The notes beneath the pieces are model-generated. The model was given only the letters and a program-made list of their open reading frames with translations. It had not been told where the DNA came from and did not search any database. From contig DSDU01000052.1 in assembly GCA_011056835.1 (NCBI GenBank), positions 1-37,819 of the forward strand: a stretch of 37,819 nt of DNA, read 5' to 3'. This DNA is from Deltaproteobacteria bacterium (lineage in GTDB: Bacteria; Desulfobacterota; Syntrophia; Syntrophales; UBA6807). The position numbers and the translations under genes were made by a program. Position 1 is the first letter of the stretch. Every line of letters begins with the position of its first letter. This document shows, in pieces, positions 1 through 37,819 of the stretch.

Positions 1-719
1 CCCTGAACGCGTGCGTCCGTAAAGGCGCCTTTTTCGTATCCGAAGAGTTCCGATTCAAGAAGCGTTGCCGGCAGCGATGCGCAATCCACCTTGATGAAAG
101 AACCGGTTTGCTTTCGTTTGCTGTGAAAGTGAATATAATGGGCCACCAGATCTTTTCCAACGCCGGATTCTCCGGAAATCAACACGGTAGCTTCTGAACG
201 GGCAACCCGTTTGGCGAGCGACAGAACCTTACGGTAGTCGGTGCTCTGGGCGACGAGATGATGCCTGTTATTGTCGAGTCGACCTTCAAAATATTCTAAT
301 TTATCCCGGAATTCGGCTATCTTGACCTGTGATCGGGTCAGTTCTTCCTTCAGGTCATTCAGCTCAGTCAGATCTCTGAGAATGCTGATACAGCCTGAGG
401 GCTGTCCGTTGTCCCGGAATATCATTCCTGCGGAGACAAGAATCAGCTTTCCGCTCGGATATCGGACAATCCTGCTTCGACTTCGATAATCCTTAATGAC
501 TTCCAGGTTGACCGCTGAAGTGACCCAGTTGTTTTCCAGCAAATAGGTCGTATGTTTCCCCTCTAACTCCTGTCTGTTGATGCCGGTAATTCGTTCGAAC
601 GCCTCGTTGGCCATGATGAAATTGCCGACCTTATCCGTGATGTATACTCCATCGAGAACAGGTTCAATCACCGCCCTGACGATACTTAATGTTCGATCGG
701 AAAACTTGTTAATCGGCAT
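1..719 (-). CDS. Sigma-54-dependent transcriptional activator with PAS domain (C-terminal part beyond the window)
   Basis: The visible 239 residues begin at ATG 719; an in-frame TAG lies just upstream, so no earlier start exists. Residues about 10-120 form a PAS sensor (motif VLDGVYITDKVGNFIMANEA). A short coiled linker at about 120-150 leads into the AAA+ domain of NtrC-family activators, with Walker A GESGVGKD at 183-190 and ELFGYEKGAFTDA at 224-236. The sigma-54-contacting loop, usually GAFTGA, reads GAFTDA. The rest of the AAA+ domain and the HTH lie beyond base 1. Proteins of this type bind enhancer-like sites and use ATP to open sigma-54 promoters. The PAS sensor suggests a cytoplasmic ligand rather than phosphorelay. 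It lies downstream of, and co-directional with, the CoA-transferase block, so it is a candidate regulator of it, for example of the sigma-54-like site before gctA-1. Confidence 0.93.
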   Translation of the reverse strand, partial: MPINKFSDRTLSIVRAVIEPVLDGVYITDKVGNFIMANEAFERITGINRQELEGKHTTYLLENNWVTSAVNLEVIKDYRSRSRIVRYPSGKLILVSAGMIFRDNGQPSGCISILRDLTELNDLKEELTRSQVKIAEFRDKLEYFEGRLDNNRHHLVAQSTDYRKVLSLAKRVARSEATVLISGESGVGKDLVAHYIHFHSKRKQTGSFIKVDCASLPATLLESELFGYEKGAFTDARVQ

Positions 720-1073
720 ACGTTTCTATCACACTCTATCCATCTCTCATGTAAGAAGCAGACATGAAGGTTGTCACTATGCGGTGAGTTAGCATAATGT
801 GTGCCATCAAAGAATAGTTCGTATTCGGCAATGAATACTGGGAAATACAAAAGGGTGGGGCGCTAACCGGCAACAATGATCAGTCACTATTTGGACATTG
901 GTTAACATTTAGACTATCCGAAAGCTTGAATTGAATGGCAGGACGGCGGAGGAGAAGCAGGCTGACTGTGTCATTGCTCGTATGAGCGGGAGGAAGGAAA
1001 AGGAGGGCCATTCATCGATCGCGTTCGCGGAAGCGATGAATGGCCCTTGGATTGATGTGATCCCGAATGGAGG
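720..1073. other. Intergenic region between the activator and the caiB pair
   Basis: Apart from the terminator at 999-1046, I see no gene. It must hold the leader and promoter of the activator, but no convincing -35/-10 pair stands out, and there is no strong Shine-Dalgarno before ATG 719. Confidence 0.5.
999..1046 (-). terminator. Rho-independent terminator of the caiB pair
   Basis: Perfect 13-bp inverted repeat: GGGCCATTCATCG at 1005-1017 and its complement at 1034-1046, with a 16-nt loop. Read on the minus strand, the stem is followed by a pyrimidine-rich tract (complement of the purine run 990-1004). It lies about 30 bp after the stop codon of the last caiB gene. Confidence 0.85.
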
Positions 1074-2423
1074 TTAGACAACACCGCTGCCTTTCAGTTC
1101 TTCCAGCATGACAGGACCGTATCCGAGATATTTGAGGTAGATATATCCATTATCGGCGCCGACGGGCCGACAGACCCACTTGGTGCGGGGTGGTGTTCCC
1201 GTTGCCTTCCACTGTGCCTGGGCGCATACAACGGAGCCGTATTCAGGGTCCTGCACAGGGGTGAACATGCCCCGTTCGATCCAGTTGTTATCATGCATCG
1301 TCTGCCACGGAGATACAATTTCCGCCACAACTGGCGTGATCGGGGCAAGACGGCCGGTTTTCGCGTATTCAATAGACTTTTGCGTCAGTTCATGACTCGT
1401 GTATTTGGACGTTTCAGGATTGATCATGGCCTGATATTTAAACTGCCAGTCTTCTTTCATAAATGGGGCCAGAGTGGTCCATTCGTCCGCACCCCATTCA
1501 TCCCATTTTCCAAGTATGTCGACAAAGGCCTTCCACATTTCCAATCTCAGTCCACCGAGGAAAACGCCACCATCGCTGGTGGGAAAGAACCCGTACAGCC
1601 AGAGAGCAGTGTCGAGACTGCCGAAACGCTCCGTGATATGGCCCTGATCGCCATACCAGTGGAGAGCATAATCATTGAGCCGTTCGTAAGCCTCTGCTGA
1701 CGACACATCAATAGCCTGTCCATCACCGGTTACCTCTCTGTAATGCAATGCCGCCAGAATTCCCGCGGCGGCAAAGGCCCCGCCGACACACCACGCAATC
1801 CAGGGACCTGCTTTTGTGGGAACCGCCCATGGCATGTCATCATACGTCTTTCCGTCAGTTAAGAACTCACCGGTCTGATATTGAATGCTTGACCGGGCCT
1901 GTGCCACGTTGTCGTAATCAAATTGTTTTCTGTTGCTCTCCGGGCCGAACTGTCCGAATGGAGAGATCGATGCGAAAATAAGTCTTGGGTTAAGTTTGCT
2001 GAGTTCCTCATAGCCGATGCCCCACTCATCCATCCGACCGGCTGGATATGTTTCAATCACCACATCCGCCTGTCCCGCCAGAGACTTGAACATTTCCCGC
2101 CCCTTTTCTGTTTCCAGATCCAGGGTAATATGAAACTTGTTTCTACCCTCCTGCAGGTAAGCAAGTCCCGTATCCTTGTTCATAATACCATCAGGCGAGT
2201 ATGTTCTGACAAGATCGCCTCCGGGAGGTTCGATTCGGATGGTTTCGGCACCCAATTCCGCCAGAAGTGAGGAACAATAGCAGCCTGCCATACTTCGTGA
2301 ACTTACATCAATGACTATCAGGTCATCGAGTGCTTCAGGTTTTTCAAAGTTTGTTGCGGGATCATCCAGGGATTTAATATGATCCGCCCATTCCGCCCAT
2401 TTTGCTCTCTTGTAGTCTGCCAT
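1074..2423 (-). CDS. CaiB/BaiF family (family III) CoA-transferase, second gene of a pair
   Basis: 449 residues, somewhat longer than the usual 390-410. The N-terminal Rossmann-type segment carries IVIDVSSRSMAGCYCSSLLAELGAETIRIEPPGGD (split here over residues 36-70), followed by RNKFHITLDL and VVIETYPAGRMDEWGIGYEEL. The expected catalytic aspartate is D171 in FDYDNVAQARS. Family III enzymes move CoA between carboxylic acids through an aspartyl-CoA anhydride. The gene follows its paralogue with a 6-nt gap, and its Shine-Dalgarno AGGAGG lies inside the last codons of that gene, so translation is probably coupled. Paired CaiB genes form heteromeric enzymes in, for example, BbsEF of toluene degradation, so an alpha/beta enzyme is likely. 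The substrate cannot be read from sequence. Confidence 0.93.
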   Translation of the reverse strand: MADYKRAKWAEWADHIKSLDDPATNFEKPEALDDLIVIDVSSRSMAGCYCSSLLAELGAETIRIEPPGGDLVRTYSPDGIMNKDTGLAYLQEGRNKFHITLDLETEKGREMFKSLAGQADVVIETYPAGRMDEWGIGYEELSKLNPRLIFASISPFGQFGPESNRKQFDYDNVAQARSSIQYQTGEFLTDGKTYDDMPWAVPTKAGPWIAWCVGGAFAAAGILAALHYREVTGDGQAIDVSSAEAYERLNDYALHWYGDQGHITERFGSLDTALWLYGFFPTSDGGVFLGGLRLEMWKAFVDILGKWDEWGADEWTTLAPFMKEDWQFKYQAMINPETSKYTSHELTQKSIEYAKTGRLAPITPVVAEIVSPWQTMHDNNWIERGMFTPVQDPEYGSVVCAQAQWKATGTPPRTKWVCRPVGADNGYIYLKYLGYGPVMLEELKGSGVV

Positions 2424-2429
2424 AACGTA

Positions 2430-3758
2430 TCACCTCCTTAATATGGCGCCGTATTTTCCGTCCCAATCAGATGGGGGACGACGACCCTGCATATCTTTCC
2501 ATTTTCCGATTACCCCGTGCGTGTAAAGTTCATCGATTTGTCTCTGGTTTCTTCCCAGAACCTTCGTCAAGATATATTCATTGTCGAAACCCACGGGTCT
2601 GACCGTCCATTTGATCTTCGGCGGTGTCTTGGACATCATTACGGGGAAGCAATGTTCAACATACTTGCCGTAGAGGGGGTCATCGATCTCTTTCACAAAA
2701 TCCCGTTCACGACGATGCTTATTCTCAAACATGTCTTTTCCGGAGTGGACCCGACTGGCGGCGAAGCCGTGCCGTATTCCGAGATTCTCAATATCGTCGG
2801 CTCCTTTTGTCCTGGCCCATTCGGCGATGATTTTAAGAATTGCCAGGGCATTTTCTTCCTTGAGTCGTGTCGTATGGTCTTTGAATCTTGGATCATCCGC
2901 CAATTCAGATTTTCCCATGGCTTCACACAGTCCCTTGAATTCATCGGGAGCGGGCGCCGCGATGGCAGCAAATTGATTATCAGCGCACAGGAAAGTGTCG
3001 GCGGGACAGATACACTGGTCTCTGTTTCCTGCCGGCTCGACGCTCTTTCCTTTCATCTGTTGATACGGCCAGACCCATTGCATGGCCCGCATGATGTTTT
3101 CGCTCTGGGACATTTCGATGTACTGGCCTTTTCCTGTTTTCCTTCTGTGGTGAAGTGCGGCAAGAACTGCCGTTTCTCCCATGAGACCGCCGAAGTAATC
3201 ACAGATCCATATCCCCTGTTTGAGGGGCGGTTGACCGGGGAAACTTGATATCCATGCATAGCCCGACAGGGCCTGGGCGGCCCCGTCATTTGAAGGACGG
3301 TCTTCCTCGGCATACTGCCCCCATTGGCCGAAACCGTTCTTTTCAATATAGATGATGCCGGGATTGACTTTCTTAAGATCTTCGTATCCGATGTTCCACC
3401 GGTTTGTTACCGCCGGCCTGAGATTAAATTCGACGATGTCGGCTTTGGCAATCAGTTCCTTGAAGATGTCCTGACCCATGTCGATGTGGAGATCGAGTGC
3501 CATGTAATACTTATTCGGATTGATGTGCATGAACATGGGACCCTGCTCCTTGTAAAACCAGTCGAATGGTTTAAGTGATCGGGTGACATCTCCGAGAGGA
3601 GGTAGTTCTATCTTGATAACTTCCGCACCCATCTCGGCAAGGAAAGAGGGGCCGGATGGCCCGAATAGGAGCGTGACCAACTCGATAACCCTCAATCCCT
3701 TGAGAGGCCCCGGTTTACTGAACTTGTTTTTGACGTAGTCTTTAAAAACAGCGGTCAT
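2430..3758 (-). CDS. CaiB/BaiF family (family III) CoA-transferase, first gene of a pair
   Basis: 442 residues. ATG 3758 is preceded by AAAGGAGG at good spacing. Family features are LKGLRVIELVTLLFGPSGPS at 19-38, AEMGAEVIKIE at 41-51, a conserved NxxK-MALDL stretch at 80-90, and D158 in SNDGAAQALSG as probable nucleophile. The terminal codons (RR-stop) double as the ribosome binding site of the next gene. The two proteins are clearly diverged paralogues rather than a recent duplication, fitting distinct subunits. Together with the acyl-CoA dehydrogenase immediately upstream the arrangement resembles bbsEFG-like activation and dehydrogenation modules, but that is analogy, not assignment. The C-terminal 25 residues (about WKDMQGRRPPSDWDGKYG) extend beyond the usual family end. 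Confidence 0.93.
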   Translation of the reverse strand: MTAVFKDYVKNKFSKPGPLKGLRVIELVTLLFGPSGPSFLAEMGAEVIKIELPPLGDVTRSLKPFDWFYKEQGPMFMHINPNKYYMALDLHIDMGQDIFKELIAKADIVEFNLRPAVTNRWNIGYEDLKKVNPGIIYIEKNGFGQWGQYAEEDRPSNDGAAQALSGYAWISSFPGQPPLKQGIWICDYFGGLMGETAVLAALHHRRKTGKGQYIEMSQSENIMRAMQWVWPYQQMKGKSVEPAGNRDQCICPADTFLCADNQFAAIAAPAPDEFKGLCEAMGKSELADDPRFKDHTTRLKEENALAILKIIAEWARTKGADDIENLGIRHGFAASRVHSGKDMFENKHRRERDFVKEIDDPLYGKYVEHCFPVMMSKTPPKIKWTVRPVGFDNEYILTKVLGRNQRQIDELYTHGVIGKWKDMQGRRPPSDWDGKYGAILRR

Positions 3759-3811
3759 ATGTTGTCCCTCCTTTAATCGCTATGTGGGTTAATTCCCCGA
3801 AACTTGCTTCG

Positions 3812-3900
3812 AGTCATTCCCGCGTAAGCGGGAATTTATGGATTGTCCGGTCAAGCCGGACAATAACATAGTATGATACCCGTAGCTTGCTGCCGGGGTA
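3812..3900. repeat. Cluster of three REP-like intergenic hairpins
   Basis: Three palindromes lie head to tail: ATTCCCGC-GTAA-GCGGGAAT at 3816-3835 (8-bp arms), ATTGTCCGG-TCAAG-CCGGACAAT at 3842-3864 (9-bp arms), and an imperfect one, TACCCGTAGCTTGCTGCCGGGGTA, whose two ends pair, at about 3877-3900. Their mutual spacing and GC-rich tips are typical of dispersed extragenic palindromes. They lie in the leader of the caiB pair and might act as mRNA-stabilising or attenuating structures, or may simply be mobile repeats. Confidence 0.7.
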
Positions 3901-4097
3901 GTTCATTTGTGGTTTTTCGAATAGTGGCCGGGGATTAAACGACAGTAGTCCTCTGCGTCTATCACCTCCTATCTGTAGGGAAATGAAGAACCAGGCATAA
4001 AACACAGGACTGGAGCGTGATGGCGTCTGACATGAGTCTGAAATAAAGACACAAAAAGAATGAGAGGGGGAGAGTGAATTTGAATGCGATGCTTTAT

Positions 4098-4126
4098 CTT
4101 GTACCACATTTCGATATGTTCGACAA
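4098..4126 (-). promoter_or_regulatory. Weak sigma-70-like promoter candidate for the caiB pair
   Basis: On the minus strand TTGTCG (4126-4121) and TACAAG (4103-4098) are separated by exactly 17 bp. Each box matches consensus at four of six positions. It would give a leader of about 330 nt containing the hairpin cluster. Confidence 0.3.
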
Positions 4127-4419
4127 TGTTATGTTGAAACTTAATGACAAATAGTTACGAAAGAGGTTTCAAGCCAGATATCGCAGTATCTCAAATTCGG
4201 CTCTTGAAAAATAATGGAAGCAGAAAATCGGCCAGATGATTTGAAAGACCGATGACACCACGATTCAAAGTCTTATCAGTGTTTGGATATTGCACCGACG
4301 GCCGTGGAATTTTACAGGACGTTAATGCCGAAATTTGTTCTTGAAAAGGGATTGTGATTTTTTTGCTGACCCTATCCCCGATACTCCACATTAAGAATAG
4401 AAGAAAGGGACAGGGAGAT

Positions 4420-4469
4420 AAAAAAGGCGCCATCCACTCATTAAAAATAAAATGAGAGTAATTGGCGCC
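4420..4469 (-). terminator. Terminator of the acyl-CoA dehydrogenase gene
   Basis: Imperfect inverted repeat with outer arms GGCGCCA / TTGGCGCC (4426-4432 and 4463-4469) and inner arms ACTCATT / AATGAGAGT, followed on the minus strand by a T run (complement of A 4421-4425). It begins about 40 bp after the stop codon at 4511. Confidence 0.85.
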
Positions 4470-4510
4470 CTTTTAAAAAAATATTTTTTCACCAATTGAC
4501 GGACATAATA

Positions 4511-5680
4511 TTATCCTAGGCTTCGCAGGATATCTCTCGCAATGATCACTCTCTGTATCTCGTTGGTCCCTTCATAGATGGATGCTATGCGGGTGTCTCT
4601 CGTAAAACGTTCTACCGGATATTCAGCGGTATACCCGTATCCTCCCAGCATCTGGACAGCGCTGCGGCATGCCCTCTCGGCGGCTTCCGTTGCGAAATAT
4701 TTTGCCATGGATGATTCCCTGGCAAAGAAATCGGTATTTTCCTTCTGATAGGCAGCATTCATGAGAAGGAGCCGTGCTGCTTCGAGTTCTGTGTAACGTT
4801 CTGCAATCATCCACTGGATAGCCTGAAAGTTAACGATAGGCTGGCCGAACTGGATCCTGTCCTTTGCGTATTTCGTTGCATAGTCCATTGCAGCAAGTCC
4901 GATTCCAAGAGCCATGGAGCCGATACCGATGCGGCCACCGGTCAGTTCCGCCACAGCCGCCCTGAATCCGTCGTTGAGTTTTCCCATAAGGCGGTCTTTG
5001 GGGAAACGGCAGTTGTCAAATATCAGCTCGTTCGTTGCTGAGGCCTTTTGGCCCATTTTGTGTTCGGCCCTTCCTACGGTGAAGCCCGGGTCATTCTGTT
5101 CTAAAACAAAGGTGCTGATGCCTCTACCTTTTTTTGCATCCTTGTCGGTTACCGCCCAGAGCACGTAACAGCCGGCATATTCAGCGCTCGTGATGAAGAT
5201 TTTGCCGCCATTGACGACCCATTCATTTCCGTCAAGCACCGCTTGAGTGCGCATATCGGACGGGTCCGAACCGGCTGAGGTCTCCGTCAGGGCAAAGCCG
5301 CCCGCAGAGTACTCGCCTGAGCAAATCTTAGAGCAATATTTTTGCTTCTGCTCTTCATTACCAATGGCCTGGATTACTTCGGCGACCATATTGTTCACCG
5401 ACATGGTAACTGCCGTGGAAGCGCAGGCTCTGCCTATTTCCGTCATGGCCACGCTGAATGCAATGACTCCTGCCTCGGAACCACCATATTCGGCACTCAC
5501 ATTGATGCCCATGAGACCAAGCTCGGCAAGCTTTTTTAGATTGCCAAGAAATATCTTCTTATTTTCTTCACTGTAAGGATTTTCGTCAAGCTGCGCCGCA
5601 ACCGGCTCAAGTTCGTTCTGGGCAAAGTTTCTTGCCGTGTCCTGTATCATTCTTTGGATTTCATTCAGTTCTAAATTCAT
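4511..5680 (-). CDS. Acyl-CoA dehydrogenase (FAD)
   Basis: 389 residues, the normal length for a short/medium-chain type enzyme. Landmarks are GFALTETSAGSDPSDM (FAD/substrate loop, about 128-143), the SxGxI-type region, DRIQFGQPIVNFQAIQW at about 278-294, QMLGGYGYT near 340, and the catalytic base E370 in IYEGTNEIQR. It oxidises an acyl-CoA to the 2-enoyl-CoA in the cytoplasm, normally passing electrons to ETF. No etfAB is present here. AAGGAG precedes ATG 5680. It is bracketed by terminators (4420-4469 and 5781-5812), so it is its own transcription unit between the CaiB pair and gctAB-1. The neighbours suggest that its substrate is the product of one of these transferases. Chain-length preference cannot be read from sequence. 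Confidence 0.95.
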   Translation of the reverse strand: MNLELNEIQRMIQDTARNFAQNELEPVAAQLDENPYSEENKKIFLGNLKKLAELGLMGINVSAEYGGSEAGVIAFSVAMTEIGRACASTAVTMSVNNMVAEVIQAIGNEEQKQKYCSKICSGEYSAGGFALTETSAGSDPSDMRTQAVLDGNEWVVNGGKIFITSAEYAGCYVLWAVTDKDAKKGRGISTFVLEQNDPGFTVGRAEHKMGQKASATNELIFDNCRFPKDRLMGKLNDGFRAAVAELTGGRIGIGSMALGIGLAAMDYATKYAKDRIQFGQPIVNFQAIQWMIAERYTELEAARLLLMNAAYQKENTDFFARESSMAKYFATEAAERACRSAVQMLGGYGYTAEYPVERFTRDTRIASIYEGTNEIQRVIIARDILRSLG

Positions 5681-5780
5681 GTCCCCTCTCCTTAACTTTG
5701 ATAAGTTACCGACTATTGATCAAAAAAACATATGAAAGTCAAGTCTTTATTTATCCATAGCTATTCGCCGGAATAATGCA

Positions 5781-5812
5781 AAAAAAAGAGGGGGATAAAT
5801 CCCCCTCTTTTT
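5781..5812 (-). terminator. Terminator of gctAB-1
   Basis: Near-perfect hairpin: AAAAAGAGGGGGA and TCCCCCTCTTTTT arms around a 3-4-nt loop, flanked by A and T runs on both sides. It lies 14 bp after the gctB-1 stop and could work in both directions. Confidence 0.9.
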
Positions 5813-5825
5813 GCGGCATGCCTTC

Positions 5826-6725
5826 CTAGCCGTCAATGATCTTCTGGATTTCGGGCGGATACTCTACCTTCTGCGGCAGGAAGATGAGTTCCGCATCGAC
5901 GAACTCTCTCAGAACGAACAGCTCTCGATATGTCGGATGAGCGGTCTCGCCCTTCAGTCTCGACACGTTCAAGTCAAAACCGCAATTATCCTTCACCTGA
6001 TCTACGCTGACGCCGGGATGTGTCGTATCCAGATACATCATGCCTTCATCATCAAACCCGTAGGTGGCAAAGTTGGAAACAACCGCACAGGGGCCGGATT
6101 CGGCAAACGGGGTGCCTGCCCAGACCTCTTTTTTCGGTTTCCACTTACCGTCTTTCCAGTCGGTGCAGTACCAGCCGGGTGTTGTGGTATAATCATTTTT
6201 CTCAAGGAACCGTCTCTTTTCCTGGAGGATGATGTACGCTACCCGGTGGGACATGGTGCCGATGTCGGAATTGCCGCCGCTTCCCGTGAACCGGTTCTGC
6301 GGGGAATAGTAATCTCCGATGGAGGTGACATTGACGCCGCCGTACTTATCGATAGCCGCACCGCCGAGGAAGCCAAGTGTGACAAAGTGCTGCTGCAGGT
6401 AATAACCGAAGGTGTCAACCAGTCCACCCAGTGTTGAACTCATGTTGGCTGCCCTCTGGTCACACACCGACATGGGAACATGCATGGTCTTCCCATCACA
6501 GATGCCCGCTTCGTAGATGAGCAGGGCGTTAGGAGCGACTGTCAGATTTGCCGTCATGATTCCGACCATGGGAAGCCCCGTTCCCGCGAAGACGATATCG
6601 TCGTTTCGGACCTGGTGGGCAATGGCGATCGCCATCAGCTCAGGGAGGATAAACTCTCCAACTTTTGCCGGCTCATCAGGGATAAGGTCGATCAACGCCA
6701 TCAGTTCTTCTATCGATTTTTTCAT
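5826..6725 (-). CDS. gctB: Glutaconate-type CoA-transferase, beta subunit (copy 1)
   Basis: 299 residues; GctB of Acidaminococcus is about 266, so this one is longer, mainly through an N-terminal helix and an insert before the C-terminal third (around WYCTDWKDGKWKPKKEVW). Family marks are VFAGTGLPMVG at 45-55, the catalytic glutamate E72 in LLIYEAGICD (VESG in GctB), GGAAIDKYGGVN followed by SIGDYYSPQNRFTGSGG, and EKRRF. Type I enzymes exchange CoA through a glutamyl-CoA intermediate. It follows its alpha subunit by 19 nt, with AAAGGGGG as ribosome binding site. The dicarboxylate or fatty-acid substrate is not certain, and homologues acting as hydrolases (IpdAB-like) exist, but the retained nucleophile favours a transferase. 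Confidence 0.9.
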   Translation of the reverse strand: MKKSIEELMALIDLIPDEPAKVGEFILPELMAIAIAHQVRNDDIVFAGTGLPMVGIMTANLTVAPNALLIYEAGICDGKTMHVPMSVCDQRAANMSSTLGGLVDTFGYYLQQHFVTLGFLGGAAIDKYGGVNVTSIGDYYSPQNRFTGSGGNSDIGTMSHRVAYIILQEKRRFLEKNDYTTTPGWYCTDWKDGKWKPKKEVWAGTPFAESGPCAVVSNFATYGFDDEGMMYLDTTHPGVSVDQVKDNCGFDLNVSRLKGETAHPTYRELFVLREFVDAELIFLPQKVEYPPEIQKIIDG

Positions 6726-6744
6726 TATCAGTTCCCCCTTTCTC

Positions 6745-7800
6745 TTAATAACCGCTTCGTGCGACGGACAATGGCATCGTTACCCTTGGTGCAGGTTTCT
6801 TTCCCCTCAATATCCGTGTGCTGTAGCCGGTCGTGCTGTCTGCCTTGAGCTCCAGCAATCTCTTGGCACCAACCTTGACAATAAGATCGTTCCAGGTTGC
6901 CGGACCGTATATCCACTCATCGACCCACTTCTTCATATCGTCTTCGTTTCTCGAAGCTGCGTCCATTCCCCTCATGAAGGGAGCATCATAGTCGTAGTAG
7001 AATGGTACCGCGCTTGGATAACCACCATAGGGACACTCCACGATGGCATCGACGGTGAAATAGGGGATCTGGTTGAGATTCGGTTCCTTCCTCAGTTCCG
7101 ATTCGGGAACGATCTCTTCGCAGGTTATGATGACCTTGTCGCAGGCGAAGACCAGTTCCTTGTCGATCGTTCCGATCCCTCGCCACCGAGCCGTTCCCTT
7201 TTCCCCGCACTGTGCCACATGGATAAGGGCGATATCCGGCCGTGCAGCCGGTAACAGCATGACCTGCCCGTCACCCCAGAATGGCTCATCCATCTGTATA
7301 TATTTTTTCTTCGATATTTTCGGGTGCTTGCCGTCCCTCAACCCAGCCTTGCCGAGTGCGTCATATTTGTCGTCATAAAGGTCCGATCCCAATGGCGCAT
7401 AATAGGGGATAAAGGGAGCACCGATTGCGCCGGCAAGGAATCTCATGGCGATAGCTCCGTGGGAATAGTCTTCCAGAATAACTTCACCCCTCTGATATCG
7501 TTTGTTCAAGTTGATGTCGAGCTTGCCTGCCATTTCCCCCCAGCCCATCCAGTCGGTTTCATAAATCTTCATGGCGCCGACGGCATTCAACAGCCATGAG
7601 CTGCAGCTTCCATGCCTGTCCAGAACATGAAAGTCTTTTCTGCCCTGCCTGATCGCTTCCCATGTCAGAGCCACCGGGTTTCTGTTGAAGCCGGTAAAGC
7701 CGCTGAAGGCGATGACCTGACCGTCTTTCACGTATCTTTTTACCGCTTCCTCAAGCGATAAGATTTCCGCTTTTTTCGTTTTTTCACGAAGTCTGGGCAT
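6745..7800 (-). CDS. gctA: Glutaconate-type CoA-transferase, alpha subunit (copy 1)
   Basis: 351 residues, slightly longer than classical GctA (about 320). Recognisable segments are LSLEEAVKRYVKDGQVIAF at 15-33, GFTGFNRNPVALTWEAIRQG, EDYSHGAIAMRFLAGAIGAPFIP, the alpha-subunit pattern IHVAQCGEKGTARWRGIG, and VIITCEEIVPESELRKEPN. The alpha subunit shapes the acid-binding pocket while the nucleophile lies on beta. GGAGG lies 6 nt before ATG 7800. A sigma-54-like site ends about 33 bp upstream. Regulation by the PAS activator at the left edge is an inference from this and from proximity. Confidence 0.9.
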   Translation of the reverse strand: MPRLREKTKKAEILSLEEAVKRYVKDGQVIAFSGFTGFNRNPVALTWEAIRQGRKDFHVLDRHGSCSSWLLNAVGAMKIYETDWMGWGEMAGKLDINLNKRYQRGEVILEDYSHGAIAMRFLAGAIGAPFIPYYAPLGSDLYDDKYDALGKAGLRDGKHPKISKKKYIQMDEPFWGDGQVMLLPAARPDIALIHVAQCGEKGTARWRGIGTIDKELVFACDKVIITCEEIVPESELRKEPNLNQIPYFTVDAIVECPYGGYPSAVPFYYDYDAPFMRGMDAASRNEDDMKKWVDEWIYGPATWNDLIVKVGAKRLLELKADSTTGYSTRILRGKKPAPRVTMPLSVARSGY

Positions 7801-7830
7801 AATTCCCTCCTTTCAAGATGTTAATGTAAA

Positions 7831-7847
7831 TTGCCACTCGCTTGCCC
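7831..7847 (-). promoter_or_regulatory. Candidate sigma-54 (-24/-12) promoter of gctAB-1
   Basis: On the minus strand the site reads GGGCAA-GCGAG-TGGCA against TGGCAC-N5-TTGCA. Eight of eleven positions match, including the invariant GG and GC with exact 10-bp spacing. The predicted start would be near 7821, giving a 20-nt leader with a good Shine-Dalgarno. Position and the nearby sigma-54 activator support it; it was not tested against background frequency. Confidence 0.5.
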
Positions 7848-8295
7848 AAATGTGATTCTAAATAATGCAGAAAATAATGAAGTGTGTCACCTCCTTTCAT
7901 TGCGAATTTTCATGGTATGCATAGCCATCTACCATTTGTCCGGCATTGTGATATCTTGACGCATGCAGTGCCTGATAACTTAAGAAGCGCCATATAGTCG
8001 CCGCTGGAGGCTGCTCAGCATTCCATCTCGATTTTTCTATTGTCTTCTCGCCCAAACGGAATGTTTCCTTTATCATCCTGATCGGCACAGTATACGGCGT
8101 ATCAGAATTTATTTATATGAATTCAATCGAGATAAACGGTAAACGTGGGGAAGGTAATGGAAAGAACCAAACGATTTAATTCCGACGGCTCTGGGTGGTA
8201 CTACTCCGGTTGGAAATGATCACAGACTTCACGCAATGACGACTTCGCGTCGTTGATTCTTTCTGCAATACCTCTTTGCCTATCCCCCCTGGTAA

Positions 8296-8309
8296 TATAC
8301 GTACGTATA
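8296..8309. promoter_or_regulatory. Perfect palindrome TATACGTACGTATA, possible operator
   Basis: 14-bp perfect dyad in an A+T-rich setting (AA-TATACGT-ACGTATA-GTTAA). The size and symmetry resemble binding sites of TetR-family dimers, but no such regulator gene is in the window. It lies about 40 bp past the polX stop codon and 490 bp upstream of gctA-1. Confidence 0.35.
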
Positions 8310-8348
8310 GTTAATATGCCACAATGTGTCAAGGGAAAAAGTGGATTT

Positions 8349-10076
8349 CTACTGATTCATATATGAGATTTGTATACTTTCACGGCCGAGACAGTTAATG
8401 CAGTCAGCCGGCGACACCCATCCTTTCCGTGCCGTGTTGATGCCAAACCGGATATCGTGCAGTCCCTGAATGCCATGAGCATCAGGGTTGACGGCAAGCT
8501 TGACGCCCTGTTGCACGGCATACTTGCAGAATCTCCAGTCGAGATCAAGTCGATGGGGATTTGCGTTTACTTCGATGATTGTGCCGCGGGCGGCGGCATG
8601 ATCAATGATTTTCACAAGGTCGACAGGATACGGTTCACGGGCCAGCAGCAATCGCCCCGTCGGATGGGCAAGCATCGTGACATAGGGATTGTCAAGGGCC
8701 TTCAGAATTCTCGCCGTCATGTCTTCTTCCGACATTTTAAACTGGGAATGGACAGCGGCGATGACAAAATCAAAAAGTTCCAGTGTCTGATCATCATAGT
8801 CAATACTTCCGTCGGGGAGGATTTCCGCCTCAATTCCCTTGAAAACGGTGAAATGCTTCTCCAGCGAATTGATCCTGTCAATCATGTCGTGTTGAGCTTT
8901 TATTGCAGCCACATCGAGGCCTCCGGCATAGAAGGCGGACTTGCTGTGATCTGCTATTCCCAGGTACTCCATTCCCATTTCCTTTGTGGCGGCGACGAGC
9001 GATTCGATGGCGTCCATGCCATCGCTTTGATTCGTATGAACATGAAAAAGACCTCGCAGATCACTATGCCGGATTAACCTCGGGATTTCTCCTTTTTCGG
9101 CCGCTTCCATTTCACCCATATTTTCCCGCAGCTCCGGCGGTATATATGAGAGATCGAGTGCATGAAACAGATCGTGTTCACTGCGGCAGGCAATGGTTCC
9201 TGAAGCACTGAAAAGTCCGTATTCATTCAGTTTAAGTCCGCGGCTCCTTGCCCGGGACCGCATAGCCATGTTGTGTTCCTTGCTCCCCGTTAAGTAATGG
9301 AGTGCAAAGGGGAATTCCTTTTCCGAAACAATTCGAAGCTCTACCGGAAGTCCCGATGCAAGTTTGACTCTGATCTTTGTTTCTCCTCGCTCGATAATCG
9401 TAGCAACATCAGGCAGTGAGACGAAATAATCGGCAAGTAGGTCGGGATGATTCGTTGCCGTCAGAATATCGATATCCTTGACAGTCTCATTGCATCGTCT
9501 GAGTGACCCTGCAAGGCTGGATGTTTTTAGAAAAGGGCATTTCCCGAGAAGAGCGAGAAGTTGTTCGGCAGTGTCGATAATCGATCCGTAGAGGTGCCGT
9601 TCGCTGTATTTTTTGAGACGTTGTATTCCCAGAAGAATACCGTCCTGGGTTTTTTCCCCGAATCCGGGCAATTCGACAAGTCTGTTTTCGAGACAGGCAT
9701 ATTCGAGCTCTCCCACCGTCTCAATTCCCAGTTTATCGTAAATGATGTGAATCTTCTTAGCGCCGAGTCCCGGGATGCGGAGCATATCTTTGAAGCCGGC
9801 CGGCATCGATTTCCTGAGCTGTTCATAATAACCGAGCTTTCCCGTTGTGACGAGTTCGGTAATTTTCTGGTTCAGCGCTTTCCCGATTCCTTTGATCCGG
9901 GAGAGTGTCCCTTCGGTAACTGCTTGATGAAGATCGCCGGTGAAAGATTCAAGGCTCCGGGCAGCGGTATAGTATGCTCTTGATTTGAATGGATTATCGC
10001 CTTTCAATTCCAGAATTGTTCCGATTTCTTCCAGTATTTGTATGATATCTTTTTTTGATATGGAAGAACGCTTCAT
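8349..10076 (-). CDS. polX: Family X DNA polymerase with PHP domain (PolX)
   Basis: About 575 residues, the full length of bacterial PolX. Order of domains: 8-kDa-like and helix-hairpin-helix segments (RIKGIGKAL, RIPGLGAKK, LPGFGEKTQ), polymerase palm with GSLRR and DID (D203 and D205, counted from GTG 10082), then the C-terminal PHP phosphoesterase with HVHTNQSDG (347-355), GIADHS, AVHS, AHPTGR, EVNANP and NPDAHG, so its metal ligands look complete. Such enzymes fill short gaps in base-excision repair, and the PHP domain supplies 3'-5' exonuclease or AP-endonuclease activity. The third palm carboxylate, usually Asp in VDLR, is Glu (VELR, E249). ATG 10076 was preferred over GTG 10082; neither has a strong ribosome binding site. 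Confidence 0.92.
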   Translation of the reverse strand: MKRSSISKKDIIQILEEIGTILELKGDNPFKSRAYYTAARSLESFTGDLHQAVTEGTLSRIKGIGKALNQKITELVTTGKLGYYEQLRKSMPAGFKDMLRIPGLGAKKIHIIYDKLGIETVGELEYACLENRLVELPGFGEKTQDGILLGIQRLKKYSERHLYGSIIDTAEQLLALLGKCPFLKTSSLAGSLRRCNETVKDIDILTATNHPDLLADYFVSLPDVATIIERGETKIRVKLASGLPVELRIVSEKEFPFALHYLTGSKEHNMAMRSRARSRGLKLNEYGLFSASGTIACRSEHDLFHALDLSYIPPELRENMGEMEAAEKGEIPRLIRHSDLRGLFHVHTNQSDGMDAIESLVAATKEMGMEYLGIADHSKSAFYAGGLDVAAIKAQHDMIDRINSLEKHFTVFKGIEAEILPDGSIDYDDQTLELFDFVIAAVHSQFKMSEEDMTARILKALDNPYVTMLAHPTGRLLLAREPYPVDLVKIIDHAAARGTIIEVNANPHRLDLDWRFCKYAVQQGVKLAVNPDAHGIQGLHDIRFGINTARKGWVSPADCINCLGRESIQISYMNQ

Positions 10077-10082
10077 TATCAC

Positions 10083-10380
10083 ATCTTGATTAATAGTGAT
10101 GTATCAACTACGGTAGACATGAACCATCGAGAAATCAAATAAAAAAACGAAAGAATTGCATGAGACCGCAGTTCCGCCGTCAATGATGTCGATCGCCTGT
10201 TGATTGAGAACGGAGAGGTGAAATTCCGTTCCGACGGCATGGTCATTTCGTGAAGTGCACAACCGATCCGCCCGGATCTTTGAATAATTACTACGTGATA
10301 TTAAAGTTATAATGGCGCAAGCCCGATTGTAACTGACAGAACGGTTCCAATGAAAAATGTGTTTTTTGGTGGGATGCGGT
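10083..10380. other. Divergent polX / HD-GYP intergenic region
   Basis: Holds promoters for both genes. A TATAAT hexamer at 10308-10313 is plausible for the plus-strand gene. A short open stretch (about 10166-10252) ends in LLIENGEVKFRSDGMVIS-stop and may be a gene remnant; it has no usable start. Confidence 0.4.
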
Positions 10381-11289
10381 ATGATTTTGGCGCGGAAATC
10401 ACAGTTGCATTACTATGTTGATGTTCCGCTGTATGTAAAGTCAGATGATGGGAGATATGTCATGTATAAGCCGGGAGGGAAGACGCTGAGCGATATGCGC
10501 ATCAGCGAAGAGCGATTGCACGTTGAATTGTACATGAAGCACGAGGATAAGTTAAAAGGTCTTCAGGAAGCGCAGCGGGGATTTAACAGACAGTTGCAGA
10601 ACAATGTGAAATCAGGGGACCCCGCTCAGGTCAAAAGCACGCTTATTTCCATCGTGGAAGAAACATTAATGGAACCGAGAAGCGGCAGTCTCGAGGGTGT
10701 TTCGGAAACAATGGACATCCTGATCAGTGATTACGCCGATGAGAGCGACGTCATCAAGCAGTTATTGTTTGTATCGTCCACGGATTACAGTACTGTTATC
10801 CATTCGATCAATGTAATGGCCTTTGCCCTTGCCTTCGCTTCACACGCCCATTTATCGACGGCGCAGACAAAAGTTCTTGGAATCAGCGCGCTGCTTCACG
10901 ATGTCGGCAAGGTAAAAATCACTCCTGAAATCCTAACGGCGCCGCGAATATTGAACAACGAGGAATTTGAGGAAATGAAAAGTCACACCCTGATCGGCTA
11001 TCAGATTTTGCGGGAGTGCAGATTCAGCGACAAGGGCATCTGTCTGGCCGCGCTGGAACACCATGAAAAGCTGGACGGAACAGGTTATCCGAACAACAAG
11101 AAAAACGTTTCAGAAATTGCAAAAATAATCGCAGTCATCGATTGTTATGAAGCGCTCACGAATAATGACCGGCCCTATCGATGCGCCATGATTCCCATTG
11201 ATACGTTGAATTTATTGAAGGATGATGTGAACAAGGGGAAATTTGATAAGGATATTTTTAAAAAGTTTGCATACAGTCTGGTTAAATAG
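10381..11289 (+). CDS. HD-GYP domain protein, probable cyclic-di-GMP phosphodiesterase
   Basis: 302 residues from ATG 10381, which follows GGTGGGA at usable spacing; an upstream ATG at 10357 would add eight residues but lacks a ribosome binding site. Residues 1-70 form a short N-terminal part (DVPLYVKSDDGRYVMYKPGG) similar in style to small beta-rich sensor modules, followed by a helical linker. The HD-GYP domain starts near 125 with H141, HDVGK at 173-177, H202 and HHEKLDGTGYP at 227-237. These are the metal ligands and the GYP signature of enzymes that hydrolyse c-di-GMP. There is no receiver or membrane segment, so the protein is cytosolic. A TATAAT box lies at 10308-10313 without a clear -35. 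It appears monocistronic and is divergent from polX. Confidence 0.88.
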   Translation: MILARKSQLHYYVDVPLYVKSDDGRYVMYKPGGKTLSDMRISEERLHVELYMKHEDKLKGLQEAQRGFNRQLQNNVKSGDPAQVKSTLISIVEETLMEPRSGSLEGVSETMDILISDYADESDVIKQLLFVSSTDYSTVIHSINVMAFALAFASHAHLSTAQTKVLGISALLHDVGKVKITPEILTAPRILNNEEFEEMKSHTLIGYQILRECRFSDKGICLAALEHHEKLDGTGYPNNKKNVSEIAKIIAVIDCYEALTNNDRPYRCAMIPIDTLNLLKDDVNKGKFDKDIFKKFAYSLVK

Positions 11290-11737
11290 CATGAAAAGAT
11301 CATTATCTGTTCGATCCCACTCGTCGTGTCTTATCACGACCTGGCACCTCCCATTCTCAGGCATGACTCGGGTTCTTCAATACCCTCCTTTTCATATCTT
11401 CAGAGGCGGTTGAAAAACGCCCACCTGCGGCTTCGCCCCCATCATTTGTCGCTGCGACGTACCTGTAAGTATGACTCCCTCCTCGGGATTTCGTGTGGCT
11501 TAAAACCGGACATTATTGAAGGGTCTCGTAGTCGGACTTTTTCAGTGACCCGTCCTGGATACACCGTGACATGGCGTACCATTCACAACAGGTTACTTTT
11601 GACTTGACCCTGAGGGCCCTTTTAGTATAGAGCGCACCACGGTAAGGGAAGCCTTGCCGCGCGACGTATCCTGAAGTGAAGCGGAATTGCTGAAGGGACT
11701 CGCATGACACGAGGAGAAGAAGTTGGGAGGTATGAGT
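11290..11737. other. Intergenic region upstream of gctAB-2
   Basis: No gene is supported. It contains a copy of the dispersed repeat (11405-11525) and the leader of gctA-2. I could not find a convincing promoter or sigma-54 site on the plus strand. Confidence 0.5.
11405..11525 (+). repeat. Dispersed intergenic repeat, copy 1
   Basis: Starts GGCGGTTGAAAAACGCCC and runs through TCGCTGCGACGTAC, CTCGGGATTTCG to a right end GGACATTATTGAA. The two ends are degenerate inverted repeats (GTTGAAAAACG against its complement-like end). The same layout recurs, diverged, at 15534-15666 and, inverted, at 23695-23900. Confidence 0.65.
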
Positions 11738-12826
11738 ATGATTAAAAAGAAGACAGGTTCGTTGATTGAAAATGTGTCGAGTTTGCAACAAAGCGAACTC
11801 AGTAAAATCGCAGAAGACCCCTTCCAATGGTGGGGGCTGTCACCTGAAGATGCCCGTAAGATCATGGTTAACAAACCAAAGGATCTTCGAGATAAGAGGA
11901 TGACACTGAAAGAATCGGTTGCCAAGTATATTCATGGCAAAGAAGGGCTGAATATAGCCATTGGAGGTTTTGTCAACACACGTCCTCCGGTGGCTCTCAT
12001 ACATGAGATAATTCGCCAGGGAGCTAAGGACCTGACATTGTCGTTCCAGTCAAGTTCCATATGTCCCGAATTGTTGGCCGGGGCAATGCTCCTCTATCCA
12101 CAGCAGGTATCGATCAAGCGGGTAGAATTGGCATGGTGGGGATACGAAGTCATCGGTATCGCCCCTTTGTTGAGACACCTGATCTCCAACGGCATGATAA
12201 AGTTGGACGACTATACCAACTATGGCATGTCCGCCCGGTTCAAGGCGGCGTCAATGGGGCTCGAATTTCTTCCGGTCAGAGACCACGGTGGATCGGATAT
12301 GGAACTCGTCAACAGGGGTACCATGGTTGAGAGCCCCTTCACCGGCAAGAATACCTATCTTGTGCCGGCGTGTTATCCCGACGTGGGGCTGATTCATGCA
12401 ACGGCGGCGGATATGTACGGTAACTGCCGGATCTTCGGGGCTCTGTGTACATGTCCTGAGATCTCAATAGCTGCGGGACATACCATCGTAACAACAGAGC
12501 AGATCATACCCAACGAAAACATCAGAACCTATCCGAATCTGACGGAAATACCCTATACGGCAGTTGATGCCGTTGTAGAGCAGCGTTTCGGCGGATATCC
12601 TGGAGCATGTTACGGGAATTACTGGTTTGATATGGAACATATCCTTATGTTCAGAAGTGCGTCGGATGAATTCAGGAAAACGGGAAATGCGGATAAACTG
12701 AAAAAATATTACGAAGAATATATCTTCGGATGTGAAACATACGACGATTTCCTGAGCAAACTGCCCTATACGACATTGAAAAAAATCAGAGAGATGGACG
12801 GCGGACAACCGATCATATTGTCATAA
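11738..12826 (+). CDS. gctA: Glutaconate-type CoA-transferase, alpha subunit (copy 2)
   Basis: 362 residues from ATG 11738, chosen because GGGAGG lies 7 nt upstream; earlier in-frame starts (TTG 11723, ATG 11732) overlap that site. The core begins at about residue 49 (MTLKESVAKYIHGKEGLNIAIGG, closely matching classical GctA starts). Therefore about 48 residues (containing EDPFQWWGLSPEDARKIMV) form an N-terminal extension absent from the family and from copy 1. Later marks are DYTNYGMSARFKAASMGLEFLPV, LIHATAADMYGNCRIFG and TIVTTEQIIPNENIRTYPN. It forms the acid-binding subunit with the next gene. The two gct systems are strongly diverged, so they probably serve different acids. Confidence 0.9.
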   Translation: MIKKKTGSLIENVSSLQQSELSKIAEDPFQWWGLSPEDARKIMVNKPKDLRDKRMTLKESVAKYIHGKEGLNIAIGGFVNTRPPVALIHEIIRQGAKDLTLSFQSSSICPELLAGAMLLYPQQVSIKRVELAWWGYEVIGIAPLLRHLISNGMIKLDDYTNYGMSARFKAASMGLEFLPVRDHGGSDMELVNRGTMVESPFTGKNTYLVPACYPDVGLIHATAADMYGNCRIFGALCTCPEISIAAGHTIVTTEQIIPNENIRTYPNLTEIPYTAVDAVVEQRFGGYPGACYGNYWFDMEHILMFRSASDEFRKTGNADKLKKYYEEYIFGCETYDDFLSKLPYTTLKKIREMDGGQPIILS

Positions 12827-12864
12827 GCGTTCCGTCATGGCTGTTAAGTGAGGAGGTTATTATA

Positions 12865-13647
12865 ATGGCTGATTGTACACCCTTTGAAATGATTGCATAC
12901 ACCGGATCACGAGTATTGGAAGATAATAAAATAGTATTTGTCGGAACAGGATTACCGATCATTGCATCAATGCACGCCCAGCTGACCCATGCCCCGGGTC
13001 TCGGGATTATTTTCGAGGCAGGTCCCCTGACACCGGTCCTGGAAATGGGCATGCCCCTGTCGGTTGGAGATACAAGAGCTTGCCGCAAGGCATGTTATCT
13101 TAAGGGTCTCTGTGCCGTGTTCGAGCTGACACAGCGGGGTCACGCCGATTACGCCTTTATCGGCGGCGCGCAGATCGATATGTACGGGAATGTGAATTCC
13201 ACGTTCGAAGGCGGAACCTATACCGAGGCTCTGACACGGTTTCCGGGAAGCGGAGGCGCCGGTGCAATGGCGGCTAACTGTGAGAAATCCATTATCATCA
13301 TGGCCCTTGAAAAGAGACGATTCGTAAATAAACTGGAATTCCTGACCAGCATCGGGTTTGGTGACGGGTCACCCGATTACCGCGAGAAGGCAGGTGTCAT
13401 GGGGTCCGGGCCGTACCGTGTTATTACGAACGAAGCCCTCTTTGGATTTGATGAAGATTCGAAGCGTATGGTGCTTCTTGAGGTAGCACCGGGAAGAACG
13501 GCGGAACAAATTCAGGAAAAAGTCAGTTTTGAGTTGATCATTTCTCCGGGACTGAAAGAAATGGCGGAGCCGACAGATGAGGACTTGAGGCTTCTCAGAA
13601 CAGAATGTGATCCAGACGGATATTTTCTTGCCCGGAAGGTTAAGTGA
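12865..13647 (+). CDS. gctB: Glutaconate-type CoA-transferase, beta subunit (copy 2)
   Basis: 260 residues, the standard GctB length. VFVGTGLPIIASM at 24-36 is followed by the catalytic glutamate E51 in IIFEAGPLTP, then GGAQIDMYGNVNSTFEGG, TRFPGSGGAGAMAANC and EKRRFVNKLEFLTSIGFGDG, a close match to classical GctB. It lacks the inserts of copy 1. GAGGAGG precedes ATG 12865, and the gap from the alpha gene is 38 nt, consistent with one transcript. A terminator-like hairpin follows. The substrate is unknown; glutaconate, 3-oxoacids or longer acyl groups are all possible for this fold. Confidence 0.92.
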   Translation: MADCTPFEMIAYTGSRVLEDNKIVFVGTGLPIIASMHAQLTHAPGLGIIFEAGPLTPVLEMGMPLSVGDTRACRKACYLKGLCAVFELTQRGHADYAFIGGAQIDMYGNVNSTFEGGTYTEALTRFPGSGGAGAMAANCEKSIIIMALEKRRFVNKLEFLTSIGFGDGSPDYREKAGVMGSGPYRVITNEALFGFDEDSKRMVLLEVAPGRTAEQIQEKVSFELIISPGLKEMAEPTDEDLRLLRTECDPDGYFLARKVK

Positions 13648-13699
13648 CAGATCTACCGGAAAAGTTCCGGTTGAAAATTTGTTACCCCTGTAATGTGAG

Positions 13700-13733
13700 A
13701 GCCGCGGGTGGTAATGGCGCCCACGGCTTTCGT
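13700..13733 (+). terminator. Terminator of gctAB-2
   Basis: Inverted repeat AGCCGcGGG...CCCaCGGCT with one mismatch, at 13700-13708 and 13720-13728, followed by TTTCGTTT. A smaller hairpin CCGGAA-AAG-TTCCGG lies just before it at 13657-13671. Confidence 0.65.
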
Positions 13734-13891
13734 TTGCCTGCTTGATTCGGTTTGTTTGCGGATAGAGGTTTATTTCTCACAAGCCCTGCAGTTAAAGCTC
13801 AGATGAATTTTAGACCGGACAACATCATTTACAAAGGCGGCATGACATGAAATGCACTCTTTAATCTGATGCGTCACACTGATCAAACGGG

Positions 13892-14245
13892 TTAATCTGA
13901 TGACCGGCCGGCGTTCATTTCATCGGAAAGTGTCGCAAGGAATTCTGCAGGAATTATTGCTGCTATGGAATCGGCGTCGATTTCGAGGACTTCGCACAGA
14001 GCGTAGAGAAACCCTTCAAACAGTGTTATGAGGGCGTAGACCCCACCGTCTTCGCTGCCAGACAGAACACCCTCCTCGATAGTTGTTCTGATAATTTCAT
14101 CTTCGGCGAGCTTGAGAGATGACCGTTCCAGGATCGTAAGGTACTCTTCGGGACGCAGAAAATCGTTTCTCATAAGCATTTTGAGCTGGAATCCCGCACA
14201 ATAGTAAAAGGCTGCCCGTTGTCGTGTTTCTTCTTCTGAAAGCAC
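13892..14245 (-). CDS. Small acidic helical protein of unknown function, coupled to ycaO
   Basis: 117 residues starting with GTG 14245, three bases after the ycaO stop; its ribosome binding site AAAGGAGG lies inside the last codons of ycaO. I do not recognise the family. The sequence is acidic, probably all helical, with a Cys at 16 and a hydrophobic patch (VYALITLFEGFLYALCEVLEI, spread over about 69-89) that looks like an amphipathic helix or packing interface rather than a membrane segment. There is no signal peptide. It is not TfuA-like, the usual YcaO partner. Tight coupling suggests near-stoichiometric expression with YcaO, so a partner, substrate-presenting protein or regulator is possible; all of that is inference. 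Confidence 0.75.
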   Translation of the reverse strand: MLSEEETRQRAAFYYCAGFQLKMLMRNDFLRPEEYLTILERSSLKLAEDEIIRTTIEEGVLSGSEDGGVYALITLFEGFLYALCEVLEIDADSIAAIIPAEFLATLSDEMNAGRSSD

Positions 14246-14248
14246 GGT

Positions 14249-15466
14249 TCAGCCTCCTTTGCCCAAGGCATCGTAGAGTCTGTCACCCCGCCGGGAGCTA
14301 TCAAAACAGTATACTTCCATTCCGGGAACAATCATTCTTGCCGTGGGTATGCCGATTTTCTTTCTCGTGAGATCCACGGCGATCACCTTGCGGAATCCTC
14401 GGTCATTCAATTTGCCCATCATTGTTGTAATATCGCGGAATATGTCGTCACTGAAGTCTGCATTCAGATCATGAAGATTTTTTTGTCCGTAGGCACAGAA
14501 ACGATAGTCTTCCTCGCTGTTCATTCCGTCAGTATTATCCAGATACGAAAGTTTCCAGTCGTCAATCCCGAATTTCTGAATAAAGAGTCCGCGGGTCGTT
14601 GCGATTTCCAGCAATGCCCTGACAAGGGCGACTTTCGGATCGAGATGGGCTCCAAAACCGTCAATCGGCATGAGTTTCCTGTAAACCAGGTCATTTGAAA
14701 AAGCTGCAATAACGGGTACGCCGATGTCGGTGGTAATATCTTTGGCTACGACTTCAATCTCCGCATGATTGAATCTTTCAATAATATCGATTATGAATCG
14801 GTTATCCGGGTGGTCGTTGATACCCAGGGCGTCGCTTGCCGCTTCGGTGAACTTGGCGATACTCCAGGCATCCCGTTCAATTACCTCCGCCAAGGCATGT
14901 GATACCGCTTCCTCAATCGTATTACCCGCGGCGATGCCATTGGTATGGGTATTGATCAATGGCGTATCGTCCAGATAAAAAGGATGAAAAACGGTACATG
15001 CAGGTACGAGAATTTCAACATCATTCGCAAGATCGAATCCCCACGTCCAGTAAAGTTTCCGGTCGTGATCGTAACGACTGAATTGAGGAAGAATGAGCTC
15101 CTCAGGGTTGAGCACGGAGTATCGTGCGGACAGAGAGCTGTAACTGCCGAGCACGAGGCTTCCTGCATATTCAGGCCTGAACTCGGATGAAAATCGTTCC
15201 GCCGACTCCATGGATAAAGAAACCTGAGCCTGTATCTTCGAGAGGCCCTTTCCGGTGTGATCCGTTCGTGAATCGTCGGGACGTATTCTGTGGCAGGTGA
15301 ACACGGGGATGCCGAGCCTGTCGAGATCCGTCACATCGCCGACGTCTTTCATGCCGATCGTTTCTTTCATTGTTTCTATAAATCTGAGCGTGTCGTCGGG
15401 TGTACGGGATCGGTGAGTCTCGCGGATGTACGCCTTGGGGCACTCCTTCAGTGTTAGGGCCGGCAT
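14249..15466 (-). CDS. ycaO: YcaO family ATP-dependent cyclodehydratase/thioamidation protein, methanogenesis-marker-1 type
   Basis: 405 residues from ATG 15466, which has GGAG 8 nt upstream; the frame stays open to 15562, but that part runs into repeat DNA. The start region (LKECPKAYIRETHRSRTP) and TDLDRLGIPVFTCHRIRP resemble the YcaO group that thioamidates McrA in methanogens. ATP-binding marks are SMESAERF (E87, E90), EVIERDAW (E194, E197, R198, D199) and ALLEIATTRG (E286, R291), where the usual Gln beside Arg is Thr. YcaO enzymes activate backbone amides with ATP to make azolines or, with a sulfur donor, thioamides. No RiPP precursor, TfuA or Mcr gene is in the window. The last residues are GKGG, encoded by the next gene's ribosome binding site, instead of the proline-rich tail of some family members. 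Confidence 0.88.
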   Translation of the reverse strand: MPALTLKECPKAYIRETHRSRTPDDTLRFIETMKETIGMKDVGDVTDLDRLGIPVFTCHRIRPDDSRTDHTGKGLSKIQAQVSLSMESAERFSSEFRPEYAGSLVLGSYSSLSARYSVLNPEELILPQFSRYDHDRKLYWTWGFDLANDVEILVPACTVFHPFYLDDTPLINTHTNGIAAGNTIEEAVSHALAEVIERDAWSIAKFTEAASDALGINDHPDNRFIIDIIERFNHAEIEVVAKDITTDIGVPVIAAFSNDLVYRKLMPIDGFGAHLDPKVALVRALLEIATTRGLFIQKFGIDDWKLSYLDNTDGMNSEEDYRFCAYGQKNLHDLNADFSDDIFRDITTMMGKLNDRGFRKVIAVDLTRKKIGIPTARMIVPGMEVYCFDSSRRGDRLYDALGKGG

Positions 15467-15533
15467 AGGGATTCTCCGTATACATGGTAATTGTTTGCCT
15501 CTTTCATACTGCAAAACCGGTTGATTGTAAAGA

Positions 15534-15666
15534 GACTGTTGAAAAGCGTCCATCTGCTCCAACCTGTCGGGATTCCCCTGTGTTTCGTAACTATGGCTTT
15601 TTATGGGTGCAATGTACGCACCGGGATTATGGGGGCCTTCCTTCCAGGCATTGGTGAACAGCCTCG
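15534..15666 (+). repeat. Dispersed intergenic repeat, copy 2
   Basis: Left end GACTGTTGAAAAGCGTCCATCTGC and right end GTGAACAGCCTC match the ends of the family at 11405 and 23695, while the middle has diverged (a remnant reads TGCAATGTACGCA). It lies directly before the ycaO start. Confidence 0.55.
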
Positions 15667-15761
15667 TGCCGGAACTTTCTCAACGGCTTGTAAAAAAGGC
15701 CGACATCGTCATTACTTCCGGACTACTTAAATACGAAGAGATAGGGCGGAGAATTTATTGA
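15603..15761 (+). CDS. Short open frame of doubtful status (52 residues)
   Basis: ATG 15603 to TGA 15759-15761. The C-terminal half (LVPELSQRLVKKADIVITSG, then LLKYEEIGRRIY) looks protein-like, with an amphipathic helix and a strand, while the N-terminal half lies in repeat DNA. There is no ribosome binding site, and the end overlaps the -35 box of the pepA promoter. More likely the tail of a decayed gene than a working one. Confidence 0.2.
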   Translation: MGAMYAPGLWGPSFQALVNSLVPELSQRLVKKADIVITSGLLKYEEIGRRIY

Positions 15762-15786
15762 CTTTCAGCTTTCATGCAATTATGGT
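15758..15786 (+). promoter_or_regulatory. Sigma-70 promoter of pepA
   Basis: TTGACT (15758-15763), 17-bp spacer, TATGGT (15781-15786). Predicted start near 15793 gives a leader of about 70 nt that includes a 6-bp hairpin. Confidence 0.6.
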
Positions 15787-15864
15787 TACGGTCCGTGTCA
15801 GTGAAATTAATTCTGCCCGTACAGCGAATGGTGTAACGGGCCTTTATAAGCAAACGGAGGAAGC

Positions 15865-17370
15865 ATGAAGATTACCGTAAAAAAGGGTGCACTGCGGGAC
15901 AGCACAACCGATGCGATCGTTGTTGTCTCTTTTGAAGACGAACCAAAACCGGAGGGAACTATACGAGATGTCGACGCCGCTTGTGATGGTCAGATCAGTT
16001 CCCTGATAACGAATGGCATTATAAGAGGGAAGCTTTACGAAACGTCAGTGGTTACGACGGGAGGGGTGATTGGGCCGAGTGTCGTCATCGTTCTTGGGCT
16101 CGGGAAAAAGGGCGATTTCAGCAGAGATAAACTGCGGGGAGGATTTTCAAAGGCCGCTCAAAAAGTGAGAGAGTTGAATCTGAAAACGTTTGCAACATCA
16201 ATCAATGACGGACATGCCGGTCTTTCCCTTGAAGTGACCGTCCGGACGGTTGTAGAAGGTGTTATGCTCGGCCTTTATGAGTTCACACCGTTTAAGACAG
16301 TTGATCGTGTTGAGATGAAAACCGTGAATGAATTCGTTATTATGGGGACAAAACTGCCCACGGTGAAGAAAATTCGGACGATGGCGGATAAAGGAGAGAA
16401 AATTTCCCGAGCCGTGTATTACACACGAGATCTCGTTGCCACACCTTCCAATGAGATGACGCCCACGATTCTGGCGCAACGGGCAGAGGATGTCGCCAGC
16501 AAGAGAAATATAAAGGTTGACATACTCAATGATGCGGCTATGAAAAAGCTGGGAATGAATGCCCTTCTCGGAGTATCCCGGGGAAGCAGCGAGGCGCCGA
16601 AAATGATCGTCATGGAATATCGCGGTGCGGACACGACTGAAAGTCCCATAGTTCTTGTAGGAAAGGGAATAACTTTTGACAGTGGAGGAATTTCAATTAA
16701 ACCGTCCGCAGGCATGGAGGACATGAAGGACGATATGGCGGGAGGAGCCGCCGTTATCGGGATCCTCGCCTCAGCCGCTGATCTGGGGCTTCCGGTAAAC
16801 GTCATCGGTGTCATTCCCGCGACTGAGAATCTGCCCGGCGGCAGCGCCTATAAGCCGGGGGATGTTCTGAAATCGATGTCGGGAAAGACTGTCGAAGTGA
16901 TCAGCACTGATGCGGAAGGTCGATTGATTCTTATCGATGCGTTTACCTATGCCGGGCGATACAATCCGGCCGCCCTGATCGATCTGGCTACGCTGACCGG
17001 CGCCTGCGTAATCGCCCTGGGCGATCTGATTGTCGGCATGATGGGGAATGATAACGAACTGAAAAACAGGATTCGTGAGGCCTCGGAGGCAACGGGGGAA
17101 AGAGTGTGGGAGTTGCCGCTTCCCGAAGAGTATGAGGAACTGATAAAGAGCGATGTGGCTGATTACAAGAACGTCGGCGGCCGATCCGCCGGTGCTATCA
17201 CCGCAGGCATTTTCCTTTCGAAGTTCATAGGAGATTATCCATGGGTGCATCTGGATATCGCCGGCCCCGCGCTGTTGTCAAAGAGCGGACCGTACATACC
17301 GAAAGGGGCCACCGGCATCGGTGTCCGGCTCATCGTCGAATTATTGGAAAACTGGGTGAAGCGAAAGTAA
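15865..17370 (+). CDS. pepA: Leucyl (cytosol) aminopeptidase, M17 family
   Basis: 501 residues, the usual length. GGAGGAAGC precedes ATG 15865. The N-terminal macro-like domain spans about 1-160 and the catalytic domain about 175-500. Metal and catalytic residues are in place: K267 and D272 in VGKGITFDSGG, K279, D290 in KDDMAGGAAV, and D349, E351, R353 in STDAEGRL. The signature NTDAEGRL has Ser in place of Asn. The enzyme removes N-terminal residues from peptides in the cytoplasm as a hexamer with two metal ions per subunit. It overlaps the start of the following transporter ATPase gene by one base (TAATG), pointing to co-translation and to peptide uptake and breakdown as a unit. Confidence 0.95.
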   Translation: MKITVKKGALRDSTTDAIVVVSFEDEPKPEGTIRDVDAACDGQISSLITNGIIRGKLYETSVVTTGGVIGPSVVIVLGLGKKGDFSRDKLRGGFSKAAQKVRELNLKTFATSINDGHAGLSLEVTVRTVVEGVMLGLYEFTPFKTVDRVEMKTVNEFVIMGTKLPTVKKIRTMADKGEKISRAVYYTRDLVATPSNEMTPTILAQRAEDVASKRNIKVDILNDAAMKKLGMNALLGVSRGSSEAPKMIVMEYRGADTTESPIVLVGKGITFDSGGISIKPSAGMEDMKDDMAGGAAVIGILASAADLGLPVNVIGVIPATENLPGGSAYKPGDVLKSMSGKTVEVISTDAEGRLILIDAFTYAGRYNPAALIDLATLTGACVIALGDLIVGMMGNDNELKNRIREASEATGERVWELPLPEEYEELIKSDVADYKNVGGRSAGAITAGIFLSKFIGDYPWVHLDIAGPALLSKSGPYIPKGATGIGVRLIVELLENWVKRK

Positions 17371-18344
17371 TGATTCCTCTCCTGACGATAAGAGATTTGA
17401 AAACATATTTTGAAACGCGAAACGGCACGGTGAAAGCCGTTGACGGCGTCGATCTATCAGTCAACCGGGGCGATACGTTGGGTGTTGTCGGCGAATCGGG
17501 ATGTGGAAAGACCGTTCTCGCTCTTACGATCATACGACTTATACCCATACCTCCGGGAAAAATAGTTTCGGGGAACATCATCTTCAATAATGTCGATCTC
17601 CTTCAGCTCCCTGAAGATGAAATGCGCGGTATGCGGGGTAATGACATTTCCATGATATTCCAGGAACCCATGACCTCTCTCAATCCGGTTCTGAAAATCG
17701 GAGATCAGGTTGCTGAAGTCATTCAGCTCCACAGGGACATATCGAAACACGACGCGCTGGAGCGTGCTGTGGAAATGCTTCGCCTTGTCGGGATGCCGTC
17801 ACCGCAGGAGCGGATACGAGATTACCCCCACCAGATGAGTGGCGGAATGCGCCAGCGGGTGATGATTGCCATGGCCCTTGCCTGCAACCCCTCGCTAATG
17901 CTGGCGGATGAGCCGACGACGGCCCTCGATGTGACGATTCAGGCGCAGATACTGGAGCTGATCAACCAATTGAAAGAAAAGGTCGGAACATCAGTCATTT
18001 TAATTACCCACGATCTCGGTGTTGTTGCCGAGGCCTGCCAGTATGCCGCAATCATGTATGCGGGTAAGATCGTTGAGCATTCCCCCGTAGCAGAGCTTTT
18101 CTCAAAACCGCTGCACCCCTATACGGTGGGGCTGATGGAATCCATTCCCAAACTCGATGCCGCCTCCCAGGAACAAACGCGTCTGAAAGTGATTTCCGGC
18201 GTTGTGCCGAACCTCTATAATCTGCCCCGGGGATGCAGCTTCCAAGAGAGGTGTCGTTACAGGATGGACATATGTGGAGAAAGGGAACCACCTCTCGATA
18301 AGTATAAGGGAGCTCATCTGGTACGATGCTGGAGATATCAATGA
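17370..18344 (+). CDS. dppD: Dipeptide/oligopeptide ABC transporter ATP-binding protein (DppD/OppD type)
   Basis: 324 residues from ATG 17370, which overlaps the pepA stop; the frame is open further upstream, but only within pepA. Walker A GESGCGKT at 41-48, signature MSGGMRQRV at 156-164, Walker B LMLADEP near 177-182, and H-loop ITHDLG. The C-terminal oligopeptide-type extension (RGCSFQERC...DIC...RC) carries the four cysteines typical of these subunits. It would power a peptide or nickel permease at the inner membrane as a heterodimer with the next gene's product. No permease or binding-protein gene is adjacent, so the membrane partners must be elsewhere. Confidence 0.93.
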
Positions 18345-18354
18345 AGACGTTACA

Positions 18355-18393
18355 GGTTTCACGTTTAGAGTTTAAGGTTTTACGTTTTAGAGT
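18355..18393 (+). repeat. Short A+T-rich direct repeats between dppD and dppF
   Basis: Tandem-like degenerate units: CACGTTTAGAGTTTAAGG and TACGTTTTAGAGTATGG. This spacer (18345-18475) separates two genes that are normally tightly packed and has no ribosome binding site of its own close to dppF. Confidence 0.45.
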
Positions 18394-18475
18394 ATGGTCC
18401 GGTGTGTCTGTCCGGCAGGTACCGTCGGCACGGTATTACTCGTTATTAGATTGGTGAGAATGAGAAACCACAGTG

Positions 18476-19450
18476 ATGAAGTCGGTCTTGCTCGATTTAA
18501 GAAATCTTACAAAGTACTTCACTACAGGCGGGCGTTTCCTTTCCGGAAGGCGGGGCCTGGTGAAGGCCGTTGATGGTGTATCACTGACAATCCATAAAGG
18601 TGAGACTCTGGGGCTTGTCGGTGAGTCGGGGTGTGGAAAGACGACCATCGGCAGGCTCATTATGAGACTGGAAGAGCCTACCGGAGGGAGCATTTTATTC
18701 CAGGGTAAGGATGTCCTGACGCTCAAGAGAGAAGAATTAAAAGAATTCAGGAGAAAGGTCCAACTCATCTTTCAGGACCCCTATCTGTCATTGAATCCGA
18801 GAAAAAGCGCCGGTTTCATCGTAGGGGAGCCCCTTTTCATTCACGGGATTAGAAACGGGAAGGAACGACGGACCGCGACAGCAGGGCTGATGGAGATTGT
18901 CGGATTGACGGAGGAGCACATGGGACGATACCCCCATGAATTCAGTGGGGGCCAGCGGCAGCGAATCGGTGTGGCGCGGGCACTCGCCCTCAATCCTGAT
19001 CTCATCGTTGCCGATGAGCCCGTATCGGCACTTGATGTTTCCATTCAGGCCCAGATACTCAACCTGTTAAAAGATCTGCAACGCGATTTTGACCTGACGT
19101 ATCTGTTCATCAGCCACGATCTGAGCGTCATCGGCCATATGAGCGACCGCATTGCCGTCATGTATCTTGGAAAGATCGTTGAGCTGGCGGGCCGGGACGA
19201 ACTGTTTCGTAACCCGTTGCATCCCTATACGGAAGCCCTTTTATCGGCCGTACCTGTTCCCGACCCGTCAAAAAAGATGAAACGAGTGTTTCCGAAGGGA
19301 GATATGCCGAGCGCCCTCAATCCACCGTCCGGCTGTTCCTTTCATCCCCGGTGTCCTTACCGGATGGACGTGTGCGATACTGTCGAGCCTGCGTTGCTCC
19401 ACACGGGAACCGGTCGCGCAGCGGCATGCCATCTGAGGCGGCAATCATGA
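18476..19450 (+). CDS. dppF: Dipeptide/oligopeptide ABC transporter ATP-binding protein (DppF/OppF type)
   Basis: 324 residues from ATG 18476 (GTG 18473 is an alternative; neither has a strong ribosome binding site). Walker A GESGCGKT at 49-56, signature FSGGQRQRIG, Walker B LIVADEPVSALDV, H-loop ISHDLSV, and the C-terminal extension PSGCSFHPRCPYRMDVC...AACH with conserved cysteines. The N-terminal segment before Walker A (KYFTTGGRFLSGRRGLVKAV) is the insertion typical of the F subunit. It pairs with the preceding DppD-type ATPase. The 131-bp repeat-bearing gap between them is larger than usual for this operon. Confidence 0.93.
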   Translation: MKSVLLDLRNLTKYFTTGGRFLSGRRGLVKAVDGVSLTIHKGETLGLVGESGCGKTTIGRLIMRLEEPTGGSILFQGKDVLTLKREELKEFRRKVQLIFQDPYLSLNPRKSAGFIVGEPLFIHGIRNGKERRTATAGLMEIVGLTEEHMGRYPHEFSGGQRQRIGVARALALNPDLIVADEPVSALDVSIQAQILNLLKDLQRDFDLTYLFISHDLSVIGHMSDRIAVMYLGKIVELAGRDELFRNPLHPYTEALLSAVPVPDPSKKMKRVFPKGDMPSALNPPSGCSFHPRCPYRMDVCDTVEPALLHTGTGRAAACHLRRQS

Positions 19451-19538
19451 GTTGGAAACCTGGAAAATCAGATCGACGGCGCGGTTTGGGCAGCCGTCGG
19501 TTTTCGAACAGGGATGATTCATGAAGGAGGAATGAATC

Positions 19539-19859
19539 GTGGAAAAATTCATTCAGGTAGTGACCACCACTGAGAGAAAAGAAGATGCCGAAAAGATTGC
19601 ACGGACCCTGGTAGAAGAAAAACTGGCCGGGTGTGTTCAGATCATCGGTCCCCTGGCGAGTATCTATCGTTGGGAAGGTTCTGTGGAGCATGGAGAAGAA
19701 TGGCTCTGCTCGATCAAGACGTCACATAAACTCTATTCGGCTGTCGAAACGTCAATCAAGAAACTCCATCCTTATGATGTACCGGAAATTATAGCCCTTC
19801 CCATCGTGGCAGGCAGTGTCGAGTATCTCAGGTGGCTCGGCGGCCAGATCGGGAAATAA
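19539..19859 (+). CDS. cutA: CutA1 family protein (divalent-cation tolerance)
   Basis: 106 residues, the normal size. GTG 19539 follows GAAGGAGG. Nearly every family mark is present: ERKEDAEKIARTLVEEKLAGCVQ, IYRWEGSVEHGEEW, KT at 60-61, and the C-terminal signature LHPYDVPEIIALPI. CutA1 is a very stable trimer with a ferredoxin-like fold related to PII. It was linked to copper tolerance in E. coli, but its molecular role is unresolved. It lies between the transporter ATPases and a CoA-transferase gene on the same strand. Confidence 0.95.
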   Translation: MEKFIQVVTTTERKEDAEKIARTLVEEKLAGCVQIIGPLASIYRWEGSVEHGEEWLCSIKTSHKLYSAVETSIKKLHPYDVPEIIALPIVAGSVEYLRWLGGQIGK

Positions 19860-19938
19860 GTGTTGATCGATGGGAAATATATCACCAAATATGAACGGCC
19901 GATCATATCAGTCGAAATTCTAACAGAGGTGAATTATC

Positions 19939-21114
19939 GTGTCGTTACCCCTTGACGGAATGTATGTCATTGATCTGTCATCACTGTTGCCCGGTTCGCT
20001 CTGCAGCCAAATCCTGGCGGATCTCGGCGCTGAAGTTCTCAAGATCGAAAATCCAAACAGCGGAGATAATTTCAGATGGACGCCGCCGATTGTGAAGACA
20101 ATGGGAAGTTATTTTCACATTATCAATAGAAATAAAAAAGGCATGACACTGAATCTCAAGCATGAGAAAGGCCTTGAAATCTTAATGAAAATGATTCCCG
20201 CCGCCGATGTCGTTCTCGACAGCTGCATTCCCGGCACGATGGGAGAACTGGGGTTGTGTTATGATGACCTTAAAAAAGTTAATCCAGGCATTATCTGTTG
20301 TTCTTTAACAGGATTCGGGCAGGACGGGCCGTATAAACATCGACCGGCTCACGATATTGATTTCTTGAGCATTTCCGGTATCGTTGATCTCCTGGGCGAG
20401 CGAGGAGGCCCGCCGATTGTTCCCGCCGTTCAGTTTGCCGGCGCGGGTGGCGGCCTGAGCGCTGCACTGGGAATTATCTCGGCTCTGCTCAGGCGGGAGC
20501 GGACCGGTGAAGGACAATATGTCGATGTGGCGATTCTCGACAGCCTGACCCCCTTTTTGAGCCTTGTCATGTCTCAGTATATGGCCGACGGCATCATGCC
20601 CAGACGCGGCGAAAGTCTCGTTGGAGGAGGGTTCGCATTTTACAATATATACGAGACGGCCGATGGAAAATATCTTTCGCTCGGTTGCCTGGAAGAGAAA
20701 TTCTGGAAAGAATTCTGCAGGGCCGTGAAACGGGAAGATCTCATTGAAGATCAATATGCGCAAAGCCCGCGGCGGGAGGAATTGATCGATGAAACAAGAT
20801 CCATCTTTCTGCAAAAAACCCGGGATGAATGGATCAATCTCTTCGAAAAGTATACGATCTGTTATTCACCCGTCAATTCCCTTGAGGAAGCTGTTCGTGA
20901 TCCCCAGATACGGCATCGGGGTCTCTGGTTTTCATCGGAACATCCCGCGGGTGGTATGATTCCTCAGCAGCGATTTCCCGTTATATATTCCGGGGATCAG
21001 CCCCGGGTACGATGCCCCTCGCCGGGACTGGGAGAACACACCCGGGAAATCCTCAGCAAGATGGGCTATGCCTCCGGAGAGATAGATGACTTTTATAAAC
21101 AAGGGATTGTCTGA
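19939..21114 (+). CDS. CaiB/BaiF family CoA-transferase or alpha-methylacyl-CoA racemase-like protein
   Basis: 391 residues. GTG 19939 is preceded by AGAGGTG. Family marks are MYVIDLSSLLPGSLCSQILADLGAEVLKIE (over residues 8-37), INRNKKGMTLNLKHEKG, and GFGQDGPYKHRPAHDIDFLSISG (split across 125-147), where D139 is the equivalent of the catalytic Asp. The HDIDFLSISG pattern and length are closer to alpha-methylacyl-CoA racemase than to the paired genes at the left end, which carry YD or ND at this place. It might therefore epimerise 2-methylacyl-CoA esters or move CoA; sequence alone does not decide. It appears last in the pepA-dppDF-cutA run and precedes the tRNA genes. Confidence 0.88.
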   Translation: MSLPLDGMYVIDLSSLLPGSLCSQILADLGAEVLKIENPNSGDNFRWTPPIVKTMGSYFHIINRNKKGMTLNLKHEKGLEILMKMIPAADVVLDSCIPGTMGELGLCYDDLKKVNPGIICCSLTGFGQDGPYKHRPAHDIDFLSISGIVDLLGERGGPPIVPAVQFAGAGGGLSAALGIISALLRRERTGEGQYVDVAILDSLTPFLSLVMSQYMADGIMPRRGESLVGGGFAFYNIYETADGKYLSLGCLEEKFWKEFCRAVKREDLIEDQYAQSPRREELIDETRSIFLQKTRDEWINLFEKYTICYSPVNSLEEAVRDPQIRHRGLWFSSEHPAGGMIPQQRFPVIYSGDQPRVRCPSPGLGEHTREILSKMGYASGEIDDFYKQGIV

Positions 21115-21129
21115 AATAAAAAAAATTAC

Positions 21130-21158
21130 TTGACGAACGGTTAGAAAATAATTAAATA
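21130..21158 (+). promoter_or_regulatory. Possible sigma-70 promoter for the tRNA pair
   Basis: TTGACG (21130-21135), 17-bp spacer, TAAATA (21153-21158). The -35 is good (five of six), the -10 weak (three of six). It lies about 80 bp before tRNA-Arg. Confidence 0.35.
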
Positions 21159-21235
21159 GCACCTCTTCGACGGTTTTGTTCTTTCTTCGAATGATATGAC
21201 AATACTAAGATCTGCAGTTGTTAAGATAAGAAAAA

Positions 21236-21312
21236 GCGCCCGTAGCTCAGCTGGATAGAGTGGCAGACTTCGAATCTGTTGGTCGTAGGTTCGAATCCTA
21301 CCGGGCGCGCCA
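21236..21312 (+). tRNA. tRNA-Arg (anticodon UCG)
   Basis: 77 nt with a complete cloverleaf. Acceptor GCGCCCG pairs with CGGGCGC, the anticodon loop is CTTCGAA (anticodon TCG, reads CGA/CGG), the T arm is GTAGG-TTCGAAT-CCTAC, the discriminator is G, and CCA is encoded. Confidence 0.96.
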
Positions 21313-21340
21313 GACAATGAGCGACATGCGATGACATAAC

Positions 21341-21416
<76 letters not shown>

Positions 21417-21426
21417 TAAGAATCAA

Positions 21427-21454
21427 GGGGTTACGAGGAATCGTGACCCCTTTT
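21427..21454 (+). terminator. Terminator of the tRNA-Arg/tRNA-Lys unit
   Basis: GGGGTTACGA-GGAA-TCGTGACCCC (10-bp stem with one G-T pair) followed by TTTT, 10 nt after the CCA end of tRNA-Lys. Confidence 0.9.
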
Positions 21455-21588
21455 ATTTCAACTGTTTGACCACACCGAAATGTGGTGTATTAACGGGCTG
21501 TTGTCATGAATTTCGTATCTTTCTTATCCTGATGTGGAAGGCGCCGTGTCTCCGGATTATGGGGCGGGATCCAAATACAATAGATAAA

Positions 21589-22026
21589 ATGTACAATTCC
21601 TTGACCGGAGTATATGCGAACGCATTCTTTGGAGAAAACGAAAAAAACCAAATTATCAGAAGATGCTTTACGGGTTCTCGTAAGAAATCGGAACCATATG
21701 ACCGATCTGGAATTTCGGCTGCGGCGCCGGCCGGACTGCGCAATACCTGAAAGATACGGAACTGAAGTTTCCGGACTTGATCTATCGAAAAATCACTGGA
21801 ACAGGCACGAACAATTCACCCGGAACTACACTTTCAAAAGGGTAACATCCTGAGACTCGAGTTTGAAGACGATTCAATAGCCGGTTTCGTGGCTTACTAC
21901 ATGATAATTCACTTTATAAATGATCAGGCGGGATCTCCATTTCGTGAAGTATTCAACGCATTGCAGCTCAGTGGATCATATGTTTTCATTCTCTGTTGGT
22001 GATCTTCTGATACTTTTACAATAGAA
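21589..22026 (+). pseudogene. Frameshifted class I SAM-dependent methyltransferase
   Basis: No single frame is open, but successive frames together spell a methyltransferase. KMYNSLTGVYANAFFGENEK (from 21586) matches the N-terminal YDxxAxxYAxxFxxE region. GCGAGRTAQYLKD (about 21720-21758) is SAM motif I in a second frame. VSGLDLSKN (about 21764-21792) is the post-I GxDLS motif in a third frame. GNILRLEFEDDSIAGFVAYY and MIIHF (about 21840-21915) then give the usual gDmxxLpFxDxSfdgVxxxxxxHF run, and FREVFNALQLSGSYVFIL (about 21940-22000) matches lrExxRvLkPGGxxll. At least three frameshifts separate these blocks, so the gene is dead unless the assembly is wrong. It lies just after the tRNA pair. 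Confidence 0.75.
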
Positions 22027-22082
22027 CGACTTTGATGACATTAAAAGAGACTGTGGCATCGACCATAGAAGGCCGTGACACC

Positions 22083-22505
22083 ATGGAAATGCAAAAGTTT
22101 ATTAATGACCGCGTCAAAAAGTATTACTGGGATGATGATTTGAACTGTGCGATCACGACACTCAAGATTTTATCGGAGCACTTTGGCGTGAATCTGTCGG
22201 AGCAGGTCCTCGATTCGGCCCTTGGAATGCATGGCGCCGGCGAATATGGCGCCCAATGCGGGTTAGTCGAGGGAACGTTGTTGTTTATCGGCATTTGGGG
22301 TCGGATTCAAAAGATTCAGGATGCCGCGATTGTCGAAACCTGCCACCGTTATGCACAACGCTTTGAACGGCGTTTTTCAAGTTTGACTTGCAGAGTGCTT
22401 CGTCCTGAAGGGTTTCATAACGACAATCCTCCACATTTATGTGAAGGATTGACATGTGAAGCAGTGCGCTTTAATCTTGAGTTTGTGCGGGATGCGTTCT
22501 CCTAA
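22083..22505 (+). CDS. Putative redox-active C_GCAxxG_C_C family protein
   Basis: About 140 residues from ATG 22083 (AGAAGG upstream); TTG 22032 or ATG 22035 would add 16-17 residues. The arrangement is that of the C_GCAxxG_C_C family: LNCAITTLKIL, then MHGAGEYGAQCGLVEGTLLFIG, then CHRYAQRF, TCRVLRP and CEGLTCEAVRF. Where the family has a GCG-type motif the first Cys is replaced (GMHGAGEYGAQCG). Members are small cysteine-rich proteins common in anaerobes and thought to be redox-active or metal-binding; biochemical function is largely unknown. No signal peptide. It is followed after 257 bp by the iron exporter gene, which fits iron/redox homeostasis but does not prove it. Confidence 0.75.
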   Translation: MEMQKFINDRVKKYYWDDDLNCAITTLKILSEHFGVNLSEQVLDSALGMHGAGEYGAQCGLVEGTLLFIGIWGRIQKIQDAAIVETCHRYAQRFERRFSSLTCRVLRPEGFHNDNPPHLCEGLTCEAVRFNLEFVRDAFS

Positions 22506-22762
22506 ACCCCGGCATGAGTTCAACCGGCAGACATGCGTGTGCATAACTCCCCATAAAACACTCCGCTTAAGCGTGGATTTAGGTATTATCATATTGAACT
22601 TTAAGAAATGTCGACAAGTGTTCAACCGATGCATGAAAGCAGTTTGTCGACGCTGAGTCGCTCCGGACAGCGTATGGCAGTATTGAGGGATCCGTATTTG
22701 AGGGAGGTTTCGTTGCCTTTTAGATTTGCACACTTGGAAGCCCTTACAAGAGGAGTTGAAGA

Positions 22763-23635
22763 ATGGATATCAGTGAAGATCTGCGAAAGGTGTTGCTGGA
22801 TTATCAGAAGAATGAAATCACCGAACATCATATTTACAGAAGGTTGGCCGAAAAGGTCAAACATTCTGAGAACGGGCGTATACTTGAGGATATTGCCCGT
22901 GATGAACTCCGGCATTACGGCGTGTGGCGAACCTACACCCGGCAGGATGTGGCGCCTGACCAATGGACAATCTGGAAATACTGCTGGATAAGTCGGATTT
23001 TCGGTTTGACCTTTGGTCTCAAGTTGATGGAACGAGGGGAGGGAGGTGCACAGGAGAATTATGCACAATTGCGGGAAACGATCCCCGAAACGGAGGTCAT
23101 CATGCGTGAGGAGAACCATCATGAGGCTGCTTTGCTTGGAATGCTTGACGAAGAAAGGCTTCGCTATACGGGATCGGTCGTGTTGGGACTGAGTGATGCC
23201 CTGGTGGAGTTGACCGGCGCACTTGCCGGATTAACCCTGGCATTGCAGAACACGAAACTGATCGCTCTGACAGGATCGATTACCGGAATTGCCGCCGCCT
23301 TGTCCATGGGGGCTTCTGAGTACCTCTCGACGAAGGAGGAGGGATCGGTCAAGAATCCTGTGAAAGCATCCGTTTACACAGGGGGGACATATTTGATTAC
23401 CGTACTGCTTCTTGTTATGCCTTACTTGGTTCTAAATAATTACTATGTGTGTTTAGGGTGTACCCTGGTTGGGGCTGTTTCAATAATCGCCGTTTTCAAC
23501 TACTACATCTCCGTTGCGAAAGGCGACCCGTTTCAAAAACGATTTCTAGAGATGACGGGACTGAGTCTCGGCGTTGCGGCCGTCAGTTTCTTGATAGGAT
23601 TGATGTTACGATTTTTTCTTGGTGTTGACATCTGA
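22763..23635 (+). CDS. mbfA: Rubrerythrin-like / VIT1-CCC1 fusion, MbfA-type iron exporter
   Basis: 290 residues; AGAGGAG precedes ATG 22763. Residues about 1-130 form a ferritin-like di-iron helix bundle with EITEHHIYRRLAE, DIARDELRHYGV and REENHHEA as the usual Glu/His ligand clusters. From about 136 on the protein is a VIT1/CCC1 membrane domain with about five segments (VVLGLSDALVELTGALAGL; a Gly-rich second segment ending MGASEYLSTKEE; then three more). The domain order is that of MbfA, which exports ferrous iron across the inner membrane and protects against iron and peroxide stress. The MGASEYLS...KEE region matches the metal-binding signature of VIT1. It fits with the nearby cysteine-rich redox protein and, further away, the superoxide dismutase. 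Confidence 0.9.
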   Translation: MDISEDLRKVLLDYQKNEITEHHIYRRLAEKVKHSENGRILEDIARDELRHYGVWRTYTRQDVAPDQWTIWKYCWISRIFGLTFGLKLMERGEGGAQENYAQLRETIPETEVIMREENHHEAALLGMLDEERLRYTGSVVLGLSDALVELTGALAGLTLALQNTKLIALTGSITGIAAALSMGASEYLSTKEEGSVKNPVKASVYTGGTYLITVLLLVMPYLVLNNYYVCLGCTLVGAVSIIAVFNYYISVAKGDPFQKRFLEMTGLSLGVAAVSFLIGLMLRFFLGVDI

Positions 23636-23694
23636 GGCATGGTTTAAAAACGGCAGGCTGATCTCAACAGGCCGTTGACAAATTCCCAGGATGA

Positions 23695-23900
23695 GACCGT
23701 TCAAAAATGTTCGGATTTAAGGCACCCGAAATTTGCTTGTCTTGCGGCGCGCACCGGCAAGGACCCATTTATTACTATAGTGCCGCAACGCCTGCCTATC
23801 GGCAGTCCTTGTCTGTACTCCCAGCCCTGAGGAAGGAGTCGTACGTACGGGTTTGTCGCAGTGACGAAGATTGATGGTAACGCCGCAGACGGGTGTTTCC
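23695..23900 (-). repeat. Dispersed intergenic repeat, copy 3, interrupted
   Basis: In inverted orientation: GACCGTTCAAAAATGTTCGG then AAGGCACCCGAAATT at 23695-23731. After about 95 unrelated bases the family resumes with CTGAGGAAGGAGTCGTACGT, GTCGCAGTGACGAAGATTG and CGCCGCAGACGGGTGTTT at 23827-23898. The intervening segment has its own inverted repeats (GCAAGGAC / GTCCTTGT), suggesting a nested small element. Confidence 0.6.
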
Positions 23901-24097
23901 CCAAGGGCCTCTTGATAGGGTGTTATCCTTACCGTTGTGACCGGAACACCGTTTCCCCCTTTATTTTCCATCAACAAACTCACGCCCCGATGTGAGTGGA
24001 AACGAAAAAATAACAATATGTGAACACCAACAGAATACAACTTGACGCGTCCCGTGATTTTTACTATAGGGGCGAGAATTGCTGACGCCCATACAAG

Positions 24098-24139
24098 CCT
24101 CCGAGAGCTGCCCCTTCTTTGTAATTCCGCTCTCGGGGG
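24098..24139 (+). other. Stable hairpin in the mbfA-atoE intergenic region
   Basis: Arms CCTCCGAGAGC (24098-24108) and GCTCTCGGGGG (24129-24139) give an 11-bp stem with one G-T pair and a 20-nt loop, followed by TCCTTTCTAC. It could be a terminator for an unseen transcript or a structured RNA; I do not recognise a known family. Confidence 0.35.
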
Positions 24140-24904
24140 TCCTTTCTACATTGAATAGATAGTTTGAGCCGTTTTCCATCAACCCACGTTATAGAAATCC
24201 GATAATACGTCAGTGATGACTTGCACAGGTCTGCGGGAATAGAGAACTATCATTTTTCTATAACCATAATATTCGAGATAACCTGCAAAGGATTGCCTTC
24301 GTTTATCTCTCTGTATGAATTTCCGATTATCGATATTTTATGTACGATCACATATAAATTGGTTGACAGCAGACAATTTTTCTTTATATTAAAAAAGCAA
24401 TTTCAATGGATTGTTTGTAAGAGTGGTATAAATTAATAGAGAAAGGGGGGATTTTACAAAAATATCACATCCTTGATTTCGCGTTATCTGAATGGTTACC
24501 TTAATTACAGGGTAAGAATCGACCTGATGAAGTTGCTGTTCAAATGAAGCCTTACGGCAATAGGTGGCAACACATTGCGATAACCCGATAGGAAAATGTC
24601 TGCGGGCTTTGTTGCTGTTGTTCATCTGAATAATGTGTTCGAGTGAATCTAATGTAATTCTGTTCTTCGTGATATGAGTTTTACCGACGAGAAAAGGTCA
24701 TATCATATGTTATCTTCAGCTCATCTATTTTCTGACTTAGAAATAATCTGTTTCATCATTGACGTGGTGGGTCGGGGTCTTGTCCGGGCATGCCGAACGG
24801 TTTGCGTAACAAGGTGACACATAATACCTTTTCGGCTGATTTTTGATTATTATCAACATGCTATATCATTGCTAGTTCGTATGAGAACGAGGAGGTGGAA
24901 GATT

Positions 24905-26254
24905 ATGATTAGAACATTAGGTGGTGTCTTTGATCGATGGGCACGAAGATGGATGCCCGATCCCATGTTGTTTGCTATCCTGCTGACCTTCATAACCTTT
25001 GTTATGGGTCTTATCTTTACGAAACACGGTCCTTTTATGTTGATACAGGATTGGTATAAAGGGTTCTGGGAGTTACTGACCTTTGCAATGCAGATGTGCT
25101 TGATTCTCGTGACCGGTCACGCACTGGCGACATCGCCGATTGTGCGAAGAGGCATCGAAAAACTTGCCGAAATTCCCAAGCATCAGGGGGGCGCAATCTT
25201 TCTCGTCGGTCTGACGGCGGCGATTGCTTCATGGATCAACTGGGGACTCGGTATCATCGTCGGTGCTTTGATGGCCCGTGAGGTCGGTAGAAGCGGTCAT
25301 CTACGCAACATCAAGATGCATTATCCACTGCTGGGTGCGGCAGGATATGCAGGGTTTCTTACGTGGCACGGCGGGCTCTCCGCGTCGGCTCCCTTGCTCG
25401 TTGCCACCAAGGGTCACTTTCTGGAAAAACAGATCGGTCTTATACCGACAGGCGAGACTCTTTTCAGTCCCATGAACATCGTGGTTACACTGGTGCTCCT
25501 GGCGGTTATTCCACTGACCTGTATGTTGATGGCGCCGAAGAATGAAAAGGAAATAGAAACCATTGTCGATGTCGATCCTGCATTGGTGGAAAAAGAGAAA
25601 GTCAAAGAGATACCGAAGAGCGAAATGGTACCCGCCGACATGATAGAAAACAGCCGGGCCATCTCACTCATTATCGGTGTGGCCGGTCTGATTTACATCG
25701 TCTGGTATTTCGCAACGCAGGGATTCGCACTCAACCTGAATATCGTCAACTTTATTTTCCTCATGGTCGGTATCATTCTGCAGGGCACGCCGATCAACTA
25801 TATCCGTGCCGTTGGCGAAGGGGCCAGAGCGTGTGCGGGAATCATCGTTCAGTTCCCTTTCTATGCGGGCATCATGGGGATGATGAAGTATTCCGGTCTT
25901 GTCGGTATCGTTGCCGGCTGGTTCGTAGCGGTCTCCACCGCCACAACCTATCCGATTTTCGCGTTCCTCAGTGCCGGTCTGGTCAATCTCTTCGTGCCGT
26001 CCGGAGGCGGTCAGGTTGCTGTCCAGGGGCCCATTATGGTTGAGGCGGCGCAGGCGCTGGACTTCTCAATCAACAAGACCCTTATGGCGATTGCCTACGG
26101 AGATGAATGGACCAACATGCTCCAGCCCTTCTGGGCGCTGGCGTTGCTGGGAATCACCCGTCTGAAGGCCAGGGAGATAGTCGGCTACACCATGGTTGTT
26201 CTTGTGGTCAGTGCAATCGTTTTCATTCTCGGTCTACTCTTCTTGCCGGCATAA
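24905..26254 (+). CDS. atoE: AtoE-family short-chain fatty acid permease
   Basis: 449 residues from ATG 24905, chosen for the strong AGGAGGTGG upstream; the frame is open to 24869 without a binding site. About eleven hydrophobic segments span the protein, with a charged cytoplasmic loop (KEKVKEIPKSEMVPADMIEN) near 235-255. Family marks are DRWARRWMPDPMLFAILLT at the N-terminus, LTAAIASWINWGLGIIVGAL, GYAGFLTWHGGLSASAPL, and LFVPSGGGQVAVQGPIM, the conserved Ser/Gly-rich site near the C-terminus. AtoE takes up acetoacetate, butyrate and similar acids through the inner membrane. The CoA-transferase and ADP-forming synthetase genes downstream fit a pathway that takes in, or releases, such acids. 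A perfect terminator follows, so the gene is probably its own unit. Confidence 0.92.
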   Translation: MIRTLGGVFDRWARRWMPDPMLFAILLTFITFVMGLIFTKHGPFMLIQDWYKGFWELLTFAMQMCLILVTGHALATSPIVRRGIEKLAEIPKHQGGAIFLVGLTAAIASWINWGLGIIVGALMAREVGRSGHLRNIKMHYPLLGAAGYAGFLTWHGGLSASAPLLVATKGHFLEKQIGLIPTGETLFSPMNIVVTLVLLAVIPLTCMLMAPKNEKEIETIVDVDPALVEKEKVKEIPKSEMVPADMIENSRAISLIIGVAGLIYIVWYFATQGFALNLNIVNFIFLMVGIILQGTPINYIRAVGEGARACAGIIVQFPFYAGIMGMMKYSGLVGIVAGWFVAVSTATTYPIFAFLSAGLVNLFVPSGGGQVAVQGPIMVEAAQALDFSINKTLMAIAYGDEWTNMLQPFWALALLGITRLKAREIVGYTMVVLVVSAIVFILGLLFLPA

Positions 26255-26276
26255 AGCTGTAACTACTTGTTTTAGA

Positions 26277-26312
26277 GAGGGTTTGTCCGATCGTGTGGAC
26301 AAACCCTCTTTT
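26277..26312 (+). terminator. Terminator of atoE
   Basis: Perfect 12-bp stem GAGGGTTTGTCC (26277-26288) / GGACAAACCCTC (26297-26308) with an 8-nt loop and TTTT after it. Confidence 0.95.
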
Positions 26313-26416
26313 CATTAACGGCTTCCGATCACATGTTTTGATTCACTTGAACAAGGGTGCGGGGCGATGGTTATCCTGCATCAGGGGATAAACCGTCTCT
26401 TTGTTTAAAATAGGGC

Positions 26417-26445
26417 TTGACCGGTTTTTTTCAGCTCTGTAGTAT
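26417..26445 (+). promoter_or_regulatory. Sigma-70 promoter of the CoA-transferase/GNAT gene
   Basis: TTGACC (26417-26422), 17-bp spacer, TAGTAT (26440-26445); the start would lie near 26452, about 70 nt before the gene. An imperfect hairpin at 26366-26397 (GATGGTTATCC / GGATAAACCGTC) lies just upstream. Confidence 0.55.
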
Positions 26446-26524
26446 TAACTGTGAGTATCGTTATAATTATTTAACTGACTGTGTCACTGAACGATTGTAG
26501 ACGTGAGGAAAGGAGAGTGCCTGA

Positions 26525-28468
26525 ATGGATGAGAACAGCAAGGAAGCAATCTCCACCTCTTATTGGCATGATCTTCAGTCACAGATCAATGCAAAGAAAA
26601 TAGAAGAACTGAAACTACGATATCCCGATAAGTTTGCGCCGGAAAATGATATTTTCAGCCGCATCAATCGGGGTGATAAAATCTTTATCAGCACCGGCTG
26701 CGGTGAGCCCCAGTATCTGGTGAACGCCCTTGTTGAGTACGTCAATTCTCATCCCAAGGCTTTCTTTGATGCCGAAGTGTTTCACGTATGGACACTCGGT
26801 GTTGCTCCTTATACCGATCAGAAATTCAAGTACAATTTCCGTCATAATTCCTTTTTTATCGGCGATAATACGCGTAATGCCGTCAATGAAGGAATAGCGG
26901 ACTATACGCCCATTTTTCTGTCTGAAGTGCCCGGTCTCATTCGCCGGGGTATTGTGCCCATCGATGTCGCACTGGTACAGGCGTCTCTCCCCGATAAGCA
27001 CGGCTATATGAGTCTCGGCGTAAGCGTCGATATCGATATGGCTGCAATCGAAAAGGCGACGACGGTGATCGTACAGATCAACCCGCAGATGCCCCGCACC
27101 CACGGCGACGGATTCATACATATTAAAGATGTCGATTTCATCGTTCCCTTCGATGAACCGCTTCTTGAGTTCAATGCGGGGGTCGATTCAGAAATCATTC
27201 AGCGAATCGGTTCCTATGTGGCCCGGCTGATTCAGGATGGTGACACGATTCAGGTCGGCTACGGCAGCATTCCCGATGCGATTTTATCGAATCTGAATGA
27301 CAAACGGAATCTAGGAGTGCATACGGAATTGATAGGAGACGGCATCGTCGAGTTAATGCGCAAGGGGATTATCGATAATTCAAGAAAAACGGTCAATCCC
27401 GGCAGATCTGTGGCTGCCTTCTGTATGGGAAAGAGGGAAACATACGAATATCTGCATGACAATCCCATGGTCGAATTCAGAACCATCGATTATACGAATA
27501 ATCCGCTGATTATTGCGCAGCATGAAAACATGACCGCCATCAATTCCGCACTCGAGATAGATCTGACGGGACAGGCAAGCGCCGAGTCGATCGGAAAGAT
27601 CTTTTACAGCGGTATCGGCGGCCAGGCCGACTTCATGCGGGGCGCCGTCCTGTCTCGAAACGGCAAGACGATCCTGGCGCTGCAGTCGACCGCATCTGAT
27701 GATACCGTTTCACGTATTGTCCCGTTTCTGAAGGAAGGTGCCGGTGTGACGCTCAACCGGGGGGACATCCATTATGTCATAACGGAGTACGGCATCGTCT
27801 ACCTGCATGGTAAGAACATACGTGAGCGGGCGATGGAACTCATTTCCATTGCCCATCCGAAATTCAGGCCTTGGCTGATTGAAGAGGCGAAGAAAAATGG
27901 GCTCATCTATAAAGATCAGTCGTATATACCAGGGAAACGCGGTGAATACCCTGAAAGTCTTGAGGGATACAGGACGACGAAAACGGGATTGGATATCTAC
28001 TTACGACCGGTTAAGATCAGCGATGAGCCGCTTTTAAAGGATTTCTTCTATTCACTTTCCGATAAGAGCATGTATCGACGATTCATGTCACAGCGCAAAG
28101 ATATGCCTCACGAGCGACTGCAGGATTTTGCGGTCATTGATTATACGAAGGAAATGATCATACTGGCCGTCGTAGACAGAAAGCACAAAGAAAAGATCGT
28201 CGGTATCGGTCAGTACGGTATCGATGAGACAAAACATTCGGCGGAAGCGGCATTTGCCGTAAGGGATGATTACCAGAATATGGGCATTTCAACGGAGTTG
28301 ATCGTTTATCTTACTTTTCTGGCAAAACGTCAGGGATTGCTCGGCTTCACCGCTGAAGTATTCGTGGAAAACAAACCGATGCTCCGGGTTTTCGAGAAAA
28401 TGGGATTCGATTTGCAGCGTCGGGTCGAGTCAGGAGTTTATGAGCTGAGAATGGCTTTTAAGGAATAA
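26525..28468 (+). CDS. Acetyl-CoA hydrolase/4-hydroxybutyrate CoA-transferase family protein fused to a GNAT acetyltransferase
   Basis: 647 residues; GGAAAGGAGAG precedes ATG 26525. Residues about 30-455 form a type I CoA-transferase of the acetyl-CoA hydrolase/AbfT family: DKIFISTGCGEPQYL at 51-65, VGYGSIPDAI, the catalytic glutamate E268 in LGVHTELIGDGIVEL, and ITEYGIVYLHGKN near the end of the domain. Residues about 490-645 form a GNAT domain (LRPVKISDEPLLKDFFYSLS; motif A-like VRDDYQNMGISTEL; VENKPMLRVFEKMGF), in which Ser stands where the pyrophosphate loop usually has Gly or Ala. The first half would move CoA between short-chain acids; the second may acylate a protein or small molecule. 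It sits between a fatty-acid permease and an ADP-forming acyl-CoA synthetase, enzymes known to be targets of lysine acylation in other bacteria. Confidence 0.92.
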   Translation: MDENSKEAISTSYWHDLQSQINAKKIEELKLRYPDKFAPENDIFSRINRGDKIFISTGCGEPQYLVNALVEYVNSHPKAFFDAEVFHVWTLGVAPYTDQKFKYNFRHNSFFIGDNTRNAVNEGIADYTPIFLSEVPGLIRRGIVPIDVALVQASLPDKHGYMSLGVSVDIDMAAIEKATTVIVQINPQMPRTHGDGFIHIKDVDFIVPFDEPLLEFNAGVDSEIIQRIGSYVARLIQDGDTIQVGYGSIPDAILSNLNDKRNLGVHTELIGDGIVELMRKGIIDNSRKTVNPGRSVAAFCMGKRETYEYLHDNPMVEFRTIDYTNNPLIIAQHENMTAINSALEIDLTGQASAESIGKIFYSGIGGQADFMRGAVLSRNGKTILALQSTASDDTVSRIVPFLKEGAGVTLNRGDIHYVITEYGIVYLHGKNIRERAMELISIAHPKFRPWLIEEAKKNGLIYKDQSYIPGKRGEYPESLEGYRTTKTGLDIYLRPVKISDEPLLKDFFYSLSDKSMYRRFMSQRKDMPHERLQDFAVIDYTKEMIILAVVDRKHKEKIVGIGQYGIDETKHSAEAAFAVRDDYQNMGISTELIVYLTFLAKRQGLLGFTAEVFVENKPMLRVFEKMGFDLQRRVESGVYELRMAFKE

Positions 28469-28756
28469 GATGACCACGGGACTGTTTTGGTAACTATTCG
28501 ATTCGGATGACAATTTACTGTTGATTATCACTCCATGCAGGATCTCTGACTTTTGCTGATAGCTCCATCAGGTATTTCAACCGTCGATTTCAGGCATTAC
28601 CTTATAGTACTCAAGAAAATGATGCTTTAGTTATAAGACAAGTGGTGTGAATATGGACGGCGCTGTCTGTTACTTTCATTCGGATGACGTGAAGGACCCG
28701 GAGTTCCGATATGAGAAATTTACAGACGTGAAGGTGGCCGTGAAGAGGTGTGCAGT
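28469..28756. other. Spacer upstream of the ADP-forming synthetase
   Basis: 288 bp, no clear terminator after the CoA-transferase gene. A 54-codon frame (ATG 28653 to TAA 28817) overlaps the start of the synthetase gene in another frame, without a recognisable ribosome binding site or motif. Confidence 0.4.
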
Positions 28757-30898
28757 ATGTCGAAAAATAACTATCCGGATATCCGGTATCTTTTCGAACC
28801 GAGATCGATTGCCGTAATCGGCGCATCACGGGATTCGGGGAAAATAGGCTCCAAAGTGCTGGAAAACATCATGGCGGGAGGATATGAAGGCCGCATCTAT
28901 CCCGTTAATTCCACGGGTGGGGAGTTGATGGGACTGCAGGCTTATGACTCGGTCGAAGCTGTGGAAGGTGATGTGGATGTCGTGAGTATCGTTGTCCCTG
29001 CTCACCGGGTGCTCTCAGCAGTCGAAAGCTGTGCCCGAAAAAAAGTGAAATTTCTCATGGTCGTTTCGTCGGGGTTTTCCGAGGTGGGCAATATGGTGGA
29101 AGAGAAGAAGATTGCCTTATTTGCCCGAGAACAGGGAATGCGGATCATGGGGCCGAACATGTTCGGCCTGTATTCTGCATCGTCCTCGTTAAACGCCACA
29201 TTCGGGCCAAAAGAAATCAGAGCCGGCGGGGTTGCCATTATAACACAAAGCGGTGCGCTTGGGCTGGCTATGATCGGAAAAACATCCGTTGATAATGTCG
29301 GTCTGTCGACAATCTGTTCCGTTGGAAACAAAAGCGACCTTGACGAAGCGGATCTCCTGGAATATCTTGTACCCCACGAGGATACGAAGGTAATTCTCAT
29401 GTATATCGAAGGAATCAAGCAGGGAGAGAAATTTATCCGGGCGCTCAAACGGGCGACACAGGTCAAGCCTGTCGTGGTTGTCAAGTCGGGAAGGTCAAAG
29501 CGGGGCGCCGCCGCAGCGGCATCGCATACGGGATCACTCGCAGGTGCCGACAACGTATTCGATGCAATCATGATGCAATGCGGGGTGCTGAGGGCGGAAA
29601 CAATCAAAGAGGCATTCGACTGGTGCAGTTTTATGTCTAACAATTCTCTTCCGGACGGGCAGGAAACGGTTATTATTACTAATGGCGGCGGGATCGGTGT
29701 CATGGCAACGGATGCTTCGGAAAAGTATGGTGTTTCTTTGTATGACGATCCAGGGATGTTAAAGAAAATATTTTCGCCGGCGACACCCGAATTCGGTTCT
29801 TTGAAGAATCCCATCGATATTACCGGGCAGGCACAGTCGATTCATTATGACACTGCGCTTGATGCGGCTCTGTACTGTGATGATATCCATTCAGCCGTTG
29901 CCCTTTATTGTGAGACCGCGGTATTCGATGCGGAAAAATTGCCGGTGATGGTAAAGAATAATTATGAGAAGTTCAGAAAGAGCAAAAAACCGATTCTCTT
30001 TTCCCTCTTCGGCGGAGAGAATACGGAGCGATGCATTACTGAACTGAGCAAAGAACAGATGCCGGTTTACAGTGATGTTTACGAAGCGGTATCCCCCCTC
30101 GGCGCCATGTATTCATACCGCCGGTATCTTGCGAATTATGTCGAAGCCGTCGATACGGTTGATTTTGACGTGGATGCCGTCAATCTCATCATCGACAGGG
30201 CACGGAGCGAGAAGCGATATTTTCTGCTGACTGACGAAGCTCAGGAGATTATGAAGATCGCCCGTGTTCCGATCCCGAAGACAGTGATCGTCCGTTCTCT
30301 CGTTCAGGCAGTGAACGTCTCCCGGGAAATAGGATATCCTGTCGTCATGAAAGTTGTTTCAAAGGATATCATCCATAAGAGTGATGCCGGTGGCGTGGCT
30401 CTTGATCTTGTAAATGAGAAGGAGGTCATCGACGCATATGAGGCCATTATGCGAAACTGCAAGGCAAAAGTTCCGGAAGCTCAGATTGAGGGAGTGGAAG
30501 TAACAGAGATGGTATCGGCGGGAACGGAAATTATTGCCGGCGCAAAAATCGATCCGTCATTCGGTCCGATTGTCATGGTCGGATTGGGTGGGATCTACGT
30601 GGAAGTTATGAAAGATGTGGCCTTCCGGGCCCATCCCCTGAACAGGGGAGAAGTGCTTTCCATGATAGAACAAATCAGATCATATCCCCTGTTGATCGGT
30701 GTTCGGGGGGAGAAAACGAAAGATATCGGAAGTCTGGTTGATATCATCCTTACGCTCGGATCTATCGTTCAGAAATGCAGAGGGATTACTGATATCGAGA
30801 TTAATCCCGTCATGGTATATGAACAGGGTGCGGGAGCAAAAGCGGTGGATGTGAGGATATTGCTTTCAAAAGACGAGAGAGGTGGTACTCATGAATAA
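28757..30898 (+). CDS. ADP-forming acetate/acyl-CoA synthetase, single-chain alpha-beta type
   Basis: 713 residues from ATG 28757 (AAGAGG at 28743-28748); GTG 28748 is less likely. Order: CoA-binding Rossmann domain (LFEPRSIAVIGASRDSGKIG), two succinyl-CoA-synthetase-like ligase domains with the phosphorylated histidine in AAAASHTGSLAG (H257), then an ATP-grasp domain from about 490 (VPIPKTVIVRS, GYPVVMKVVSKDIIHKSDAGG, GLGGIYVEVMKDVAFR, ITDIEINPV). The reaction is acyl-CoA + ADP + Pi to acid + CoA + ATP, or the reverse. It is the archaeal-style route to ATP from acetyl-CoA, also used by some bacteria. It overlaps the next gene by 8 bp. Acyl preference cannot be told from sequence; acetyl or a branched/aryl acid are possible. 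Confidence 0.93.
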   Translation: MSKNNYPDIRYLFEPRSIAVIGASRDSGKIGSKVLENIMAGGYEGRIYPVNSTGGELMGLQAYDSVEAVEGDVDVVSIVVPAHRVLSAVESCARKKVKFLMVVSSGFSEVGNMVEEKKIALFAREQGMRIMGPNMFGLYSASSSLNATFGPKEIRAGGVAIITQSGALGLAMIGKTSVDNVGLSTICSVGNKSDLDEADLLEYLVPHEDTKVILMYIEGIKQGEKFIRALKRATQVKPVVVVKSGRSKRGAAAAASHTGSLAGADNVFDAIMMQCGVLRAETIKEAFDWCSFMSNNSLPDGQETVIITNGGGIGVMATDASEKYGVSLYDDPGMLKKIFSPATPEFGSLKNPIDITGQAQSIHYDTALDAALYCDDIHSAVALYCETAVFDAEKLPVMVKNNYEKFRKSKKPILFSLFGGENTERCITELSKEQMPVYSDVYEAVSPLGAMYSYRRYLANYVEAVDTVDFDVDAVNLIIDRARSEKRYFLLTDEAQEIMKIARVPIPKTVIVRSLVQAVNVSREIGYPVVMKVVSKDIIHKSDAGGVALDLVNEKEVIDAYEAIMRNCKAKVPEAQIEGVEVTEMVSAGTEIIAGAKIDPSFGPIVMVGLGGIYVEVMKDVAFRAHPLNRGEVLSMIEQIRSYPLLIGVRGEKTKDIGSLVDIILTLGSIVQKCRGITDIEINPVMVYEQGAGAKAVDVRILLSKDERGGTHE

Positions 30899-31922
30899 GA
30901 TAATTATTGCATCAACACGAAAAAACGCCGGCAAAACGGGCGTGATAATCGGAATGGCCAGGGCGATGCAGGGGAAATTTGGATATGTCAAGCCATTCGG
31001 AGACAGGCTTTTCTATCGAAAGAAGCGATTATGGGATCATGACTCAGCTCTCATCATAAATATATTCAATCTCGAAAGAGACCCGGAAGATCTGAGTATC
31101 GGATTTGACCATGCGAAAATCAAATATATGTACGATGAGAACACGATTCGGGAACGATTGTCGGACCTCGTGGTGCAGTCCGGCGGTGACGAAAATATCG
31201 TCTTTATTGAAGGTGGTCGGGATCTGACGTATGGGGCGTCGGTCAACCTCGATGCTGTATCGGTAGCCCGTCACACAAATGGGAAATTAGTCATTGTTGT
31301 AAGCGGGGATGATGAAATGATCATGGATGATCTCTCCTTCATCAGGCGATACGTCGATCTTTCATCGGTAGACTTGAGGGGCGTTATATTAAACAAGGTG
31401 AAAGATCCAGATGATTTCAAAAACACGTATCTTGACGGCATTGAACGAATGGGGATTGATGTAATCGGAATAATACCGTATACGCGTGAACTCATCCATA
31501 TGTCGGTCGGCACCCTTGTGGAGCGCATATTTGTCAAGGTAATCGCCGGCGAGGGAGGCATGGACAACGTGATTCACAATATCTTCATTGGAGCCATGAG
31601 CGGAACCACCGCCCAAATGGACCCTCTTTTCAAACGCGGGAATAAACTTATTATTACAAGCGGCGACAGGAGCGACATGATTCTGACGGCACTGGAGAGT
31701 GATACTGCATGCGTTATCCTGACAAATAATATTGTTCCCTCGCCTGCCATCATCTCAAGGGCGTCTGAATTGAATGTTCCGTTGCTGCTCGTATCTGACG
31801 ATACCTATCAGGTAGCGCGCCAGATCGATTCGATGGATATCGTTGTGGCGAAGAACGAAACGGGGAAAATTCATATGCTGGAAAACCTGGTGGCGGAGAA
31901 CGTGGACATACTGAAGATCTGA
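30891..31922 (+). CDS. Stand-alone BioD-like/DRTGG protein related to the N-terminal half of phosphotransacetylase
   Basis: 343 residues from ATG 30891, whose first codons overlap the preceding stop (ATGAATAA); AGAGGTGG lies upstream. Residues 1-215 form a dethiobiotin-synthetase-like P-loop domain (IIIASTRKNAGKTGVI at 4-19; VKPFGDR; FIEGGRDLTYG). Residues about 225-340 form a DRTGG domain with KLIITSGDRSDMILTALES, where GDRSD stands at about 258-262. In large phosphotransacetylases (Pta) these two domains precede the catalytic one and carry allosteric control; here the catalytic domain is absent. Tight overlap with the ADP-forming synthetase suggests a regulatory partner of that enzyme, an inference from context. 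Nothing is known from sequence about its ligand. Confidence 0.85.
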   Translation: MNKIIIASTRKNAGKTGVIIGMARAMQGKFGYVKPFGDRLFYRKKRLWDHDSALIINIFNLERDPEDLSIGFDHAKIKYMYDENTIRERLSDLVVQSGGDENIVFIEGGRDLTYGASVNLDAVSVARHTNGKLVIVVSGDDEMIMDDLSFIRRYVDLSSVDLRGVILNKVKDPDDFKNTYLDGIERMGIDVIGIIPYTRELIHMSVGTLVERIFVKVIAGEGGMDNVIHNIFIGAMSGTTAQMDPLFKRGNKLIITSGDRSDMILTALESDTACVILTNNIVPSPAIISRASELNVPLLLVSDDTYQVARQIDSMDIVVAKNETGKIHMLENLVAENVDILKI

Positions 31923-32000
31923 TGCACCGGATGTAAATCATGCAGAGGAAACGTGTCGAATAAACACATGCTGTTCATAGCCCGGGATATAGAGCGATGA

Positions 32001-32132
32001 ATGATCGAAGACAAATTCCATGAAGTTGTCACAAAAGTCAATCCGGAATTCAATACACTATCAGAGGCCGTCATCCTTGAAACCACAGACCATAATAAAT
32101 TAGCCGATGAAAAAATAAGGGAAAACCGTTAA
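32001..32132 (+). CDS. Small hypothetical open frame (43 residues)
   Basis: ATG 32001 to TAA 32130-32132, acidic and helical in appearance ([18 protein letters not shown] at the start). No good ribosome binding site and no recognised family. It may be a remnant or chance frame between the DRTGG gene and sod. Confidence 0.25.
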
Positions 32133-32178
32133 TCGTGTAACATACATAATGAGACAACATCCGAAAAAGGAGGATACC

Positions 32179-32787
32179 ATGGAAAAGAAAAAAGGATATC
32201 AATTGCCCGGGTTGCCCTATGGATACAAAGACCTGGAACCGTTTATTTCAGAAGAACAATTAACGCTTCATCACCAGAAACACCACCAGGCCTATGTCAA
32301 CGGTGCGAATGCCATCTTTGAAAGGCTTGAAAAAGCCCGTGCGGAAGGCGGCGACAGTGACATGAAGGCTCTTCTGAAAGAGCTCTCATTCAATATCGGT
32401 GGTCATGTACTCCATACAATGTTCTGGGGAAATCTCATTCCGGCGGGTGCCGGAGGTGATAAACCGGGAGGAAAACTCGCTGCCGCCATTGATGGAGAAT
32501 TCGGGAGCTTTGAACGATTTAAAAAGGAATTCACCCAGGCAGCTGCATCAGTGGAGGGGTCAGGATGGGCTGCACTGACATACTGCAGGCTGACCAACAG
32601 GCCTCTGATCATGCAGATCGAAAAACACAACGTGAACGTTTATCCCATGTTCGCCATACTGATGGTCGTCGATGTATGGGAGCATGCATATTATCTGGAT
32701 TACAAGAATCTTCGGGCCGACTTTATCGATGCCTTCTGGAATATCGTCAACTGGAAGGGAGTGGAGAATCGATTCGCGGGACTGTAA
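32179..32787 (+). CDS. sod: Superoxide dismutase, Fe/Mn family
   Basis: 202 residues from ATG 32179, with AAAGGAGG 6 nt upstream; ATG 32149 is open but has no site. Metal ligands are H31 ([11 protein letters not shown]), H79 ([10 protein letters not shown]), D165 and H169 ([16 protein letters not shown]). The residue region that tunes the metal has EKHNVN, with His where bacterial MnSOD and FeSOD carry Gln, as in archaeal tetrameric enzymes, so the metal preference is open (Fe, Mn or cambialistic). The enzyme dismutates superoxide in the cytoplasm, giving this anaerobe oxygen tolerance. There is no signal peptide. Confidence 0.95.
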
Positions 32788-32904
32788 TTAATATCAATAC
32801 GCAGGCAAAAATGTTTTACACTGAAGTCTCTCCACGGTGATCACCGGAGCAGGAAGAGAAGGGTGTGCATTGAATCGGCTGGTCTGCCGGGGACTGCTTA
32901 CGGC

Positions 32905-33921
32905 TCAGAGTATCAGGCCGCTGACCCGTGATTCAAGCTCATCATAGATAAACAGGGAATCATAATCGGCCATAGCCGCAAGGGCTTTTGATCGTGTTTT
33001 GATGCCCTGTTCCTCGAGAATTGCCACGGGGTTCAATCCGCCGATGACTACGGCGCCGAGGCGACCTTCACTGACGGGGATGTCAAACAGTGGCTGGCCG
33101 GGCCATCCGACGGCCAGGAATCCGCCGAGGCCGACATTTTCAAGCCGCTTAGCAAGTTCGATCACATGGTTTCGGCTTCCCGCGGGGATTTCCCGAAATC
33201 CGGCTCCGATCAATCCGTTGCCGGTTTCAGTTGCCCCGGTGTAGTCGGTCATGCCGCTTTTTATGAAGATCTCGAGGGGATCCAAGGTTGTTCCCTCGTA
33301 ATGGATGAGTTCCGTAAATCGAGCAGGCATTCCGCCTTGTATCTCGAGGAGGCCGCCGAATCTCGAGACAGTCGGTATGCCGTGAGAGAGAAGAATCCCG
33401 TTCAACGTGACGGAGCAGACCGTTCCAATGCCGATGAAATGCGATGGAATATTTACGTTGCCGATTCTCTGTCCCGGGAGATAAACATTCATGAGCGTCC
33501 CCATGGCATACCCTGCCGCAAAGACCCGCTGCATCAACGGAATGGCTCGTGCGATGTCATCTCTGTCAATTAGACTTATATTTATGATGACTGTTCCGCT
33601 TTTCGTATCGAGGTCGAAATTCATATCATAGGTTTTTTGATCAATCTTGGCTGCTATGAGACCAAGCTTGTCGAATACGGGAGCCTCCGACAATTCTTTA
33701 AGCCCGAGCTCCGTAATCTTCCTCCCCCGCTTGCCGCAGTTCTCCGTCAAGCCGTCCTTGTCCATTGCAAGGAGATAAAACCTGACGGTCCGTTCGCTCA
33801 TATCATGCCCCCGTTCATGGAGCTGTGCGTTGATTGCGGAACCACTCAAAGGCTGCTCTGGCTCTCGAAGGATTCTTAAGATAGACAGCTTCTTTTTTTC
33901 TGATTTTTCATTCATGGCCAT
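32905..33921 (-). CDS. nrpR: NrpR-type (DUF128) transcriptional regulator, copy 1
   Basis: 338 residues. Residues about 9-75 form a winged helix (KLSILRILREPEQPLSGSAI; SERTVRFYLLAMDKDGL). A single NrpR/DUF128 domain covers about 80-330 with GLIAAKIDQKTYDMNFDLD, GTVCSVTLNGILLSHGIPTVSRFGG, FREIPAGSRNHV and the ending GRLGAVVIGGLNPVAILEEQG. Tools often label such proteins as ribonuclease R winged-helix proteins. In methanogens NrpR represses nitrogen genes and leaves DNA when 2-oxoglutarate rises. The gene is divergent from a second nrpR, and an ATCGGCAA-TT-TTGCCGAT site lies 30 bp before ATG 33921, suggesting autoregulation. No clear Shine-Dalgarno; ATG 33915 is an alternative start. Confidence 0.88.
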   Translation of the reverse strand: MAMNEKSEKKKLSILRILREPEQPLSGSAINAQLHERGHDMSERTVRFYLLAMDKDGLTENCGKRGRKITELGLKELSEAPVFDKLGLIAAKIDQKTYDMNFDLDTKSGTVIINISLIDRDDIARAIPLMQRVFAAGYAMGTLMNVYLPGQRIGNVNIPSHFIGIGTVCSVTLNGILLSHGIPTVSRFGGLLEIQGGMPARFTELIHYEGTTLDPLEIFIKSGMTDYTGATETGNGLIGAGFREIPAGSRNHVIELAKRLENVGLGGFLAVGWPGQPLFDIPVSEGRLGAVVIGGLNPVAILEEQGIKTRSKALAAMADYDSLFIYDELESRVSGLIL

Positions 33922-33950
33922 CGTTCTGTTTTCCGGGGCTCAGAAACACA

Positions 33951-33968
33951 ATCGGCAATTTTGCCGAT
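33951..33968. promoter_or_regulatory. Palindromic operator A, ATCGGCAA-TT-TTGCCGAT
   Basis: 8-bp perfect arms around TT, 30 bp upstream of nrpR-1. It shares the core CGGCAA-N2-TTGCCG with operator B. Confidence 0.7.
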
Positions 33969-34091
33969 GTTGTTTGTCTGCCATTGCTTCTGTTCATATT
34001 GTAGAATGCAGTGATCAAATAGAAATCACTGCTTATAAGCGTGACCGTATGAATTGATCTCTACCAAAAAAATATGAACTTTGCAATGATG

Positions 34092-34123
34092 ACGGTATAT
34101 CGGCAATATTGCCGATATACCGT
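34092..34123. promoter_or_regulatory. Palindromic operator B, 32-bp perfect dyad
   Basis: Perfect palindrome with half-site ACGGTATATCGGCAAT, so the core CGGCAA-TA-TTGCCG is extended by ten further complementary bases on each side. It lies midway between the divergent genes, about 170 bp from nrpR-1 and 395 bp from nrpR-2. The length is unusual for a chance repeat. Confidence 0.75.
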
Positions 34124-34443
34124 TCGATTGTCATGGCCGGACAATTTGTAGAACGTAGGGTCAATGTCGGATCTGTCAGAGCCTGCAGGCCCAGGGAGGG
34201 TAGTGCTTATGGTAAGCGATTCATGTGCCTGAAACTCGCTTTCGGTGTGAGAGCTTTATTTCTCATCAATCAGACTTAACGGCATATTTATCAGATAATA
34301 TTGATAATTATTTTTATGGTCAGTCGTGATGTCATAAAGCTGTTTATGTTGCGGAAAAGAGTAGTTCAAGATCCGATTATTGTATCAATTGAATGAAGCC
34401 GCATTGACTGAGTACGGGTTATTTTTCTGCCGTGATTTTACGT

Positions 34444-34472
34444 TTGACAAGCGGTAATTATGGTGATAGGTG
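34444..34472 (+). promoter_or_regulatory. Promoter candidate of nrpR-2
   Basis: TTGACA (34444-34449) is a perfect -35; after 17 bp follows TAGGTG (34467-34472), a weak -10. The weak -10 and overlapping operator C would make it easy to repress. Confidence 0.45.
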
Positions 34473-34473
34473 C

Positions 34474-34493
34474 ATCGGCAAGTGGTTGCCGAT
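34474..34493. promoter_or_regulatory. Palindromic operator C, ATCGGCAA-GTGG-TTGCCGAT
   Basis: Same 8-bp arms as operator A but with a 4-bp spacer. It covers the predicted transcription start of nrpR-2, 25 bp before ATG 34518. Confidence 0.7.
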
Positions 34494-34517
34494 TGCCATA
34501 CTAAGCGAAACGTGACG

Positions 34518-35528
34518 ATGAAAAACGTATTTTATCCTGACGACACGGAAAAGAAGATCATTTTTATTTTAAAGATCCTCGGTTCAGCCCAGGGACCGAT
34601 GGGGTCCCGTCTGATTGCTCGCCAACTGCATGACTACGGCATTATTCTCAGTGAACGAACCGTTCGATATCATCTTAAATTGATGGACGAACGGGGGATG
34701 ACAAAGCTTGTCGGCAGACAGGACGGGCGGATCATCACTGATATGGGGACCGAGGAAATCGAAAGCGCACGGGTTCACGATAAGGTCGGACTGACCATAT
34801 CACGCATTGAAAGTCTTGCCTTCAGAACCACATTCAATCCGGAAACGAAGCAGGGACTGGTTCCCGTAAGCATTTCTTTTTTCCCCCAAAGACGCTTTAA
34901 AAAAGCGCTCAAGGTAATGGAAGTCGCGTTTCACGCGGGCATATCGGTCAGTCAACTGGTAGGAGTCGCCCAGGAAGGGGAAAAACTTGGTGATGTGACG
35001 GTTCCGAAAGGGAAGGTCGGTTTTGCCACCATATGCAGCATTGCCGTCAATGGTGTTCTTTTGAAACATGGAGTCCCCATGGATTCCAAATTTGGAGGCA
35101 TCCTGCAAGTTAGAGACAAGCAACCCCTGCGCTTCGTGGAACTTATTTATTATTCCGGATCATCACTCGATCCTTCAGAGGCGTTCATCAGAGCGAAGAT
35201 GACCTCGGTGAAACTGGCCAGTGAGCATGGTGAGGGTAAGATTCTGGCGAATTTCAGAGATATCCCAGCTGCGAGTCGAGGCCTTGTTGCTCGACTCGTA
35301 GGAAAATTGAGGGAAGTCAACATTGGCGGTGTTCTGTCGATTGGCGAGGTGAGTGAACCGATCGGCCAGGTTACCGTCGATGTTAGCAAGGTCGGCATAA
35401 TCCTCATGGGTGGAATGAACCCCGTGGCATGTGCGGAAGAGGCAGGGTACGATGCTGAAAATCATGCTATGTCAACCATGATGGAATATGGCGAACTCGT
35501 TCGGTATGAAGAAATTCTCGAAGGATAA
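34518..35528 (+). CDS. nrpR: NrpR-type (DUF128) transcriptional regulator, copy 2
   Basis: 336 residues from ATG 34518; the frame is open to 34470, but that start would place operator C inside the gene. Winged helix at about 10-75 (IIFILKILGSAQGPMGSRLI; SERTVRYHLKLMDERGM) and one NrpR domain (VGLTISRIESLAFRTTFNPE, ATICSIAVNGVLLKHGVPMD, FRDIPAASRGLV, VGIILMGGMNPVACAEEAG). It is clearly paralogous to the divergent copy but well diverged. Archaeal NrpR proteins may carry two NrpR domains in one chain; here two single-domain proteins could form a heteromer. The glutamate dehydrogenase gene starts 57 bp downstream on the same strand and is the likely target or co-transcribed partner. Confidence 0.88.
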   Translation: MKNVFYPDDTEKKIIFILKILGSAQGPMGSRLIARQLHDYGIILSERTVRYHLKLMDERGMTKLVGRQDGRIITDMGTEEIESARVHDKVGLTISRIESLAFRTTFNPETKQGLVPVSISFFPQRRFKKALKVMEVAFHAGISVSQLVGVAQEGEKLGDVTVPKGKVGFATICSIAVNGVLLKHGVPMDSKFGGILQVRDKQPLRFVELIYYSGSSLDPSEAFIRAKMTSVKLASEHGEGKILANFRDIPAASRGLVARLVGKLREVNIGGVLSIGEVSEPIGQVTVDVSKVGIILMGGMNPVACAEEAGYDAENHAMSTMMEYGELVRYEEILEG

Positions 35529-35582
35529 TGGCGCTGCAGTGAGGCCTGGAAATTAAAACATAAATTAAAAAAAAGGAGTTAA

Positions 35583-36935
<1,353 letters not shown>

Positions 36936-36996
36936 CGAGATTTCCAGTGTAAGGAATAGATGTCATCAGTCACAGAAGTAATTCGGATTGAAACGA

Positions 36997-37036
36997 GGGC
37001 GGAATGGTGCAACCGGTGCCATGCCCGCCCTTTTTT
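36997..37036 (+). terminator. Terminator of gdhA
   Basis: GGGCGG-A-ATGGTGC / GTGCCAT-G-CCCGCCC: outer stem GGGCGG with CCGCCC and inner ATGGTGC-like stem with GTGCCAT, followed by TTTTTT at 37031-37036. Confidence 0.9.
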
Positions 37037-37188
37037 GTTAGTTATAGGTCTGATTGGTTTAAAAATATATTTACAATGTTTTATAGATGCATTAAAAAAA
37101 CAGTATTGTACAAGTGTGGCTTGTTTGAACATATCCTGCTATTCCGGAGTCAACTTTCCGGTTACTTCATCTCAAGGAGTTTTTTATT

Positions 37189-37662
37189 TTGGCCAGAATG
37201 ACGTTCAGCCGTCGTGGGAAACGCATCGGGACCCGGCTTGCGGGCAAGACCGATAAGGAGTCCCGATCTGCGGAAGAGGTGGTCCGGGAATTAAAGGAGG
37301 GGATGAAAAAACCTCCCGGAGAAGATTACCGTGAACGATCACTTGCCATTCATGGGCTCGTGTGTGCCCGGTGCGGCAGAGAATTTGATCATACGAATCG
37401 TCATCTCCTGACGGTTCACCATCGAGACGGCAACCATCATTATAATCCGCCGGACGGAAGCAACTGGGAGAATCTCTGTGTTTATTGTCACGATAACATC
37501 CACAGCAGGGAGCTCCTCGGTGATTATCTTGATGGAGCAGACGAAGACAGGCACCATCGAGTCGTTTATGAGGATGAAAAGAGCAAAAAAACCGAAGGTT
37601 CGGGACTGGGCAGTCTCGGTGTTGAGCTGCAACGGTTGCTGACAGGGAAAAAGGGGAAATAA
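37189..37662 (+). CDS. yajD: HNH nuclease of the YajD type
   Basis: 157 residues starting with TTG 37189, supported by AAGGAG at 37174-37179 with a 9-nt gap; ATG 37198 lies too far from that site. The core (about 50-107) carries LVCARCGREF, LTVHHRDGNHHYNPPDGSN and WENLCVYCHDNIHS, that is two CxxC pairs for structural zinc and the HH...N...H metal-dependent nuclease motif. The N-terminal 45 and C-terminal 40 residues are highly charged and probably flexible. YajD family members are small cytosolic HNH proteins whose natural substrate is unclear. The gene stands alone after gdhA; no restriction or phage neighbours are visible. Confidence 0.88.
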   Translation: MARMTFSRRGKRIGTRLAGKTDKESRSAEEVVRELKEGMKKPPGEDYRERSLAIHGLVCARCGREFDHTNRHLLTVHHRDGNHHYNPPDGSNWENLCVYCHDNIHSRELLGDYLDGADEDRHHRVVYEDEKSKKTEGSGLGSLGVELQRLLTGKKGK

Positions 37663-37819
37663 GGTTTGCAACTCATGATAGATTTGATTTTTCTTGTTAA
37701 ATGGTTATGATTATGCTATCTACGCTCCATCAAAGGGATGGAGTTAAATAAAAGTAGCTAAGATTTATAAGTTTTTAGTGAAAAAGAACAACAAGATCAG
37801 TGTTAACAGACTAAGAGAG
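37663..37819. other. Right-edge A+T-rich sequence
   Basis: 157 bp after yajD up to the window edge. No gene, hairpin with T run or repeat is recognised. Confidence 0.4.

What the first reader, a model, noticed from the sequence alone, without database searches (positions are those of the whole stretch)
13892..15466. YcaO of the McrA-thioamidation type coupled to an unknown 117-residue protein, without Mcr, TfuA or a peptide precursor
The YcaO protein has the ATP-binding Glu/Arg residues and N-terminal features of the methanogen marker-1 group, but the context looks bacterial and no methyl-CoM reductase is present. The small helical partner is initiated from a ribosome binding site inside the last YcaO codons, which suggests fixed stoichiometry. 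A peptide-backbone modification of an unknown protein is the simplest hypothesis; the small protein may be the substrate, an activator or a sulfur-donor adaptor.
Basis: partly seen in the sequence, partly recalled or inferred. Interest (0 to 1): 0.65.

Follow-up and report, generated by a model that had tools for sequence, protein, structure and literature searches.

The report
YcaO, helper and CoA-transferase module
A bacterial enzyme of the kind that swaps oxygen for sulfur in a protein's backbone is inherited together with a small unknown helper protein and a fatty-acid-type CoA-transferase, which suggests, but does not prove, that the CoA-transferase carries a modification so far known in only two natural proteins.

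Summary
Window 14249-15466(-) encodes an intact YcaO closest to the archaeal McrA-thioamidation group (290.6 bits, below its 365 cut-off); 13892-14245(-) encodes a family-less helical protein (SMALL) whose ribosome-binding site overlaps the last YcaO codons. McrA and TfuA are absent. SMALL directly follows YcaO in 21 of 29 loci. The third partner is a glutaconate-type CoA-transferase, A2B2, usually followed by an acyl-CoA dehydrogenase; all are in this window at 4511-7800(-). Among 155 genomes of the order, this YcaO clade and A2 occur together in 30, alone in 7 and 6, neither in 112. Fourteen YcaO copies have split from SMALL: ten of these sit beside sulfur-delivery genes, while SMALL left behind stays with A2B2. 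Best reading: YcaO puts a thioamide into the CoA-transferase or a companion enzyme, with SMALL as client-side adaptor. Shown: gene identities, conserved pair, linkage, co-inheritance, sulfur context. Inferred: the reaction, the client, SMALL's role. SMALL as the substrate is disfavoured, because several genomes have YcaO and A2B2 without it. Mass spectrometry would decide.

The parts
14249..15466 (-). YcaO, 405 aa, McrA-thioamidation-like; proposed catalyst
13892..14245 (-). SMALL, 117-aa helical protein without a known family; proposed client-side adaptor
14253..14260 (-). Shine-Dalgarno AAAGGAGG of SMALL inside the last YcaO codons
   Evidence: read directly
6745..7800 (-). A2, glutaconate-type CoA-transferase subunit A with an invariant C-terminal tail; proposed client
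5826..6725 (-). B2, CoA-transferase subunit B, keeps the equivalent of the catalytic Glu; proposed client
4511..5680 (-). ACAD2, acyl-CoA dehydrogenase that usually follows A2B2; alternative client
8304..8332 (-). promoter-like TTGACA-17-TATACG ahead of A2, as in relatives
   Evidence: read; consensus match only

Best explanation
A dedicated protein-thioamidation module. YcaO uses ATP to activate a backbone amide and replaces its oxygen with sulfur. SMALL is a non-catalytic adaptor or chaperone that presents the client. The client is the CoA-transferase A2B2, or less likely ACAD2 or another enzyme of the same fatty-acid-type gene cluster. Sulfur comes from free sulfide or the cell's persulfide machinery, without TfuA. 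Shown: gene identities, the conserved YcaO-SMALL pair, linkage and co-inheritance with A2B2, the sulfur-gene neighbourhood of the unlinked YcaO clade. Inferred: that the reaction is thioamidation (about 0.7), that the client is A2 or B2 (about 0.45 to 0.5 given thioamidation), that SMALL is an adaptor (about 0.5).
For: Nearest to a proven thioamide-forming group: TIGR03266 and MJ1094; no C-terminal PxPxP. YcaO-SMALL adjacency in 21 of 29 SMALL loci. YcaO-SMALL-A2-B2-ACAD2 colinear in nine loci; same genes on the same strand, more spread out, in the window and L054. Co-inheritance of YcaO and A2 in 155 genomes 30/7/6/112, in 53 genera 17/1/4/31, and in three genomes fetched for YcaO-SMALL outside the order or of unknown order, two of them with A2 on another contig. 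The 14 unlinked YcaOs form one clade (99/99); 10 of the 14 lie near MnmA, FdhD, IscU or cysteine desulfurase on the same strand, none of the 21 linked ones does. Seven of the eight SMALL copies without an adjacent YcaO are beside A2.
Against: No modification has been observed. Six genomes have A2 and no YcaO of any kind, two of them with SMALL, and their A2, B2 and ACAD2 show no consistent residue change. Seven genomes have YcaO and A2 without detectable SMALL, six of them from one family. The co-occurrence statistic ignores phylogeny, and how common A2 is outside the order was not measured.
Confidence: 0.42

Rival explanations
1. YcaO thioamidates a protein encoded elsewhere (ribosomal or other), as E. 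coli YcaO does with uL16. A2B2 goes with it because both belong to the same anaerobic fatty-acid-type lifestyle.
For: E. coli YcaO acts on a distant housekeeping protein (PMC13063428). A2 occurs without YcaO in six genomes. Some YcaOs have no A2 nearby (L057, L061, L064, L202).
Against: Tight gene order with A2B2 in nine loci, and SMALL staying with A2 after YcaO has moved. Not of the uL16-modifying type: NF040716 29 bits against 700.
Confidence: 0.27
2. SMALL itself is the thioamidated protein and acts as a modified cofactor-like subunit of A2B2.
For: SMALL is translationally coupled to YcaO and stays with A2B2.
Against: YcaO and A2B2 without detectable SMALL in seven genomes, SMALL without YcaO in two. 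SMALL is poorly conserved (34-47%) and predicted as a compact helical fold.
Confidence: 0.12
3. YcaO makes an azoline or amidine on a peptide (RiPP pathway) and SMALL is a precursor or recognition protein.
For: YcaO enzymes of RiPP clusters do this (PMC13063428, introduction).
Against: SagD-type score below cut-off (144.8 against 219), no PxPxP, no conserved small peptide gene between SMALL and A2, catabolic context.
Confidence: 0.06

Closest known systems
McrA-glycine thioamidation YcaO (TIGR03266, methanogenesis marker 1; MJ1094, PDB 6pe3; Methanosarcina acetivorans YcaO, PMC5589413)
   Same: Full-length sequence match, ATP-motif residues, no TfuA needed in some members (M. jannaschii, M. 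kandleri)
   Different: Bacterial, below the family cut-off, no McrA in the genome, partner SMALL instead of TfuA, linked to a CoA-transferase
E. coli YcaO / uL16 thioamidation (NF040716; PMC13063428)
   Same: YcaO fold; acts on an intact protein; no TfuA
   Different: 29 bits against a cut-off of 700; no small partner known; different context
YcaO-TfuA pairs of thioamitide RiPPs (PMC8120280)
   Same: YcaO followed by a second gene in a coupled pair
   Different: SMALL is not TfuA by Pfam; no precursor peptide found
Glutaconate CoA-transferase (PDB 1poi), for A2B2
   Same: Full-length match of both subunits and the Glu of the ESG motif
   Different: A2 has about 20 extra C-terminal residues ending in an invariant LSVARSGY; B2 has extensions and an insert

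Membership tests
McrA-glycine thioamidation YcaO (TIGR03266) | score above the curated cut-off of 365 bits | tested here: not met
   290.6 bits
McrA-glycine thioamidation YcaO (TIGR03266) | McrA in the same genome | tested here: not met
   PF02249 no match in own genome, controls ring
McrA-glycine thioamidation YcaO (TIGR03266) | thioamide product | not testable with these tools
   needs mass spectrometry
YcaO superfamily (PF02624) | profile match and ATP-binding motif residues | tested here: met
   E 9e-74; Sx3ExxER and Ex3Hx3ExxER conserved
E. coli YcaO type (NF040716) | score above the cut-off of 700 bits | tested here: not met
   29.2 bits
Azoline-forming SagD type (TIGR03604) | score above the cut-off of 219 bits and C-terminal PxPxP | tested here: not met
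   144.8 bits; no PxPxP in 16 members
TfuA-YcaO pair | TfuA (PF07812) beside YcaO | tested here: not met
   no TfuA in own genome; SMALL has no Pfam match
Glutaconate-type CoA-transferase (A2B2) | both subunits align over full length and keep the catalytic Glu | tested here: met
   1poi E 4e-56 and 3e-49; E72 of B2 aligned with the ESG Glu
Glutaconate-type CoA-transferase (A2B2) | transferase activity and substrate | not testable with these tools
   needs enzyme assay

The most novel reading that the evidence does not exclude
A third thioamidated protein in nature: a CoA-transferase of anaerobic fatty-acid-type degraders, modified by a bacterial McrA-like YcaO together with a previously unrecognised helical adaptor family that takes the place of TfuA in client recognition.
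Probability: 0.32. Interest if true: 0.85.

Novelty: new variant of a known kind. Interest (0 to 1): 0.62.

Why it matters
Backbone thioamides in proteins are described so far for McrA and uL16 only (PMC13063428, introduction). A bacterial YcaO with a defined small partner and a specific, expressible candidate client would make an orphan enzyme group testable, offer a way of client recognition without TfuA, and suggest that thioamidation tunes catabolic enzymes in anaerobes living near the energy limit, as the growth defects on low-energy substrates suggest for M. acetivorans (PMC5589413).

Tried and rejected
The type-I CoA-transferase next door (11723-13647, plus) as the partner: it is near the pair only in G000, G001 and G003 and about 30% identical to A2. 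A conserved precursor peptide between SMALL and A2: only a promoter-like site and repeated AAAGGAGG leader elements recur; small ORFs match only among close relatives. Residue differences between A2, B2 or ACAD2 of YcaO-positive and YcaO-negative genomes: none consistent. Fold search with the SMALL model: no significant Foldseek match, best VIA Z 5.1, uninformative for helical proteins. Model of A2: mean pLDDT 50.6, not used. SMALL against PDB sequences: nothing credible. Homology between SMALL and YcaO: hhalign probability 10%, treated as chance. Literature on YcaO with CoA-transferases or syntrophs: nothing relevant in the held library.

Full report
Observation. The window holds an intact YcaO gene (14249-15466, minus) and, 3 nt downstream, a GTG-started gene for a 117-aa protein, here called SMALL (13892-14245). 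The Shine-Dalgarno sequence of SMALL, AAAGGAGG, lies in the last codons of YcaO. This is the only YcaO of the genome. It matches TIGR03266 (290.6 bits, cut-off 365) far better than the E. coli group (29 bits, cut-off 700) or SagD (144.8, cut-off 219), and MJ1094 over its full length. McrA and TfuA were not found in the genome, which is rated 99% complete.

The pair is conserved. SMALL homologues were found in 18 of 60 relatives, in 29 of 155 genomes of the order with a profile, and in 6 of 345 genomes sampled over the phylum, one of them outside the order. One relative, G039, is a single contig of 3,179,300 bases, the size I recall for Syntrophus aciditrophicus, so the order is probably Syntrophales (inference). 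In 21 of the 29 SMALL loci fetched, SMALL directly follows YcaO, mostly by 0-13 nt. SMALL belongs to no Pfam or NCBIfam family, is acidic (median pI 4.4), and is predicted with confidence as six helices (mean pLDDT 94) without a clear structural match.

The third gene. Clustering of neighbours showed CoA-transferase genes. Typing separated the Gct-like pair beside SMALL in this window (11723-13647) from a second pair, A2B2 (5826-7800), whose members are 72-94% identical across loci. The order YcaO-SMALL-A2-B2-ACAD2 is colinear in nine loci (L056, L058, L059, L060, L062, L065, L189, L191, L193); in this window and in L054 the same genes lie on the same strand with DNA polymerase X and other genes between. 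A2 and B2 align with glutaconate CoA-transferase (1poi) over full length, and B2 keeps the Glu of the ESG motif, which I know as the catalytic residue. In several loci enoyl-CoA hydratase, 3-hydroxybutyryl-CoA dehydrogenase and thiolase genes are close, so the setting is a beta-oxidation-type gene cluster. A2B2-ACAD2 has its own promoter-like sequence and a conserved leader, also in the window, so enzymes and the YcaO-SMALL pair can be expressed at different levels (inference).

Co-inheritance. In 155 genomes of the order this YcaO clade and A2 occur together in 30, YcaO alone in 7, A2 alone in 6, neither in 112 (Fisher 1.5e-19, not corrected for phylogeny). Five of the seven YcaO-only genomes are under 85% complete. 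By genus the table is 17/1/4/31 (3e-9). Three further genomes fetched because they carry YcaO and SMALL (G328, G487, G488) all carry A2, two of them on a different contig.

When the pair splits. Fourteen of the YcaO copies fetched are not beside SMALL, and they form one clade (99/99). Ten of the fourteen lie near sulfur-mobilisation genes on the same strand: MnmA 29-69 nt upstream in three, and combinations of FdhD, CysE, MnmA, IscU and cysteine desulfurase in the other seven. None of the 21 linked loci shows this. SMALL left behind stays with A2B2: seven of the eight SMALL copies without an adjacent YcaO are beside A2. So YcaO goes with the sulfur supply and SMALL with the CoA-transferase. 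This is the main argument for SMALL as client-side adaptor and A2B2 as client. It is genetic evidence, not biochemistry.

Mechanism proposed. YcaO enzymes phosphorylate a backbone amide after attack of a nucleophile; with sulfide the product is a thioamide (PMC13063428). This clade lacks PxPxP, and TfuA is absent; M. jannaschii and M. kandleri show that TfuA is not obligatory for McrA thioglycine (PMC5589413). The site is unknown. One candidate is the A2 C-terminal tail, G.KPAPR....LSVARSGY, which is invariant to its last residue in the 12 aligned sequences and absent from paralogues and GctA. It is basic, while SMALL and YcaO are acidic. It is also kept in YcaO-less genomes, so it is only a lead.

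Against. Six genomes have A2 without any YcaO, and their A2, B2 and ACAD2 show no consistent change. Seven genomes with YcaO and A2 lack detectable SMALL, six from one family. The modification would have to be an optional improvement, as for McrA, where its loss is tolerated (PMC5589413). A client encoded elsewhere is the strongest rival.

Comparison. It works like McrA thioamidation (inferred), but strict membership fails: below cut-off and no McrA. It is not the uL16-modifying type, not a SagD-type cyclodehydratase, and not a TfuA pair. I file it as a new variant of a known kind.

Verdict. The finding is real and more interesting than stated: a conserved YcaO-SMALL pair with a specific candidate client, testable by one co-expression and mass-spectrometry experiment.

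Noticed in passing
window 11723-13647(+): A second, Gct-like CoA-transferase pair stands beside SMALL in convergent orientation; the same pair is near YcaO-SMALL in G001 and G003 but is only about 30% identical to A2.
   Followed up: partly
L021:4819-5988, L022:1-1131, L194:11213-12370: A radical-SAM protein is encoded 13-203 nt upstream of YcaO-SMALL in these three loci; it has only weak matches, among them to the methyl-coenzyme M reductase glutamine C-methyltransferase family.
   Followed up: partly
gap between SMALL and A2 in L058, L059, L062, L065, L069, L071, L185, L187, L189, L191, L193; window 7801-8348: A sigma-70-like promoter is followed by a long leader with repeated AAAGGAGG and AGGGGG elements far from any long reading frame.
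   Followed up: no
SMALL residues 57-96 and YcaO residues 166-205: Weak resemblance between the second half of SMALL and the ATP-motif region of YcaO (hhalign E 0.003, probability 10%; one BLAST hit at E 8e-4); probably chance.
   Followed up: no
L077:8258-10522 (G039): Other genomes of the order carry a different, longer YcaO of about 755 aa, not part of this clade.
   Followed up: no
L066:9159-9620 (G025): A divergent SMALL (34% identical) stands beside neither YcaO nor A2, in a genome with A2 elsewhere and no YcaO found.
   Followed up: no
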